Shown: positions 1 to 64,000 of the stretch, piece after piece
Position numbering within the stretch: the first letter of the stretch is position 1
Layout: every line of letters begins with the position of its first letter
Origin: Pycnococcus provasolii
Taxonomy: Eukaryota; Chlorophyta; Pseudoscourfieldiophyceae; Pseudoscourfieldiales; Pycnococcaceae
NCBI GenBank assembly: GCA_938743325.2
Contig: OW568867.1
Coordinates: forward strand, 186,001-250,000
Length of the DNA stretch: 64,000 nt
Reading direction: 5' to 3'
Notes under the pieces: model-generated
What the model was told of the DNA's origin: nothing
Databases searched by the model: none
The model's input: only the letters and a program-made list of their open reading frames with translations
Position numbers and translations under genes: made by a program

Positions 1-891
1 CAAGCTCATGAAATGCGCGCCCGTCTGGTTGGTTGCTGCGAGCGTGCACGCCGGCATATGTTCGTTCGACGCGAACGTGTCACCTTGCCTTGCGGCGTCG
101 CAAGCGCGCAGGAACTCGGCGAAGAGTCCTGCGGCGGTGTCGACGTCGGACGTGACGTTGCGCAGTGCGCGTGCCATTCCTGCGTACTGCCGTTCCCCGC
201 CGCCTTCGCCAGCCTGCATCGTGCTCGCCTGCGCCGCGAATGCGACGGCAGACGCGGTTCCCGCCGCGGTCAGCCTGAGCACGTTGCTAGCCACAGCTAT
301 CGTAAGGTTCGCAGCTGCCAGTGCCGCAGCACTGCCGTAGTTACCGACCGTCTTCAGGCCGTTCGCGGCGTCGCCGGCGCCTAGTAGCAGGAGCAGCAGG
401 CTAACGAGAGCGAGCGTTCGAAACCACGTCCATCCTGAGTTTTGTGAAGAGCGCAGTTTCTGGTTTTGTGGCGTATTGAGTTTTTTGAATTTCGGCGCCG
501 CGAGGGTTGCGCCCCACACTCCCGCGCTTGCGTTTGCTTTTGCGTTTGCGTTTGCTTTTGCGTTTGCATTGCCCGTTGTGTTGTGCTGCATCGCGTTGTT
601 CGGCGGCGTCCGCAGACCCTGGTGTTGCAGTGTGCCAGGCGAGGAGACGCGTCGGGGCGAGCTCCCAGTCGCCTGCACTTGTTTCGGCGAAACTCTCACC
701 AAGTGCGCCGCCGCATGTGTTCCCCCCCCCTGCTTGTTTCCACTTCCGCCGGGGACATTGCCGGTACCCGCATTGCTCGTTGAAACGTGTGCTGAACCAG
801 CAGGCGGGGAGAGAGCATTCGCGGTTTCCCTAATAGAGGCGGAAGAAGAACCATGAGGCTGCATACCTACAGGTAGAGGCATGGCACGCAT
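1..891 (-). CDS. N-terminal part of a single-pass membrane protein of unknown function, running off the left edge
   Basis: Reading the minus strand from an ATG at 889-891, the frame stays open for 297 codons to position 1, and a TAG lies two codons upstream of that ATG, so this is a 5'-complete, 3'-truncated gene. The first 150 residues are low complexity, with a Gly-rich stretch near 47-57 and an Asn-Ala-Lys-Ala type repeat near residues 107-122. A hydrophobic leucine run at about 155-172 preceded by Arg looks like a signal anchor, which would put the Ala/Thr-rich segment after it in the lumen or outside the cell. Possible N-glycosylation sites (N-x-T) occur near residues 195, 246 and 288. 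No family is recognised. The plus-strand frames over the same bases are compositional shadows. Confidence 0.6.
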   Translation of the reverse strand, partial: MRAMPLPVGMQPHGSSSASIRETANALSPPAGSAHVSTSNAGTGNVPGGSGNKQGGGTHAAAHLVRVSPKQVQATGSSPRRVSSPGTLQHQGLRTPPNNAMQHNTTGNANAKANANAKANASAGVWGATLAAPKFKKLNTPQNQKLRSSQNSGWTWFRTLALVSLLLLLLGAGDAANGLKTVGNYGSAAALAAANLTIAVASNVLRLTAAGTASAVAFAAQASTMQAGEGGGERQYAGMARALRNVTSDVDTAAGLFAEFLRACDAARQGDTFASNEHMPACTLAATNQTGAHFMSL

Positions 892-1143
892 AAGCTAGAG
901 GCTATTAATGGAGTGTGCTGCAAGGCCGGGTGCCGGGCGTGGACGTGGGGAAAGGCGACGAACAGAGCCGACCAGATCTACCACTACGCGCCTTGGCCTC
1001 TTGGCCTGGGGGGGGGCGGGGGGGGGGGGGGAAGAGGCCTGGATTCCGAGACGGACGGAATGGAATCCAGCGGCGGGATTTTTTAGTTTTAGTTTTAGTT
1101 CTATTTCAGTTCGGGTCGGAGGTGGTTATTAGGAAACCGAACC
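892..1143. other. Intergenic stretch with a long G run, upstream of the left-edge gene
   Basis: No gene is seen. It contains G tracts at about 1009-1030 (almost uninterrupted) and a short AGTTTT-type repeat near 1083-1105. It probably holds the promoter of the minus-strand gene starting at 891. Confidence 0.5.
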
Positions 1144-1226
1144 ACCCTAACCATCTAACCCTAACCCTAACATCCTAACCCTAACCCTAATACCCTAACA
1201 CCCTAACCCTAACACCCTAACCCTAA
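1144..1226 (+). repeat. Interstitial telomere-type array, degenerate CCCTAA repeats
   Basis: About ten CCCTAA or near-CCCTAA units lie in a row, some with an extra CA or TA between them. This is the C-rich strand of a TTAGGG telomere repeat. The array stops exactly where the recombinase element begins (CCCTAA followed by TCTTCAG), so it looks like the target into which that element inserted. It is not a chromosome end, because a gene lies on its outer side. Confidence 0.9.
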
Positions 1227-1403
1227 TCTTCAGTTCTACTTGTTTAATTGGGGTTTTTGATTGGGGGGAGTCGCTCGCGCTGCTGGTTCTGGGCGGCCGC
1301 CAGGAGGGTCACGGCCCCTCTCGAGACCCTCGAGTGGCCTCTCCCTTAGGGCTGCGCGCGCGTATCCACTCTTGCTGTTGGTTGCTTGCTTCGCAAACAA
1401 CCT
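1225..1403 (+). repeat. 179-bp direct repeat A1 of the recombinase element
   Basis: Identical base for base, as read by eye, to 3551-3729 (offset 2326). It starts AATCTTCAG and ends in an imperfect hairpin at 1380-1402 (GGTTG paired with CAACC, TTGC with GCAA around a TTC loop), a possible recombinase-binding core. It also contains short palindromes (GGCGGCCGCC, CTCGAG twice). The short open frame inside it is repeated with it and is not taken as a gene. Confidence 0.92.
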
Positions 1404-1567
1404 AACAGCCGCACTACACACGAGTAGTGGGAGGTCGAACACACGTCGGACGCGTCTTCGAGGGACGTAGTTTGTACACCGAAACGGTCTAAGTATCTAC
1501 GCTTAGATCTAGGCATCAGCAATCTTCGATTGGAAGTTTACTGTGCAGATCCTTAATCGATTGATTA
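1404..1567 (+). promoter_or_regulatory. Leader between repeat A1 and the first element ORF
   Basis: A 164-bp unique segment between the left repeat and the first ORF, with no counterpart after A2. It must hold the promoter or leader for the element genes unless transcription starts inside A1. Confidence 0.35.
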
Positions 1568-2308
1568 ATGGCTGACGCGCCGAACGAACTCGAGGTTCTG
1601 GAAGCTCGTCGCGAAATATTGCAGCTGGAGATTAGTCAGATTACGCTTGCACAGGAGCGCCGCGCAGCTGCAGAAGCTGAGCAGAAAGGCAAGAAGGCTG
1701 TCGACGAAGGAGGCGAGCCCACGTTAGATTACGTGGTGCCTGCCATCTACCCGGACGCTCGCCACGCGGAGTCGCTACCTACGGCTGGGATTCTGCGTCG
1801 CGGCAAGCCAACCCTGCTTTCTTTGCCGTCGAACCCTGTCCTTCAGCACCTAGAGGCTGAATCGGTTAAACAGGGACACGCGTCGTCCCACAACGCGTGG
1901 ATTTTCCGATCGATTGTGAGTGTCAGCGCATACCTGGAACTCGGAGTGTTGAGTCTGCAACAAGAGACCGACGACCGAGTGGAGGATTTAGCGACTTACG
2001 TCGAAGGAGAGCTGGACGTCGAGCGAGGAGACGACGGGAAACCGTTAGATCCAGACGGAGACGCCCTGGTTCACTTCAACGAGCTGAACAAGAAGATCGC
2101 GGAGATCGACTCCGTTCTGGAGCGCACGCGCAACACGCTCACAGGCGTCCTGGAGCTCGCCGCTGAGCTCGAGGACTTCTTCGCGCGGATCCCGGCTCAC
2201 ACCGGGCTGTTCATCCCGGGCCGACGACGGACGGCACACGGGGCAGGAGCGCCTCGCTGGGACGTCGTGGTATATCACATACCACGGCGACCGCCCCGGC
2301 ATTCGTGA
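1568..2308 (+). CDS. Element ORF1, gag-like or accessory protein of 246 residues
   Basis: It begins at an ATG and is the first ORF of the mobile element. The N-terminus (about residues 6-50) is a charged amphipathic helix likely to form a coiled coil. A middle helical region (about 110-170) is followed by another coiled-coil-like segment (about 165-205) and an Arg-rich C-terminus. I recognise no zinc knuckle, protease or RT motif. Position and architecture resemble the gag-like first ORF of DIRS-type elements, but homology is not shown. Its TGA at 2306-2308 overlaps the frame of the recombinase ORF, which is open from 2167. Confidence 0.6.
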   Translation: MADAPNELEVLEARREILQLEISQITLAQERRAAAEAEQKGKKAVDEGGEPTLDYVVPAIYPDARHAESLPTAGILRRGKPTLLSLPSNPVLQHLEAESVKQGHASSHNAWIFRSIVSVSAYLELGVLSLQQETDDRVEDLATYVEGELDVERGDDGKPLDPDGDALVHFNELNKKIAEIDSVLERTRNTLTGVLELAAELEDFFARIPAHTGLFIPGRRRTAHGAGAPRWDVVVYHIPRRPPRHS

Positions 2309-3522
2309 TTCCGCGCAGGCGCGTAGCGCCGCGCGTCCAGCGGCAGTACAAGGTGCAGCAGGGGGCGATCGCACCGTGGGCTGGCGCGATTCGAAAACGC
2401 ATGGAGCGCATTGCGCCGGGCGACCCTGACGGCTTAACCGATTGGATTGGCCAGTCCTTGTCAGCTGGATCGTACCGTACGTACGGAGGAACATGGCGTA
2501 TGTTCCAGAAATACTGCGATGAAGCTGGCGTCTGCTCGCTGCCGGCTACGTCGTACACGGTCGCATGCTACCTCAAGTGGCTGGGCGAGCGTGGCACGGT
2601 GCAGAAGAAATCACTGAAACCGTATCTCTCGGTGATTAACACCGTGCACAAAGACTTGGGTTACCGTCAGCGTCCCGCGATTGGCGCTCTCGTAAAATCC
2701 ATGAAGCAGGCCTACGGGCGCAAGGTAATTCGCATCAGGCCGGCACCGCGCATCCTGGTGATGCCCGCACGCATCATCCTGGACATGTGGCGCCGCGTGG
2801 AGAAGCTCACAGCTCTACCTGATCTCGAGTACATTACCAAGCTCCCCGAGATTCGGGCACTCCTCGCGTGCATTGTCTGCTACATTACCGGGTCGCGCCC
2901 GAGTTCCATCGCGTTACTGCCGCTGACGGGTGTCGCGTTCGCACTGGGCTCGGAGCTTGGCATCCAGCGCTCTTACGTCAAGACTGCTCCGGATGCTTGC
3001 GACTTCGACGTTCCCGGCCGCAGAACGGTCAGCTGGCCAGTGACTGCCACGTGGCAGACGCTGGGCCGAATGCTCATGCGCTACGACCGGATGCGCCGGC
3101 GGGTGTGCTCGCGGGCGACGTACTTCTTCAACCTTGGGGAGAAGGCGCGCGGCGACGCGTTTGCGCGCTGGCTGCCGGTAGCGCTGCGAGCTGTGGGAGC
3201 TGCAGCCCCGCCCAACGGACACTACGCGCCCAAGAGCTTTCGCTCTGGGTTCGCGTCCGCGGTGACCGCGATGAACGTCTCACCCGATAGACGAAACTAC
3301 ATCGCGGGCTGGGCTGCAAACTCGCATGCGGTCGGCACTCACTACGTCGACAACAGTGTCGTCGTTGACGACGCCGCCCGCTTCCTTTTTGGCCATCTCA
3401 TCGGCTTGCCGCCGCCTCCTGTAGAGGTGCCTGTCGCGCCTGTCGCGCCTTGGAGCTCGCCGCTGGCCAATTTGGCGTCACGATTGGTGACACTCGTCTC
3501 TCCTCTTCGTGGAGATACGTGA
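2305..3522 (+). CDS. Element ORF2, tyrosine recombinase with a Lys in place of the first conserved His
   Basis: Residues about 55-125 look like the helical core-binding (SAM-like) domain of tyrosine recombinases, and the C-terminal half is the catalytic domain. The fingerprint is R198 (ITGSRPSS), K310-S-F-R313, W336 (AGWAANS) and Y347 (THYVDN), numbered from the GTG at 2305. The K-S-F-R box matches the H-S-F-R box of DIRS-type recombinases except for His to Lys. The frame is open from 2167, overlaps ORF1 by 142 nt and lies in the -1 frame; the first ATG is at 2401. Expression may therefore use a GTG, a frameshift or the internal ATG, which gives 373 residues and keeps both domains. The C-terminal Pro/Val-rich tail is not conserved. 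Confidence 0.85.
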   Translation: MIPRRRVAPRVQRQYKVQQGAIAPWAGAIRKRMERIAPGDPDGLTDWIGQSLSAGSYRTYGGTWRMFQKYCDEAGVCSLPATSYTVACYLKWLGERGTVQKKSLKPYLSVINTVHKDLGYRQRPAIGALVKSMKQAYGRKVIRIRPAPRILVMPARIILDMWRRVEKLTALPDLEYITKLPEIRALLACIVCYITGSRPSSIALLPLTGVAFALGSELGIQRSYVKTAPDACDFDVPGRRTVSWPVTATWQTLGRMLMRYDRMRRRVCSRATYFFNLGEKARGDAFARWLPVALRAVGAAAPPNGHYAPKSFRSGFASAVTAMNVSPDRRNYIAGWAANSHAVGTHYVDNSVVVDDAARFLFGHLIGLPPPPVEVPVAPVAPWSSPLANLASRLVTLVSPLRGDT

Positions 3523-3528
3523 CTATGA

Positions 3529-3552
3529 TGGCAATACTGGCCCCCCCTAAAA
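3529..3552 (+). repeat. 24-bp direct repeat B1
   Basis: Starts TGGCAATACTGG and ends CCCCCCCTAAAA. Identical to 3822-3845. It lies 6 bp after the recombinase stop codon and abuts repeat A2. Confidence 0.85.
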
Positions 3553-3729
3553 TCTTCAGTTCTACTTGTTTAATTGGGGTTTTTGATTGGGGGGAGTCGC
3601 TCGCGCTGCTGGTTCTGGGCGGCCGCCAGGAGGGTCACGGCCCCTCTCGAGACCCTCGAGTGGCCTCTCCCTTAGGGCTGCGCGCGCGTATCCACTCTTG
3701 CTGTTGGTTGCTTGCTTCGCAAACAACCT
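3551..3729 (+). repeat. 179-bp direct repeat A2
   Basis: Second copy of the A repeat, identical to 1225-1403. The B1/A2 junction (CCCCCCCTAAAA followed by TCTTCAG) has the form expected of two element ends joined by site-specific recombination. Confidence 0.92.
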
Positions 3730-3821
3730 CCCACCCTCCCTCCCTGTTGACTATAGTTGGTTACTGGAGCAGGAGACCTACTTTTGGTTTAATTTCGGTT
3801 TGTGTAAAAGATGACCTTCAT

Positions 3822-3845
3822 TGGCAATACTGGCCCCCCCTAAAA
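3822..3845 (+). repeat. 24-bp direct repeat B2 at the right end of the element
   Basis: Identical to B1. The sequence immediately after it reads CCCTAACGGG, that is, telomere-like sequence resumes on the right flank. The 92 bp between A2 and B2 (3730-3821) are unique. Confidence 0.82.
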
Positions 3846-4070
3846 CCCTAACGGGACTTGGTTTTGGATTTGTTTCCCTTCCCTTCCCTCTCAGCCTCTC
3901 GTGTCCTGCTGATTTTTTTGATTTCAAAGTCCTGGTTGGTTGGTTTGAACTTTGAAAGTTTTTTGCATGCCATATGGGATGGCGGCGCCCTACTCACATG
4001 TGAGTCTTTTGTGAGATTGTTGCAGTAGCATCAAAGAAGTGCACTGTGAAGAAGATAGCTACCTTAAGAT

Positions 4071-5594
4071 ATGTATTCAAGCATGGAGCTGCTCACACAC
4101 TTAAAAGCTGCCTTGCCGTTCGTATCCAACCTCCCCACATCGGTTCTCTCGGGTCTCGCATACAGCGCGCGCGTCATTGGCGTGAAACCATGTGTAATTG
4201 CGTGGACATCTCGAGACAAATCTGACGTCGTCATGCTCGCGGCTGGACGCGCGCGCATCGCAAGACCAAAACATACACGCTCGTCGTCGTCGTCGATGGA
4301 AGCAGGCGAACACGTCAAACAAAAAGACGTTGACGTGCTCGCGCAAATACGAACGGGCGCCGTCGTCAACTGGGAAAACCAAGAGCTCGGCGATGACGCC
4401 GTCTTGATCGCAGGTGCAGGAGAAGACGAAGAAGAAGGAGAAGACGAAGACGTTGACGACGGAGGGATGTCGCCAGGAGAAGCGTGCGTTCTGCTCATCT
4501 TGCCTCGTGCACTCTTGCGATCGAAACTGTCGAGCGATACGGCCGCACAACAGACGATGGACGACGCCGCGCGCGTCGTCGAACAAGAGGTGGCACGTGG
4601 ACGAAGAAAGGTAAACGACCTTAATGTCATGCATGCTATGCAGGTGGATGCAGTCGGTAGACTCGACGTCGCGCTCACCGACGCCACGGCAAGCGCCGCC
4701 GCGACTGTGCAGATCATGCGAGAAAGACAAGAGAGCGCGCCGAGCTTTCCGATGCTAGATAGCGTACCTGATGGCGAGGAAGACTATTTCAATCAAACGC
4801 CAGCTGGTTTCGACGAAGTTTCCGCGTTTCTCGCCGCGCAAAAGCAGCAAGCAGCCGAGCAGCCGACTGAGGAGGACGTCAGTCGTCGCGCATCTCGTGC
4901 ATCGGAGGATTTGACGAGCTACCTTCATGCGCAGCAGGAGGAGAACGTCGCCGACGTTGAGGGTGTGAGGGACGGCGAGGAAGACTATTTCAATCAAACG
5001 CCAGCTGGTTTCGACGAAGTTTCCGCGTTTCTCGCCGCGCAAAAGCAGCGAGCAGCCGAGCAGCCGACTGAGGAGGACGTCAGCCGTCGCGCATCGGAGG
5101 ATTTGACGGGCTATCTTCATGCGCAGCAGGAGGAGAACGTCTCCTACATTGAGAAGGAGGAGAGCACCCCATCGCCGGACGAGCGCGAGAAGCAGTCGGC
5201 GCACGCCCACGCTCGGTTTGGGCAGCCCTCTCTGCCTTCGATTTCGCGCGCGATGGCTGAGGTCGAGCAGCAGTTGCTTCGCGCACGCGTGAGTGCGCCC
5301 GTCAGACGTCACCAGAATTTTGCTACGCCGGCAATGGCTACGCCGGCGATGGCAGCGGCTACGCCGGTAATGGCAGCGGCTACGCCGACGGTCATGCCTC
5401 AGCCGCAACTGCAAGGTGACAGCCACCTCGACCTCGTTCAGCAGCTCGCTGCGCGTCTCGCGGAGGCCGAGGCTAAGCTCGCCAAGGCTGTTTCTGTTGC
5501 CGCGGCGTGGAAAGCAAAGTGCGCGGAGGAGAGGCGCAAGTCCGCGCGCCTGGAGGCTGCACTGCACGCGTTAACGTCCACGGGAGGTTTGTAG
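4071..5594 (+). CDS. Cyclic-nucleotide-binding-like protein with duplicated acidic repeats
   Basis: A 507-residue protein starting at ATG 4071. Residues about 5-60 (HLKAALPFVSNLPTSVLSGL onwards) and a segment near 130-150 resemble the first strands and the last strand/helix of a cyclic-nucleotide-binding domain, but acidic insertions interrupt it and no phosphate-binding cassette is visible, so ligand binding is doubtful. Residues about 234-300 are followed by a near-identical second copy (nt 4770 and 4971, spacing 201 nt = 67 residues) with the motif GEEDYFNQTPAGFDEVSAFL. A short Ala-Thr-Pro repeat (near 5325-5395) and a C-terminal coiled coil (about 455-500) follow. The function is unknown; the repeats suggest a scaffold or adaptor. 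Confidence 0.65.
   Translation: MYSSMELLTHLKAALPFVSNLPTSVLSGLAYSARVIGVKPCVIAWTSRDKSDVVMLAAGRARIARPKHTRSSSSSMEAGEHVKQKDVDVLAQIRTGAVVNWENQELGDDAVLIAGAGEDEEEGEDEDVDDGGMSPGEACVLLILPRALLRSKLSSDTAAQQTMDDAARVVEQEVARGRRKVNDLNVMHAMQVDAVGRLDVALTDATASAAATVQIMRERQESAPSFPMLDSVPDGEEDYFNQTPAGFDEVSAFLAAQKQQAAEQPTEEDVSRRASRASEDLTSYLHAQQEENVADVEGVRDGEEDYFNQTPAGFDEVSAFLAAQKQRAAEQPTEEDVSRRASEDLTGYLHAQQEENVSYIEKEESTPSPDEREKQSAHAHARFGQPSLPSISRAMAEVEQQLLRARVSAPVRRHQNFATPAMATPAMAAATPVMAAATPTVMPQPQLQGDSHLDLVQQLAARLAEAEAKLAKAVSVAAAWKAKCAEERRKSARLEAALHALTSTGGL
4770..5141 (+). repeat. Two tandem 201-nt coding repeats
   Basis: Copies begin at 4770 and 4971. Long stretches are identical at the nucleotide level, including third codon positions, so the duplication is recent or maintained by gene conversion. 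The second copy lacks a few codons in the Arg/Ser-rich part. Confidence 0.85.
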
Positions 5595-5625
5595 ACCCTG
5601 TTACATATTATTTTCTTCTCTGAAA

Positions 5626-6342
5626 CTATTTCCTCAGGCCTATATTCATGTGCGGCTTCTCGAACGTGCCAACGAAGTCGCCCTTCACCTTGCGTCCGAT
5701 GGTTGCAGCTTGACCGCCCACGGACGTGGGGGCGCACTTATCGCGCTTGGCCGTCTTAATGAGCTCCAACGCCTCCGCTCCGCTGGACGCTGTGGCTGCG
5801 AGGCTGGCGCCTGCAAATTCCCTGTTATGCCGCATATCAAGCCTTGCGTTGACCATCTTCCTGCTCGGATACATGGTGTCCACGTTCTCTGGCACGCCGT
5901 AGTTATTCGCCTTGGACCCTGACCACAGGTACGTGTGCAGTCGCTTCGCCTCAAGTTTCGGCTCCTGGAATGCGAGGCCTGAGACTGTCGCCTTGTACTC
6001 CGCGCCTGGGTTGCGTCCGTGTCCGAGTATGTGAGGCGCGGGCACGTTCTGGAATCTCCCGTTGTTTTCGTAGTAGTCGCGTCTCTCGTATGTGCTGAGA
6101 AGCTCGTCGCCCGCCTTTCCCACGGCGGTGTACGACGCCTTGGCTGTCGACGTGAACTGCTCTGCGGGCGAGGGCGTTCCGCACCCTCCCATGAGCGTGT
6201 TAAGGCCGGCGAGGCTGTCGGTGTGCGTCGCGTGGTCCTCGACCCAGTTTTCGATGCACACTCCGAGGCGGAACTGGTTCTTGTGTCCGGAGAGGCCGAT
6301 GCCCGTGCCGACGTGTCGCGACCACCTATCCTGGCGCGCCAT
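5626..6342 (-). CDS. Possible ciliary microtubule-inner protein, CFAP107-like
   Basis: Taking the ATG at 6340-6342 gives 238 residues beginning MARQDRW; the frame is open upstream but that part is Arg/Pro-rich and looks untranslated. The protein is rich in Tyr, Asn and Gly with no long helices, typical of microtubule-inner proteins. The segment FRLGVCIENWVED followed by STYERRDYYENN and a later SKANNYGVPE recalls the order GNWxEE, STYxxHY, NYG in CFAP107 (C1orf158). The similarity is judged by eye and weak. Other axonemal genes in the window make a flagellar role plausible. Its 3' end converges with the preceding gene, 31 bp apart. Confidence 0.45.
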   Translation of the reverse strand: MARQDRWSRHVGTGIGLSGHKNQFRLGVCIENWVEDHATHTDSLAGLNTLMGGCGTPSPAEQFTSTAKASYTAVGKAGDELLSTYERRDYYENNGRFQNVPAPHILGHGRNPGAEYKATVSGLAFQEPKLEAKRLHTYLWSGSKANNYGVPENVDTMYPSRKMVNARLDMRHNREFAGASLAATASSGAEALELIKTAKRDKCAPTSVGGQAATIGRKVKGDFVGTFEKPHMNIGLRK

Positions 6343-7166
6343 GGTGATGCTTGCTGTGCAGGAGTGGGACGAACGAACTGGGGTGCAAGGCCGAGGAGGA
6401 GGAGGGGCGGGGATGTGCAGGCCTCGCACGTTGCAACGACAGAGGAATAGAGGAACAGGGGCAGGAAAGCAAGGCAAGGCAACAACGCGACGACGACGAC
6501 GCACAACCCAAGAAACACACCGACTACTGCCCGACCAGATGAGCCGACCTGGATTGGCCCGGATTGGCCGGGTGCTCGATGTGCAGTGCAGTGCAGTGCA
6601 TGATTGCACCAGTGCAGGCAACCTCGTTGGATCGGCTGATTTACATATTATTATTTTACGCGCACATCCTGCGTCCTGCCTGTCGCCTGATTGAGGTAAT
6701 ACAGTACATAATCATGTAACGGTGAGCTGTGGCATAAAAGGTTGGGCTGCCATCACCGCTGTGGCATAAAAGGATCCGATGAGCCTCGCCATGATGACAG
6801 GCCGGTCAATGTCCACCTCTCTCGATGAGAACACGGTAAGGTTTTAAGGTTACGTGCTTGCCTGACCTGACCACCTCAATGGACGTGCGCGTAGTACGGG
6901 ACCCGTACGATTCACGATTGGCATTTGGAATTACATAGCCTTATTACACAATTGAGTGACGCCTCTCCTCGACTTCTTTGTATGGTTTGTATGGTTAGTC
7001 TAAGGCGTGTTGTGTTTGGTTCTCGTCTCGGCCATGTGAAAAAAGTCACACGCCCACGCTGCCAAAGATTGGCACATTCAGGCAAATCTCGCCTTGCGTC
7101 GTCGGGTCAAAGTCGCCGTGAGTCGGGACCTGTCGTCAGAGCCTGTGAGCCTTTGCGCTGCCTGCC
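6343..7166. other. Intergenic region between divergent genes
   Basis: An 824-bp shared upstream region for the minus-strand gene at 6342 and the plus-strand gene at 7167. It contains a TGCAG-type repeat near 6582-6600 and a twin TATA-like motif at 6726-6773. No gene or RNA is recognised. Confidence 0.5.
6726..6773 (+). promoter_or_regulatory. Twin TATA-like direct repeat
   Basis: The 16-mer GCTGTGGCATAAAAGG occurs at 6726-6741 and again at 6758-6773, 32 bp apart (about three helical turns). CATAAAAGG resembles a TATA box, but the nearest plus-strand start codon is about 390 bp away. Confidence 0.35.
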
Positions 7167-7631
7167 ATGGTAGCCTACCACAACGGCCTTTTCGATGCCG
7201 AGTTCCAGGTTCCAACGCTCGTCCAACTATTCTTTGTCATTCAGTGCATTTGGACCGGCGTCATGGGATTTCTCTGCACATACGAACCGGCATTCTCGCC
7301 AATCAATGATACTGGCGTGTTCACCCGCAAAGGGTCCAAAGAGCAGTTTGTACACCCCAACGTGCGCGGCGCGTGGAGCGTCAGGGGCGGTTCGATGTTC
7401 CTCGTGGCGGCGGGCGCACTCTACTTTGGGACGCGAGAGACCTACCTCGTGGCGATGGCGGCGATCACATGGAGGGAGGCTTATGACTGCATCGAGCTGC
7501 AGCTCTACAAGAAGGACGCCTACAAGATCCTGAGCCGCGTGTGGTTCTCGCCTATTGGCCCCATGCCGCCGCTCTTGTCCTTCAACCTGCTGAACGCGCT
7601 CGCCTTGTGGGCTATTCTGAAGGCGAGTTAA
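7167..7631 (+). CDS. Small multi-pass membrane protein of unknown function
   Basis: 154 residues from ATG 7167. Hydrophobic segments lie at about 15-40, 75-95 and 130-152. The pattern of a first membrane helix, an Arg-Gly-Gly start to the second (VRGGSMFLVAAG) and a charged Trp-Arg-Glu..Asp segment afterwards is reminiscent of small DUF4267/DUF4345-type proteins, but I do not claim membership. Its stop codon is 44 bp from that of the convergent AIM24 gene. Confidence 0.6.
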   Translation: MVAYHNGLFDAEFQVPTLVQLFFVIQCIWTGVMGFLCTYEPAFSPINDTGVFTRKGSKEQFVHPNVRGAWSVRGGSMFLVAAGALYFGTRETYLVAMAAITWREAYDCIELQLYKKDAYKILSRVWFSPIGPMPPLLSFNLLNALALWAILKAS

Positions 7632-7675
7632 CCCCGACGCATCAACGAATAACGGGTTACAAAATGGAAGGTCGC

Positions 7676-8470
7676 CTAGTCGCCGCCGCCGCCGCCATCT
7701 CCGTTCTCGTTGCTCGCTTGAGTAGGAAGATGGGGCGCAATGGCGTCCGCCAAACCCTGCCAGCTGCGCGTGTGGCAGTACACCGTGCCAGGTCCCGTGA
7801 ACGTGCACACGAAACCTTCGCCGGACAAGTAGCTCTGGCACATGTTGCCAGGAACGGCGAAGTTAATGTCGTAGTCCATCCCAGAGGTCCAACACAAAAT
7901 CTGGCCGTTGTCGATCACGCGCTGCTCACCAGGTTGCAGGTCGTAGCGAAGAATGCTGCCGTAGGCATCAACGCAAAGACGCCCTGTTCCCGTAACCTTG
8001 AGCAGAAAGAAACCCTCGCCGCTGCAGCAGCCCTTCTTGCACATGTCCGCACAGTCGCGACCTTGCGCAGTTGCGCCGATAGTCAGGCTCGAGTCGGCGC
8101 AGAGAAAGCTTCCGCTCTGAATGAGCCACTCCTCGTTGTTCATGTGCAGCAACATCACCTCGCCCGGCCCGCTTGGCGTAATAAACACGTCCAGGCCGTA
8201 TCCTGGCGGCACGTGGTCCTTCGGTTGGTAGTAGTTGGCGAAGAACGACTCTCCAGCGCAGCAGCACGCGAGGCAGGTCTGTCCCGTGCTTTTATTCAAC
8301 ATCTGCGCCTTGAGCGAGACGTCGTTGTGCATGGTGGTCATGGCGCCGGGTTCGGACACCAGTCCATCGCCGTGTGATACGAGCACTTCGATACCCGGGT
8401 ACGCGCCTTGGTACCTCACCTTGTACTTCCCCGACGGATCGTGAAACTGGATGGCCTCGTTCGCCGCCAT
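7676..8470 (-). CDS. AIM24 family protein (TIGR00266-like), paralogue 1
   Basis: 264 residues from the ATG at 8468-8470; further upstream codons are repetitive leader. The sequence follows the AIM24 beta-sandwich pattern: an early E-P-G-A-M-x-x-M motif (SEPGAMTTM), L-x-x-N-x-E-x-x-x-x-x-G-S-F-L (HMNNEEWLIQSGSFL), a GEGFFLLKVTGTG strand, Y-G-x-I-L-R-Y-D-L and F-T-G-P-G-T-V-Y near the C-terminus. Yeast AIM24 is a mitochondrial protein; no clear targeting peptide is seen here. Two cysteine clusters (CLACCC near residue 67 and CADMCKKGCC near 140) are unusual additions. The tail is Gly-rich. It is divergent from its paralogue at 9281. Confidence 0.82.
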   Translation of the reverse strand: MAANEAIQFHDPSGKYKVRYQGAYPGIEVLVSHGDGLVSEPGAMTTMHNDVSLKAQMLNKSTGQTCLACCCAGESFFANYYQPKDHVPPGYGLDVFITPSGPGEVMLLHMNNEEWLIQSGSFLCADSSLTIGATAQGRDCADMCKKGCCSGEGFFLLKVTGTGRLCVDAYGSILRYDLQPGEQRVIDNGQILCWTSGMDYDINFAVPGNMCQSYLSGEGFVCTFTGPGTVYCHTRSWQGLADAIAPHLPTQASNENGDGGGGGD

Positions 8471-9280
8471 TATCGCCTCTGTGAAGTCTGAAGTTGTGCT
8501 GTGTTGTGCTGTGCTGTGGAGCGCACAAGTCGACGCCAAAGCGAGCAAAATGGAGGCGAAGCGAGAAAGAGGAAGAGGACGAGGTGAACCCTAACCAAAG
8601 CAAGGCGACGGCGAGGCAACGCAAAGAAGCAACGCAAAGTGCGAGGCAAGGCAACACCAACACAGAGCACAGAGCACAGAGCTCAGCACGAGACGAAACA
8701 GAAGGAAACAGGCACGACGAGTTGAGTTGCTTGCTGCTGTGCTGCTGTGCTGTGCTGCATGCACGAGAGAAGAAAACGAGAAGGAGAAGGCTGCACCGCG
8801 CAGCTCTTTGCTTCGCTTTGCCTTGGCGTGCACGCTACGCTACCGGCCTACCCGACCATGCTGCATGCACACTTGCACAAATGCACAGCATGGGTGCATG
8901 CTGCAACTTGCATGGGTGCGTACTCTGGTGCGTACTGCGTTGCGTTCCAGCGTTGCATCATGCATCATGCGTGCACTTGGTAGACCGCTGTACTCCAGTA
9001 CTCCTCCTTCCTCGCCCCTCTGCCCACTCCTTGTCGGCGTCGCTCCGGCCTGCTCCTCCCTTCTCCCTTCTCACGCACGTCGCACACTCGCAACTCGCAC
9101 TCCCTCAGGAGTCGCCGTGAGGAGGAGGGCTTTCGTGAAGCCGTTTGTTGTTGCGCCCATTGCCCCTTGCTGGCGCCCGGCCCTTCCCCTTTCCTTGTTG
9201 TTGTTTCTCCACTTGTTAGTGCTCAGTAGTACTACGATAAGTGTTTGTTTCACCACGACAACAAGTTACCGGCCGGCGAC
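8471..9280. promoter_or_regulatory. Shared upstream region of two AIM24 paralogues
   Basis: 810 bp between head-to-head AIM24 genes. It holds GCAACGCAAAG and GAGGCAAGGCAAC short repeats near 8605-8665 and TGCATG-rich sequence near 8860-8970. No convincing gene is seen. Confidence 0.4.
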
Positions 9281-10018
9281 ATGAGCAAGTTTGCCGACCC
9301 GTCTCTGTACGCGGTGAGGGACCCGCAGGGGAAGTACACGGTGAAAAAGCAAGGGCCGTACGCGGTGGTGGAGTGCCAAATCAGGGATGGCGACTCTATT
9401 AAGGCGGAGCCTGGTGCGATGATGTCCATGCCGCGAAGCGTGCAGATGGAGAGCAAGTGCGACGGCGGTTGCGCCCAGGCGTGCATACGGTGCTGCTGCG
9501 CAAAGGAGACGTGCTGTCTGACATTCTACACGCCCACGGCGGGGCAGGCGGACGTGCTCGTTGCGCCTCCCTACCCTGGGAACATCGCGTACCTGAACTT
9601 GGACGGAGTGAAGAAGTGGAACTGCCAATCAGGGTCCTTCTTAGTTGCGGACGAGAGCGTCTCGGTGGGAACCAGCTTCATCGGGTGCGTAAGAGGGTGC
9701 TGCGCGGGCGAGGGGTTCTTCGCCGTGCAGCTGAGCGGTGCTGGTCGCGCGATGATCCACTCGTACGGCGCAATTCTGCGCTACGACTTGCCGGCTGGTG
9801 AGACGCGCATTATCGACAATGGGTTTTTGGTTGCTTGGGACGCGGACATGCAGTTCGAGGTTGGTTTCCCGACTGACTTGTGCAACAGCGTTCTGAGCGG
9901 CGAGGGCGTGATAACTCGGTTTACGGGGCCGGGCACGGTATACATCCAGACGCGCACTCTCGCCAACTTGGCGAGCGCGCTGCTCCCTCACTTCGAGACC
10001 ATCGGCGGCAAGCACTAA
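9281..10018 (+). CDS. AIM24 family protein (TIGR00266-like), paralogue 2
   Basis: 245 residues from ATG 9281 (MSKFADPS). Same fold pattern as the neighbour: EPGAMMSMP, LDGVKKWNCQSGSFLVADES, GEGFFAVQLSGAGR, YGAILRYDLPAGE, a repeated SGEGVITRFTGPGTVY. The cysteine clusters CAQACIRCCCAKETCC (near 66-81) and CVRGCC are conserved between the two paralogues, so they predate the duplication and could bind metal or form disulphides. A (CAA)n run follows the stop codon. Confidence 0.82.
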   Translation: MSKFADPSLYAVRDPQGKYTVKKQGPYAVVECQIRDGDSIKAEPGAMMSMPRSVQMESKCDGGCAQACIRCCCAKETCCLTFYTPTAGQADVLVAPPYPGNIAYLNLDGVKKWNCQSGSFLVADESVSVGTSFIGCVRGCCAGEGFFAVQLSGAGRAMIHSYGAILRYDLPAGETRIIDNGFLVAWDADMQFEVGFPTDLCNSVLSGEGVITRFTGPGTVYIQTRTLANLASALLPHFETIGGKH

Positions 10019-10030
10019 ATCTCTGTTACA

Positions 10031-10055
10031 CAACAACAACAACAACAACAACAAC
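10031..10055 (+). repeat. CAA microsatellite in the 3' region of the AIM24 gene
   Basis: Eight CAA units, 12 bp after the stop codon at 10018. Confidence 0.9.
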
Positions 10056-10108
10056 CAACTTGCACAAAGCAGGCGACGGAGCCTCGAGGTGGTGTGTGTG
10101 TCGCCCGA

Positions 10109-10130
10109 ACCCTAACCCCTAACCCCTAAC
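10109..10130 (+). promoter_or_regulatory. Telo-box-like motif upstream of the MAM33 gene
   Basis: Three CCCTAAC/CCCCTAAC units, 152 bp before the MAM33 start codon. See the finding on telomere-like promoter motifs. Confidence 0.5.
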
Positions 10131-10282
10131 GAGTCCCCCTTTTTTAACAAAACCCCCAAACCCCTTTGAGAGGACTTGTTTGTTTGTTTGTGAGGAAGAA
10201 GGTTCGTTGTTTTTTTTTTTTCTCCGCCCCACCCGCCGCCACTCTTTCCCCCTCCCACTCCCCCTCTCTTGTTCGTTTTGTC

Positions 10283-11474
10283 ATGCCCGGCTCGCTCGTC
10301 ACTCGCTTATGCCGACTGCGGTTCCCGCGAACGCTGGGACCGCAGCTGGTACTCGGACGGGCGTCGTCCTCCCTGTCGTCATTTGCTCACGTGCCTCTTG
10401 TCCGCGTCTCGTGTGCCAAGCCGCGCTCAGGTCTCGTCGCGCCGGGTTTGCTCGCGTCGTTCTCCCCCTCGTCGGCGGTTCAAGCGGCTGGATCGGCGCG
10501 ATCGTCGTGGACGCACGTGCGCCTCTACGCGTCTGCAGCCGCGCGAGGCGCAGGCACGCTCAGCGACCCCGACGAGGACGAAGGCCTGGACGACGACGTC
10601 GACCTGGTCAGCGCGCTGGAGAGCGAAATTGAACACGAAGACGAAGCTGAGAAGGATGGAGACGGGTCCGAAGATGAGTTTGAAAGTCTCATGGGTGTTC
10701 TCAAGTCCGAGTTCGGATTCACGCTCGCGAAAGACGACGCAGGAGACGCCGAAATCGTTCTCACGAAGAAGGAAAATGGAGAGGAAATCACGCTCATGCT
10801 GCAGTCGGACGGTGACATGGACGCAGGTGGCGAGGACGGCGAGGAACCGGAAGACGAAGACGATCTCGCGTTCGAAACGGAGGGTGTGACTGCCGTTCTC
10901 GCAGTCAAGAAGGGAAAGGAGGAGGTGCAGTTTGACGTGGCGTTTAAGGGCGACGAGGACTTCCCTGAAGTTCGCCGCGTTGCGTTCGTTGAGTCGGGCA
11001 AGGGTGGCATGATGGGAATGATGGACATCAACGCCATCACATCCTCGCCGTACAACGGACCCGATTTTGAGACGCTCGACGAAAGACTGCAGGTACGTCG
11101 CTGACAAGTGATACTTATGCCTTTTTTTGAAAATTTTTGTTCGTCTTGTGGAATGAGAAGGGACGAGATAATTTGCGACATTTGCACGTCAGTCGAAGGC
11201 GTCACGCGCACTGCCGACAACTAAGCATCCAAACATCAGTCTTCAAAGTTTTCCGATCTCATCGCAGCGCACGTGCTCACGGGTGACAACACAAGCAAAA
11301 TCGCACGACCTAACCAAAGCCACCCACACCACCACTTCACAGGAGGGCATTCTGTTCTATCTCCAAGAGAGGTTGCCCAACGATGCGTACAAAACCTTGA
11401 TCGCGGCAGCCAACAACAAGGAAAAACGCGAATACAGGCGCTGGCTGAAGAAGTTCAAGACAATCGCCTCGTAG
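10283..11474 (+). CDS. Mitochondrial p32/MAM33 family protein, one intron
   Basis: Exons 10283-11092 and 11343-11474 give 313 residues. Residues 1-90 form an Arg/Ser-rich mitochondrial targeting region, then very acidic segments, then a p32/MAM33 core with AVKKGKEEVQFDVAF, a PYNGPDFETLDERLQ motif and a C-terminal E-G-I-L-F-Y-L-Q-E-R-L plus KREYRRWLKKFK, matching the family ending (YL-x-x-R-G then Y-x-x-W-L). Without the intron the protein would stop three residues after the donor and lose the last helices. In other eukaryotes p32/MAM33 forms an acidic trimer in the mitochondrial matrix affecting mitochondrial translation. Start chosen at MPGSLVTRLCRLRF. Confidence 0.82.
11093..11342 (+). other. 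Spliceosomal intron of the MAM33 gene
   Basis: A 250-bp phase-0 intron: the donor CAG|GTACGT follows the Leu-Gln codons and the acceptor CACTTCACAG|GAG restores the family C-terminus. It holds in-frame stops. This is the only clear intron in the window. Confidence 0.85.
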
Positions 11475-11545
11475 ATTACCTTCCAGTAACAAATTTTCAT
11501 GTGTGCGTTCCACAAAAACAAAAAGAAACGTTGCGTTGTCCCTAG

Positions 11546-12340
11546 TTAGTTGTTACTACTGCTTTGCAACAATTGCAGAAGGAAAATGAAAATGTTCAGT
11601 ATGTCCAGGTACAGTGAGAGAGCTGCAAGCACGTACTCATCTGGATCGAGCTGCATACGTTTCCCTGAGAGCAGAATCTGCACGTCGTACACCAGGTAGC
11701 AGCTAAAGAGGATTGCGCCGATGCTTGCATACACGATGTTGACGATGCGATTCGCTGGGAAGAACGATGCGAGTATGCCGCAGAAGAGAAGGCCGAAGAG
11801 TGTCACGAGCAGTGCTCCGCCCATCGCGGTGAAGTCGTATCGCGTTTGCATGGCGTACAGGACAAGCACCGCGCACAGCAAGCCAGTGATTGCAACTGCC
11901 GTTATGGTAATTTCTACGGGCGTGATTGCCGCAATGCAGGCGACTAAGTACGCCTCGCACAAGGTGAACAATCCAAGCATGACGAGATTGATCGGGTGTG
12001 ATCGGCGGAGGTGGTCGCTGCACGACAAAGCGATGACGACGACGAAACTGAGTACGGAAGCAGTAATGAGCATTGCTGGCGATGATGCGCAGTACGCACG
12101 GACAGCTGGCGCAGTGCCGACGACAATTGCAAAGATGGCGGTGACGATGAGCTGCGCTGCCAAAATTCCAAATACCTTGCGGACGAAGCCACGACGCACG
12201 TCGACGTCCCATCCTAGTCCCTGCGAGGATACACCGTGACCCATCTCTGGATCGAAGTTAAATGGACCTCCGCTCGAGGAGGTGCCATAGTAGTAAACAC
12301 TCGACCACGACGATGGGCGCTTGCTGTCAGACTGCCACAT
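11546..12340 (-). CDS. Bax inhibitor-1/Lifeguard (TMBIM) family membrane protein
   Basis: 264 residues from the ATG at 12338-12340. A soluble N-terminus of about 45 residues is followed by RRGFVRKVFGILAAQLIVTA, the hallmark start of the Lifeguard/TMBIM family, and by seven hydrophobic segments. The last part has YLVYDVQILLSGKR and a conserved L-D-P-D-E-Y-V-x-A-A-L-S-L-Y-L-D-I-L-N-I-F motif, with the acidic residues known in the family to gate the Ca2+ leak. Likely location is the Golgi or ER membrane, role in Ca2+ homeostasis and cell-death control, both by family analogy. Closest to TMBIM4 by eye. Confidence 0.88.
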   Translation of the reverse strand: MWQSDSKRPSSWSSVYYYGTSSSGGPFNFDPEMGHGVSSQGLGWDVDVRRGFVRKVFGILAAQLIVTAIFAIVVGTAPAVRAYCASSPAMLITASVLSFVVVIALSCSDHLRRSHPINLVMLGLFTLCEAYLVACIAAITPVEITITAVAITGLLCAVLVLYAMQTRYDFTAMGGALLVTLFGLLFCGILASFFPANRIVNIVYASIGAILFSCYLVYDVQILLSGKRMQLDPDEYVLAALSLYLDILNIFIFLLQLLQSSSNN

Positions 12341-12530
12341 GGCTGCAGCACGTGTACAATTCACCTGATGGCGCCTGCGCGGGATTTTGTTGCTGACGCG
12401 ATAGGCTCTTTCCCAGCTCTTTCCTCATCGATTCTATATTAAAGTTTATGGGGGTTTCCACGATAGAATGTTTAGTTGGACTTTTTTTGGTTACTTCTTA
12501 CTTTTACATGTACAATTGTACAACAAGTCT

Positions 12531-14021
12531 TCACATGTCTCGCCTTGCGTACGCGACGCGGCAGACGCAACACTTCAAGTCGGGATCCTTCGATACGCCG
12601 TCGACATCCTGCGCGCGACGAGAGCGCTCCGACTTGGCGCGCGCGAAGGATTCGCACGTGTCAAGGCAAGCGACGTGCATGACGTGCGTGCAGCTCAGCC
12701 ACGCGAGTGGCTCCGTCGAGGATGTGGAGATGCCAACGGATAGTGAGGCCATGCAGATTGGGCACTCCAGCCCACCAGTCTCGCGGGCGCGCCGCTCAGC
12801 CTCTGACATCACGTATTCCCAGTCCACGTCGGCGATGTGAGGTGCGACCGTGGAGTCCATGCTCGGGTGAGGAGGAGGAAGGGAAGGTGCCGACGTCGAT
12901 GAGGCTTGCGCGGAGGGACGAAATGCACGAATTCCACGACCACCAAGCCACGTAAACCCGTGGCCAAAGCTCAGATCGCCTCCGTCGACGTCGACTCTGT
13001 TGTTGTTGTTGTCGTCGTCGTCGTCGTCGTCGTCGTCAATTCGACGACGGTGGAGATCTGGGCTTCTGCGTGCCGAAGGCTGTGTGCGATGCTCTTCAGA
13101 CACTGCACGGTTCGGCGTCTGAGCAAGGCCGAGCCTTCGCTCGAGCTCCTCCATCGCACGCCGCGACGCCTCAGCGCCAGCATCTAGTTCCGACATCAGA
13201 TCATCCACCTCACGGTCCGCATCCTTGAGTTCTTTCCTGATGGCTGCCCCTTCACGCCCCACCACCGCCGCGAGCCACGCGAACTGTCTCAGTTGTCCAC
13301 CTCTCACGTCCCCTTGTGCGGGTGGAGGCCTCTTCGCGAGCACGTCACGCACAAAGCGCAGGCGCGCTGCGTGGCCTCTCCACGCCGCCTGCACTTTGGT
13401 TGCGCAGACGCGTCGCCAGTAGCTCGCGCCAACGCACACGGTGACTCGCTCGTAGTGCGCGGTTCGGCAGAGCGGGCACGCGATGGTTCCGCTCGCATCC
13501 GCGAGGCTCTGTCCCCTCCTCTGGAACGCCTCGAAGGACCTCAGGCACTTGAGGTGGAAAGCGTGTCCGCAGCTGGTGACAGCCTGCGGTTCGTCTTTGA
13601 ACGTTTCTCTGCACACGGCGCACTTCGCTGGGTGCGTGAGCAGTCCTCGGTCGTACGCTTTCTTGAGGACGTCGAGCCACACTTCGTGCGTGAGTGCGGG
13701 CGCCGGTCTGTCTGCAAGTCCCATTCTCTGCGCGAGGCTCATGGGCGCGTGTCCGTGCGCGAGCGTCGCTGAGTACTGCGTGACCATACTGCCGCTTCCC
13801 GATGCGTCCCCTTCGCCTGCGTCGTCGTCGAGCTGCTGGCTCCTCAAGCTCGCTTGCAGGCTTGAGTGTTTCCGTCTGACGCGCGGGTCCGAGAGCGACG
13901 CGCGGTCTGGCAGGCTGTACTTGTGCGCCTTGTGGTCCTGCAGAGCCGCGGCCGCGAGCAGAAGGGAGCGGGCGTCATCACTGTCCTTGCCAGAGCTCTT
14001 CCTATTATTTGTGCGTGGCAT
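12531..14021 (-). CDS. RNF32-like protein with two RING-H2 fingers and an IQ motif
   Basis: 496 residues from the ATG at 14019-14021. Order of domains: RING-H2 one at about 135-190 (CAVCRETF, CGHAFHLKCL, CPLC), an IQ motif directly after it (ATKVQAAWRGHAARLRF, a calmodulin or light-chain site), a coiled coil near 245-290, an Asp/Asn run near 325-340, and RING-H2 two at about 420-490 (CPICMASL, CTHVMHVACL, CCVC). RING-IQ-RING is the architecture of RNF32, a putative E3 ubiquitin ligase expressed in ciliated and germ cells of animals. The poly-Asp tract is encoded by a (GAC)n run and may vary in length. Confidence 0.8.
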   Translation of the reverse strand: MPRTNNRKSSGKDSDDARSLLLAAAALQDHKAHKYSLPDRASLSDPRVRRKHSSLQASLRSQQLDDDAGEGDASGSGSMVTQYSATLAHGHAPMSLAQRMGLADRPAPALTHEVWLDVLKKAYDRGLLTHPAKCAVCRETFKDEPQAVTSCGHAFHLKCLRSFEAFQRRGQSLADASGTIACPLCRTAHYERVTVCVGASYWRRVCATKVQAAWRGHAARLRFVRDVLAKRPPPAQGDVRGGQLRQFAWLAAVVGREGAAIRKELKDADREVDDLMSELDAGAEASRRAMEELERRLGLAQTPNRAVSEEHRTQPSARRSPDLHRRRIDDDDDDDDDNNNNRVDVDGGDLSFGHGFTWLGGRGIRAFRPSAQASSTSAPSLPPPHPSMDSTVAPHIADVDWEYVMSEAERRARETGGLECPICMASLSVGISTSSTEPLAWLSCTHVMHVACLDTCESFARAKSERSRRAQDVDGVSKDPDLKCCVCRVAYARRDM

Positions 14022-14168
14022 GACGCCACACACACCTTAAGGAGGTGAGAATGAGGTCAAACGAAGCTTTGACTTCGAACGGAACGGAAGAACAGGGACG
14101 GGAAGGGAAGCCTCCACCTGAATTCTCAACCTGAAACCCCGACCACCCGAACCTAACTAGACTAAGAG

Positions 14169-14232
14169 GAACCCCCGACCAAACCACCCGACCAAACCAC
14201 CCGACCAAACCACCCGACCAAACCACCCGACC
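14169..14232 (+). repeat. Tandem 13-mer repeat
   Basis: Four exact copies of AAACCACCCGACC (14181-14232) preceded by one degenerate copy. Confidence 0.9.
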
Positions 14233-14362
14233 AAAACCAAATCCCTCGGTAGGAAACGAGCTACAGGGTAAAGCCTTCCCCCATACATACCCGTAATCTA
14301 AGGAAGGGAACAAAGGAAGGGTCCCGAGGTGGGAGGGACCCCCGGGCAGCCGGGCGTGGGCG

Positions 14363-14378
14363 TTAGGGTTAGGGTTAG
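14363..14378 (-). promoter_or_regulatory. Telo-box-like motif upstream of the FtsH-like gene
   Basis: TTAGGGTTAGGGTTAG, 151 bp before the start codon at 14530. Confidence 0.5.
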
Positions 14379-14529
14379 CCCACCACATGATGCCCTGAGC
14401 ACCACAAATTCCGTCCCCTCCGAACCAACTTCAACCTCTCCCTGTCGTTGTCAGTTGTCGTCCTGAACTCCTCCTCCCAACGCCACGTTCCCCTCTCCTT
14501 CTCCTCTCCTCCACTCAACAACACAAAAG

Positions 14530-16797
14530 ATGTCCATGTCGGCTCTGCGCTTCCACCCGCTCTCTGCTCGTCCTTCTCCTCGTGCCCCTCATCGTGCCCC
14601 TCAGGCTCGTGCCCCTTCTCGTGCTCCTGCAGTCACTTCTCGGATGTCCACTTCCACTTCCACTGTGACTCCTCGGCTTAGGAGCACGTCTGGGAGCTCT
14701 CAGAAGTCGTCGTCGGGGAACGCAATAACTGATGAACCAGGTGTGACACAGCCAAAACAAACAAGTGGTGTGTCGGCTGAGAATAGCAGCAGTTTGGATA
14801 CCAGCAGCAGCAGCAGCAGCAAACGTGCGGACGACAACAACGCGACTTCAACGACTACAGCAGCAGCAGCAGCAGCAGCGACGACGACGACGGCCGCAGT
14901 CACGTCCACAGCCGCCGCGAAAGCCAAACCACAAAACAACCGCCGACCTTCGCGCAAAAATGCACCAAACGACGACGAAAACGAAAACCAACAACCGCGA
15001 ACGCCGCAGACACTCATACAACTCGCCGTCGCCGCCGTGCTACGCATGTGCGCAATGCCCGTACTCCTCCTCACGCGGTTCATGCACACAACCGCGCACT
15101 CGAGAATGCACCCGTTCGCGCGGTTCGTCGTGCAGGCAGCGGCACTCGCGAGCGTCATCGGCGCGACGGCTGCTCTGCCGAAAATTGTCACCGGAAAACC
15201 TCCCGTCGCAACAAGCAGGCGCAACGTCGCACCCAAGGCTGTGCCGTACTCGACGCTCATGCACCTAGCTCGGCAGGGACGTGTCGAAGCAGCCGTGTTC
15301 GACGCCGCCAGCGATCGCGTCACATTCCGCGCGTACGCGTCGCTGCGCGAGCGTGCGGATGCACACAAGGCGCTCGCCGCAAGGCTAGAGTATGCACTGA
15401 GAATTGAAGAGCAGAAGGTGCGTGGCTCGGTTGACGGCGCTTCGAACACTGCGCTGGAGCGCGTCGTCAACAACTACATGTCATGGGCACGCAGCAACCA
15501 AGGTGCGACGCCGCAGGTGCCATCCGCTCCGCAGCCGCAGCCGCAGCCGCCGCCGCTGCCCAAGCCTGCTACGGTGTACTCGACGCGCCGTCTCCCTGGC
15601 GACGTTGACGCAAACCTGCTCGCGACGTTGAGCAAGGAGTATCCAAGGCGCTCGGTGGGGCCTGCTTCCGTGAGCGTCGCAACGCCAACGTTTGCGCGCA
15701 GCTTGGGCAAGGCGCTTTCGTACGCCTTGCTTCTCTGGCTGCCTCTCATGCCTCTGTTCTTCATCATGAGAAACATGACACGCAACATGGGCGATCGCAA
15801 CGGAACGAATGCTCGGCGCAACAACGGCACGAAGGCTGCCGACGGTGCCGTCGACACCGTGCCGCAGCAGACGTTCGCGGACGTGGCTGGGTGCGAGCAG
15901 GCTAAGGCTGAGCTCGCGGAGGTTGTCGCATGCCTTCGTTCGGACGACGAGGCTTACGCTGGTCTCGAGCATCTCATTCCTCGCGGCGTGCTTCTTGCCG
16001 GACCCCCCGGCACGGGTAAGACGCTGCTTGCCCGCTCGGTGGCGGGCGAGGCGGGCGTCGCCTTCTTCTCCATTTCCGCGAGCGAGTTTGTTGAGATGTT
16101 CGTTGGACGCGGCGCGGCGCGCGTGCGAAGCCTGTTCGCCGAGGCTCGCCGCAGTGCGCCGGCTGTCGTGTTTATCGACGAGATCGATGCCGTGGGTGGA
16201 AAGCGTGGCCGTGGCCTGAATGACGAGCGCGATCAGACGCTGAACCAGCTTCTTACGGAGCTCGACGGCTTTGACACGTCAGACAAGCGCGTTGTCGTTT
16301 TGGCTGCTACAAATCGCGCGGATTTCCTTGATAGCGCCCTGACGCGATCCGGGCGATTCAGCCGTAAGGTGTACGTCGAGCTACCTTCGCGAAGTGATCG
16401 CGAGCAAATTGCCGCGCTTCACCTGAAGCGCGTTCCGCTCGCCGACGACGTCGGTGCTCTGAGCTATCTGCTTGCAGATCTGACGAGTGGTTGCTCGGGC
16501 GCGGATCTCGCGGCGGTGGTATCTGACGCCGCTCTCCTGAGTGCGCGTCGTGTACGCTCGTCGTCATCGCCATCGCCATCGCCGCCGTCGTCGTCGTCGT
16601 CTGAAGATGAGTCTCCCTCGAAGTCGTCAGCTCCTCCCCGCGGCGTGACTTTCTCCGACGTCCGAGAAGCTTGCCTACGCCTTCGCCGCGGCGTCGATGG
16701 ACGCGGGGGTGCCGACGCTCCTTGGTTCCGCCGCGGCTGGCTTCCCCAGGACAACTCGCCAAATAACTCGAACATGCCCAACTTCACCACCTTGTAA
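14530..16797 (+). CDS. Plastid FtsH-like AAA protein lacking the protease domain
   Basis: 755 residues. Residues 1-60 are a Ser/Arg/Pro-rich transit peptide of primary-plastid type, followed by Ser/Thr/Ala-rich low complexity. Hydrophobic segments near 160-215 and near 395-420 flank an FtsH-type extracytoplasmic region, and the AAA module begins at [19 protein letters not shown]. Walker A is GPPGTGKT (near 492), Walker B VVFIDEID (near 547), the second region of homology [12 protein letters not shown] with RSGRFSR arginine fingers. After the AAA lid ([12 protein letters not shown]) the sequence turns into Ser/Asp low complexity and ends; there is no M41 metalloprotease domain or HEXXH. It thus resembles the inactive FtsHi proteins, but lacks the peptidase region rather than only its zinc ligands. 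A motor or chaperone role in the plastid envelope or thylakoid is inferred. Confidence 0.8.
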
Positions 16798-16964
16798 AAC
16801 GTTGACTTTTTAAGAGACTTTTTAATGTTATCATTTTTTTTCTTTGTCAAGTATGGCACTACCCTAACATATTGGGTACAAATCACATGACAACATTTGA
16901 GACAGCGTGAAAGTGAATGATTACTGGACACACACACACGCACGCAACACAACACGAAGAGCCC

Positions 16965-17213
16965 TCATGCCGCGTTGACTTCCTCGCACGCGTCAATCCA
17001 CTCGCTGTACAGATCTATTGGGTCCGACAGCGGCGTGATTCGCCCGACGTGTGACTTTCCGCACCGCCCGCACTCGACGATGCCGAGTCCTTTCTCGAGG
17101 TCCATCTTCGCGACGACGGACTTCTCGTGGTTGCAGAAGGGGCAGTTGAACGTCGTCGAGAGCTTCGGCCTCGGCTTTTTCGGCGGCGCCTTCGACGTCT
17201 TACGCTTTCCCAT
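16965..17213 (-). CDS. ELOF1: Transcription elongation factor 1 homologue (ELOF1/Elf1)
   Basis: 82 residues, the usual size of the family. A basic N-terminus (MGKRKTSKAPPKKPRPKL) is followed by a zinc ribbon with Cys pairs in FNCPFCNHEKSV and VECGRCGKS, and by the invariant C-terminal YSEWIDACEE. Elf1 binds RNA polymerase II near Spt4/5 and aids transcription through nucleosomes and in transcription-coupled repair. It is divergent from the RECQL gene with about 310 bp between start codons. Confidence 0.95.
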   Translation of the reverse strand: MGKRKTSKAPPKKPRPKLSTTFNCPFCNHEKSVVAKMDLEKGLGIVECGRCGKSHVGRITPLSDPIDLYSEWIDACEEVNAA

Positions 17214-17524
17214 AGTCTACTGCCTAGTAAGTGTGTAAAGACCACTTACTGGTTCACCAACCGGGAGAGGCGTGTGGTGAGGTGAGGTGAGGTAGGTGTG
17301 GTGTGCACACGAGAGAGAGAGAGGAAAAGGACAGTCCTGAAAGAAAGAAATGGCGAAGAATGGAATGGGAACGGCGCCGTGAAACAGAGAGAGAGAGAAT
17401 TCTGTGGGAGACTCTCGGCGGTTAGGGTTTAGGACTAGGACTAGGGTTACGAGAGATGCATGTCTGCTTGGCCTGCTTTGCCCTCCTAGCTAGGTCCTGG
17501 CTCCTTCATTTTTCTTCTCAAGGT
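17214..17524. promoter_or_regulatory. Bidirectional promoter region of ELOF1 and RECQL
   Basis: 311 bp with GTGAG repeats (17276-17296), GA runs, and a telo-box-like cluster (GTTAGGGTTTAGG at 17421-17433 and CTAGGGTTA at 17441-17449), 76 bp before the chosen RECQL start. Confidence 0.5.
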
Positions 17525-19621
17525 ATGGCCTCCTCGCTCGCCTTCGCGCGATCTCGCCTCTGCGCATTACGCGAAGCGCTCAACGCCGCGCAGCAAGCGC
17601 ACGATGAACAGCTCCTTGTCGTGAAAACCCTCGAGGAATCCGTCGTGCAGCAGCAAGCAGAAGCGCAGGTGGCGGCGCGCGCAAAGGCGTCGCTTCAGCA
17701 GGCGGCGCAGGGAGCGGCGACGGACGCGGGGGGGGCAGCAAGCACAAGCGGACGCGTTCAGTGGGCGGACCAATTCGCTTGGGAGGCGCATATGCGAAAG
17801 GTGGCTGTCGATAAATTCGCAATACGCGAATTTCGTCCGGCTCAGCGCGAGGCGCTGAACGCGACGATTGCAGGAGCTGACGTCCTTGCGGTGCTTCCCA
17901 GTGGAGGGGGGAAGTCGCTCATTTACTTCGTGCCAGCGGCTATGGATGCCGCAGATGCCGCAGAAGGAAGCAAACATGCGAGCGTGAAGCGCCGTCGAGG
18001 CGTTACGTTTGTGATCTCACCACTCGTTTCGTTGCTGCTCGACCAAGCGAGGCACCTTCAAAGCGCCGGCATTCACTCCGTCGCAATCACGGCGAATACG
18101 CCACGTGCTGTCGCCGAATCATGCTGGAAGGCTCTCAACGGCCATTCCGCCACAGACGCCGGCGGCTGTGATGTCCCGCGCGTGGTATTCGTTACGCCCG
18201 AACGAGTTGCTAAGTCGAAGAGACTCATCAGCACGCTGACTAGCTTGTACAAGAAAGATGCGCTTGCACGTCTGGTCGTGGATGAGGCGCATTGTGTCTC
18301 TCAATGGGGGCACGATTACAGGACCGACTACCTCGAGCTGAGCAAACTGAAAACCCTCTTCCCTGAGGTTCCTATCCTTGCCGTGACCGCCACAGCACCA
18401 CCGCGAGTTGCAAACGACCTAAAGCGGCAGCTTCGCATTAGTGGTTGCGTGGAGCTTCGTACCAGCGTCGATCGACCGAACCTATTTTACGAGATCGCAC
18501 GTAAGGATTCAAGCCCCAAGGTTGCGCTGGCGCAGCTGTGCGCTCTCCTCAAGCAGCAACGCTTCTCTGGAACAGGCATCGTCTTCTGCGCCACGCAGAG
18601 CGAAGTACACACCGTCGCGAATGCGGTGCATGCGTCTGGCACGAGCTGCATCGCGTATCATGCGGGAATGGACGCGGCAGTGCGGGAATCTGGGCAAAGC
18701 CGATGGTCGAGCGGAAGGGCACGCGTCGCCGTCGCTACCGTCGCTTTTGGACTTGGCATCAACAAACTTGATACGCGCTGGGTCGTACACTACTCTCTAC
18801 CCAAATCTCTTGAGAGCTACTACCAAGAATCTGGACGTGCTGGCCGCGACGGACTGCCCGCTCGATGCCTCTTACTATGGCATGTGAAAGATGTTCCTCG
18901 CTGGTCTTCCATTGTCTACGCGCGTGGCGACCTTGGTTCGGACATGCTCGTCGAGGGTGTGTCTTCGCTGTACGAGATGGCGAGATACGCAGCGCACGGC
19001 GCATGCCGGAGAGCCGCCATTCTGCGTCACTTCGGCGAGACGACAAAGCCACCTCATGCGCGTTGCTGCGACGTATGCGCACGATCAGCGCGTGGCGATG
19101 CAACTGCCGCGAGTCCCTCCGACGTTGCAGTCAACGCGAACGTATCGCGTGCGCTGACTGTGATAGGAGAGTCGACGGAAAAGCCGCTCACGCTCGCGAT
19201 GGTTGCCGATAAGATGGGATCTGGGAGCAGCAAGGAGAACCGCATCACCAAAGAGCAGCGCGAGGCTCTCGCACTGGACCTGCTTTTGGAGGGACATATG
19301 CGAGAAACATTCACCGCAAACGCATATGCGGTGAATGCATACGTCGAGCTGACTGCATCTGGGAGGAGGATGCTGCGCGACTCGTCTCGTCCAGATGCGC
19401 GCTGCCTTTCCGCTGTCTCGTCGATACCTAGTGTGGAGGCGTTGGCCGATATTCCTCCCGCGGATGATGGCAAGGCGGCGGCAGCGGCAAGCAGCGGCCC
19501 CTCACCCTCGCCGGCGAAGCGTGCGCGTCCTTTCGTTCCAGTGGAAATTTCACCTCCACCAGTGGAAGTTGTCACGATTCACGACGACGACGACGACGAC
19601 GACGACGACTTTGTTCGATAG
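17525..19621 (+). CDS. RECQL-type RecQ DNA helicase
   Basis: 698 residues from ATG 17525; an in-frame ATG at 17456 would add 23 hydrophobic residues that look like leader. Residues about 10-55 are a coiled coil as in animal RECQL1. The helicase core starts at FAIREFRPAQREALNA, with Walker A LPSGGGKSLIY, VISPLVSLLLDQ, DEAHCVSQWGHDYR (motif II), AVTATAPP (III), FCATQ (IV), ATVAFGLGINK (V) and YYQESGRAGRDG (VI). A RecQ-type zinc site (CRRAAILRHFGE, CCDVC) and a winged helix with DKMGSGSSK follow. The VTPERVAKSK segment is RECQL1-like. The tail ends in a (GAC)-encoded run of nine Asp. Role: 3'-5' DNA unwinding in repair and replication. Confidence 0.92.
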   Translation: MASSLAFARSRLCALREALNAAQQAHDEQLLVVKTLEESVVQQQAEAQVAARAKASLQQAAQGAATDAGGAASTSGRVQWADQFAWEAHMRKVAVDKFAIREFRPAQREALNATIAGADVLAVLPSGGGKSLIYFVPAAMDAADAAEGSKHASVKRRRGVTFVISPLVSLLLDQARHLQSAGIHSVAITANTPRAVAESCWKALNGHSATDAGGCDVPRVVFVTPERVAKSKRLISTLTSLYKKDALARLVVDEAHCVSQWGHDYRTDYLELSKLKTLFPEVPILAVTATAPPRVANDLKRQLRISGCVELRTSVDRPNLFYEIARKDSSPKVALAQLCALLKQQRFSGTGIVFCATQSEVHTVANAVHASGTSCIAYHAGMDAAVRESGQSRWSSGRARVAVATVAFGLGINKLDTRWVVHYSLPKSLESYYQESGRAGRDGLPARCLLLWHVKDVPRWSSIVYARGDLGSDMLVEGVSSLYEMARYAAHGACRRAAILRHFGETTKPPHARCCDVCARSARGDATAASPSDVAVNANVSRALTVIGESTEKPLTLAMVADKMGSGSSKENRITKEQREALALDLLLEGHMRETFTANAYAVNAYVELTASGRRMLRDSSRPDARCLSAVSSIPSVEALADIPPADDGKAAAAASSGPSPSPAKRARPFVPVEISPPPVEVVTIHDDDDDDDDDFVR

Positions 19622-19623
19622 AC

Positions 19624-19628
19624 TGTAA
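19624..19628 (+). terminator. TGTAA poly(A) signal of RECQL
   Basis: TGTAA lies 2 bp after the RECQL stop codon. In chlorophytes this pentamer is the usual poly(A) signal. Confidence 0.4.
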
Positions 19629-20588
19629 CTTGTGATCCCTCATTCAGTAATGAAGTGTACTTTACTCTGTCCAGCGGTTGTCCGTTCACACCATTCACTT
19701 TCACCATTCAGCCCATTCACCGGTGCCATTCACTGCACGTTTTTGTACATTGCGCAGGTGATTTCGAAGTTTGTATCACTCTATCAGGGCGCTTTCGTTG
19801 GCGTAGTGAGGTCTCCGGTTGCGACTTATTTTCGTTGATGTCGTTGCCATCGCCACCAACCGTGCACCAACACGATGACTCAAGGGTCACACTTAACTAG
19901 TCTACTCTACGTACTCTACCTAGAAGAACCCCGTGGTGCAAGCCTGGCACCACGCAGGCCAGGTCCTAAGGGTGGTTGCCGATGTGGCAACGAGGTCCCC
20001 AATCAGCGAATCTCCCAACCAAGGAAGCCTCCCTTACCTCGTCACGCCTATGCTCCCTCCCCACTCTCCTACGATACTGTAGATGTCGACGTCCAAACCC
20101 GTCCTCTTCGTAGACTAGACTATGGACTGTATGAATACACGTCCCTCCTCCCTCCACAGCCTCAATCTTCTGCTCCCATTTCACCAGCCATTTCACCATA
20201 CACAATTTCCCTCCCAGGCCGTCTCAGGCCGACCAGATTGTGATCATCTTGCGGGAAGGGAATTGGTTAAAATTGGTTACTTGAAATCGTTAGACTATGC
20301 TCCATCTTTCTTTCTGCGTCTGCTGCGATCAGTGCGATGACCAGTCGGAGTGGTTTGATTGCCTTCGCCTTCGCCTTTGCATTGCCGCGTCCTCCTCCGA
20401 CGCGTTGCGGTTTCCCCCCTCCAAACGGGGGCCGGGGGGGTATTCTTACCGGAGGCCCCTCCTTCAAGGCTCCAGCTCATCATCCGAACCTCGGACGAGC
20501 AGGCGGAGCAGGCACGCACACGTAGTACGTAGTTTGGGCCTTTTAACTTGGCCCTTAAATTGGTTCGTGTTGGTTATCTCGTCTGGTT
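19629..20588. other. Long intergenic region with no recognised gene
   Basis: About 960 bp. It has CATTCAC-type repeats near 19680-19730, short open frames with no homology, and a C/G-run near 20405-20440. Nothing supports a gene or structured RNA. Confidence 0.5.
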
Positions 20589-21572
20589 ATGGCGTCTCTG
20601 CATTTGAACTCGGAGGAGAACTCGGAGGAGGAGTGGGAACTTGTTGACTACCTTGTGGACAACGACCTTGGGCTGGGGGGTGGTGAAAATGTTGTGGAAC
20701 ATTACGAGGAAGTTAAGATGCCCGTTATCGGCGCATTCGGAGCGGGGGAGCAAACCAGCGCACTGGACAACTTAACTTGTGCTGAGGGGGAGGGACAGGA
20801 AGCTGAGGAGGATGTGGGGGAGGAGGAGGAGGAGATTTCGTCGAAAGATTCTCCTCACGACAACGTGCAGCAAGCGTCCAACGTGGAACGCACAAGCACA
20901 AACCAAACGCAGCAGAGAGATGACCAACCGCAAATGGACACGCAGGATTTTCACAGCGACTGCGTCATGTGCAGGTCGACGTCGGCTTTCGTCGCGCAGG
21001 TCATATTCGTCGGAGTTGCCTTTGTAGCTGTGATGGCTACACACGCGCCATTTGCGCAGCCAGCTCGGCCGACGCTGACATCACCACCGACGTCGTACCA
21101 CAACGCACCGGAAGTCGCCGCTATCCCAATGCCGCCCCGTGCACCGACGAGGAGGCCGAAGCCAACGCCGGCGCCGGCACCGCAGCCTTCACTGGCGCCC
21201 GGCCGTGTTCGGGAGGCAATTGCACCTTCACCAGTGCGTCCAGCAATTGCTCCACCGTTGGAGAAGAGGAATCAGACGTCGCTCACAGCTACAGTGTCGT
21301 ATTCGCTCGTTCCTGTGCCCGAGCACGGAACGCCGGTCGAAAAAGCCGCGAGGAGGCGCGCAAGCCAGCATCAAGCTGCAGCATTGCCTTCCGAGCTCAG
21401 TCAGCTCGGACCTGTGCCAGCACCTTGTGTTTTGTGTATTTTGGGACATGCTACGGCGTGCCCGCGGTGTGCAGTCCCGGTGTATGCGATGCTTGGCATT
21501 CGCGGTGACGAGTTTCGGCGTACTGCGGCGCTCATCTCGTCAACGGGAGGCACGTTGTGCAGCGCGTATTAG
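20589..21572 (+). CDS. Unknown single-pass membrane protein with a cysteine-rich end
   Basis: 327 residues from ATG 20589. The first 125 residues are acidic and hydrophilic, a CVMC pair precedes one hydrophobic helix at about 135-155, then a long Pro/Ala-rich linker. The C-terminal 55 residues have two CxxC pairs (APCVLCILGH and CPRCAVPV), which could bind zinc. No family is recognised. Confidence 0.55.
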   Translation: MASLHLNSEENSEEEWELVDYLVDNDLGLGGGENVVEHYEEVKMPVIGAFGAGEQTSALDNLTCAEGEGQEAEEDVGEEEEEISSKDSPHDNVQQASNVERTSTNQTQQRDDQPQMDTQDFHSDCVMCRSTSAFVAQVIFVGVAFVAVMATHAPFAQPARPTLTSPPTSYHNAPEVAAIPMPPRAPTRRPKPTPAPAPQPSLAPGRVREAIAPSPVRPAIAPPLEKRNQTSLTATVSYSLVPVPEHGTPVEKAARRRASQHQAAALPSELSQLGPVPAPCVLCILGHATACPRCAVPVYAMLGIRGDEFRRTAALISSTGGTLCSAY

Positions 21573-22705
21573 AAGTTGCTTTCGGGAAAGAAAACGGAGA
21601 TGCGGAGGTTTGGTGGGGAGAGTGTGTTATAGAGAAGCCGCGACATTATCTTCTACTTACAGCACGCGCGTTATGCTTAGTGTGTTTTGCTCCTTGTAGT
21701 CAAAGTCGTTCCACCTCAAGGTTTCGCATTGCGGTCAAGCGGCACGAAATTATTCCACTTCACGCATCTTGTAAGAGTCGAGACGTCTTGTTGGCTCACT
21801 CACTCACCGCCTCATGTGAAGCAGTGCTTGCCCCCGCCGGCCGCACCGGTCAACACAGCGCCAGTGTCTGTTGTTGTATTTTCCCTCCCAAGTGGTTAAA
21901 CCTTTAACTGCGCGCGTTGCCCTTACCTCGTGATGCAAGTCGTGCAAGGAGTGGTCGCGGCGAAAGGAAGACCAAAAGGGCAAGTTGCGTGACTTCCCCA
22001 AAAGACGAAACCCGAATGTGAACTTCTTGCAAAGGCAAACCCCCAACTCCCTCGTCCAAAAATCCCATTGCAAATTCGCAATGTCCATCGCCAAGGCCCA
22101 ATTGCCCAAACAAAGGCAGCAGTGAAAGACCGTTCAGAGAGGCCTGAGCAGCATCATCGACAAACGAACCTCAACGCGGGCTACATTCTTGCTTGTAGCC
22201 TTGGTCTTCGCTCTTCGTCCTCGTTCTTCGTCTGATGGATGCCTGCGAGGAACGGAACGGCCGCGAGAACAAGCCTCACAGGTCTCACCATATGGCTCGC
22301 CTCACCGAAGCCAACTCGCCTGCAAGGCTGCAACTCGCCTTGGCAACTCGCCTTGGCGGAATCGCATCGCATCGCAAGCCTTGGACTTGGACTAACCCTC
22401 GTCTACGCCTCTGCGGTCGCGTAGTCTCCCAGTGCAGGAGTAGTCTCACCGGAGGCAACACACCCGGCAACCTCAGGCAACCTCCTAGGTGGTGCAGCTC
22501 TCTGTCCTGGTCTTGTCGCCGCTGCTCCGGGTTCCACTCGCACACACTTCTTGGGCCCCAAACCAAACCCGGGGAAGTTAAAGTTAAGGCCGGCCATTAT
22601 TGCGCCAACGTCGGTCGTTTGTCTTCACTCTCACTCCCTCTCCCTTCGAGGGTCTGCGGCCGCTTAAGCCTTAAGGTCTCTTTGTTTGCTTATTACCTCG
22701 TCCGG
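21573..22705. other. Long intergenic region with no recognised gene
   Basis: About 1.13 kb. It has short direct repeats such as AACTCGCCTTGGC near 22335-22355 and GCATC near 22362-22375. The dynein p28 frame is open upstream through part of this region, but that stretch is compositionally unlike the protein. Confidence 0.5.
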
Positions 22706-23419
22706 ATGATCCCTCCGCTGCAGTCTCTCGTGAAGTATGACAGCCCTGTGCTCGTCAGCACGAACAAGGACAAGAAGGGCGCCAAGGGGAAGGGAAAACT
22801 GCCGCCCGTCGAAACCAAGCCCAACCTCACGCCCACCGAGGATATCCTCAACTCCATTCTGCCGCCGCGCGAGTGGACCGAGGAAGGACAGCTGTGGGTG
22901 CAGTACGTCGCCTCGACGCCGGCGACGCGACTCGACGTCATCAACCTGCAGGAGTCGCTCGACCTCCAGCTGCAGCAGAGGCAGGCGCGAGAGACGGGCA
23001 TCTGCCCCGTGCGAGAGGAACTATACGCGCAGTGCTTCGACGAGCTCATCAGGCAGGTCACCATCAACTGCGCCGAGCGAGGTCTGCTGCTTCTGCGCGT
23101 TCGCGACGAGATGCGCATGACCATCGCCGCATACCAAACGCTCTACGAAAGCAGCGTGGCGTTCGGCATGCGCAAGGCGCTGCAGACGGAGCAGGGCAAG
23201 AGCGACATGGAGCAACACATCCAGCAGCTCGAGGCGGAGTCAAGGGACCTCGAACGCCAGGTGGGTGAGTGGCGCGTGAAGTGCGAGAGCGTGGAGAAGC
23301 GTGAGGCGGAGAGGCGCAAGAATGAGGAGGAGAACCACAAGAAGGAGGTGGCGTTCCTGACCAACAAGGCAAAGCAGCTGCAGCACCAGCTCGAGCAGTT
23401 CCTCGCGCCGAAGAAATAG
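22706..23419 (+). CDS. DNALI1: Axonemal dynein light intermediate chain p28 (DNALI1 homologue)
   Basis: 237 residues from ATG 22706 (MIPPLQSLVKYD). The family signature is complete: SLVKYDSPVLVS at the N-terminus, LNSILPPREWTEEGQLWVQYV, TRLDVINLQESLDLQLQQRQ, RETGICPVREELYAQCFDEL IRQVTINC split over residues 96-121, RDEMRMTIAAYQTLYESSVAFG, and a long C-terminal coiled coil. In Chlamydomonas p28 binds the heavy chains of single-headed inner-arm dyneins with actin. Its presence implies a motile flagellum. A TGTAA signal lies at 23436-23440. Confidence 0.95.
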   Translation: MIPPLQSLVKYDSPVLVSTNKDKKGAKGKGKLPPVETKPNLTPTEDILNSILPPREWTEEGQLWVQYVASTPATRLDVINLQESLDLQLQQRQARETGICPVREELYAQCFDELIRQVTINCAERGLLLLRVRDEMRMTIAAYQTLYESSVAFGMRKALQTEQGKSDMEQHIQQLEAESRDLERQVGEWRVKCESVEKREAERRKNEEENHKKEVAFLTNKAKQLQHQLEQFLAPKK

Positions 23420-23435
23420 GCGTGCTCGCGCGACG

Positions 23436-23440
23436 TGTAA
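23436..23440 (+). terminator. TGTAA poly(A) signal of the p28 gene
   Basis: TGTAA begins 17 bp after the stop codon. Confidence 0.4.
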
Positions 23441-23668
23441 CTGGGCCATTTCTCAAAGTCTCAAGTGTTCTTCACGAACGCTTACAAAACCTGTGAAACT
23501 AGTCGGACCAAGACGACGCGTGCGCTGTCGAAGCAACACACCGCGCGCGCGCGAATCAACGACGACTTAATTTCAATTTTCACCCCACCAAAAAAGAAAG
23601 AAAAACCAACGCGCACAAACACCTAATCCAGCTAGAGCAAATTTCATTCTTGCAGATAAGGCTTAGCT

Positions 23669-25819
23669 CTACGCAGCCATCGTGTCACCGCCGCTGATGT
23701 AGGACCACAAGCCTCCGCCTCCGCCACTCGACTTCTCCTCCTCCTCCACGCGCTTGCGAAGCAGCGTCGCCTCCTTCTCCAGACCCTTCGACTTGTCGAG
23801 AGCCTCCTTGAGCTCAGCCACCTCCACTTCCAGACGCATCACATGAGCACGAGCATCCTCCAACGCCTCCTTCGTCGCAGCATGTGCGCTTTCCTCCGCG
23901 CTCAGCGAAGCCTGCGCAGTCTGCAGCTGCTTGCGCATCAGCGCCACCTCCTTCGTTGCCGCGTGTTCCGCGCGAGTGTCGGAGGACGTCGGCAACGGCT
24001 CCGAGGCTGCTGGCTGCGCCTTCTGAGGCGTCGTAGCCTTCCGCGGCGAGGGCTTTGGTGGTGTTGCCACAGGAGTTGCAGAGGTGGCGAGCTTGGCAGG
24101 CGAGGCGGCGGCGTTGTCGTCTTTGACGGACATGAAGTGCATGCCCGTTCCATCACCCGTGGGAACAGCCACCATCTTCTCCACAGGTGCCTCCGCGGCA
24201 CCGTTCTCGTCTACAGCGTCGTCGTACGGCGCCTCGGCGGGGATTTTTAGAACCGCCACGTCGTTGCGGTACGTTCCGTCGTACCCGCCGAATATCAGAC
24301 AGCTACCGGCAGCATCGTCGAACGCGCACCCAAATCCTTCGCGAGCCACCGCCTCGCCGCGGCATTCCACCAAGTACGTCCACGACGGGTTGTACGGCGT
24401 TCCCGAGGCGACGCACTCGAGAAGCGCCTCGCGCATGTTGAAGATTGCCCACACGTCGTCAAGGCTGCGCTTTCCGTCGCCGCCGCCGAGTACGACGAGG
24501 TCGCGCCCACCATTTGCGCAGATGGCGGCGTGTCCAGCTCTTTCGGACGGCGCGTAAAGTAGCCGGATGTCGCGGGGCGTGCTCTGAGAAAGCTGAAGCC
24601 ATGTCATCGTCGCGGCATCCAGCACGTGAAGGTCAGACGAGACGTTGCTGCCTACGGCACCGCCTCCGCCAAAGTACGCGACAAAGCGCGCGCCAATCGC
24701 GGCGGATGCGGCGTTGGACAGCGGCGGCGGCGGCTTGGCGCCGCCGCACGGCGGGCTCGACCACTCCGCGAGCGGCGTTCCGCGCTCGTCGACCATCGAC
24801 CCTCCGCCAGCACCGTGCAGCTTCGACACGTCCAGCACGCAGATGTCGGCAAGCACAGTTCGTCGCGTCGGCTCACCGTTCCTAGCGTCCTTGTCGTACA
24901 TCGCCTCTCCCCCAAACACAATCACGCGCGCACCTCCGCCGAATGCGACGAGGTTCGCGCAGTGTCCACACCTGGCGACGGGCGCCTCGCCGCCGCACGG
25001 AACGCGCTCCCACGAGGGAAGCGTCTGCGGCGCGGGCGAGACGCGCACGCGCCACACCTCCAGCGTGGTTGGCGCGGCGGCGCCACGCACACGTCCGCCG
25101 AGTGCGTACACGAATCCCCCGAGCGCGATGAGCCTTGCTCCTGCCGTCGGCGGCGGTCCCACTTCCGGGTCCGGGCGCACGGCGGCTGGCGACCACGTTC
25201 CCGTGCCGAGCGTAAGCGCGTGTGCGTCGTTCGCGCGACGGCTTGACCTCGCGCCTCCAAAAATGAACAGCTGTCTCTGCGTCGTTGTGCCAGCGAGCGT
25301 GCACCCCGTGTCTGTTCTGGGTGCCGGCGCGATGCCGTTGGTGGTCATCTCGCACCACCCGTCGCTTGCGGACTGGTTCGTCGCTGGCCACCCTGTTCCT
25401 GCTCCACCGGAAGTTGCCGATGCAGCTGACGTGGCTGGCGCGTTTGACGACTCGAGAGGAGGCGCCGCTTCCGCTTTTTGGATAGCCTGCGAGATCTGCG
25501 AAGGTTCCAAGGTATCGACCCACGATGCTCCTGCATCCTCTTCAACGGTTCGCACGTATAGTCGCATGGCTTCCATGGGTGGCATGTTCCCCAGTTGGTT
25601 CCACGATTGCCACTTGGCCGCGTCGACGACGTTCCACGACCACGGCTTTGGTGAGTTGCACGGTCCTGAGAGCGCTTGCTGTGAGAGCGCCCAGAGCACG
25701 AGTCTCGTTTCGTCTGAGAGAGGGGGCAGAGAGGATGCTTCATGACCAGCGGGCCAGATGGCGTCAACGAAATGAACGGCGGCGTAGAAGCGCGCGGGGT
25801 ACGTCAGGGACGACGCCAT
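23669..25819 (-). CDS. Acyl-CoA-binding protein with kelch repeats (ACBP4/5 type)
   Basis: 716 residues from the ATG at 25817-25819. The acyl-CoA-binding domain covers about residues 6-95: YPARFYAAVHFVDAI, a truncated loop, LVLWALSQQALSGPCNSPKP, W-x-x-x-x-x-A-K-W-x-x-W-x-x-L-G-x-M and EAMRLYVRTVEED. A low-complexity linker leads to kelch repeats from about 170 to 500 (FIFGGARSS, YALGGRV, VIFGGEAM, VVLGGGDGKRSLDDVW, LIFGGYDGTYRNDV). The C-terminus (about 600-700) is a coiled coil. ACBP-kelch proteins are plant cytosolic acyl-CoA carriers involved in lipid trafficking. Order and domains match plant ACBP4/5. Confidence 0.9.
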   Translation of the reverse strand: MASSLTYPARFYAAVHFVDAIWPAGHEASSLPPLSDETRLVLWALSQQALSGPCNSPKPWSWNVVDAAKWQSWNQLGNMPPMEAMRLYVRTVEEDAGASWVDTLEPSQISQAIQKAEAAPPLESSNAPATSAASATSGGAGTGWPATNQSASDGWCEMTTNGIAPAPRTDTGCTLAGTTTQRQLFIFGGARSSRRANDAHALTLGTGTWSPAAVRPDPEVGPPPTAGARLIALGGFVYALGGRVRGAAAPTTLEVWRVRVSPAPQTLPSWERVPCGGEAPVARCGHCANLVAFGGGARVIVFGGEAMYDKDARNGEPTRRTVLADICVLDVSKLHGAGGGSMVDERGTPLAEWSSPPCGGAKPPPPLSNAASAAIGARFVAYFGGGGAVGSNVSSDLHVLDAATMTWLQLSQSTPRDIRLLYAPSERAGHAAICANGGRDLVVLGGGDGKRSLDDVWAIFNMREALLECVASGTPYNPSWTYLVECRGEAVAREGFGCAFDDAAGSCLIFGGYDGTYRNDVAVLKIPAEAPYDDAVDENGAAEAPVEKMVAVPTGDGTGMHFMSVKDDNAAASPAKLATSATPVATPPKPSPRKATTPQKAQPAASEPLPTSSDTRAEHAATKEVALMRKQLQTAQASLSAEESAHAATKEALEDARAHVMRLEVEVAELKEALDKSKGLEKEATLLRKRVEEEEKSSGGGGGLWSYISGGDTMAA

Positions 25820-26989
25820 GGATCTGCTTAGAACTAACGCAGAAGCACCACCTGCTTTACGGGACTTCGGTCTGCGGAATCAATCTGTGCCTGGGATGGC
25901 GGAACCAACATAGTCTATGCGCGCGCACACTACTAACCCTAACCCTAGCTAGCCCTTAGGGTAGGGGCGTGCCCGAACCCTAAGAGTAACCCTAAGAGTA
26001 ACCCTAGCCCTAATAATAAAGTTTATCATTCCCTTTCCGTCTTCAACTCTTCAACTCGTCCTCTGAAGGCCGGCCGTCAGCGTTCTTTTCGTGGTCGTTC
26101 ACGGTTCGTCCCTTCGTGGTGGTTCGTTCTCGCCTTCCCGCTGGTATGAATCGTTTTTTTGTACTACTCGACCTTCGTCATGGTCTTCTTCTGAGTTCTG
26201 ACTCTTCTCGCCAGTACTCGTACACGTGCGACAGAATAATATCCACGACCTTCACAAAAACAAAAAAATCGTCCCGATCGAGATCCCACGTTCTCCATGA
26301 GAGGTAAAATGTCTCGTAATTTACCGTAGTGTACTACTCGTAGTGTTCAGGAATTACACGTTGTCTTGTCGTCATGTGCTCTTGCCGTCTTGCCGTCGCT
26401 CTAAGGTTATTTTCCCTCATTTTATGTAATTTTTCAACTTGATTTTGTTTCTGCACAGTGAACACCCGTAGGAAGTACATGCAAAGAGCAAAGAAACAAA
26501 ACAAAACAAGGAAATATGTAGAAGATTATTGTGTTAGCTGCGGAATTTTTCCCCAAAGAGATGAAGTTCTGCATGGTCATCATGACGGACATAAAACCGA
26601 ACCCGACCATAGTTCTTACGAAGTAAACCAGAACGGCAGCCACCACTTTGGAAGTAGGGCCCTAACCAAACCCTTGGCAGCCCGAGAAGGGCACCCGGTT
26701 GGTTGGCCGCTGGCTGGTCGCTGATCAATGCCACCTGTCTGGCGCAGCGCAGAGCCCACTTTCTTGCCCGGCAACAGCCTTCGCCTTCCCCTTTCTAGCT
26801 AGGGTTGCTCCCAGGGGATGTTCCAGCCCCCTCGCCGCCGCGCCCGAGTCCCTCCCCCCCAGCCAGTTCCCCCAGCCCCCCACCGGTTCATTGCAGTCTC
26901 ACCACACACCACACAGTCCTTATTGTCTCAGAACCGCTGCCACAAGACACGTGCTTCGTCACTGTCATTGCCATCCTCTCCTTCTCAGG
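25820..26989. other. Intergenic region between divergent genes, with telomere-like motifs
   Basis: About 1.17 kb. CCCTAA-like motifs fill 25933-26014, close to the start of the acyl-CoA-binding protein gene. The rest has no recognisable gene; AT-rich stretches near 26400-26530 and a CCCC-rich stretch near 26850-26885 precede the TerC gene. Confidence 0.5.
25933..26014 (+). promoter_or_regulatory. Telo-box-like cluster upstream of the acyl-CoA-binding protein gene
   Basis: CTAACCCTAACCCTAG at 25933-25948, then the 12-mer CCCTAAGAGTAA twice and CCCTAGCCCTAA. The cluster begins 114 bp from the minus-strand start codon. Confidence 0.5.
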
Positions 26990-28408
26990 ATGCAGTCATC
27001 CTTTCAGTGCTCACAACAGAAGTGTTCTTCTTCTCTCCTGAAAACGAAGAAAAAACTTGGTAGAGCACATGGTGGTGTTAGCGCTTCATTCGCAAGAAAT
27101 GTGTGTGAGAGAATAGCTGTGAACAGTAGTAGTAGTAGGCTGGTGGTAACGCACGCAACTCTGGCAAATGCAGTACCAAACAAAGGTAGGACAGCTGCAC
27201 GAACGGCAAGGCGCACGTTGGGTGGGTGGCCGCACCAGCACAACGTCCACTCCCCCTCGTTAACAGGAACGCGACAGCGCAGGCGGGCGGCAATGCGCTC
27301 AATGGACGACAACGACGGAAGTCCGGTGGCTGAGCCGCCAAGTGGGAGCAAGCCGTCCCCCTCTTCGTCGTCGTCACACGACGCGGCGCCGCTCGGAAAC
27401 AACGGAAACGGAAGTGCAGCACCGCTCAACTCGACTTGGGCGCCTACGACATTCGACGAAACCGACGAAACGTCAGGAAGCAACGTACTGCTAAGCAGAC
27501 AGAACGCGACGAAAGAGCTTCTCGCGTACGTCTTAGCCGCCGTTCTATTCGGAGTTGGCGTTGGCGTTGTGAGCGGCGGCGACGCATCGCAGGAGTACTT
27601 CGCAGGATACCTGCTCGAACAGAGCCTTTCGGTAGACAACCTGCTCGTGTTTGTGCTGATATTCCGGTACTTCAAGCTTCCCATGTTCCTGCAGAAGCGC
27701 GTGCTAAACTACGGGCTGTGGGGTGCCGCCATCGCGCGCCTCGTGATGATTGTCGCGGGTGTGGAGGCAATTGAGGCATTCGAGCCGCTCTTGCTCGTGT
27801 TCGCCGCCATTTTGCTGTACTCTTCTTACAAGATCCTCGCCGAGCAGGAGGAGGAGGCGGAAGAGGAGGATGGCCTGCAGAACAACGAGATTGTGAGGTT
27901 CTGCCGCAAGCTTTACCTGTTCACACCCACCTACGAAGGCGAGCGTTTCTTTTCATCGACCACCGTCGTCGACCCGGCGAACTCGAGCACGCCTTGGACG
28001 GCGCGTGCTCTCAGCAACATTCTCGGGCCCGCGAGATCAGGCGAGCCGCTGTTCGCCGCCACGCCGCTTCTGCTCGTTCTGCTTGTGGTGGAGCTCAGTG
28101 ACATCGTCTTTGCGGTAGACTCGATTCCCGCGGTGTTTGGCATCACGCGTGACCCGATCATCGTGTACTCGAGCAACATGTTTGCCATCTGCTGCCTGCG
28201 CAGCCTGTTCCAGCTGGTGAGCGAGGGCTTAGAAGAGATGAAGTACCTGCAGACATCCATCGGCTCCGTTTTGGGATTCGTGGGTCTTAAGATGGTTGCG
28301 GAGTACTTTGGCGCGGAGGTGGAGACGTCCACATCACTGGCGATCATTGGCGGCACACTGACGGTTGGCGTGGTGGCATCGTACCTGGTGAAAGACGACG
28401 ATAACTAG
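26990..28408 (+). CDS. TerC family integral membrane protein, probably thylakoid
   Basis: 472 residues from ATG 26990. The first 100 or so residues are Ser/Arg/Thr-rich, consistent with a plastid transit peptide, then a low-complexity linker. From about residue 165 the TerC pattern appears: FAGYLLEQSLSVDNLLVFVL with the conserved Asp-Asn, RVLNYGLWGAAIARLVMIV, ILLYSSYKIL, an acidic loop, LLVVELSDIVFAVDSIPAV with the second conserved Glu/Asp set, and FAICCLRSLFQLV. About seven membrane helices. Plant TerC (PDE149) is a thylakoid protein needed for insertion of thylakoid membrane proteins; bacterial relatives handle metal ions. Confidence 0.88.
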   Translation: MQSSFQCSQQKCSSSLLKTKKKLGRAHGGVSASFARNVCERIAVNSSSSRLVVTHATLANAVPNKGRTAARTARRTLGGWPHQHNVHSPSLTGTRQRRRAAMRSMDDNDGSPVAEPPSGSKPSPSSSSSHDAAPLGNNGNGSAAPLNSTWAPTTFDETDETSGSNVLLSRQNATKELLAYVLAAVLFGVGVGVVSGGDASQEYFAGYLLEQSLSVDNLLVFVLIFRYFKLPMFLQKRVLNYGLWGAAIARLVMIVAGVEAIEAFEPLLLVFAAILLYSSYKILAEQEEEAEEEDGLQNNEIVRFCRKLYLFTPTYEGERFFSSTTVVDPANSSTPWTARALSNILGPARSGEPLFAATPLLLVLLVVELSDIVFAVDSIPAVFGITRDPIIVYSSNMFAICCLRSLFQLVSEGLEEMKYLQTSIGSVLGFVGLKMVAEYFGAEVETSTSLAIIGGTLTVGVVASYLVKDDDN

Positions 28409-28845
28409 TGAGGCAGTCCTTACTTCCCCGTGTTTTGGTACAGGCATGACATGAGCCTCAGCCTCAGCCTCAGCCTCAGCGTCAGCCTCCGTGTGTTTTC
28501 TTTTTTACTTAACAAAAATCTATGCTTAGACTAGACTAGTCTATCTATATCCATTTCATTTCAGTCGTGACATTCATCTCCGCAGGCACGGCACGGCACG
28601 GCATGAGTTGTTCAAGGTTGGAACCCCTCCCTCACTAAGTTAGGTTAGTAACCCCTCCTCCCTGCCATGCGGTATCCCCTCCCTGTGATCCTGTGGTGGT
28701 ATCTCCCCTTGGACCTTCCCGTTCCTGGGCCCCGGCACTCCCCTGGGGGGGTGGGTGTGGACCACAGCTTAGATATCTGAGCTGGGGCTGGGGCAGTTCC
28801 ATCAGCCCATCAGCCCACCGCTCCCATCAGAACTTCAGAAGAACC
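28409..28845. other. Intergenic region with a CCTCAG hexamer repeat
   Basis: 437 bp. 28455-28490 holds six GCCTCA-type units, the fifth reading GCGTCA. An AT-rich stretch follows near 28500-28560, and CCCCTCC motifs precede the next gene. Confidence 0.5.
28455..28490 (+). repeat. Short tandem hexamer repeat GCCTCA
   Basis: Five to six units with one substitution. Confidence 0.9.
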
Positions 28846-29607
28846 ATGGCGCCCGTCATGTCCCGCCCCTGCCCCTCCCTCGCCTCTCGCTCCTTCGCTC
28901 GCCCCTCTGTTCGTGTGCAGTCCTCAGCTCGGGGGGTTGTTGCGATCCCTTCCCTCCCCTCATCCCTCGCGTCCCTCGCGTCGTCGGCGATCATCCTTGC
29001 CGCGGTCGTCGTGTCTCCCGACGCGGCGCTCGCGGGTGGGCGCGACGACATCGGAGGATCCTCCCCGAAGGCGGGCGGATCGGCTGCGTACTGCGACACG
29101 TGCCTCGCAGGACCGGACTTCAACGCGCTCGCCGACCGCAAGAAGTGGGACGGACGAACGAACACGGGATGCGAACTGGGACCCGCGGGGAAAAAGTGCA
29201 GAGAGTCGCAGATCTCTGACGTCGACAACTCCGCATACGGAGGTGTCGAAGGACGTGGTGCAGGCTTTGCGAAGCAGGGTGAGGCGAACGCCGCCATGGG
29301 TGAGTCGTACAAGCCGGACAGCGTTGCGCTCATCAACAAGATCGAGGCGGTGCTCTCGCTCGACCCGCTCGACCCGAAGCGAGTGGACGACGTGCCCGGC
29401 GTGCAGAAGCAGAGCCAGGTGTGGGTCTCGCAGTATGCCAAGGGTGGAGCCGCGGCGAAGAAGAGTGCAGGCAAGCTGTACGGCGCCGTTGACGCGCTCA
29501 ACGGGCACATCGCCTCGAAGGGGCTTGCGCCGCTGCCGAAGCGTACGACCGAGTTTGTGCTTGGCGCGTGCCAGGAGGCGCGCACGCTGCTCAGCACAGA
29601 CCAGTAG
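28846..29607 (+). CDS. Thylakoid lumen protein with a Psb27-like domain
   Basis: 253 residues from ATG 28846. Residues 1-30 are a transit peptide; a hydrophobic run at about 36-55 ends in PDAALA|GG, a lumenal cleavage site of Sec type (no twin Arg before it). The C-terminal 110 residues match Psb27: a first helix YKPDSVALINKIEAVLSL, then QVWVSQYAKGGAAAKKSAGK, LYGAVDALNGHI and PLPKRTTEFVLGACQEARTLL, as in Psb27 with its WVxxYxxGG, ALNALAGHY and PIPKKR motifs. Psb27 assists photosystem II assembly and repair. Between the lumen signal and this domain lie about 90 extra residues with several Cys (AYCDTC, CELGPAGKKC), absent from ordinary Psb27. Confidence 0.7.
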   Translation: MAPVMSRPCPSLASRSFARPSVRVQSSARGVVAIPSLPSSLASLASSAIILAAVVVSPDAALAGGRDDIGGSSPKAGGSAAYCDTCLAGPDFNALADRKKWDGRTNTGCELGPAGKKCRESQISDVDNSAYGGVEGRGAGFAKQGEANAAMGESYKPDSVALINKIEAVLSLDPLDPKRVDDVPGVQKQSQVWVSQYAKGGAAAKKSAGKLYGAVDALNGHIASKGLAPLPKRTTEFVLGACQEARTLLSTDQ

Positions 29608-29725
29608 AAACAACGGGGTGTTATACCGTGGTGCATGCGCGTGTCTTTGGTGGCCGGTGACGTGGTCTGTGTAAGCAAAAAAAAATAATGTCAAAAACAA
29701 ATAAAAGAATCTCATCTCATCATAT

Positions 29726-31783
29726 TTACTTGTTGTAGATTTCTTCCCGCGTCAGGGCGACATAAGCGCGGCGCAGAGTCGCAGTCACGCGCTCGACATC
29801 AGGCGACTTGTGCGCGCTCATTGCACGCCATCTCACGCGCATGCTTTCGCCCACCTCCGGTGTGACGCGCGGATCGAGCTCGAGCTTTCCTTTGCCATCT
29901 CCGTCGCCGAGCTTTCCCGTGCACATGTCCGTGGGACGAGGCGAGTCCATGTGATATGCTTGCACCGCTTTCATCACCACGGATGCCATAGAGATAGTCG
30001 CCTCCGTCGTCCAGTACGCTTCGCCATTCGACGAGTTGTCAGTTGTTCCCGCGATGGTTGAGCTGCCATCCTCCGGCGAATCCACTCGGCAGTGCGCGAG
30101 TTCGATGGGCGCAAAGCCATCCGCGAGCGTGCCAAAGCCGACGATGGACGGTCGTATGTCCACGGGAAGCCGGCTCACCGCGAGAACATCCGCTGGTGAG
30201 CCGAGATTGCTGTGCATTAGGCCCACGTCCGCGGGTGGCCCTGGCGGCACATCCTGGTCGCCACGTTTCCGCATAGCCTCCACCTCAGCACGCCTCTCCG
30301 CACTGTGCCGAAGCACCGTGCGCGCGACGGTGGCGTAGTCACCCGAGTCCATTCTCCACATGTGAACCAGGTCGAAGACGCGCGTTCGCGGATGGATGTC
30401 AACGTTCCACTTGCTCTTCATGTCCTCGACAAACTCAGGGGGCACCTCTGCGGCACGTGCCGCAGCGCAAAACCCGTCCGTGCCATACGTGTCTGGAAGT
30501 GCGGTGATGCCGTCACCGCGACCCGAGCCGCCGTTGCACATCACGAAGACGATGTGAGCGCATAGCGTGCTCACCTGGCACGGCGTGTCGGAGCCTCCAC
30601 CAGCCTCGTTGTCGAAGCGTGCCAGAAGCTGCGCGAACGTGGAGCTCATCTCGTGCGCGTGCGTTCCCAGTAGCGCCTTAATCTGCGCCTTTCTGCCAGC
30701 TTCGCCAATTCCCGCGTGGCGCATCGCGCCGTCGACGAGGTTCGCACTCTGCACGGAGCTGGTTCCCACGTACCCGACAAGGTGACGCATGCAGAAAAGG
30801 TTCTGCAGAAGCAGGTACGTGCGATCGGAACTGCGTCGACCGGCAAATAGTGCAATCTTCAGGCCATGCCAGCCACCGTTGAGCGTGGAGACTGTGCCCG
30901 CAAGCTTTCCAAGACTGCTCGCGAGACGCTCCAGTCGCGAAATGCGGCACCTGCCTCCCGTCTTCGCCGCGAGCTGGCGCACCTGCCCTCTCACCGTGTA
31001 CTGCTGCACGAGCTGCATGAGGCTCGTTTCAACGTGGCTCGAACTCTCGACGAAGCCGCTCGACATGGCGATCACCTCGCCATGTTCATTCACCGACAGG
31101 CGCGTATCCGCCACCGGCGGGAGGTTCGCGTCGGGCATGCCCACGGTGGCGCGCGCCTTCTGCACGTCAGTTGGATGAAAGCTGGCGTACTTCGCGAGGG
31201 CATCCCACTCGTCGTTCGTAACCGCGGGTGATGCGTGGTCCATGAGCTTGACAGCGCGTGCAAATTCTCCAAACAGCTCGGGCTGTTCCTGCGCCATTTT
31301 TGCGAGCGGGTACACAGACTTGCGCACGTGAAGTGCAAAGTCGACTCGCACGCGCCGCAGGTACGTCGAGAACACCTTGTGCATCTTCGGCTTGTACAGG
31401 TCTGCGATGCCTCGTCTCAGCAGCCACGCCGAGGGAATGGCGAGCAGTCTCTTCGCTTCCTTGGAACGCAGCATTTCGCTCATAGCCGCGACGATTGCGT
31501 CCGTCGCGCCGCTCCTCCTTGCGTAGTACTCCGTCCGTTTGACGAGCTGGTCAACATCTTCGTCGAACGTTTCCACAGCGTTTCCCTTTCTCAGGTCCTC
31601 GTCGTCCCACGAGCTGCCGAACGTCGCGTACAGGTGGTCGTGGAATGCCGACGCTGGCGACCCCGCGTTTCGCGACGCGCGTCGCACCACCTCCCGCACA
31701 CCCAGCACGCCATCGGATGGTGACGCATATCCTCGTTCGGCGGGTGTGAGCGCCTCGAGTCCGTTGTGCCCATCCGTGCGCAT
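29726..31783 (-). CDS. Nicotinate phosphoribosyltransferase-like protein
   Basis: 685 residues from the ATG at 31781-31783; the frame is open upstream but that sequence looks untranslated. The middle resembles the PncB/NAPRTase family in order: IADLYKPKMHKVFSTYLRRV (compare D-x-Y-K-x-x-M), VETSLMQLVQQYTV (compare WEVxLLA), VGYVGTSSVQSANLVD, KALLGTHAHEM (the family has GTxAHE), ALPDTYGTDGFC and WRMDSGDYATVA (the family has RxDSGD). NAPRTase makes nicotinate mononucleotide from nicotinate and PRPP in NAD salvage. The protein is longer than the usual 400-450 residues, with an extra N-terminal region, and the phosphate-binding segment (VGFGTLADGF) is divergent. Assignment is by eye. Confidence 0.6.
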   Translation of the reverse strand: MRTDGHNGLEALTPAERGYASPSDGVLGVREVVRRASRNAGSPASAFHDHLYATFGSSWDDEDLRKGNAVETFDEDVDQLVKRTEYYARRSGATDAIVAAMSEMLRSKEAKRLLAIPSAWLLRRGIADLYKPKMHKVFSTYLRRVRVDFALHVRKSVYPLAKMAQEQPELFGEFARAVKLMDHASPAVTNDEWDALAKYASFHPTDVQKARATVGMPDANLPPVADTRLSVNEHGEVIAMSSGFVESSSHVETSLMQLVQQYTVRGQVRQLAAKTGGRCRISRLERLASSLGKLAGTVSTLNGGWHGLKIALFAGRRSSDRTYLLLQNLFCMRHLVGYVGTSSVQSANLVDGAMRHAGIGEAGRKAQIKALLGTHAHEMSSTFAQLLARFDNEAGGGSDTPCQVSTLCAHIVFVMCNGGSGRGDGITALPDTYGTDGFCAAARAAEVPPEFVEDMKSKWNVDIHPRTRVFDLVHMWRMDSGDYATVARTVLRHSAERRAEVEAMRKRGDQDVPPGPPADVGLMHSNLGSPADVLAVSRLPVDIRPSIVGFGTLADGFAPIELAHCRVDSPEDGSSTIAGTTDNSSNGEAYWTTEATISMASVVMKAVQAYHMDSPRPTDMCTGKLGDGDGKGKLELDPRVTPEVGESMRVRWRAMSAHKSPDVERVTATLRRAYVALTREEIYNK

Positions 31784-32308
31784 GACTAGGATTCCGAAGA
31801 CTCGATATAAAAGAAGTCTTATTAATCTTATAACCCAAAAGGGTGCGAGGAGGCGTATAAGGTAATTTTGAAGGAGAGGAGGCGGAGGAAGAAGAGGCGA
31901 CATGTCTACAGTAATGTGAAGAACACCCAAGCCCAGGGAGAATGACACACCAAAAGAAACAGGGACGGAACCGACGGCCGGAGCCCGGAGGAGGTGCCAC
32001 AGGTGACACCAGGACCGAGGGGGAAGTGGGACCCCGACAGCCCGACGACCGGACGGAACCAACGACCACAGCCCCCTTCCCCTCCAAGACGGAACTGCCC
32101 CTTTGACCTTTCCTCCCTTTGGGCTTTTTCGTCTGGTGGGAGTTGTCTTAACAGCGAGAACGAGTTGTCTTACAAGTCTTCCCATTACGTTACAGTAAGT
32201 ACGTCAGTCACGGGAGTCCCGCTGCATTGCGTGCTGAGGCTCAACTTGCACCCGCTTGCTTCGTTGCTTGCGTGCACGGGTTTGTAGTTCTATGCAGCCT
32301 CGGCCTTA
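31784..32308. other. Shared upstream region of two divergent genes
   Basis: 525 bp between the phosphoribosyltransferase-like and P2X-like genes. An AT-rich part lies near 31800-31870. A GCCTTAATG motif occurs at 32303-32311 and again near 32325-32333, overlapping the P2X-like start. No gene is seen. Confidence 0.4.
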
Positions 32309-34096
32309 ATGCGTCGTCTTAGCCTTAATGAGTTCAACTTAGCGTACACGACGCCGCGCGTGGTGCGCATCCAGGACACCTACCTCAGCCTGTTGGCGCT
32401 CCTCCTGAACCTCGTCGTGTTCGCGTACATCGGCGTCTACGAAGTCGTGCTGAAGAAGGGGTACCTCGTGTGCTACCCAGTTAGCGTGAAGGGCAGGAAA
32501 CTCGACGTCTCCCCCGGAGTACCCGCCATGCTCAGTGTCGAGTGCGAAAGAATCAACAGAACGCGCAGCGATGCAATGAAGAACGCAGCCTCGGTGAACT
32601 TCATGGGCACTTTCGTAAACAAAGTTTCAAAGAAGACGCCGGAACACTGTGCAGGAAACGTGCCGGCGGATAACCACTACACGTGCTTCGAAATGGACAC
32701 GGGAACCAACGACGGAAAGGTGGTGAAAGAACTGCCGAGCGGGATCGTCGAACTGCCGCTAAGTCAGCTCGTCACTTTCAAAAATAAGACGACGGTTTCT
32801 TGGCGCGCAGCGACAGTCTCGTCGGCGATTGTCTTTGCGAACGACTTCGTCGCGACCACACAGCCGTACGAAGCGCGCAAGAACAAGGACCCAAAGCTTG
32901 GTGGTTCGCTGGAAAACTTCCGCGTGCGCCTTGTGGATTTGGACGGGAATGTCGTGAACGCGTGCCCTCGCTTCGTGCAACACCGTACATTTCGCCTCGC
33001 AGACACGTGCGACGACCTCGATACCTTGGAATTCAACCAGCCGTGCGAATTTGAACCAGGCGACACGCATGCTATCCCGCTGATTGCCATCGCAAAGGCT
33101 GGGGGTGCCGAACACATGTACACGAAAGTGAAGGACATGCACCCCACAGTGTCGTCGTCCCTCATCGATGGATGCGTCGAGAACTTGGTGGGAAATAGGT
33201 TGTACGGCGCATACGTGTACAAGGATGGCTACGCTGACTTTCATGCCGCGGGTATCCCACAAAAATACATGCGCATAGCGACAGGGGCAGATTTCAACGA
33301 GGACATATCCACTTACGATCTCTACCTCAAGCGAGCGCGCAAGCTGTGTGCAGACAACGAGTTGATGTTTGGTGGCGTCGCGATACAGATGGACTGGACT
33401 CTTTCGAACGTGGAGTTCAGTCGCTACAACGCGGAGTTCGACATCACAGTTCCGAAAGCTCCCGTTGCCGTTGAGATTAAGGTTAAGTTCTCGCCGCCGA
33501 GTCGCGCGAACGGCCTCATTGGCGATGGTTATGTTTCACCTAACCATAAGAATTGGCCGAAAACTGATGAGGATGTACAGGAAGCTAGGTGGTTTGGCAC
33601 GACGCTTTCCACAGCATTTTTGGGCGAGCTCTGTGAGTTTTCCCTTACACATCTCATAATCACATTGACCACCAGCATCGGTATGCTTGCGATAGCTACG
33701 ATTATTACCGAACTGTTCATGCTGAAGGTGTCTCCACTGAGAGAGCTCTACAATGCTGAGAAGATTGTGACGAGCGGTGACTACACGCAATTGCGCAAGA
33801 CGATGACGTCAAAAGAGATGGACGATGTTCTGCACAGCGACGACATGCAAATGAGCGCGCTTGGCAAAAGTCTCTCTTTGAGGGCTCGTCAAAAATCAAC
33901 CTTCGAGAGCGTTGACGAGGAGTCTACGCCCGTCAAGGTTCATGACAATTACACGTCTGTTGCGCTTAGCTCGCCGCATGCGGCGAAGGATATCAAGCGC
34001 GCGATCGAGGGAGCGGCCGTGCCGTCCAAGCCAGACGTTGCTAGGACATCAAAGTCGCCGCAGCGCATTCATCCTCTCTCTCTCTCGAGTCCTTAA
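32309..34096 (+). CDS. P2X-type ligand-gated cation channel
   Basis: 595 residues. The N-terminal cytoplasmic part is short, with TTPRVVRIQDTYLSL (P2X proteins carry T-x-K/R-V-V-x-I there), then membrane helix one (about 24-46) and KKGYLVCYPVSVKGRKLD, comparable with the KGYQ and ATP-binding K-V-K-G segments. A large Cys-containing ectodomain follows. Near 445-480 the sequence WFGTTLSTAFLGELCEFSLT then LIITLTTSIGMLAIATII aligns with the P2X pattern YGIRFDxxVxGKAGKF then GSGLALLGMAT. The C-terminal tail is cytoplasmic. P2X channels are known from green algae such as Ostreococcus, where they sit in intracellular membranes. The NFR ATP-binding triplet is not clear, so the ligand is uncertain. 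Confidence 0.68.
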   Translation: MRRLSLNEFNLAYTTPRVVRIQDTYLSLLALLLNLVVFAYIGVYEVVLKKGYLVCYPVSVKGRKLDVSPGVPAMLSVECERINRTRSDAMKNAASVNFMGTFVNKVSKKTPEHCAGNVPADNHYTCFEMDTGTNDGKVVKELPSGIVELPLSQLVTFKNKTTVSWRAATVSSAIVFANDFVATTQPYEARKNKDPKLGGSLENFRVRLVDLDGNVVNACPRFVQHRTFRLADTCDDLDTLEFNQPCEFEPGDTHAIPLIAIAKAGGAEHMYTKVKDMHPTVSSSLIDGCVENLVGNRLYGAYVYKDGYADFHAAGIPQKYMRIATGADFNEDISTYDLYLKRARKLCADNELMFGGVAIQMDWTLSNVEFSRYNAEFDITVPKAPVAVEIKVKFSPPSRANGLIGDGYVSPNHKNWPKTDEDVQEARWFGTTLSTAFLGELCEFSLTHLIITLTTSIGMLAIATIITELFMLKVSPLRELYNAEKIVTSGDYTQLRKTMTSKEMDDVLHSDDMQMSALGKSLSLRARQKSTFESVDEESTPVKVHDNYTSVALSSPHAAKDIKRAIEGAAVPSKPDVARTSKSPQRIHPLSLSSP

Positions 34097-34228
34097 TTCA
34101 CCACAGACTAGCGGACCAAAGTATGTACACTACTTAATAGGCTTTCTCTATATTTATGATTATTAAGGTGGGTTATGGTTACATGCGATGGAATGGAACT
34201 GTTGTTGTAATGTGTAAATACGATCAAC

Positions 34229-36673
34229 TTAGTTTGCCAACCGGCTTGACGGACGAGCAGCCACCGGAGTCATGCCTGGAGTCGACTGCACGCCGGCGCG
34301 AACCGCGCTCGCCGCGAGCATCGGGCTGCCCGGCTGCACGAAGCGAAGGCTGCCGCTCACTGTGCTGTGCGCCTCGCGCGACGCGGCGCGCGCGGTGGAG
34401 TGAGGAATACTCGTTCCAATCGGCATCGTCGCCTTCAGAACCGGTAGGCCGTACGAAATGCCAGCCTCCTCCTCGTCCTCGTCCCATATCGACGTACTCA
34501 CCTTCTGCGTGCAGAGGTTCTGCAGGTACTCGGGACAACCAGAACCTTGCATAGGCTTGACCGAGTCGCTCTCCATGCCAATGTTCACGAGCGCTCCGCG
34601 AGCCGCACGGCGGCCCTTCTTGCTCTTGCTGTTCGTCATGTACGTCATCGCACCAACACCGCCAGTCTCCAGCATCTCGCGCCGCGCCTCGCCGTCGAGA
34701 GACAGGTAGCGCAGCGTCGTCGCGGCGTCCGCCTGCGCCTCCAGCATTCCAGGCGGCAAAGGCGGGTCCTTCTTCTTCTTCTTCGGCTTGGCGCCCGCGG
34801 GAGCAACTGGCGGCTTGCACACGTCTATCAACTTCGTGATCGCGCCAGAGTCACGAAGCATGCGCCGTCGCTCAATCAGCGTCGGGTACGCCGCAGCCGA
34901 CTTGCCGAATCCGACACCCTCGAGCCGACGAGCCACAATGCCCGACGTGGACACCCTGTCGCCGTCTGCGGGTACCTCACCAGGCGTTGGCGACGGCGAC
35001 GCGGCAGCGCCAGGCGTGCCTCCTCCAGCAGCTCCCGGAGTTGGCGATGCGGAGCCAACGGCGGCGGCGGTGGCTGAGGATGGGGTTGCATCGAAGATGG
35101 GATTGTCCGCCTCAGGGTCTACCAGCACAGGCCGCCTCTGGCCCGCCCAGGAATCTGCATGGAACTGGTCGAGAACGCCGCTCTTCATTGCCACGTTGAG
35201 CAAGCGCTCCTCGCGCCTGCCACGACCGCGCTGCGTCTCCAGCAGCGTCGTTGGCACCACGCCGCTAGGCGCCGTCTGCCAGCGACTCATTACCGAAATC
35301 TCCTTCCCGAGATTGCCCAGGTCACGCCGCAGCATTTCGCTGCGTTCCTGCTCGAGGCCGTCGCGAAGTCCGGGCGGTGCACCGTACGTGCCAAGTCCCC
35401 AGCTGATGCTCTGTCCCGCCGCCGTCAGTGCCTGCTGCGTGATGAGCTGTGTTCGAACGTTTGCTGGCAACATGTTGCCTCTTTTCTGAGCAGCTTCGTC
35501 GCCGATAGTAGACCTTCTCCTGCTGCCGCCATCCGCAGATCCGGGCTTTTCCGCAGCCGCGACGGCGAGGCGATCGCTCGCTCCAACGGCGCCGTGGCCG
35601 CCGTACCCGCCAAGCAAGTCACGAACGGGCTGCGCGATGAGCACAGGCGGCCTTCGACGAGGTGCCGGCATTGGCTTGGGACATCCTATGGTGTACATAA
35701 TTCCAGCCGCCGCACGGCGCGTCATCGTCGTATTCTCCTCTTTCTCCTCGAGGCAATGGACGATCGCCTGAAGCGCGCCGTCGAGCTTCGGGATGAGGTC
35801 GCGGGCTTCCGGGCTGTTCAGCGCCAGCTTCTGCAGGCATACGACCGCCTTCTCGATGGTATTCACGGCATACTGCGCGACGCCGCTCGAGCACTCGGAG
35901 CACCGTGTCATCAGCAGGCCGAGCAGCGCCTGCACAGCTCCCTCTTTCACCGAGAGCGCCGCGATCTCCTCGCGGGTCCTCGATCCCTTCGGCTTTGGTA
36001 GCGGGCGTCCTTCCTCGTCGTGGGGGTCGTTGCTGAGCACCGACAGGAGGATTTGCGCGCAGTGCATTCTACCCTTCGTCTCGCTGCACCGTTTGAGCAT
36101 ACGGCACAGCCTTCCAAAGGTATTTGGAACGAACATCTCGTCCATGACGACCCACCTTCCCGTTTCATTGTGCGTCGCGATGCTGTCAATCGTCATGGCT
36201 GCGGACACCTCGCAGCTCGGGCTCCTTCCGTCGAGGTAGCTCCACAGCGACTTCTGAAGCCGCACGGGCCCGTGAGTGTCGTGCGGCGGCGGCACGCGCG
36301 CGTTGTTGAAGTTCTTCGCGAGTTGGTCGCGTCCCAGCTCGTGCTGGCTGAGGCTGGACATGAGCCCGAGCGCGAGAACCTTTTCGTGCGCCGCGACGCC
36401 TCCTCGTCCGTCGCGAAAGCAGACGCACGCGACGGACTCCTGCACGCACTGCAGCGATATCAGTTCCTCGATGGTGGACGGCTTCGCGAGCGTCCACTCC
36501 CATAGGTAGAATGCCGCCTCAGCGCGCGTGATTGTGCAGTGTATGGTGTTGAATACACACGGTCCGCGCAGGTTTTCTTTGAGGTTTGGCAGGTTGTTGT
36601 AGAGCGCCCACTTCTCGTCGGACCACCCTTCCGGCTTCTGCTTCCCGCCCTTGTCCTTGCCCTTCTTGCCCAT
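34229..36673 (-). CDS. Large armadillo-like helical repeat protein of unknown function
   Basis: 814 residues from the ATG at 36671-36673. A basic N-terminus (MGKKGKDKGGKQK) is followed by helical repeats at about 75-340 with armadillo-type spacing (KEGAVQALLGLLMTRCSE, AVVCLQKLALNSPEARDLI), a Pro/Ala/Gly-rich linker at about 500-600, another helical repeat near 640-740 (RDSGAITKLIDVCKPP, ADAATTLRYLSLDGEARREML, GGVGAMTYMTNS), and a low-complexity tail. No catalytic motif is seen. Proteins of this type act as scaffolds; a flagellar role is possible but unsupported. It converges with the P2X-like gene, 132 bp apart; TGTAA sites in that gap could end the P2X transcript. Confidence 0.65.
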   Translation of the reverse strand: MGKKGKDKGGKQKPEGWSDEKWALYNNLPNLKENLRGPCVFNTIHCTITRAEAAFYLWEWTLAKPSTIEELISLQCVQESVACVCFRDGRGGVAAHEKVLALGLMSSLSQHELGRDQLAKNFNNARVPPPHDTHGPVRLQKSLWSYLDGRSPSCEVSAAMTIDSIATHNETGRWVVMDEMFVPNTFGRLCRMLKRCSETKGRMHCAQILLSVLSNDPHDEEGRPLPKPKGSRTREEIAALSVKEGAVQALLGLLMTRCSECSSGVAQYAVNTIEKAVVCLQKLALNSPEARDLIPKLDGALQAIVHCLEEKEENTTMTRRAAAGIMYTIGCPKPMPAPRRRPPVLIAQPVRDLLGGYGGHGAVGASDRLAVAAAEKPGSADGGSRRRSTIGDEAAQKRGNMLPANVRTQLITQQALTAAGQSISWGLGTYGAPPGLRDGLEQERSEMLRRDLGNLGKEISVMSRWQTAPSGVVPTTLLETQRGRGRREERLLNVAMKSGVLDQFHADSWAGQRRPVLVDPEADNPIFDATPSSATAAAVGSASPTPGAAGGGTPGAAASPSPTPGEVPADGDRVSTSGIVARRLEGVGFGKSAAAYPTLIERRRMLRDSGAITKLIDVCKPPVAPAGAKPKKKKKDPPLPPGMLEAQADAATTLRYLSLDGEARREMLETGGVGAMTYMTNSKSKKGRRAARGALVNIGMESDSVKPMQGSGCPEYLQNLCTQKVSTSIWDEDEEEAGISYGLPVLKATMPIGTSIPHSTARAASREAHSTVSGSLRFVQPGSPMLAASAVRAGVQSTPGMTPVAARPSSRLAN

Positions 36674-37421
36674 GATAAGATGACGCCGCCTTTACGACCT
36701 CCAATCCAAGTAAGGCTTTCACCAAGCCTGCTACAGAAATAAACGCTACAGTGCTATGTGGCAACGTCAGGGCACACACGAGGAAGAAGGACCAGATTCT
36801 TAAAGGGTACACGTGTGGTTACCTAAGCTTACCTTAAGGCGCAGACCTGTTAATGTTAAGCACAGATACACAGACAAAAGAAGCACAACCAGGATTCGCA
36901 CAGGCCAGTCGTTGTTGTCTCACCTGACGTCCTGCAAAGGTAAATGCACGCCTTAGGGAGGGGGGGAAGTCAAGGAACGCCTTAGACACCAGCACGTCTA
37001 AGAACTACCTTAGGATAACAACGCCTTGCAAGTTAAGTTGCAAGGAGGAAACAACACGGCGAAACCTGCCAGAGTACCCGGTAGTTGTACATAAAGTGGG
37101 ACACGCCTGTTGCCTGTCGTACATACTGTAATATTAGGTCGAAGGCGTCGAACGCTTCTATTAAGTTACCTGATCCGAAGGTTTGGGCAAGACACCTGTG
37201 CAAGACTCCAAGAGAGGTACTTTAGAGAGGCTTTTGGCAAGAGACATTTATGTATGTGTCTACCTTTAAGCTTAACTGTCCCTCTATCGTAGTTCTTAGG
37301 AATGAACAGGACGAGCACGGATGGGCCGTGTTACTACTCATAGGGTAGAGACGGTTAATAGTTAGGGGTTCGGAATGCTCCGATTTTGACCAAAAAAATC
37401 ACCAAAACCACTGCAATGAAG
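36674..37421. other. Intergenic region with small hairpins
   Basis: 748 bp between two minus-strand genes. It holds short perfect inverted repeats (CTTAGAC/GTCTAAG at 36981-37002, CTTGCAA/TTGCAAG at 37025-37044) and many CCTTA motifs. A small RNA is conceivable but no known RNA family is recognised. Confidence 0.4.
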
Positions 37422-39536
37422 CTACATCGTCGTCGTTGACGTTGACAACGTCTCGCGTGCACGCATCTCAACCTCTGCGGCCCATCCGCAGTTGGCGCGA
37501 CTCAGCTGTGTATCCGAGTGATTCGCGCCAAGCGATCCAAGTCGGCGACGCAACACATCCTGGTGCACCTCTCGCGCGGCGCGAGCGTAGCGAAGGGCGT
37601 AGCGCGCGTGCCTTTCAAAGTCGTCGCCACGCACGAGAGCAACGTCGGCGAGTGCCGCGAGCACGTTCGCCAAGTCGTGGCGCGCATCTAGAGTCGCCGT
37701 GTCCGCCTCACCGCGCGAGGCGCGCACGCGGAGGCAGATGTACGCAAGGCTGACGCGGCACGCCTCAAGCACGACGCAAGCATCGGACGCCACAGTATGC
37801 GCACTCACCGGCGACGCGATTCTCACCTTCTCGTGGGCGAAAGCGCTCAGTGCTGCGGCTACGGTGGCCAGGGCATCCCACCACGCTTCCTCGCGAGGTG
37901 AGGTACTGTCCATCACCGCGCCGGCGGCAGCAGCAGCATCGTCAAAGCGCCCTGTCAATCCGAGCGCCGCCGCCAGAACGATGCGTGCTTGCTTTCCACC
38001 CTCGCGTGTAAAGCGCGGCGAGCACGGCGGCGGCGACGGCGGGCGCAGAGCTACGTCAGCGGCACCGGCATCCTCGACAGAAGTCGCGAATATCTCGGCA
38101 TCTCGGCCAGCCCTCATAAACGGCGGAGGAGAGCACGTGGTCAGCGCATGTACGCACCGACTTGCGAGAGACACAGCTTCGCTACCGATGCCCGCGTCGG
38201 CTAGAAGGCACGCGAAGTTGTGCGCAAGTGCTCCACTGTACCGGTGCGCGGGCCATACGGCGTTCAGGGCGTCCGACGCGCGCTGCAGGTACCAGTCGCG
38301 CACAAGCGCACTGAGGCGTTGGTTCATTCCATCACATCCGCCGTTCGCAAGATCACTGTCAACGCGACTTACGATGCGAATGCGGTCCGACTCGTGATAC
38401 GCACCACTCGAGCGCACGTCAATGCGCGCGAGCACGGCGTGCAGATCGAAGCAACCTCCGGTGAGCTGTTCGACGAACCGCCGTGCGTCGTCGCGCGCAA
38501 TGTGAAGCTCAATCTCGCCTCCCAAATTGACGGTCGTGTGCATCTCAAATAGGCACCAGGCGCGGTACAGAGCAACGGGTGCGTCGAATGGCGAAAGCAG
38601 TACGCGCGTTCGTCCTATGCGCGCGATCGTGCGTCGAAAGTTGACATCCCACGATGAGTCGTCTGAGCTTGAAGGCGGTCCCTTATTCACAAGCTCGGCA
38701 GCTTCTGCAGCAGCCGCATTTTGGTCGACGGCAAAAATGTCGACCCAGAAGACACTCGGAGAACGGCGACGTGTCTGCTTGCGCACCAGCCTTGGCGGTG
38801 TTGGGGGAGTAGAATGTGTCAAAGTGCTGTCGTCTTTGTCGTCTATCTCAGCCCAGCCCATAATCAAGTCCGGCTCAGGTGACTCGTAGCGCGTGATGAG
38901 GTGTGGAGGCACTTCCACCGCGTCGTCGTATATTCCGTCGTCGTCTTCGCCGTCGTCGTCTCCGTCGTCGTCGTTGTCGTCGTCGTGGACGGCGCATATC
39001 GCTTCCACGAGATGGTCGAAGGGTGCACTCCACGCGTGCGAGATGAAAGTGTTGGGCGGTGCGACGAACGGCCGGCCTAGAACGTCTGTGCTGTCGATGC
39101 GCCTCAGCCGTCGTGGTGGTGTCCCTCTTCTCCACCTCGTTCGAAAGCTGTCTACGGGCACGTCGAGCGCTTCCCATCCGTATCGAGCCACCGCGCTGGC
39201 CATGGACATCTTGAGGCGTGCCGTCGCGCGTCGGACAATCTGCGTGCACACGTCTCGCGTGGTTGGCCATGACTCCGGCGGCAAGTCCTTGAGGTAACGC
39301 GCGCAGAACTCGCGCACGAACGCGGGTGTCACACCTTCCGCCGTATCTGGTGCAGCGTTTTCTTTCGCGGAGTCGTGCGTTTTCGTCGTTTTCCGTAAAA
39401 GGTGCGACACCTCACTCTCTTCTTGCACGCCGTTCGCCGTTGCCCATTCTTCTTCTACTACTTCTTCGTTGTCATCGTCCATCTGTTGTTGACGTTCGTG
39501 TAGATGTTGACTTGCACATGACGCCGCACATCCCAT
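37422..39536 (-). CDS. Acylated FISHAW (TIR-like) domain protein with TPR-like C-terminus
   Basis: 704 residues from the ATG at 39534-39536. The N-terminus MGCAASCAS has Gly2 for N-myristoylation and Cys3/Cys7 for palmitoylation, so membrane attachment is likely. After a helical region, residues about 160-360 contain PNTFISHAWSAPFDHLVEAI, an acidic Asp insert, FWVDIFAVDQN and RVLLSPFDAPVALYRAWCLFEMH. This is the pattern (FISHxW, W-D-x-F-x-x-NQ, R-x-W-C-x-x-E) of a TIR-like domain widespread in algae and oomycetes. The C-terminal 300 residues are helical, Ala-rich and TPR-like. Signalling or NAD-related enzymatic activity is speculative. A (GAC/GAT)-rich run encodes the Asp insert. Confidence 0.7.
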   Translation of the reverse strand: MGCAASCASQHLHERQQQMDDDNEEVVEEEWATANGVQEESEVSHLLRKTTKTHDSAKENAAPDTAEGVTPAFVREFCARYLKDLPPESWPTTRDVCTQIVRRATARLKMSMASAVARYGWEALDVPVDSFRTRWRRGTPPRRLRRIDSTDVLGRPFVAPPNTFISHAWSAPFDHLVEAICAVHDDDNDDDGDDDGEDDDGIYDDAVEVPPHLITRYESPEPDLIMGWAEIDDKDDSTLTHSTPPTPPRLVRKQTRRRSPSVFWVDIFAVDQNAAAAEAAELVNKGPPSSSDDSSWDVNFRRTIARIGRTRVLLSPFDAPVALYRAWCLFEMHTTVNLGGEIELHIARDDARRFVEQLTGGCFDLHAVLARIDVRSSGAYHESDRIRIVSRVDSDLANGGCDGMNQRLSALVRDWYLQRASDALNAVWPAHRYSGALAHNFACLLADAGIGSEAVSLASRCVHALTTCSPPPFMRAGRDAEIFATSVEDAGAADVALRPPSPPPCSPRFTREGGKQARIVLAAALGLTGRFDDAAAAAGAVMDSTSPREEAWWDALATVAAALSAFAHEKVRIASPVSAHTVASDACVVLEACRVSLAYICLRVRASRGEADTATLDARHDLANVLAALADVALVRGDDFERHARYALRYARAAREVHQDVLRRRLGSLGANHSDTQLSRANCGWAAEVEMRARETLSTSTTTM

Positions 39537-40044
39537 GACGTCTGAAACTGACAGACAACTGCGCAGAGTGATAAAGATATGATACGCAGACGCAGACTGT
39601 CAATGTCGAAACCGAAGAGTGCGTGCTGCATGAAATAAGACTAACAAAGTTCCCCTGTTGATAACTAAGAAATCGCATTTGAAAAGCAGCACGAGAGAAG
39701 AGAGATACCCAAGAGAAAGGAGAAAGAGAAGGTCCAAAAGCAAAGCAAAGTCATTGTACAATACAAGACAACCTGCAAGCTACAAGCTACAAGCTGCTCT
39801 CTATATCTATTTATCTAGGTGTTGTGTTGTTTTCAGATGAAAGCACGTGTACGAGTTAACGCACAGGCGACATACACTGTAACCTGTATAATACCACAAA
39901 CGTGAACGTGAACGTGTACTCGACCCACATAACCTTACGGGTACATATCTATCTGCATATCTGTCAATTCCGATTTAAAACTCCACGCCTCCATTCGAAC
40001 GAGTCAAAAATTCCGCAGGGGGGGGGGAGACGAACCGGTGGCGC

Positions 40045-40070
40045 AGGGTTAGGGTTTGGGTTAGGGTTAG
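40045..40070 (-). promoter_or_regulatory. Telo-box-like motif
   Basis: TTAGGG/TTTGGG repeats 117 bp before the start codon at 40187. Confidence 0.5.
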
Positions 40071-40143
40071 CAAACCCCTACTCCTACCTCATTCTTTTTA
40101 ATTAGGGGTTCGCCTTCGGTCGTTCCCCCTTTGCCAATCGAAG

Positions 40144-40169
40144 CTTCCTTGTCACCTGTGACAAGGAAG
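40144..40169 (+). promoter_or_regulatory. 12-bp-arm palindrome in the leader of the TPR-ended gene
   Basis: CTTCCTTGTCAC, a 2-nt spacer CT, then GTGACAAGGAAG. It ends 17 bp before the ATG at 40187, so it could be an operator-like DNA site or an RNA hairpin in the 5' leader. Confidence 0.5.
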
Positions 40170-40186
40170 TTGGTTGGTTGGTTGCC

Positions 40187-41377
40187 ATGGCGTCATCAGC
40201 CGCCGGTTTGTCTTCCGGTCATAAGAAAGATGAACCGGGAGAAGATATGGAGGACAACGCGCCGCCGGCGACGATGCAGTTCGCGCACAGCTTCGCGCAG
40301 GCGCCCGAAGACGTGTCGCCCGCCATCTACAACCCCGCACTCGACAGCACGTCCGCGGGCGCAGTCACGTCGGCGGCGTCGCGCACGATGTACGAAGCGT
40401 CACGGGACAACGTCATGAAGAAAAAAAGGGCGGACGCGGAGAAGCACCACCACAAGCAGGTGTGGACCAAGGAGCCGCACGGAGGCGCGTACAAAAAGAG
40501 CGGAAAGGGAAGCACGGACGGGTACGACGCGCTGGAGAAGCCTCTGGGCGTGAAGCCAAAAGAGCATGTGGTGCCGTGGGGAACGCACACCACGGACATC
40601 GAGCCGGGATACGAAAAGCCGGCACGTGGACCAACGACCAACTTCGTGGGGAACCACATGTGCCAGGGTGCAATCGACCTCGTGCAGAGCGAGCTCACGC
40701 GCCGCGACCCGAAACACGAGCTCAACAAGCTGCACAACTACCAGCGCACGCACTGGCCCCCTATCCTGCTATCAAGGGAAAGCGCCGAGTCCGTCAAGGC
40801 GCTGCAGGACGCAACGGGTGCAGCCGCCGCACCTGCTCTTCCTACTGATGCAAAGGTGGCAATGGAATCTGCGGACGGAATGGACGTAGCGCAGATGCGT
40901 CGCGCTATCCGATACCAGAGGCGAAACAAAAAGCCGGGTGACGGCAATCTGTTCCAACTGCCACCGGAGGAAGAGGAGGAGAGAAGGCGACGGCGTGCGC
41001 TCGCGGGTGCGGCGGAGGCGGCGACCAAGGCGCTTCCTTCGAATCATGTCGACGATTCAGCCGCAGCAGAAGCAACGACGACGACGACGGAGGAGGGAAC
41101 TCAACATTTGACAACGCCGGATGAGCTCTTGCACCGCGCGTCTGAACTGGTAGAGATGGAAAAGCTGGACGATGCGCTCGTGCTATTTAAGCGTGTGCTT
41201 GAGCTAGATCCTGGCAACAAGCGCGCGAGCATAGGCCAGCTTCGCGTGACACAGATGCAGCACGCGAAGCGCGAGTGGGATTTGAAGGAGCGCAGTGGAG
41301 ACATGCACGTGCCAACAGTAGCGCGTCCGATCTTGCCTCAGTTTGAGGTGAGAGGCAAGAGCGGCACGCCGTTCTGA
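40187..41377 (+). CDS. Unknown protein ending in a TPR-like hairpin
   Basis: 396 residues from ATG 40187. The N-terminal half has conserved-looking Tyr/Gly/Pro motifs (EKPLGVKPKEHVVPWGTHTT, GPTTNFVGNHMCQGAI) without repeats; a DPKHELNKLHNYQRTHWPP segment follows. A charged region leads to a helical pair at about 310-350 (LLHRASELVEMEKLDDALVL, FKRVLELDPGN) that fits a single TPR. No family is recognised. The composition recalls flagellar-associated proteins, which is only an impression. Confidence 0.6.
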   Translation: MASSAAGLSSGHKKDEPGEDMEDNAPPATMQFAHSFAQAPEDVSPAIYNPALDSTSAGAVTSAASRTMYEASRDNVMKKKRADAEKHHHKQVWTKEPHGGAYKKSGKGSTDGYDALEKPLGVKPKEHVVPWGTHTTDIEPGYEKPARGPTTNFVGNHMCQGAIDLVQSELTRRDPKHELNKLHNYQRTHWPPILLSRESAESVKALQDATGAAAAPALPTDAKVAMESADGMDVAQMRRAIRYQRRNKKPGDGNLFQLPPEEEEERRRRRALAGAAEAATKALPSNHVDDSAAAEATTTTTEEGTQHLTTPDELLHRASELVEMEKLDDALVLFKRVLELDPGNKRASIGQLRVTQMQHAKREWDLKERSGDMHVPTVARPILPQFEVRGKSGTPF

Positions 41378-41807
41378 CATCCGTCGTCATTGAGATTATC
41401 GTTGCGGCGCTGCTAAAAGATTAGTTAGTAGTGGTCACTCAATCCGTCGTCAGTTGTTTATTGTAAACGTATTCATAGACTAATTCAGGTTAGTTCTTCA
41501 ATCTCGAAACCCCGACGTACAGGTTGAAACCCCTAAACGGCAAAACGCGTCGGAGGATACGGAGGATCCGATCATGGATGACTGGATCACGTGTTGGCGG
41601 TTACGACCGTTCGGACCGATTTTTAGCGGGGCAATGCGCCCTCCCTACAATAATTGGTGATCCCTTTTTCTGCTCTCATCCCCTTTCACTTCATCCCTGC
41701 TCCTTGATTGTGCCGTCACGTAGTACTACTTAGAGTCAGAAGACAGTCATCACACTCAGCTTACGAAACAACAACATTTACAAAAACTCAGTCATCAATT
41801 GATCATC
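41378..41807. other. Intergenic region upstream of glutamine synthetase
   Basis: 430 bp between two plus-strand genes. GGATACGGAGGATCC sits near 41551-41567. Nothing else is recognised. Confidence 0.4.
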
Positions 41808-42893
41808 ATGAGTACGTATGAACGTATCGAATTCCTCAAGAGCCTGCCCATGGACGCCAAGGCGATTGCGGAGTACATCTGGATCGATGGAACGGGATCG
41901 GGACTGCGATCCAAGGCGCGCACCTTCGACACCGGGAAGAGCGCGCCATCCCCCTCGGAACTTCCCATCTGGAACTTCGACGGAAGCAGCACGGGACAGG
42001 CACCTGGAACAGACAGCGAGGTTCTCCTCAAGCCACAGGCTGTCTTCCGCGATCCATTCCGTGGCGGAAAAGACATTCTCGTCGTCTGCGATTGCTACGA
42101 GCCCAACGGAAATCCCATCAAGACCAACACGCGTGCCGCGGCGGCTGCCATCTTCAAGGACAAAAGGGTGGTGGATGAAGTACCGTGGTACGGAATTGAG
42201 CAGGAGTACACTCTCCTCAACGCCGAGACGCGCTGGCCTCTTGGATGGCCGAAGAACGGGTTTCCTGGACCGCAGGGACCGTACTACTGCGCCGTTGGCC
42301 ACGATCGCATGTTCGGACGCGACATCTGCGATGCTCACTACAAGGCGTGTCTCTACGCCGGTGTGAACATCAGCGGCATCAACGGCGAGGTGATGCCCGG
42401 ACAGTGGGAGTACCAGGTGGGACCGTCCGTTGGCATCAGCGCCGGTGACGAGCTCGTTGTCAGCCGCTACCTGCTCGAGCGCACGTGCGAGGCGGCTGGT
42501 GTGCTCTGCTCGCTCGATCCGAAGCCAATTCCTGGTGACTGGAATGGTGCTGGATGCCACACCAACTTCAGCACGAAGAGCATGCGCGAGTCTAAGCCAG
42601 GAACGCGCAGTGGCTGGGATGCCATCGTCGCCGGCATCGACAAGCTGGCATTGAAGCATGCCGAGCACATTGCGGCATATGGCGAGGGCAACGAGCGTCG
42701 CCTGACAGGACGCCACGAGACGGCAAGCATGGAGGCTTTCAGTTGGGGCGTCGCGAACCGAGGCGCGTCCGTGCGTGTCGGACGCAACACGGAGACGGAT
42801 GGATGCGGCTACATGGAAGATCGTCGACCGTCATCGAACATGGACCCGTACGTGGTGACGAGCCTCATTGCCAAGAATATCATTCTCGGCTAG
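41808..42893 (+). CDS. GLN1: Glutamine synthetase, eukaryotic type II
   Basis: 361 residues from ATG 41808 (MSTYERIEF), about the length of cytosolic GSII. No transit peptide is present. Motifs: [32 protein letters not shown] catalytic/metal residues in [50 protein letters not shown]/adenylate region [13 protein letters not shown] and [10 protein letters not shown]. It makes glutamine from glutamate, ammonia and ATP and is the main ammonium assimilation step; asparagine synthetase further along uses the product. A TGTAA signal lies at 43032-43036. Long C-rich, strongly biased third positions create a long antisense frame that is not a gene. Confidence 0.97.
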
Positions 42894-43031
42894 GATCTGT
42901 TGTTCAAGACAACGACAAAGAAGAAGAAGAAGAAGAAGAGGTGGTGTTGGTGGTGGTAGAGAGATGATAGAGGGGGAAAGGGAAGGTGTCCATCATCATA
43001 GTGTTGCTGCCAGAAATGCTTGGGTTAGTGT

Positions 43032-43036
43032 TGTAA
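43032..43036 (+). terminator. Possible TGTAA poly(A) signal of glutamine synthetase
   Basis: TGTAA 139 bp after the stop codon, following an (AAG)n run. Confidence 0.3.
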
Positions 43037-43111
43037 TGATGATGAATTTGGGTTGATGAAGAAATCTCGGTTGTTGTGTCAATATCTATGCTACTAACTA
43101 ACATGTTGTAC

Positions 43112-44650
43112 TCACTCCTTGTCGCTTGCACCCTTCACCTGCCACATCGGCATAGGCGTTGACTCAATGCGCCGCGCGATGGAGAAGATTGCGGGCATCG
43201 CGACAATGCCGAGCACGAAGCACGCCCAGTTGACTGTGTAGAACGGATCCAGGGGAGCGCTCATCCAGCTAGGTGGCTGGGGTACCGCAAGGCGTCTCAC
43301 GACGTCGCTCCCGGCAAGGTACAGCGCGGCTGACGTCGTCCACTTAGACCCGAGGTTTGACATCGTGTTCAGCATCGTCATGTAGGTGCCGCCGATTTCC
43401 GCGTCGCTGCTCACCGTGCTGAAGAAGGACATTTGAGCGACAAACTGCACGGTCGAGAGTGCGGAGAATAGGCCAAGCAGGATCATGACTGCCACGTAGT
43501 ACGTTAGCGTGAGATGCGTTGGCTCGTGATCGTCCGCATCCCTGGCTGGCAGTGCATAGATGAGGAACACGGCTGCGAGGCTCATTATCATCCGAGGGAT
43601 GTATGCCCACCGCCAAGCACGCCATGGACTTCTTGCCGTCCAAGGACCAACAACCACCGGCATGACGATGGAGATGGGCGTGATGCACGCCGAGATGGTC
43701 GCAAGCGTTGTTTTCGAAACGCCGCGCTTCATCATCTCGAGCGCGGTGAGCGAATCGGTGGCTGCGAATCCGATTCGATTCAGTATCAGGAAGAGGGCGA
43801 GCGTTCGCACGGGCGGCAGGCGCGCGATGCTGAGCATCTCCTTGTACGACGACGCGAGAGCCGCAAGCGGCGCAGCGGCGGCGGCGGCGGCTCGCTTCCT
43901 TGCCGCCTCCGGGTCCTCCTTGTCGGCGACTTGCCTCGACTCGGGCGATACGGCGACCCACGCGGCGGACACGAGGAACAGCGCGCCGCACAGCAGCATG
44001 AACGAGCCGAGGCTCATAAGTTTCGCCTGCTCAAGCGCGAGAAACCCTGTGAAAGCTGCGAAGTATCCAATCGTCTGTCCCACGGCGTTGATGGTACCCG
44101 CGTACCCGACGTTCTTCGCGCTGAGCAGGGTGAGTGCCCACCCGTCAACTGCGACATCCTGCGTCGCGCAGAGGAAGTGCATGACAAAGTACAGTGCCGT
44201 CATAGGCTTGACCGCCTGCTCGACGCCGCCGTGCAGCAGGTTCTGGCTGTAGTCTGCGGTGGCAAACATGGCGATTCCGATGATTGTCTGCAGCGGCACA
44301 ATCCACGACCTTCGCAGTCCAGCGGCTGGCAGGCACACGGTGTCCACGACGGGCGCCCACAGCAGCTTGAGGCTGAACGGCCAGCTGACTAGGCTGAATA
44401 TGGCTTGCTGTGAGTAGTCCGCCCCTCTTTCTTGCAGCATGAAGGAGACAGCGGCGCCGAGTCCCATGGGCACGCCCTGGAGCGTGTATAGGAGCACTAA
44501 TAGGAGCACGGCCTGTGCGTCAGGACGTAGGTCGCTGACGGCGGACATTTGTTTCCCACTAGATGAGGAAGAAGAATTCTTATGATTGATACTAAGTTCA
44601 GGAGGAGGAGGAGGAGCAGATCGCACACGAGCACTACTCCTAGTCGTCAT
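43112..44650 (-). CDS. Acetyl-CoA transporter of the SLC33A1 (AT-1) family
   Basis: 512 residues from the ATG at 44648-44650. About eleven to twelve membrane helices. Family motifs: LLYTLQGVPMGLGAAVSFML, a QQAIFSLVSWPFSLKLLWAP-V-V-D segment, ALYFVMHFLCATQDVAVDGW, ALTLLSAKNVGYAGTINAVG, FLALEQAK, and GGTYMTMLNTMSNLGSKW in the C-terminal half. SLC33A1 imports acetyl-CoA into the ER lumen for protein or ganglioside acetylation. An Ala run interrupts the central loop. It is divergent from the microprotein gene at 44852. Confidence 0.9.
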   Translation of the reverse strand: MTTRSSARVRSAPPPPPELSINHKNSSSSSSGKQMSAVSDLRPDAQAVLLLVLLYTLQGVPMGLGAAVSFMLQERGADYSQQAIFSLVSWPFSLKLLWAPVVDTVCLPAAGLRRSWIVPLQTIIGIAMFATADYSQNLLHGGVEQAVKPMTALYFVMHFLCATQDVAVDGWALTLLSAKNVGYAGTINAVGQTIGYFAAFTGFLALEQAKLMSLGSFMLLCGALFLVSAAWVAVSPESRQVADKEDPEAARKRAAAAAAAPLAALASSYKEMLSIARLPPVRTLALFLILNRIGFAATDSLTALEMMKRGVSKTTLATISACITPISIVMPVVVGPWTARSPWRAWRWAYIPRMIMSLAAVFLIYALPARDADDHEPTHLTLTYYVAVMILLGLFSALSTVQFVAQMSFFSTVSSDAEIGGTYMTMLNTMSNLGSKWTTSAALYLAGSDVVRRLAVPQPPSWMSAPLDPFYTVNWACFVLGIVAMPAIFSIARRIESTPMPMWQVKGASDKE

Positions 44651-44780
44651 AATAACGCACACCACCCGTGGCCATTAATGAAGATTGGACGATCGGATCA
44701 AACAACAACGCACCTTTTGCAAAGGCACAGAATGTAGAAGCAGGAAAAACGAAAACGGTTAAAAAGCCGGCCCAAACTTG

Positions 44781-44800
44781 TAACCCTAACCCTAAACCCT
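44781..44800 (+). promoter_or_regulatory. Telo-box-like motif in a bidirectional promoter
   Basis: TAACCCTAACCCTAAACCCT between the transporter start (44650) and the microprotein start (44852). Confidence 0.5.
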
Positions 44801-44851
44801 GACCCTGACCCCGCCGCCGCCCTCCTCCATCTTCACCTTTTTCCACCGTAG

Positions 44852-45100
44852 ATGGGCGCCGCGAGACGCCGACGCAACCAGGAGCGCGTCTTCGGTGTCG
44901 CAGCAACAAACACCTCGCGATTGCCAGACCTCGAGGGTGGAGGCGCCAGCTCTGGGCGTTCTGGGCATCCTTCGTCTAACTCGCGTTATCGGGGGGCGCA
45001 GGCCGTCTCCGGCTCGCCATCGCCGCTCTTCATCATCATCGCGACGTCCATTTTGATTTTGATTGCGGTATACGCGCTTGCGCTGCGATGGCTCGCATAG
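44852..45100 (+). CDS. Tail-anchored microprotein overlapping the MnmA start
   Basis: 82 residues from ATG 44852 to TAG 45098-45100. A basic N-terminus (MGAARRRRNQERVFG), a Ser/Gly-rich middle and one C-terminal hydrophobic helix (LFIIIATSILILIAVYALAL) with a three-residue tail make a tail-anchored topology. No family is recognised; it lacks the Sec61-beta motifs. Its last 13 bases overlap the first codons of the MnmA ORF in another frame. It is either a real protein from a two-gene transcript or a long upstream ORF that limits MnmA translation. Confidence 0.5.
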   Translation: MGAARRRRNQERVFGVAATNTSRLPDLEGGGASSGRSGHPSSNSRYRGAQAVSGSPSPLFIIIATSILILIAVYALALRWLA

Positions 45101-46821
45101 CTCAGAGTTCGATCAGAGGTGGAGGGTGGTTGTGGTCGTCCTTATGGAAGACGACGCGGCGGAACTTGTCGTCGCGTGACTCAGCGGATACGGGCACGCT
45201 TCTTACCCGCGAAGTTGCGCGATGGACGCCGCTCGTGTCACACCTCCAAACTCTCAAACAGCGCACTCCTCTCGCCATTCTCGGGCTGTCCGGGGGTGTT
45301 GACTCTGCCGTCGCAGCTCTTATACTCAAGCGTGCTGGATTTGAAGTCGCTCCCGTGTTCATGCGGTGCTGGGACGCGGCACACCAAGGAGACCAAGGGG
45401 CAAGCAGCGACGACCCGTGGTGCGCGAGTGAGGCTGGCGCGCTCAACTCTGCCGAGAACGTTGCGCGAAGTCTCAACCTCCAACCGGTCGTACGCCTCGA
45501 CCTCACCTCCGAGTACTACCACCAAGTGTTCCGCCCCATGCTTGACGCGTACGGCCGCCTCGGCGTTACGCCAAATCCCGACGCTGCATTTTGCAACCCC
45601 TGCGTCAAGTTCCCTGCGCTCATGAAATGCGCGCAGCGATACGGCGCAGACGTCATTGCCACAGGCCACTACGCGCGTGTCGTGAACCAACGGAACCACG
45701 CGGAAGAGTCACCGCACATGTTACGCGCGGTTGACCGTGTCAAGGACCAGAGCGTGTTCCTTTGCCAGCTATCGGCGGAGGGGGGCAGCCTTCCGGCATC
45801 GTGGAGAAAAGATGGGGGCGGCGGCGGCGGCGAGAGCGACGCACCTCGCCTCGCCTTTCCGCTTGGACACCTGCACAAGGCGGACGTGAGGCGGCTGGCT
45901 GTCGAGATGGGCACACCTGCCGTTGCAGCTTGTGCGGATCGCATTTCAAGCCGAGGTTTGTGCTTTGTGGAGACGACGCGCAATGGGGCGGCGTACCAGC
46001 AACGCGCGCAGCTGCAGCAGCATCGGCGGGCTCGAGCTGAAGCAAGCCTTTCGTATGCCAAGCGAGAGAGCTTCGGCGCGTTCCTGGCGCGTCAGCTGAC
46101 GGATGAACTTGCCATGGACGAGGGTGGTGCTCGCACCGTGGTCGTCGTGGACGTCGACCCGTGTAATTCACGCGTGAATCTATTCGACGACCAGGAGTGC
46201 TCCACGGTTGCAGCAGCTCGTCGCACGGCAGAAGAGCGGTATGCCGGTTGCCGCGTCATTGAGATTTTGCGTGATGACGCTGCACGGAATGCATTTTCGC
46301 TCACGGTTGGCCAGCGCATGCGTGTCGCAAGCCAGCCTCACGCGTACTACCTCGTCGGGCGTGAGTCCGTCGCCGATGGTGCCGTGAGCATTGCTTATGC
46401 CGTTGCGGGACGCGAACACGCCGCTCTACGCTCGCAGAAGATTGCCCTTTGCCGTCCCATATGGCTTGATGGCGTTGGACCCGCGCTCGAAGGTGGCTTG
46501 GAGCTCGACGTGGTGGTTCGCTGGCGCCATGGCGTGCCGTACGACGGCATCGCCGCGCGCATTTCGTCGTTTGGGGACGATGTGAACGGCATATCATGCT
46601 CCGATTCCACCTCTCGCGGCTTTGCTCCATCGGCAGCACACTTCGCTTCAGCACACGCGCGCTTTTCTAGAGGTGGAATTCACATGCTACTCCAAGCTGC
46701 TTCGTCAAGCGAATGCTTCGACGCCGTTGCGCCCGGCCAGGTGGTTGCGTTGTACGAGCATGCGGGCGGGGATGACGTGCGCATTCTGGGGGGGGCTGAG
46801 ATTGCATTTCCCATCTTGTAA
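45088..46821 (+). CDS. TRMU: tRNA 2-thiouridylase (MnmA/TRMU), probably organellar
   Basis: 577 residues from ATG 45088, the only in-frame ATG before the core. Residues 1-40 are Arg/Ser-rich and free of acids, a likely mitochondrial or plastid targeting peptide. The PP-loop is LGLSGGVDSAVAALIL, then PVFMRCWD, GVTPNPDAAFCNPCVKF with the first catalytic Cys region, VIATGHYARV, KDQSVFLCQL, and SSRGLCFVET with the second catalytic Cys. C-terminal beta-barrel domains follow (FSLTVGQRMRV, YYLVGRE, LQAASSSECFDAVAPGQVVA). It adds sulfur to U34 of tRNA Lys, Glu and Gln. A TGTAA signal is at 46840-46844. The gap between the first Cys and the second is enlarged by a Gly-rich insert. Confidence 0.93.
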   Translation: MARIAQSSIRGGGWLWSSLWKTTRRNLSSRDSADTGTLLTREVARWTPLVSHLQTLKQRTPLAILGLSGGVDSAVAALILKRAGFEVAPVFMRCWDAAHQGDQGASSDDPWCASEAGALNSAENVARSLNLQPVVRLDLTSEYYHQVFRPMLDAYGRLGVTPNPDAAFCNPCVKFPALMKCAQRYGADVIATGHYARVVNQRNHAEESPHMLRAVDRVKDQSVFLCQLSAEGGSLPASWRKDGGGGGGESDAPRLAFPLGHLHKADVRRLAVEMGTPAVAACADRISSRGLCFVETTRNGAAYQQRAQLQQHRRARAEASLSYAKRESFGAFLARQLTDELAMDEGGARTVVVVDVDPCNSRVNLFDDQECSTVAAARRTAEERYAGCRVIEILRDDAARNAFSLTVGQRMRVASQPHAYYLVGRESVADGAVSIAYAVAGREHAALRSQKIALCRPIWLDGVGPALEGGLELDVVVRWRHGVPYDGIAARISSFGDDVNGISCSDSTSRGFAPSAAHFASAHARFSRGGIHMLLQAASSSECFDAVAPGQVVALYEHAGGDDVRILGGAEIAFPIL

Positions 46822-46839
46822 ACAAAAATGTCAAATGTC

Positions 46840-46844
46840 TGTAA
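46840..46844 (+). terminator. TGTAA poly(A) signal of the MnmA gene
   Basis: TGTAA begins 19 bp after the stop codon, in the 41-bp gap before the convergent oxygenase gene. Confidence 0.4.
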
Positions 46845-46862
46845 CAAGAATTGAGCAAACTT

Positions 46863-48386
46863 CTACACGTTAAGCTGGCTTGCCCATTTTAGCATCTGCC
46901 GAAATAGACACCCACGTCCACACGTGAGTAACGTTTGCATGAAGCAGCGTCGTACGCAGCGATCCCACGATGTGATTCCCAGCCGGATGTGTCCAAACAT
47001 TCGCGACACTGACTTGATGTTCGTCGCGTGCGTCGAACGAGCCGTTTCGTATCGATGTAGAGCTTTCTGGATGTGATGATGAAGATCGTCGTCGTCCGCG
47101 CAGATATAGTCAGAGGCATTGGCAGGGGGCAGATGAAACGCCAGGGACCATGCATCGAGCATCGCCTGGTTCGCCCCTTGGCCTAAGAATGGGGTGGTTG
47201 CGTGCGCTGAATCACCGAGAAGGACGGCACGCCCGCGCGACCATGACGTACGCATCGGCTCTGACTCGTACAATCCAAGATGGACGACGCGCCCACCATC
47301 TGGCGCTGCACGTAGCAAATGCTCGAACAGCGATGGCATGCCCTGGGCCTTGATTTTTGACGAAATCTCCTCCTGTACTGCGGGGTTCGTCCAGTTCTCG
47401 TCTGAGGTGGGCGGATCCTCACGAGCCTCAAAGAACACAAACATGTAATGACGCTTCAGATTGAACACGGTGGCAATCGCACCCTTCCCTTCGAATTCAT
47501 GCAAGCCACCGACAGGAAGAGACTCCAGCAGAGCTTCGGCTTTTTCGTCTTTCTTCAGCGAGCACTTCATCATAAGTTCAAATGTATGCTTGACAACGAG
47601 TCCGTACACGCCGCTGATTCCCGTGTACCGGCGTTGGCTCGTCGTCAATGTGCGTCCGTCTGCATCATCGGACGCCACAGTGCGACGAACGATGCTATGA
47701 ATGCCATCTGCGCCTACGACGAGGTCTCCCGTCAGCCGCGTTCCGTCGCTGAGTGTCACAGATGCTGACGTGCCGCCGTCGGAAATCGTTTCCACGTGCA
47801 CGACATTGCAATTTAGCCACAGGCTTACATTCAAGGGAAGAGTGCGGTGGAGAAGAGCGTGCAAATGTTCGCGCGTGATCATTGCCATAAACGCCTCGGA
47901 AGATGGTCCGCTTTCGTCGTCGGAGAGCGCTGTGCGACTGATGCCGTGCACCGTCCGCCGACGCTGGCTGTCGCTTGCTGCTGCACCACCTCCTTCATCG
48001 TGAAACATTTCGTAATTACGCAAGTAATTACGTGATTCACTACTACGACGATCGAGGAGAATCGGCGGTAGTTCAAATTGCGCTTTCTCAGGGATCATCG
48101 CCTCTCCAAAGCTCGTCGTCAGCTTTCCCTCAGGTTCCGCCGCTCCTCCTCCTCCGACCAAGCTACTACCTCTGAAGGATCGCATGGGCGTCAGATACGG
48201 ATCGATTTCGCGCGCGAGTCCAAGACTGCGCATCACAGCGAGTCCCCCCGTGAGTCCGATAGCGGCGCCGAGTTGCGACTTCACGGCGGGTTGTTTTTCG
48301 ATGAGATCGACAGTGTGACCCCTTTTCGCGAGAGCGTGGCTGAGCGTGAGCCCGCCGAGACCCGCGCCGACGACGACGATGTGCAT
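46863..48386 (-). CDS. FAD-dependent monooxygenase (PHBH/UbiH-like fold)
   Basis: 507 residues from the ATG at 48384-48386, placed so that the protein begins MHIVVVGAGLGGLTLSHALA, the N-terminal dinucleotide-binding motif; the ATG 45 bp upstream would add 15 residues. The second FAD motif is LTGDLVVGADGIHSIVR and the third GRAVLLGDSAHATTPFLGQG followed by ANQAMLDAWSLA. This is the set for the aromatic-ring hydroxylase/zeaxanthin-epoxidase class. The substrate cannot be told from sequence. A Ser/Arg-rich insertion occupies about 120-165. No transit peptide is obvious. Confidence 0.85.
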   Translation of the reverse strand: MHIVVVGAGLGGLTLSHALAKRGHTVDLIEKQPAVKSQLGAAIGLTGGLAVMRSLGLAREIDPYLTPMRSFRGSSLVGGGGAAEPEGKLTTSFGEAMIPEKAQFELPPILLDRRSSESRNYLRNYEMFHDEGGGAAASDSQRRRTVHGISRTALSDDESGPSSEAFMAMITREHLHALLHRTLPLNVSLWLNCNVVHVETISDGGTSASVTLSDGTRLTGDLVVGADGIHSIVRRTVASDDADGRTLTTSQRRYTGISGVYGLVVKHTFELMMKCSLKKDEKAEALLESLPVGGLHEFEGKGAIATVFNLKRHYMFVFFEAREDPPTSDENWTNPAVQEEISSKIKAQGMPSLFEHLLRAAPDGGRVVHLGLYESEPMRTSWSRGRAVLLGDSAHATTPFLGQGANQAMLDAWSLAFHLPPANASDYICADDDDLHHHIQKALHRYETARSTHATNIKSVSRMFGHIRLGITSWDRCVRRCFMQTLLTCGRGCLFRQMLKWASQLNV

Positions 48387-49209
48387 AAGGTTAGTTAAAT
48401 TGCAGCACAAGTCTGGACACCACTGAGGCACTCCCTAAGTACTAAGAAGTAAGAACTGAGCAGCTTCACTTGTGACTTGATCCGAAAGAAAGACCCGTGT
48501 CACGAACGGGAAACTTCAACCAGAGTTCCAACTCCCCAGTTCCCCCCCCTGAAAAAAGATAGAAAGAAAAAGGGGGGGGGGGGAACCGGGGAGAGGGAAG
48601 GGGAACGGCTGAAGGGCTGAAGGGGGGGGAGGGGGGAGGGGGAGTTTTTTGCAAAGTTGGATGTTTTTGCCCAAATCCTTCGCAAAGTTGGATGTTTTTC
48701 TAACCCTAACCCTAACCCTAACCCTAAGTCCCTACAACCTGGGTTTAGGTCGGGGCTGGGTGGTCCATTGAGTTGGATTTGGTCGGTATTTCAGGTCGAG
48801 AGGCATTTGGTTTGGTCGGTATCCCAGGTGGAGAGTCATTGGCTGTTATAAACCTCACCAACTAGCTTGGGACGGGTGCCCTAACCTTTGGGCAGTCACA
48901 CGGCTTTGGGCAGTCACTCGACTTTGTCCCGACCTAAACCCAGGTTGTAGGGACTTAGGGTTAGGGTTAGGGTTAGGGTTAGAAAAACATCCAACTTTGC
49001 AAAGGATTTGGGCAAAAACATCCAACTTTGCAAAAAACTCGGGGGGAGGGGGATCCCTGTTCTCGAATTCCCCCCCCCCTCCCCCCGCGGGGCAGTCCCC
49101 TCGTCGTTGGATTTTTCCCTCCCTCGCCCTCGCCCTTCCCGTTCCCCTTTTATTGGATTTTCAAACTTCAGAAGGCCTGTTCTTTTTCTTTCCTGGCTTA
49201 GTATCAATC
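48387..49209. other. Intergenic region built around a telomere-armed foldback
   Basis: 823 bp. Poly-G tracts at 48571-48582 and 48621-48641, a foldback at 48642-49040, then C-rich tracts near 49068-49090. No gene is seen outside the short frame reading into the next gene. Confidence 0.6.
48642..49040. repeat. Foldback element: 113-bp inverted repeats with telomere-type arrays
   Basis: Left arm 48642-48754 and right arm 48928-49040 are reverse complements with one visible mismatch (CCTTCG against CCTTTG), around a 173-bp spacer. Each arm contains GCAAAGTTGGATGTTTTT twice and about four CCCTAA units (48700-48727; TTAGGG 48955-48982), then a unique GTCCCTACAACCTGGG sequence. The arms point inward like two chromosome ends facing each other. 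G-rich runs flank both sides and no protein is encoded. It could be a MITE-like insertion or a fused pair of telomere ends. Confidence 0.92.
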
Positions 49210-50166
49210 ATGGCGACAGCTGCTGCGCTTCAGATTCATGCCAGTCCTGTCAAAGGTGTCTCGATCTTGGATGACGAGGAGGGTGAGGAGGATGGGCAGC
49301 AGGCTGTTGCCCTTGACGTTGACTCCTTGGAGGATGGCTCCTCTGAGGATCATGTTGTGGATGACTCCTCCATGGATAATGTGGAGGTGTTCCACGCACT
49401 TCCCACATCAACGGCGCCAATCGTGGACCCGTACGCGCTCGCGCTCGGCATGTCGGGCGTGCTGCCGTCGCAGCAGAACGCCGCCTCTTTGAAGAAAAAA
49501 CAGACACTCATGAGCGACGTCCTGCAGTGGGCGCCGATGTGCATCGTCAAGTTGGTGAAAAACCAAGTCGCGAACCAGCCGTCAGCCATTGGAGTCGTCA
49601 TTCACGAGATTGTGAGACGACGCGAGGAGCTTGAAGAGGAGGAGCGGCAGCAGCAGCAAAAACAAAGGAACAACCCACGGGCCAAGCGACGACGACGTGC
49701 CACCGCGCCGAAAGATAGGACTGCGAAGAAGAAGGATGCAAAGAAGAAAAAATCAAAGAGGAAAAATAAAGCCAACGGCGACGATGGCGATGACGCAGAA
49801 GCCGCATTTGCTGCCACGCAGCAGGAAGCCCGAAACGCCGTAAATGAACTGCTCAACAGCAGCAGCGACGACGAGAGCGACGACGACGGCGGCAAGGACG
49901 TGAACAATACGCAGCGGACGACGCACCTCGAGCATCTCACCCAGGAACAAAGGGCGGACCTAGGCGACGCTGGCCTTCTCCACGACGAAAGCGGCAGCGA
50001 CGACGACAGCGACGACGACGGCGGCAAGGACGGCAACGTGAACAATACGCAGCGGACGACGCAACTCGAGCATCTCACCCAGGAACAAAGGGCGGACCTA
50101 GGCGACGTCGGCCTGCTCGACTCAGACTCGGACTCTGACCACCATGGGACCGACAACGAGTTGTAA
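49210..50166 (+). CDS. Unknown nuclear-type protein with basic stretch and two acidic repeats
   Basis: 318 residues from ATG 49210. The N-terminus is acidic; residues about 100-140 are helical (LMSDVLQWAPMCIVKLVKNQ, IGVVIHEIVRRREELEEEE). A strongly basic tract (KRRRR, then KKKDAKKKKSKRKNK) looks like a nuclear or nucleolar localisation signal. Two tandem repeats of 46 residues (138-nt spacing, starting near 49860 and 49998) carry an SDDESDDDGG-type acidic part and NNTQRTTHLEHLTQEQRADL. No family is recognised. The last telomere-type array of the foldback ends 227 bp upstream. Confidence 0.6.
   Translation: MATAAALQIHASPVKGVSILDDEEGEEDGQQAVALDVDSLEDGSSEDHVVDDSSMDNVEVFHALPTSTAPIVDPYALALGMSGVLPSQQNAASLKKKQTLMSDVLQWAPMCIVKLVKNQVANQPSAIGVVIHEIVRRREELEEEERQQQQKQRNNPRAKRRRRATAPKDRTAKKKDAKKKKSKRKNKANGDDGDDAEAAFAATQQEARNAVNELLNSSSDDESDDDGGKDVNNTQRTTHLEHLTQEQRADLGDAGLLHDESGSDDDSDDDGGKDGNVNNTQRTTQLEHLTQEQRADLGDVGLLDSDSDSDHHGTDNEL
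49860..50135 (+). repeat. Two tandem 138-nt coding repeats
   Basis: The segment beginning AACAATACGCAGCGGACGAC recurs at 49903 and 50041 with very high nucleotide identity. Confidence 0.85.
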
Positions 50167-50259
50167 GTGAGATACACCAAAGTAAAAAAAAAGTTTGTGC
50201 TCCTTTCTGTTACTGATGGCGCTCTCAAGCGCCGGGTCCTTCCCACTTGCTCAATCACT

Positions 50260-51549
50260 TCACGCGTCGCCACGACCTCCTCCACGACCACGGCCACGAC
50301 CGCGGCCACGGCCACGGCCACGACCACCGCCAAAGGCGAATCTGCTGAGACCCTGCAGCGAACCAAACGTCTCCATGTCCAACTGGCGCTGCTCGGCGGC
50401 TGTTCGATGCATGCCACCCGTTGTCATCGCCGCAAGGCGGTTCGCAGCCTCCGCCACAGCTGGGTCTTCGCCACCGTCGGTTGATATGTTTGCCGCCTTG
50501 CGCTCGAGCGCCTCACTCGAGAACGTGTCAAAGAAGTCGTCCACCTCCCCACCTTTGCCAAATGTCGTAGCAGCCATATCATCGCCCGTGAGCGCGCTCT
50601 TGTCCAAACGCTCGTTAGATGCTGCAAAGTCAAAAGTGTTGGCATGCTGCTTCTGCACCTCCGGATTCGGCCCGAGAGGCGCACGCGGCGCGCGAGGAGG
50701 TCCACGCCCTCGCCCTCCGTCGTATCGTCCTCCTCCTCGCCCTCCGTCGTATCGTCCTCCTCCTCGTCCTCCGTCTCCACGTCCTCGTCCGCCGTCACCG
50801 CGTCCTCGTCCGCCGTAGCCGCGTCCGGCGCCAAGGACTGGCGCAGGCCCAACGGCGACGCGGCCACTCGCAGGTCGCGCGCTGGCGTCAGCTCCCCCAA
50901 CTGCGCTGGCGAAGGAAGTAGGCCTCGTTTTGGGCTGTGGAGGCTGCTGCTGCTGCTGCTGACCGCCACGTCCTCCGCCACGTCCTTCGCGACCACCACC
51001 CCGACCTCCCCCTCGCCCCCCGGAAACGACGGGTGCAACGCGCGCCGGCGCCTTGGCAAGTGGCGCGGGCACTGGCGCGGGTGCGGCAGGCGCGGGCGCC
51101 GCCGCATTTTGCTGCTGCGGAGCGCGCAGCACGGGTGGCATCGGTGTCACTGCCGCGTAGCCCGTCGCCGCCTGCCTCGGCGGCTGCTGGTGCTGCTGCG
51201 GCGGCGGCGGCTGCATAGGCGGCGGCGGCTGCTGTGGCAGCGGCTGCGGTGGCGCCTGTGGCGGCGGTGGCGGCGCTCCCGGCTGAGGCGCGGCGCCCGG
51301 TTGTCCGAGCACCTGCAGGTCCTTGATGTCCTCCGCTCGGAAGAGAATGTACGGGTAGATCTCCGCGGTTGGCGGCACCTCCGGGGCGCCCATGGCCGCC
51401 GCGCGTCCCTCGGTGCCGAACGCGACGACGTTGGCGAGCGCGATTTGCCCGTTGTTTGTGTCTATGGTGTAGAGCGTGCCTTCATACCGCACCTCGGTGA
51501 GGCTGATGAGCGAGATGTGGCTGCCTAGGTACGGCAGGCCGCCGGACAT
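50260..51549 (-). CDS. LSM14: LSM14/Scd6/RAP55 family mRNA-regulatory protein
   Basis: 429 residues from the ATG at 51547-51549. The N-terminal Lsm domain reads YLGSHISLISLTEVRYEGTL YTID across residues 7-30, then NNGQIALANVVAFGTEGR and a YPYILFRAEDIKDLQV end. A Pro/Gln-rich region follows, then RGG repeats, the FDF box (TFDFAASNERLDKS), the FFD box (VDDFFDTFSSEALER), the TFG box (RQLDMETFGSLQ) and a final RG-rich tail encoded by CCACGGCCACG-like repeats. This full order (Lsm, FDF, FFD, TFG, RGG) is that of LSM14/Scd6/DCP5, which represses translation and promotes decapping in P-bodies together with DDX6. Confidence 0.93.
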   Translation of the reverse strand: MSGGLPYLGSHISLISLTEVRYEGTLYTIDTNNGQIALANVVAFGTEGRAAAMGAPEVPPTAEIYPYILFRAEDIKDLQVLGQPGAAPQPGAPPPPPQAPPQPLPQQPPPPMQPPPPQQHQQPPRQAATGYAAVTPMPPVLRAPQQQNAAAPAPAAPAPVPAPLAKAPARVAPVVSGGRGGGRGGGREGRGGGRGGQQQQQQPPQPKTRPTSFASAVGGADASARPASGRVAVGPAPVLGAGRGYGGRGRGDGGRGRGDGGRGGGRYDGGRGGGRYDGGRGRGPPRAPRAPLGPNPEVQKQHANTFDFAASNERLDKSALTGDDMAATTFGKGGEVDDFFDTFSSEALERKAANISTDGGEDPAVAEAANRLAAMTTGGMHRTAAEQRQLDMETFGSLQGLSRFAFGGGRGRGRGRGRGRGRGGGRGDA

Positions 51550-51636
51550 GGCGAGAAGGTGAAAAGGGGGAGGGGAGGGGAGGGGGAGCGTCGGAGGGAA
51601 GAAAACCTAACAAGAAACGAGGCGAGACGCGAACCC

Positions 51637-51665
51637 GTAACCCTAACGGTGTACCATTAGGGTTT
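51637..51665. promoter_or_regulatory. Telo-box-like pair upstream of the LSM14 gene
   Basis: GTAACCCTAAC (51637-51647) and TTAGGGTTT (51657-51665) form an inverted pair 88 bp from the minus-strand start codon. Confidence 0.5.
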
Positions 51666-51750
51666 TGGAAGGGGGGCTAATTAGACTACTATTGTGAGTA
51701 TAATTACAGTGTCACGCGCACGCGATGGCCAAGCCGGCTCAAACAAAATA

Positions 51751-54648
51751 TTAAGCTCGCCGACTCGTTCGCATCGGCTCGGGTGTGCTCGGACCCATGG
51801 CGGGTGACGTCGGAGATGCGCGCGCAGAGCGAATGCGAGGCTTGACCTTGGTGGCAACGGGAGAAGTGGAATTCGGCGAGGCGATCCCCACACTCATGTA
51901 CGCCTTGCTGATGCTCCGTGAAGAAGTTGGACGACGCACCGTGCCGGCGAGTGTTGTCGTCTCGTGCTCCAGCGCACGAGACGCGTGGTAAAAGTTGCCA
52001 GGCACGCGCGCAGACTTCTCATTCCACGGGTTGCCCGGCGAAGCGGAGCGAGCGCGATATGCGAGAAGCTCCTCGCGCATCTCCGCTTGGCTGCGCTGCG
52101 CGCTCAGATTGAGCTGCATGGTCCCCGACGACGTCGAAGCGCGCGAGACGACAGTGCGTGGGGATCGGTTCGTCCCGTCGTCCGCCACGAAGCTGGGCAT
52201 GTCGGGAAGCGTGTCCTTCGGTGCGCGATGTGTCATGCCAATCGGACCTTTCTCACAGCTCAAGCACGTCCAAACCTCGTCATTGCGTGGACCTCGCACG
52301 TGCATTGTTGCCAGCGAAGCATTGTCACCGCCGCCGGCTCCGCTTTGCCTCAGCATCATGTGCAGATTCGCAACGTCGCGCTGCAGCGCACGAAGCGCGG
52401 GGGCACTTGCCGCGCCACGCGCAACTTCCGACATCAGCTCCTCGATCCTGTCGATGCGAAGAAGGCTCGCCTCTGATTTGCCTAATTCGTCATCCACTCC
52501 AGAGTACGCGAGATGACGCGCCATGTGCTCTTGCACAACCATGGTCGGAGTCATGATGTCGTCGAGCGACGACACGCGCGTTGAAAGTTCGTCGTGCAAC
52601 TTGTGCACTTCATCTGTCGTGCAGAGACCATCGACATTCGGGATGCGCAGATTGCGCACCATGTCGACTGCTTGCTCTGTGGCAAACCTCGACTGTTCGA
52701 GGTCCATTTTCATTGCTCCTATCGCACGATTCGTCGCATCTGCCTTTGAGTTTGCCGTCTCGGTCTTCGATCGAACATCCTCAAGACGGTCGAGCACTTG
52801 CTCGATGCGCCCGCGCACATCCAAGACGCTAGCATCCACCTCCTCAGCATGCGCGCGCAGCATCAACTGGTCTTCATGCATGCGTAGTCGCAGATTAATC
52901 TTCTTAATCATGGAGGCATGGTTTTCCGCCATCTCTTCCAGCTGCGCGGCTGCCCATTCCTTCATAGACTCAGGAGATGCAGCAGGCACAGCGCGTTTCA
53001 CCTGGCGCTCCACAATATTCCCGCGATTATCCGTCTCGTGCACAGTCTCATACACAGTCTCATACACAGTCTCGTGCACAGTCTCGTGGGTACTCGTGGG
53101 TGCCACAGGTTGAGATTCTGCCACAGGTCGCTTGCTCAGCCTGTCAATGCGCGACCTCTGCTCCTCGAAGTCCTCGCGCAGCGTGTACCGCATCAACTTG
53201 TCTTCGACTGAGGCGAGCAAGCGCGAAGCCTCATCCCTGCGGCCCACCAAGATCTTGTCAATCTCGCCTTGAAGGAGCGATCGCAAATCAGAGGAATTCT
53301 TTTCAATCTCCGCCATGCGCAGACGCAGGTCCTCCTGCATCTTCTCGAGATTTTCGCGCACGTCGGCGGGCAAGCCCTCGTTGAGCGCGCGATTCACCTT
53401 GTCGGCGGTGAGGCTGAAGAGATCCTCGAGCTTGTCCACCTGCTGCTTGAGCAGGTTTGCCTTCTCCAGAGCATCTTTCGACGCAACTTCGCACGTGACG
53501 CTTAGCTTTTTCACGCCAATGAGCCCGTCGTTCATCGCATTCACACGCTCCGATAGCTCGTTCACGTCCTGCTGGTCAGCCTTCGTGCGCGCCTCGCGCG
53601 TTGCCGCCAACACGCGGTCCACCACATCATTCACCTCTCGGCGCAGTCCGGCTATCGCATGCTCGGCATCTGGAAGTTTGCGCTCTTCAATCGCGTCGAG
53701 TCGTGACGCGTGCAGGCTTCTCGCATCCTTCGCAACTTGCGCCTCGTCCTCCGTCGTGTTTTTCATTTCGGCGATGACTACCGCCTGTTCGCCAAATCGT
53801 GCGAGGAGGTTTTCCACCTTCTGCTCGAGCGTCTCAATGCGCTTCTCGGACGCCGCGAGCATCTTCGCCTGTTCGCTGGCTACCGCGTCGGTGCGCTCAA
53901 CTCGCCTCACGACGTCGTTAACGGCAAGCTCTAGCTTCGCCTCGAACTCTGCCTTCCGTTCTCTCTGCTGATCCGCCATGCTGGCGTGCTCCTCCATCGC
54001 GTCGTGGAGCCACTTGGCTACGCCGTCGAGGCGCGAAGCGGCTTCGGAAATACGCTCACGCTCGACGTCCAGAGCTTTGGTAACGTTCTCCTTCAGAGCT
54101 TCGTTTGCCGATACCTGCTGCTTGGAGGTTTCGGCGAGCGCGTCGGCAAGCTCGGCGCGCTGTTTCGACTCGTCCTGAATAGCCTCGTGCAAGGCGTCGA
54201 AGCGCTTGCTCTGCTCCGCGAGCGTGTTTTGCGCTTGTAGGATTTGGTTCGTCGCCTGCTGTGCGTCGCCCTGCAGCCTGTCAAGTGTTGATGTGGTATT
54301 TGCGTGCCTTGCCTTATCTGCTTGCGTATTCTGCTCGACAAGCACCTTAAGTCTCTCGAGTTCGTCGTGCGTAACCTGCAGCGCCTCTCTGTGGTGTTTG
54401 GAGACGCTGAGTTGCATCCTCAGGTTCTGCACCGCCGCCTCCGTGACCTCGTCGATTTCGTTTGTCTGATTCGCTTCCTTGGCGATGGCGTCCCATGCGG
54501 AGGAGTGAGGAGTGGAGGGTGATGGCGCGTGAGCACCGTGTTCATCTTCTGAAGGTGTAGGCTCGGAGGTGGCATGTTGCTGATCGTTGGCCACCACCAC
54601 CTCTGAGGCCGAGGCCGAGGCCGGTGCAGTGCCATGGCCGTCTGCCAT
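51751..54648 (-). CDS. QRICH2-like coiled-coil protein, probably flagellar
   Basis: 965 residues from the ATG at 54646-54648. Almost continuous coiled coil runs from about residue 60 to 760. A 12-nt tandem repeat (53040-53098) encodes four to five HETV/YETV units near residue 525-545. Near residue 770 comes DEVWTCLSCEKGPIG, which resembles the Cys-containing segment after the coiled coil (DUF4795) of QRICH2, a protein of animal sperm flagella and of algal axonemes. A disordered Ser/Pro/Arg-rich tail follows, with ARVPGNFYHASRAL. Support for QRICH2 is by motif order, not alignment. The presence of p28 and other cilium genes fits. Confidence 0.6.
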   Translation of the reverse strand: MADGHGTAPASASASEVVVANDQQHATSEPTPSEDEHGAHAPSPSTPHSSAWDAIAKEANQTNEIDEVTEAAVQNLRMQLSVSKHHREALQVTHDELERLKVLVEQNTQADKARHANTTSTLDRLQGDAQQATNQILQAQNTLAEQSKRFDALHEAIQDESKQRAELADALAETSKQQVSANEALKENVTKALDVERERISEAASRLDGVAKWLHDAMEEHASMADQQRERKAEFEAKLELAVNDVVRRVERTDAVASEQAKMLAASEKRIETLEQKVENLLARFGEQAVVIAEMKNTTEDEAQVAKDARSLHASRLDAIEERKLPDAEHAIAGLRREVNDVVDRVLAATREARTKADQQDVNELSERVNAMNDGLIGVKKLSVTCEVASKDALEKANLLKQQVDKLEDLFSLTADKVNRALNEGLPADVRENLEKMQEDLRLRMAEIEKNSSDLRSLLQGEIDKILVGRRDEASRLLASVEDKLMRYTLREDFEEQRSRIDRLSKRPVAESQPVAPTSTHETVHETVYETVYETVHETDNRGNIVERQVKRAVPAASPESMKEWAAAQLEEMAENHASMIKKINLRLRMHEDQLMLRAHAEEVDASVLDVRGRIEQVLDRLEDVRSKTETANSKADATNRAIGAMKMDLEQSRFATEQAVDMVRNLRIPNVDGLCTTDEVHKLHDELSTRVSSLDDIMTPTMVVQEHMARHLAYSGVDDELGKSEASLLRIDRIEELMSEVARGAASAPALRALQRDVANLHMMLRQSGAGGGDNASLATMHVRGPRNDEVWTCLSCEKGPIGMTHRAPKDTLPDMPSFVADDGTNRSPRTVVSRASTSSGTMQLNLSAQRSQAEMREELLAYRARSASPGNPWNEKSARVPGNFYHASRALEHETTTLAGTVRRPTSSRSISKAYMSVGIASPNSTSPVATKVKPRIRSARASPTSPAMGPSTPEPMRTSRRA

Positions 54649-55840
54649 CACGAGCGAGCGAGGATATATGTGCGTTGATGACGGAGGAGGTGTGTATGTA
54701 TGTATGTCGAACGACCTTCCTTATTACCCGCTCAGTTGCACCCCATTTCCCAAATACATTGATGTACCACTCTCTTCCTACCAGTCACACGTGTAGAACT
54801 ACTGTATGTAGGCGTGAAGTGGAACGAACGAACCAGGGATGCAGTGGGCGACTACTACCCAAACGAGTACATGGTATGATGGTACTACCTTACACTGTCA
54901 TGCGTGCAACGTTGTTCCCTGCCACCTGATCACGGATTGACGGATGGGACCGGTCACCATCGCCTTCTTCGTGTCTGTCTCTCTTTCTTCGGCCGGTCTG
55001 CTGCCTTTCGTCGGCGTCGGCGTCGGCGGCGAGCTCTTACCCACGCTCGAGGAGGTCCTTCGAGGGCGACTCGCACGATCACGCAGCGCATCAGTTGCAT
55101 GGAAAACATCACGAAGTCACCTCATCATCATGTGCTATCATGGGAGGTCCTCCATAATGGGAAGGAGCGACTCCACGAGGTGAATGAGGCGGTAAGGCTC
55201 GTGCAAATTCGTTCAACCGTGCAATTCTCCCAATAATAAACAAATGAGAATGGCCTCCCGTGGTTGTTTCTGTAGGATGGGAGAGGTGGTCACCCACATT
55301 TTAGTGGTATAGGTATAACACACCACTACTGTACAGTACTGGCAGAGTGGCAGACTGGTCGAACAACGCTTCGTTAGTCTAGACCACTGTATCATAAAGT
55401 GGTATAAAGGTCATACGGCCTTGACTGCTTCATCAATAAATGAAAATGTGAGGCTCTCCACGACCATGCACCTGTTTCTTCTGTTAGAACTAACCAGGCT
55501 GCCCACGAAAAAGTTAAGGGTACTGTTGCCCACGAACCCCGAACCCCGAACCGCACCGACTAGTCTATGAACCCCGAACTGGACTCGTCTCGCTCCTCCC
55601 AAGGTAAGGCGTAGAACCAAGGCAAGGCGTCCTCAGGGGATTGGGAGTGTGGGTAGGGTAGGAAAGGGATAGGTTTGGTAGGTCGTTTTGTCGGAGTCGT
55701 TTCGTTTCTCCACCGACCGATGAAATTTCTCTCCTTTCCCCTCCGCCGCCAAACCTCTTGTCGCCTTTTCCCGTCAATAGGAATAATCCGCACACACTCT
55801 GCCTGTTCTCTTCTTTTCTCGGTAATATTAGTAGTACACG
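54649..55840. other. Long intergenic region, one doubtful short frame
   Basis: About 1.19 kb between divergent genes. It includes a TATG repeat near 54696-54707 and a GAACCCC tandem near 55534-55553. A 79-codon plus-strand frame at 54944-55183 has a hydrophobic start, but nothing else supports it as a gene. Confidence 0.45.
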
Positions 55841-57703
55841 ATGTGCGGCATCCTCGCGCTCCTGATGTCCAACGAGGCGGCGATGACGCGCAAACGGGTC
55901 AAGGAGCTCTCCGGACGCCTGCGACACAGAGGACCCGACTGGTCAGGAATGTACCAGCACAAGGGCAACTACCTCGCGCACGAACGACTCGCCATCATGG
56001 ACCCCGCGTCGGGGGACCAGCCGCTCTTCAACGAGGACGGAACCATCGCCGTCGCCGCGAACGGGGAAATCTACAACTTCAAGGACCTCTTCGCCAAGCT
56101 GAAGCGCAAGCGCAAGCCCAAGACGCAGAGCGACTGCGAGGTCATCTCGTACCTGTACGAGGACTACGGACCGTCGTTTGTCAACATGCTCGACGGCATG
56201 TTCTCGTTCGTGCTGTACGACAGCAAGAAGGACTTCTGGCTCGTCGCACGCGACCCGATCGGAATCACGCCGCTCTTCGTCGGCTTTGGAACCGACGGCG
56301 CCGTGTGGATCGCTAGCGAGCTGAAAGCCATCAAGGATGAGTGCGAGCGTGTCGCACCCTTCCCGCCGGGGCACGTGCTGACGGGAGGCAACTCCGTCGC
56401 CGGCAAGCTCGAGAACATTCCCAAGGGAACGGTCGTCCTTCCTGGAGGCACGGCACCCGTCGACCTCGGCAGCGCTGCCGTCGACAAGGAGGCGAGCGCG
56501 CCGTTCGTTCGGTGGTATCAGCCCAAGTGGCTGAAGGACCACTTCGCCACGCCGGAGGTGTTCCCCAAGGAGGCGCTCGACCTGACGCGCCTCCGCGAGT
56601 CGTTCGAGCGCGCGGTGGTCAAGCGCCTCATGACCGACGTGCCATTTGGCGTGCTTCTGAGCGGAGGGCTTGACAGCAGCCTGGTGGCAAGCGTGGCGTG
56701 CCGCCACATGGACTCCGTGTTCGGGTCGGGCAGCGAGATTGGTGGATTTCGCACGGATCGCTTGCACAGCTTCTGCATCGGGCTCGAGGGATCGCCGGAC
56801 CTGCTCGCAGCTCGCGACGTGGCAAAATTCCTCAACACGCAGCACCACGAGCTCCACTTCACCGTGCAGGAGGGCATCGATGCCATCTCCGACGTCATCT
56901 ACCACATCGAGACGTACGACGTGACGTCGATTCGCGCCTCCACACCGATGTTCCTGATGTCGCGCAAGATCAAGGCGCTGGGTATCAAGATGGTTCTGAG
57001 CGGAGAGGGCAGCGACGAGGTATTTGGCGGATACCTGTACTTCCACAAGGCGCCGAATGCGGAGGAGTTCCACCGCGAGTGCTGCCGCAAGATTCGCGCG
57101 CTGCACATGTACGACTGCGCGCGCGCGAACAAGTCGACGAGCGCGTGGGGCGTTGAGGCGCGCGTTCCGTTCCTCGATCGCGAGTTCTTGGACGTGGCGA
57201 TGAACCTGGACGCGGATGAGAAGATGTGCAAGGCGGAGCGCAAGGAGGGGCACATCGAGAAGTGGTGCCTGCGCAAGGCTTTCGACACGCCGGAGAAGCC
57301 GTATTTGCCGGACAACGTTCTGTGGAGACAGAAGGAGCAGTTCAGCGACGGCGTGGGGTACAGCTGGATCGACGGCCTTCGCGACTACTGCGAACGAGAG
57401 GTGAGCGACGCGGAGTTGGCGGCGGCTGCGCACCGCTTCACGCACAACCCGCCGTCGACGAAGGAGGGGTACTTGTACCGCAAGATTTTCGAGGAGCACT
57501 TCGGAACGTGCCCTGGCGCCGCTCACTGCATTCCCGGCGGTCCGAGCGTCGCGTGCTCGACGCCCACGGCTGCTCTCTGGGACGCCGCGTGGCTTGCAAA
57601 AGGCGGTGGTGGCGACCCGAGCGGACGCGCTGTGCTTGACGTGCACGTTGGCCCAGGCTTGGAGAAGGAGGATGGCGGTGGTGGCAAGCGCGCGAAGAAG
57701 TAA
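55841..57703 (+). CDS. ASN1: Asparagine synthetase, glutamine-hydrolysing
   Basis: 620 residues from ATG 55841. Cys2 follows the initiator (MCGILALL), the catalytic nucleophile of the class II glutaminase domain; RHRGPDWSGMY, LAIMDPASGDQPL and NGEIYNF complete it. The synthetase domain has LLSGGLDSSLVASVA (PP-loop), STPMFLMSRKIK and VLSGEGSDEVFGGYLYFHKA, then RVPFLDREFLDVAM and LWRQKEQFSDGVGYSW. Length and motifs match plant and AsnB-type enzymes. It transfers glutamine amide nitrogen to aspartate in the cytosol, downstream of the glutamine synthetase at 41808. A Gly/Lys-rich tail ends the protein. The long antisense frame over this gene is a codon-bias shadow. Confidence 0.97.
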   Translation: MCGILALLMSNEAAMTRKRVKELSGRLRHRGPDWSGMYQHKGNYLAHERLAIMDPASGDQPLFNEDGTIAVAANGEIYNFKDLFAKLKRKRKPKTQSDCEVISYLYEDYGPSFVNMLDGMFSFVLYDSKKDFWLVARDPIGITPLFVGFGTDGAVWIASELKAIKDECERVAPFPPGHVLTGGNSVAGKLENIPKGTVVLPGGTAPVDLGSAAVDKEASAPFVRWYQPKWLKDHFATPEVFPKEALDLTRLRESFERAVVKRLMTDVPFGVLLSGGLDSSLVASVACRHMDSVFGSGSEIGGFRTDRLHSFCIGLEGSPDLLAARDVAKFLNTQHHELHFTVQEGIDAISDVIYHIETYDVTSIRASTPMFLMSRKIKALGIKMVLSGEGSDEVFGGYLYFHKAPNAEEFHRECCRKIRALHMYDCARANKSTSAWGVEARVPFLDREFLDVAMNLDADEKMCKAERKEGHIEKWCLRKAFDTPEKPYLPDNVLWRQKEQFSDGVGYSWIDGLRDYCEREVSDAELAAAAHRFTHNPPSTKEGYLYRKIFEEHFGTCPGAAHCIPGGPSVACSTPTAALWDAAWLAKGGGGDPSGRAVLDVHVGPGLEKEDGGGGKRAKK

Positions 57704-57876
57704 GCCGTGTGTCTGTGTTAATGTCTTTTTTTGTTTTTTTTGAGATGCGGAGATAAATGGATTTGGCAAAAGGGGGTTTCGGATGGAATGTTTGGTCGGG
57801 GGATGATCCTGGATGAGGAGAAATCCCCTCCCAGCTGTCGTCTGACACTAGACGTGCCCATTTTCACTTGTCACAC

Positions 57877-58956
57877 ATGTCGTCGTTCGTATTCGACGAC
57901 ACGGACGACGACGACGTCATGGAGGAGGAGGAGATCGAGCTTGCGCCATCGCCGCCCTTGGCGGTATGGCAGCTCATTGATGGAGTGGCGGTACCTGGTG
58001 GTGGCAACGACGACGCTGATGATGATGACGATGATGATGACGACAACGACGCTGATGATGATGATGATGACGACGATGACGATGCTGATGAAGACATGAA
58101 CGACGACGGCGCGACGGCGCAGGACTGTGGCTTCATCCTGCCCACGTCCTACGTCGTCGCGCCGAAAAAGTCGCTCTGGCCGGCGCCAGGGCGCTTTGTC
58201 GCCGTGCTTTGGGACGCCGGCGGCTGGGACGTCGGCACAGTGTCCCGCGTGTACACGGCGACGACGACGACGACGCGAGCTCAAAACAAGCGAGACTTCG
58301 AGCTCTGCGTCATCACTCGCCCGCCGCCGTCGTCTTCGTCTTCGTCGTCGTCGTCGTCGTCGCGGAGGAAGGCTTTTCTTGAATACTCGGATTGGGTGGT
58401 GCGCTGGGATTCGTATGTGGAGCCGGCGCCGTCGGACAGGACGCGCTACGAGCCTGGCTCGTGGTGCGTCCTGACGATGTGCGCCGGCGTGCCACCACCG
58501 CTGCCGCCGCCGCCATCGCCACCGCCGCTCCAAACAGCCGTGCGCCGCCACTTCGGCGGGCATGGCTGGTACGACGGCAGGATTGACGAAGTGCGCATCG
58601 TCAATCCTGCCGTCGAGTACGGCATCGACGGCCCGTGGATGGGGCATGTGCGCTGGAGTGACGGCGAGCGCGTCTGGTACGACGCGCTCGCCGTCGTGCA
58701 CATGATGGCGTGCGCGCAAGCAGCGCCGCCGACGCCCGCGCCACCCACACCCCCTGCCGCTCTTCCTCCGCCGCCTGCTCCCACCATCGTCGATGCAGCG
58801 CAAGCAGCCGAGGCGCCTCCTCCGCCCGGTGATGCTCTGCCAGCGGACATCTTGGCGCTCGTCCCCATGATGGAGGAGAGCATTCGCGCGCAGCTCAGGG
58901 AGCTGCGCGCGAATTGCCTCACGCGCGTCCTTGCAGAACCAGAGTTCATGCTTTGA
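57877..58956 (+). CDS. Unknown protein with Asp-rich tract and Tudor/chromo-like repeats
   Basis: 359 residues from ATG 57877 (MSSFVFDD). A long Asp run (about 45-75) comes from GAT/GAC repeats. Two segments look like small beta-barrel repeats: RFVAVLWDAGGWDVGTVSRV with a following EYSDWVVRWDSYVEP, and HFGGHGWYDGRIDEVRIVNP then GHVRWSDGERVWYDALAVV. The form (W-x-x-G-x-V, then W-x-D-G-x-x-x-W/Y) recalls Tudor-like or plant-type EMSY/PWWP-like readers, so a chromatin role is possible. Pro-rich linkers separate the parts. It contains a perfect coding inverted repeat at 58573-58614. Confidence 0.55.
   Translation: MSSFVFDDTDDDDVMEEEEIELAPSPPLAVWQLIDGVAVPGGGNDDADDDDDDDDDNDADDDDDDDDDDADEDMNDDGATAQDCGFILPTSYVVAPKKSLWPAPGRFVAVLWDAGGWDVGTVSRVYTATTTTTRAQNKRDFELCVITRPPPSSSSSSSSSSSRRKAFLEYSDWVVRWDSYVEPAPSDRTRYEPGSWCVLTMCAGVPPPLPPPPSPPPLQTAVRRHFGGHGWYDGRIDEVRIVNPAVEYGIDGPWMGHVRWSDGERVWYDALAVVHMMACAQAAPPTPAPPTPPAALPPPPAPTIVDAAQAAEAPPPPGDALPADILALVPMMEESIRAQLRELRANCLTRVLAEPEFML
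58573..58614. repeat. Perfect 17-bp inverted repeat inside a coding region
   Basis: GACGGCAGGATTGACGA and its exact reverse complement flank the 8-nt loop AGTGCGCA, which itself contains the palindrome TGCGCA. It would form a strong RNA or DNA hairpin. Confidence 0.9.
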
Positions 58957-59039
58957 ACTTTTTAAGGTTGTTTGTTTGTTGCTTTGTTTGTTGCCTTGTT
59001 GCTAGTGTAACGATGATTTCATTGGAAAGAAAAATAACA

Positions 59040-60725
59040 TTACAATCTCGCGAACGCACTCAAGCGATACAGGAGCACGCGACCTCGCGCATTTCCAATG
59101 GCGAGCGCGCCGCTGCCCGCGCTAAAGCTGCTCGAGTGCACGAAGTGAAGCGGCGTCTTCGAGCTCGGCCAGTTGGAGTACACCGTGCCACTCGCGAGGT
59201 GTGCCACCCTGAGCGCGTCGCGTGCTAGCCGACTCCGAAAGCAGAGCAGGCTTCCGTCGCGCGAAAAGTCCAGGCCGTCGACGTCCGTCGTCAGGTTGCC
59301 AAAGCGGTGCACCGCCTCTCGCGACGCATCGTCCGCAGACTCGCTTGGCCAGCGGTAGACGTGCACGTAGCCTCCGCTGAGACTCGCGGCGAAGTGCGAA
59401 CCGTTCGCGGAGGAGGAGACGCAGCCCACGGACGTGCCCTGGCCCACATTCACGCTCGCGACGCAGCGATTCATGCGGACGTCCCACACATTCACGCTGC
59501 CGTCGCGGCTCGCGGTGAGCAGCTCCGTGCTTCGCCTGCCTCCGCCGAAGCACAGCGCACGTACCGTGCCCGCGCCAGTGCGCAACACGCCAGCCTGCTG
59601 ATGACCTCGAAGGCTGAGCAGCTGCACCGCGCCGTGGCTCCTCGGTAGAGCGAGCAGCGGCATAGACTCGTCCTCGTTCACGACGAAGTGCTCGCAGCTT
59701 GGTGCATGTCCACTGTCTCCGACGTCCACCCTAGGCGGCGTGACGGCAGTGCACGCGCCATGCGACACGTCCCAGATGTGCACGCGTGGTCGACGCCCGG
59801 AAGCGACGACGTGCGTTCCAGCAGGATTCCACGCCGCGGATCGGATTGGCGTCTCCGGTATGCCGAGCTTTGCCATGCACCCCTCGCCACCCTGCGCGTA
59901 CGATACGCGGAATATCCGCGCAACCTTGTCCAGCCCTGCGACGAGAAGCAAAGGTACGTCGCGCTTTGGATGGAACGCGACGACGTCCGCAGGGCAGTTT
60001 CCAATGTCGTCCAAGTTGGCGTCAATGAGGCGCGATATGGCGAGCGTCCCTCGCGGAAGCTGCGCCGCCGCCGCAGCCGCCGTCGTGGTATCTGCAGCCT
60101 TGGCTGAGGTACGCACGACGCTCCGCCCGGACTGCAGCAGCCCTGCAATGTCAGCAGCCTCTTTGCCGCCGTCGTCGTCAGCTCGCGCCGCTTTCGTCGT
60201 TTTCGGCGCGGCAGTTTCCGCGTCTTCGACCTGTGCCCAGCTTGGCACTTCATTTCGTCCCGTGAGCTTGGCGTGCTGCACTCTGAGTCTTCGTTGGTAC
60301 TCCGCGCCGTCTATCGCGTGCTCATCTTCCTCGTGCCTGAGTTTTCTCCTTCGTGAAGGTCCGGTTGCGATGTCGACTTGTATGGAAGCGTCTTCCGGGT
60401 CAAACCACGCAGGGCCAGCAGCGGCGGCGGCAGTGGCGGGTGGCTGCTGCGCGGAGATGTCACGTTCGATTTCCCCAACATCGTCGACATCCCCAAAGAG
60501 CGACGCTTCGAGATCTCGCACTTCGTCGTCCAAGAGGAGATCTCGCGCTGACGCTTTGGCTGATGCTTGTACAAGTTTTCGCTTCAAACGCCGGTCCGCG
60601 CCTGACAACCTCTTCGTACCCGTTTTTTTGATCGCATGAGCAGACGACGAGGTAAGAGCGAGGTGACCATCACCAGGAGGAGACTTCGCCTTCTTCGCCT
60701 TCTGAGAGCTATTCTGAGAGGCCAT
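59040..60725 (-). CDS. UTP18: U3 snoRNP component UTP18, WD40 protein
   Basis: 561 residues from the ATG at 60723-60725. The N-terminal part holds the UTP18 signature: an acidic region with LEASLFGDVDD, PAWFDPEDASIQVDI, RRRKLRHEEDEHAIDGAEYQ, RRLRVQHAKL and PSWAQVED. WD40 blades follow from about 250 (VVAFHPKRDVPLLLVAGLDK, PIRSAAWNPAGTHVVASGRR, YVHVYRWPSES, DGLDFSRDGSLLCFRSRLAR). UTP18 belongs to the UTP-B complex of the small-subunit processome and helps recruit the Mtr4 exosome helicase in pre-18S processing, in the nucleolus. Confidence 0.92.
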   Translation of the reverse strand: MASQNSSQKAKKAKSPPGDGHLALTSSSAHAIKKTGTKRLSGADRRLKRKLVQASAKASARDLLLDDEVRDLEASLFGDVDDVGEIERDISAQQPPATAAAAAGPAWFDPEDASIQVDIATGPSRRRKLRHEEDEHAIDGAEYQRRLRVQHAKLTGRNEVPSWAQVEDAETAAPKTTKAARADDDGGKEAADIAGLLQSGRSVVRTSAKAADTTTAAAAAAQLPRGTLAISRLIDANLDDIGNCPADVVAFHPKRDVPLLLVAGLDKVARIFRVSYAQGGEGCMAKLGIPETPIRSAAWNPAGTHVVASGRRPRVHIWDVSHGACTAVTPPRVDVGDSGHAPSCEHFVVNEDESMPLLALPRSHGAVQLLSLRGHQQAGVLRTGAGTVRALCFGGGRRSTELLTASRDGSVNVWDVRMNRCVASVNVGQGTSVGCVSSSANGSHFAASLSGGYVHVYRWPSESADDASREAVHRFGNLTTDVDGLDFSRDGSLLCFRSRLARDALRVAHLASGTVYSNWPSSKTPLHFVHSSSFSAGSGALAIGNARGRVLLYRLSAFARL

Positions 60726-61305
60726 GGCAGAGAGACCTTCGAAGGAGCCGAAGGAGCTGTTCCGGAAGGGGAGGGGAAAGAATGAGAATGGCGGCGGGTC
60801 AAAACAAGACAAAGAAAAAGGGAAGGCTGAAGGGGGGGGGGGGGGGAGGATTCGATTTTAATTAGGGGTTGGTAGGGGAGGAGAAAGTTCATCCAACAGA
60901 GCCATAAATAAGGGCACGGACAAATGAAAACGGGGTGTGACAACTTGTAAGGATGATTCTCAAGACCAGCATGTGACATGTGTGTATGGAACTGCATTAC
61001 GACATACTGTATGCATAGTGTACACGTGCATGTACTGTCCTTCGTGAAACAACATTAGTTGAGGCAGATCAGATGACAACAACGACTAAGATAACAAGAA
61101 GTGTCGTAGGATGGATGGATTTTCTTTCATCATATTTGATATGAGATTCAAAATAGTATGTATTTACAGCAACACGGTATAGTTTCTATTTAGTTTAGGT
61201 TTTAGCTTCAAAAGCAGCTTATTAGCTGGCCTTGCGTCGGTAGTTCTCTCCATTTTGGCAGCCTCAAAAAAATCCACCTCTAGGATGATGTCACAGACCT
61301 TTTCG
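60726..61305. other. Intergenic region
   Basis: 580 bp between two minus-strand genes. A G run at about 60831-60848 and ATTAGGGGTTGG at 60862-60873 lie upstream of UTP18; the rest is AT-rich and without a recognised gene. Confidence 0.4.
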
Positions 61306-62184
61306 TCAGAACCAGCCAATCGAATGAAGCGTCGAGTTGCGCAGGCGCGCTTGCTCCGTGCCCTTGACGTTCGTGCCACCGAGAACGTCAGGCATGCTTC
61401 CTATGGCGCACGCAAACGCGCGCTCGTTGGCACCTCGCCGGTGAGGCAGGCTGAGCGCGGCAATCGCGGACATTTCCTGCTGACGCAAGAGTTCGTGAGG
61501 AGGAACGAACGTCCTGGCTGAGCGCTTGCTGTGCTGCGCTTCGCACGAGTCATTCTCGTCAGCCGCATGCCTCTTATTTTTCGCAAGCAGGTAAGATGTC
61601 GCCTTCGCGACACCGCCACCAGCTGCAGCGTCCTCGATGAGGTCTTCGTCGAACGCGAACGGCTCGTTACCAATCGTCTCGTCGTAGCTCGCGAGGTTGT
61701 CTTCGTCCGTCACGCTGTCGTCGTATTCCGACCTCTGATGTGCCTTCTTTGCGGCACCCAAGTCGCCGTTGTCGTGAAAGCCTAAGCGTTCCCCTTCGGC
61801 GCCTTCGTCGTCGCCCTCCACGCTGGCGTGGTTCGCCCGTGTCGACCTCCTTCCATTGTTGCTGCTTTCGTGGTACAGCATTTCCAGCGTGTAGTCAGAG
61901 TCGTCTGGCTGGTTGATGTTTCCCGTTGCCCTTCGTGAGCTATCGTGTTCCCCCCCGTGCAGAGGTTGCTCGGCGGAGTACGCCGTGGATGCAGCCTGCA
62001 TAGCGTTGCGGTGGTGCAGCAGCGTGGTGGAGCCGTGCTGTGTGTAGTTATCGTGCTGGTGCGTTTGTGCGTGCTTCAGCGCCGCCCCCAGCGCGCCAGT
62101 TCCTTGCGCAGCTTCGTGGAGCAGAGCCTCCGGCGTCGCTGCTCGAGACGCGGTTGCCGTAGCAGTTGTGATGGATGATGACAT
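61306..62184 (-). CDS. S40/DUF584 senescence-regulator-like protein
   Basis: 292 residues from the ATG at 62182-62184. Most of the protein is disordered and Ser/His/Asp-rich. The last 70 residues hold TFVPPHELLRQ, then a spacer and GGTNVKGTEQARLRNSTLHS IGWF spread over the final 24 positions. This order matches the land-plant S40 family ending (VPPHEYLA, then GRTLKGRDLxxVRNAxLxxTGF). Plant S40 proteins are nuclear and linked to leaf senescence. The match is short and by eye; the Thr-Leu-Lys-Gly core reads Asn-Val-Lys-Gly here. Confidence 0.5.
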   Translation of the reverse strand: MSSSITTATATASRAATPEALLHEAAQGTGALGAALKHAQTHQHDNYTQHGSTTLLHHRNAMQAASTAYSAEQPLHGGEHDSSRRATGNINQPDDSDYTLEMLYHESSNNGRRSTRANHASVEGDDEGAEGERLGFHDNGDLGAAKKAHQRSEYDDSVTDEDNLASYDETIGNEPFAFDEDLIEDAAAGGGVAKATSYLLAKNKRHAADENDSCEAQHSKRSARTFVPPHELLRQQEMSAIAALSLPHRRGANERAFACAIGSMPDVLGGTNVKGTEQARLRNSTLHSIGWF

Positions 62185-63375
62185 ATGTGGAGATGGACGA
62201 TGGTGATGAGAGTGCGTGCGTGCGTGCTTATAAGAAACTTCTCACTTCTCACGAACGAAAAAGAACGACGCAGCAGAGCTTTTTTCTTCTTCTACAGGTG
62301 AAGTGTTCTTGATGAAGTTGATGTTCTCTTCTTGAGAGAAGAAAAAGAAAGAAACTCACCAGAAAACCCACAAAAAACCCAAAACCACACACAAGGCTGC
62401 TACTGACAAGCTAAGCAAGCAAGCGGTGATCTGACAAGCACCCACAGATAGATGAGAGATATCAAAGATGAAAGACAAGTATGCGAAGAAGCAGATGCGA
62501 AGTGCTAAGAGCCAGAGGTGAAGATGAAGATGAAGATGACGGTGAGCGAGTGGGTGGAAATGAGCAATTAAATGAGCGAGAAATGAACGCAAACGCAAAC
62601 ACGAACACCTTGGTGGTGCTGCTTCCTAGTTGGTACTTGCGCGCGTGGAATCAGGGTGGAGAATTAGGGTGGGGGAAACAAAACAAGTTTGTCCACGCAA
62701 GGCACGTGCACTCCCGCCGTCCCGCGTCTGCGTCTCCCCTAAAGAACAGGGTTAACCGAATAACCGTCGACCCTGATCGACCCTTGAAAGGTGGCGGCAA
62801 GGTTTTGATTCCGGATCAGTTTTTGCTCATTTTTTCTCATTTTTGTACTTTTTTTCCTTATCTTCCATGGATGTTTGGATGATTTCTTCTTTAAAAACGA
62901 CCTCGCGATCGTGAAGAGGCGCAAGAGGTCCCCGAAGCGTTGGCCTACGTTCGTTGTCGTATCCGGTATCGATGGCGGTTGGAGCGGAGGAGTTTTCTTT
63001 TGGCATCTTTTTATTTTTTTTTTCATTTTCTCGCATGTTTTTCTTTTCTTTTTTCGTTTTTTTTTGAACAGAATATTTTGCAGGATACTTTGTGCGAGAC
63101 GCGGACAAAATCCGCGAAAATGCTACCGTGATTTGCATGCGCGAAATATCAAATATCGCTCTAGTGGTATTATCAGCTCGGGCAGTGGCCCAGCAGGTCC
63201 ACCTCCCAGGAATAATAGTACTAAAATCGAGGGGTTTCGCTTGGACTCCCATGTGGGAAGAAGAAGAAGGACGGACAGAGCCCAACCCCAACCTGATGTC
63301 CCTCCCTCCAGGAAATGCATCTTGTGCCAGCCTGGTGTGAACGGTTTTCTTAAGTCCTTAAAATGGTAAGGTTAG
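62185..63375. other. Long intergenic region with a T-rich segment
   Basis: About 1.19 kb. 62815-63075 is markedly T-rich on the plus strand (A-rich on the minus strand), unlike the GC-rich surroundings. Short frames across it are Lys- or Phe-rich by composition. A 58-codon minus-strand frame starting MPKENSSAPT cannot be excluded as a remnant. Confidence 0.45.
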
Positions 63376-64000
63376 TTACATGCCAAACACAGTCAAGCCA
63401 CCTGCTTCCCAGCCTGCGACGACTCGCGTCGCGTTCGCGTTGAAGCTCACCGCGCGCGCCGCACCGGCGCTCGAGGATGCCTCGGAGCACCACGTGCGCG
63501 GGAAGTCCTTCTTCGACTCGTAGATGCTCACCACGCCGCCACCCCACGCGGCGCTCAGCAGGCCGCCATATTTGTCGAAGCGAACGGCGCCGCAGCGCCC
63601 GTTACCTTCCGGGGAGCACGTTGCGAGGATGCGCATCTTGCGCAAATCGAACACGCGAACGCCGTGCACCCCACCCGCGGCGAAGAAATAGCCATTCTCG
63701 CAGAAGCTCATGCTCACGGTGCCGCCGTCGGCACCCTCCGCGAGCGTCGTCACCGCCTTTCCCGCCTTGATGTCGTAGATGCACACGCTGTCATCGCGCG
63801 ACGACGCCGTCGCAAACAGAAGTCCGTCCGGGTGGCTTGTGATGCAGGGGATCGCGTCGCCCTTCTTGCGCGCGGCTGCCGCGGACGCGGACACGCTGCG
63901 AAGTCCCGCGGTGGTGTCGAGCGTCACCCACCCGCCCGACGACGACGCGGCGAGCAGGTAGTGGCCGCTCGTTGCGACGTGCGCCGCAACCTCGAGATGT
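63376..64000 (-). CDS. PRP19: C-terminal part of a PRP19-like WD40 protein, running off the right edge
   Basis: 208 residues are visible and the frame is open to position 63999, so the gene continues beyond the window. The blades read HVATSGHYLLAASSSGGWVT LD, CITSHPDGLLFATASSRDDS with VCIYDIK, VSMSFCENGYFFAAGG with VRVFDLRKM, AVRFDKYGGLLSAAW, and a final AVSFNANATRVVAGW ending in Met-stop. HYLL...GWVTLD followed by HPDG...IYDIK and VRVFDLRK is the pattern of the PRP19 C-terminal WD40 domain. PRP19 is an E3 ubiquitin ligase of the spliceosome; the U-box and coiled coil would lie outside the window. Other WD40 proteins are possible. Confidence 0.7.
   Translation of the reverse strand, partial: HLEVAAHVATSGHYLLAASSSGGWVTLDTTAGLRSVSASAAAARKKGDAIPCITSHPDGLLFATASSRDDSVCIYDIKAGKAVTTLAEGADGGTVSMSFCENGYFFAAGGVHGVRVFDLRKMRILATCSPEGNGRCGAVRFDKYGGLLSAAWGGGVVSIYESKKDFPRTWCSEASSSAGAARAVSFNANATRVVAGWEAGGLTVFGM

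Follow-up and report, generated by a model that had tools for sequence, protein, structure and literature searches.

Examination of the window, the whole 64,000-nt stretch of Pycnococcus provasolii DNA that was analysed (G000:C7:186001-250000), reveals an element at 1225-3845 built from repeated ends and two coding frames, all on the + strand. It is preceded by a degenerate interstitial CCCTAA array (1144-1226, +), which constitutes its target, and begins with a left end repeat of 179 nt, A1 (1225-1403), whose first two bases, AA, are common to element and target. Downstream of A1 lie an ORF of 245 aa (ORF1, 1568-2308), a tyrosine recombinase (YR, 2239-3522; open frame 2167-3522, first ATG at 2401), a 24-nt repeat of the right end in internal position (B1, 3529-3552), an internal copy of the left end (A2, 3551-3729), a unique 3' segment running from A2 to B2 that is conserved in the family (3730-3821) and the right end itself (B2, 3822-3845), which terminates in CCCCCCCTAAAA. 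Repeat comparison within the window showed that A1 and A2 are identical over 179 nt and 97% identical over 191 nt, and that the 24-nt sequence TGGCAATACTGGCCCCCCCTAAAA is identical at 3529-3552 and 3822-3845. The initial annotation was thus correct in placing a gag-like ORF and a recombinase frame between identical 179-nt repeats, in noting a 24-nt repeat at both the B1-A2 junction and the right end, and in reading the insertion as one into a CCCTAA|CCCTAA site. Its CCCTAA repeats on both flanks hold for the left side, where the array lies, but on the right there is a single CCCTAA (3846-3851, +) with other sequence beyond it and no array; on that side the duplication is confined to the hexamer, with none beyond. 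The element sits 187 kb inside contig C7 (1,003,973 bp), at an internal position and not at a chromosome end, in a genome of 32.33 Mb and 46 contigs; PMC11130579 gives the assembly of strain CCAP 190/2 as 32.2 Mb, with 44 pseudomolecules and two organelles. Among the protein matches, those with a species name and more than 80% identity come from Pycnococcus provasolii and Pseudoscourfieldia marina. Scanning the window for Rfam families and tRNAs returned no matches.

ORF1 of the window copy is a fused frame and not an intact gag: comparison with a full-length relative described below shows that the N-terminal ~205 aa of a gag-like ORF1 continue without a frameshift into the C-terminal 40 aa of pol. 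ORF1 has no cysteine, hence a zinc finger is impossible. The YR is barely recognised in single-sequence Pfam and PDB searches, and only profiles match Cre. Given that an earlier profile matching Cre had included a bacterial integrase, a six-sequence profile without bacterial members provides a fair test, and this profile matches Cre over the catalytic region with E = 9e-4. In the alignment R220 (2896), K248 (2980), R335 (3241), W358 (3310) and Y369 (3343) of the window YR appear to correspond to Cre residues that we take to be its catalytic ones, and the position of the catalytic histidine of Cre is occupied by Lys332 (3232). A search of viral contigs with the YR gave no matches.

Searches of the whole genome with the two end patterns, as the initial annotation had advised, recovered 92 matches for the left end and 94 for the right end at up to three mismatches, and their flanks were tabulated; reversed control patterns of both ends had no match in the genome, which excludes chance as the source of these matches. 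At 36 genomic places the right end is directly followed by the left end. This B1-A2 junction therefore belongs to each element, and the arrangement A1-ORFs-B1-A2-B2 is the split-repeat plan of the family, as had been proposed from the single locus. The anatomy of that locus, if considered alone, looks like two tandem elements, namely a copy with a YR and behind it a deleted one that shares its ends, and this too had been offered as an explanation. We rejected it as the least probable reading of all, given that B1 and A2 are contiguous at 36 different loci, with a spacing from A2 to B2 of 257-281 nt in 34 of them, and that the plan recurs in another YR family of this genome, in each of the two copies that were read. 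In this second family, whose YR is ~35% identical to that of the window family, A measures 155 nt and B 29 nt; its copy on C2 has an RT and its copy on C29 is without that part, and CCCTAA does not flank the ends of either. Two further short elements of the window family, L132 (296 nt) and L133 (309 nt), are made up solely of A-T-B. In the window copy and the full-length relative, the inverted-repeat lists contain no inverted terminal repeats joining the two ends, which are direct repeats. The sole entry excepted in these lists is a 24-nt palindromic stretch inside A.

The full-length relative (L051, C4:115324-120100, 4,777 bp) codes for an ORF1 of 273 aa and a pol frame of 675 aa, followed by a YR that is 97% identical to the window YR and runs in the same direction as pol. 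Its pol matches RVT_1 in Pfam with 61 bits, above the cut-off of 29.6, whereas two matches to RNase H, one of 20.9 bits (E 4e-4; cut-off 24.8) and one of 18.4 bits, and a weak Dam (methyltransferase) match of 14 bits (cut-off 28.1) all lie below the cut-offs. Among the 19 RT proteins aligned, an RT_RNaseH match at E<=0.1 is seen in 13 and a Dam match at E<=0.1 in 11, the best of the latter reaching 9.9e-9. The window copy aligns to L051 in two pieces, 1-945 and 3122-4777, and the joint (2181-2183, unstranded), with 3 nt common to both sides, marks an internal deletion of ~2.18 kb that removed the RT, the RNase H-like region and most of pol. The RT is absent from the window copy in a genome-wide domain search in which only the best candidates were scored, so that counts of RT, gag and YR matches in the genome are lower bounds. 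PF00078 is also present in two more copies of the family (C5:909982 and C3:862548). All three RT-bearing copies have a 169-nt repeat type, ~90% identical to the window's type in the 5' part, and among the best candidates scored in the genome search no PF00078 was found in copies of the window's own 179-nt type.

These data bear on the claim of an RT-less recombinase system, according to which the element would be a Crypton-like transposon that moves as DNA by its YR alone into CCCTAA arrays. The window copy and two others (L130 and L131) do combine part of ORF1 and a whole YR match with no RT domain, and a tyrosine recombinase is common to Cryptons and the present family. However, L051 carries both RT and YR between these ends, the two further copies also have an RT, and every RT-less deletion copy that was read has its own breakpoints; furthermore, to our knowledge long split repeats are not a feature of Cryptons. 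We therefore rejected this extremely unlikely reading: RT-bearing members share the ends and the long split repeats, and the window copy is the full-length member minus ~2.18 kb. Of the two findings that the initial annotation had named as contrary to its reading, copies with flanks unrelated to CCCTAA do occur, and so does a full-length relative with an RT, although its repeats are split and are not ordinary LTRs. The case cautions that a single deleted copy may pass for a new type of element.

Of the 36 junction copies, 20 were read through, and these comprise one complete copy, 13 two-piece deletions and six more complex copies, several of which contain extra sequence inside. No two of the 13 two-piece deletions have a breakpoint in common on either the left or the right side; in all of them both ends are intact, and 0-5 nt (mean 2.0) are shared at the joints. 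Thus, each RT-less deletion copy has private breakpoints and there is no RT-less lineage of common structure. In 18 of these 20 copies A1 and A2 agree at all 167 nt compared, the exceptions being L043 with one difference and L046, which is not comparable because its A1 ends after 89 nt. This agreement suggests that the insertions are young, and the family is apparently recently active. Under the reverse-transcription model cited in PMC6681497, A1 and A2 should be nearly identical at insertion, and so should B1 and B2. We infer that the deletions arose before or during integration. It might be argued instead that full-length copies inserted and that host deletions later removed their inner parts, with no mobilisation in trans; the few nucleotides shared at the joints, as in end-joining repair, and the privacy of all 13 breakpoint pairs are both consistent with this. 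Against it, both ends are kept at 33 junction copies despite losses of kilobases, compared with 16 places at which only one end was found (nine left only, seven right only), and the identity of A1 and A2 points to young insertions. In our view later loss by host deletion is the less likely course, albeit a competitor to be taken seriously.

The split direct repeats, the internal deletion, the RT-bearing full-length relative, the private deletions of the sister copies and the AA^YC target described below are all directly observed, and we hold with high confidence that the window copy belongs to a PAT/Toc3-like (DIRS-order) family of YR retrotransposons, of which it is a non-autonomous member with an internal deletion. 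The steps of transposition would follow the type of model published for PAT/Ngaro elements. The RNA of the element would lack the outermost bases, and while it is reverse transcribed the internal B1-A2 block would provide the ends in joined form. This would give a DNA circle with a B-A junction, at which the ending CCCCCCCTAAAA meets the beginning TCTTCAG; the B1-A2 junction of the window copy has the sequence expected for this circle junction. The recombinase would cross over between the AA of the junction and the AA of the target, leaving no duplication. Copies without an RT probably moved in trans, with RT-bearing copies supplying the function, and the deletions probably stem from template jumps in the course of reverse transcription.

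At the insertion sites, left flanks terminate in AA in 54 of 55 cases and in CCCTAA in 28, and 38 of 48 right flanks begin with CCC. The left-flank profile leaves out one internal left-end match (C20:174212); that of the right flanks leaves out two internal matches and eight with a mismatched or shifted B, and retains C25:407671, which has one mismatch. Both sides could be paired at 44 sites (33 junction copies and 11 paired by hand, leaving out ends without a partner as well as C32:116245 and C1:1290956, whose right ends have 2-3 mismatches), of which 42 read AA^YC and 34 AA^CCC. The hexamer is strongly enriched: 22 of the 34 AA^CCC sites read CCCTAA^CCC, whereas among the 97 AACCC sites elsewhere in the window 13 do so (p = 7e-12). 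It is also oriented and one-sided: CCCTAA occurs in 39 of 55 left flanks and TTAGGG in one, and CCCTAA units are commoner to the left of the insertion in 24 pairs and to the right in five, with 15 ties (p = 0.0005). There is no target-site duplication, as expected for PAT-like elements. Exact terminal duplications of at least 4 nt are seen in 11 of the 44 pairs, and all consist of 6 or 12 nt of CCCTAA or CCCGAA units; near-duplications noted by eye at C24:494669 and C3:929639 are exceptions to the rule. We propose that CCCTAA^CCC is preferred because the right end of the element reads CCC...TAAAA and so matches CCCTAA sites; in sequence, the hexamer resembles one arm of the circle junction expected from the right end, CCCCCCCTAAAA. 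This resemblance does not cover the left-sided CCCTAA bias.

Comparison with known systems places the family closest to PAT elements, which have split direct repeats and an MT domain, and in particular to their algal Toc3 type, which PMC4157794 and PMC3266345 describe as lacking a zinc finger and having its YR in direct orientation. It shares with the Toc3 type, which was compared by its description, the order A1-B1-A2-B2, the co-directional gag-like ORF, pol and YR, an ORF1 without a zinc finger, and the internal repeats near the 3' end, but differs from it as a new family with a preference for CCCTAA^CCC and a weak MT match. Absence of the MT domain would be a Ngaro/VIPER-like feature, and here the family shows its weak Dam match below the cut-off. 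Like Kangaroo of Volvox carteri, it is a PAT-type YR retrotransposon of a green alga, and its RT relatives include a volvocine (Pleodorina) protein with 36% identity; the YR of Kangaroo is however inverted, with the internal repeats between MT and YR (PMC4157794), whereas that of the present family is not inverted and its internal repeats lie near the 3' end. Unlike DIRS1-like elements with their inverted terminal repeats, it has direct repeats at its ends. Since this small algal genome, assembled at chromosome scale, holds many deleted copies besides the complete one that was read, PAT-type reverse transcription and the target choice of the recombinase can be followed in dozens of junctions. 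No description of the family in Pycnococcus or Pseudoscourfieldia, and no telomere-repeat-targeted DIRS or PAT element besides TATE, was found among the matches listed in a literature search whose coverage took in a minority of preprints and of subscription papers.

TATE, a VIPER-like element of kinetoplastids, occupies one relative position within the telomeric hexamers of Leishmania braziliensis, has split repeats in at least one copy of that species and is described as telomere-associated and arranged in tandem clusters (PMC6681497). Hence, insertion of a YR retrotransposon into telomere hexamers is already known, and the Pycnococcus family represents a second YR lineage that uses such DNA as a target. 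Both are YR retrotransposons with split repeats and a fixed position at hexamer sites. However, the present family is internal and dispersed, with many non-telomeric sites, and insertion into the hexamer is not the rule (28 of 55). The exclusive telomere targeting suggested by the initial annotation is thus not borne out, and the full-length copy on C4 is itself flanked by non-telomeric DNA. CCCTAA is a preferred internal target and not a sign of chromosome-end targeting, and a preference for the hexamer need not equal the latter. What remains unusual is the one-sided CCCTAA bias, the avoidance of ends and the private deletions.

The avoidance of ends is seen in the 66 end positions, none of which is less than 75 kb from a contig end, although even, independent placement would put 12-14 of them there (P ~1e-7 to 2e-6). 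This makes a telomere-dedicated, TATE-like element that serves or exploits chromosome ends very improbable, even though the CCCTAA-terminated left flanks and the TATE precedent (PMC6681497) speak for it, since other RT matches do occur near contig ends: on contigs of known length, 5 of 24 are closer than 75 kb (Fisher p = 0.001). We tentatively consider, at somewhat less than even probability, that a PAT-like family whose right end (CCC...TAAAA) imitates the telomere hexamer therefore homes, almost always in one orientation, to interstitial CCCTAA^CCC and is yet kept out of, or purged from, ~75 kb at the chromosome ends, with a target convergent with that of kinetoplastid TATE and an opposite chromosomal distribution. 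The 75-kb threshold was set after the data had been seen, and the trend is the same at 50, 60 and 70 kb; not all 66 end positions are separate elements, two of them lying in the C20 element. For the RT control, 10 of 37 matches were left out as being on contigs of unknown length and three as members of the family itself, and C9:840949 and C10:290347, RT matches that lie close to matches of the end patterns and perhaps belong to this family or to one related to it, were counted among the other RT matches. On a separate point, (CCCTAA)3 sites judged by eye among the matches listed are apparently not rarer near the left end of contig C1.

A second YR retrotransposon family is present in the same genome and shares the A1-B1-A2-B2 plan with the family of the window element, with an A repeat of 155 nt and a B repeat of 29 nt. 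One copy lies at C2:709500-714600 (loci L126, L123 and L125) and contains an RT, and another lies at C29:511200-514900 (L127); CCCTAA is absent from the flanks at the ends of these C2 and C29 copies. Two more RT matches, at C9:840949 and C10:290347, are found close to end matches of the window element's family and may represent additional RT-bearing copies of that family or of a relative.

Four copies of the window element's family (L032, L046, L043 and L038) have about 0.9-3.3 kb of additional sequence inside them, with their outer ends intact. Stretches on contigs C29 and C36 match the insert of L032 (C22:487525-493372) at 100% identity along 1.8-1.9 kb, and the insert of L046 (C3:436842-439206) matches a repeat present at many places. 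These matches identify the additional sequence in both copies as captured or nested DNA.

At two copies, C24:494669 and C3:929639, the left and right flanks, read by eye, resemble near-duplications of about 15 nt and differ from those at other sites.

Contig interiors are very rich in telomere-like arrays; (CCCTAA)3 has 5,217 matches genome-wide, a count that takes in chromosome ends. At window 48700-48982, a CTAACC array and a TTAGGG array form an inverted pair about short repeats of 18 and 33 bp, and the 18-bp unit, CTTTGGGCAGTCACACGA, is similar to the flank of an element end at C2:692168. Just downstream of the window element, a 508-aa open frame holds a direct repeat of 125 nt (98%; window 4770-5095).
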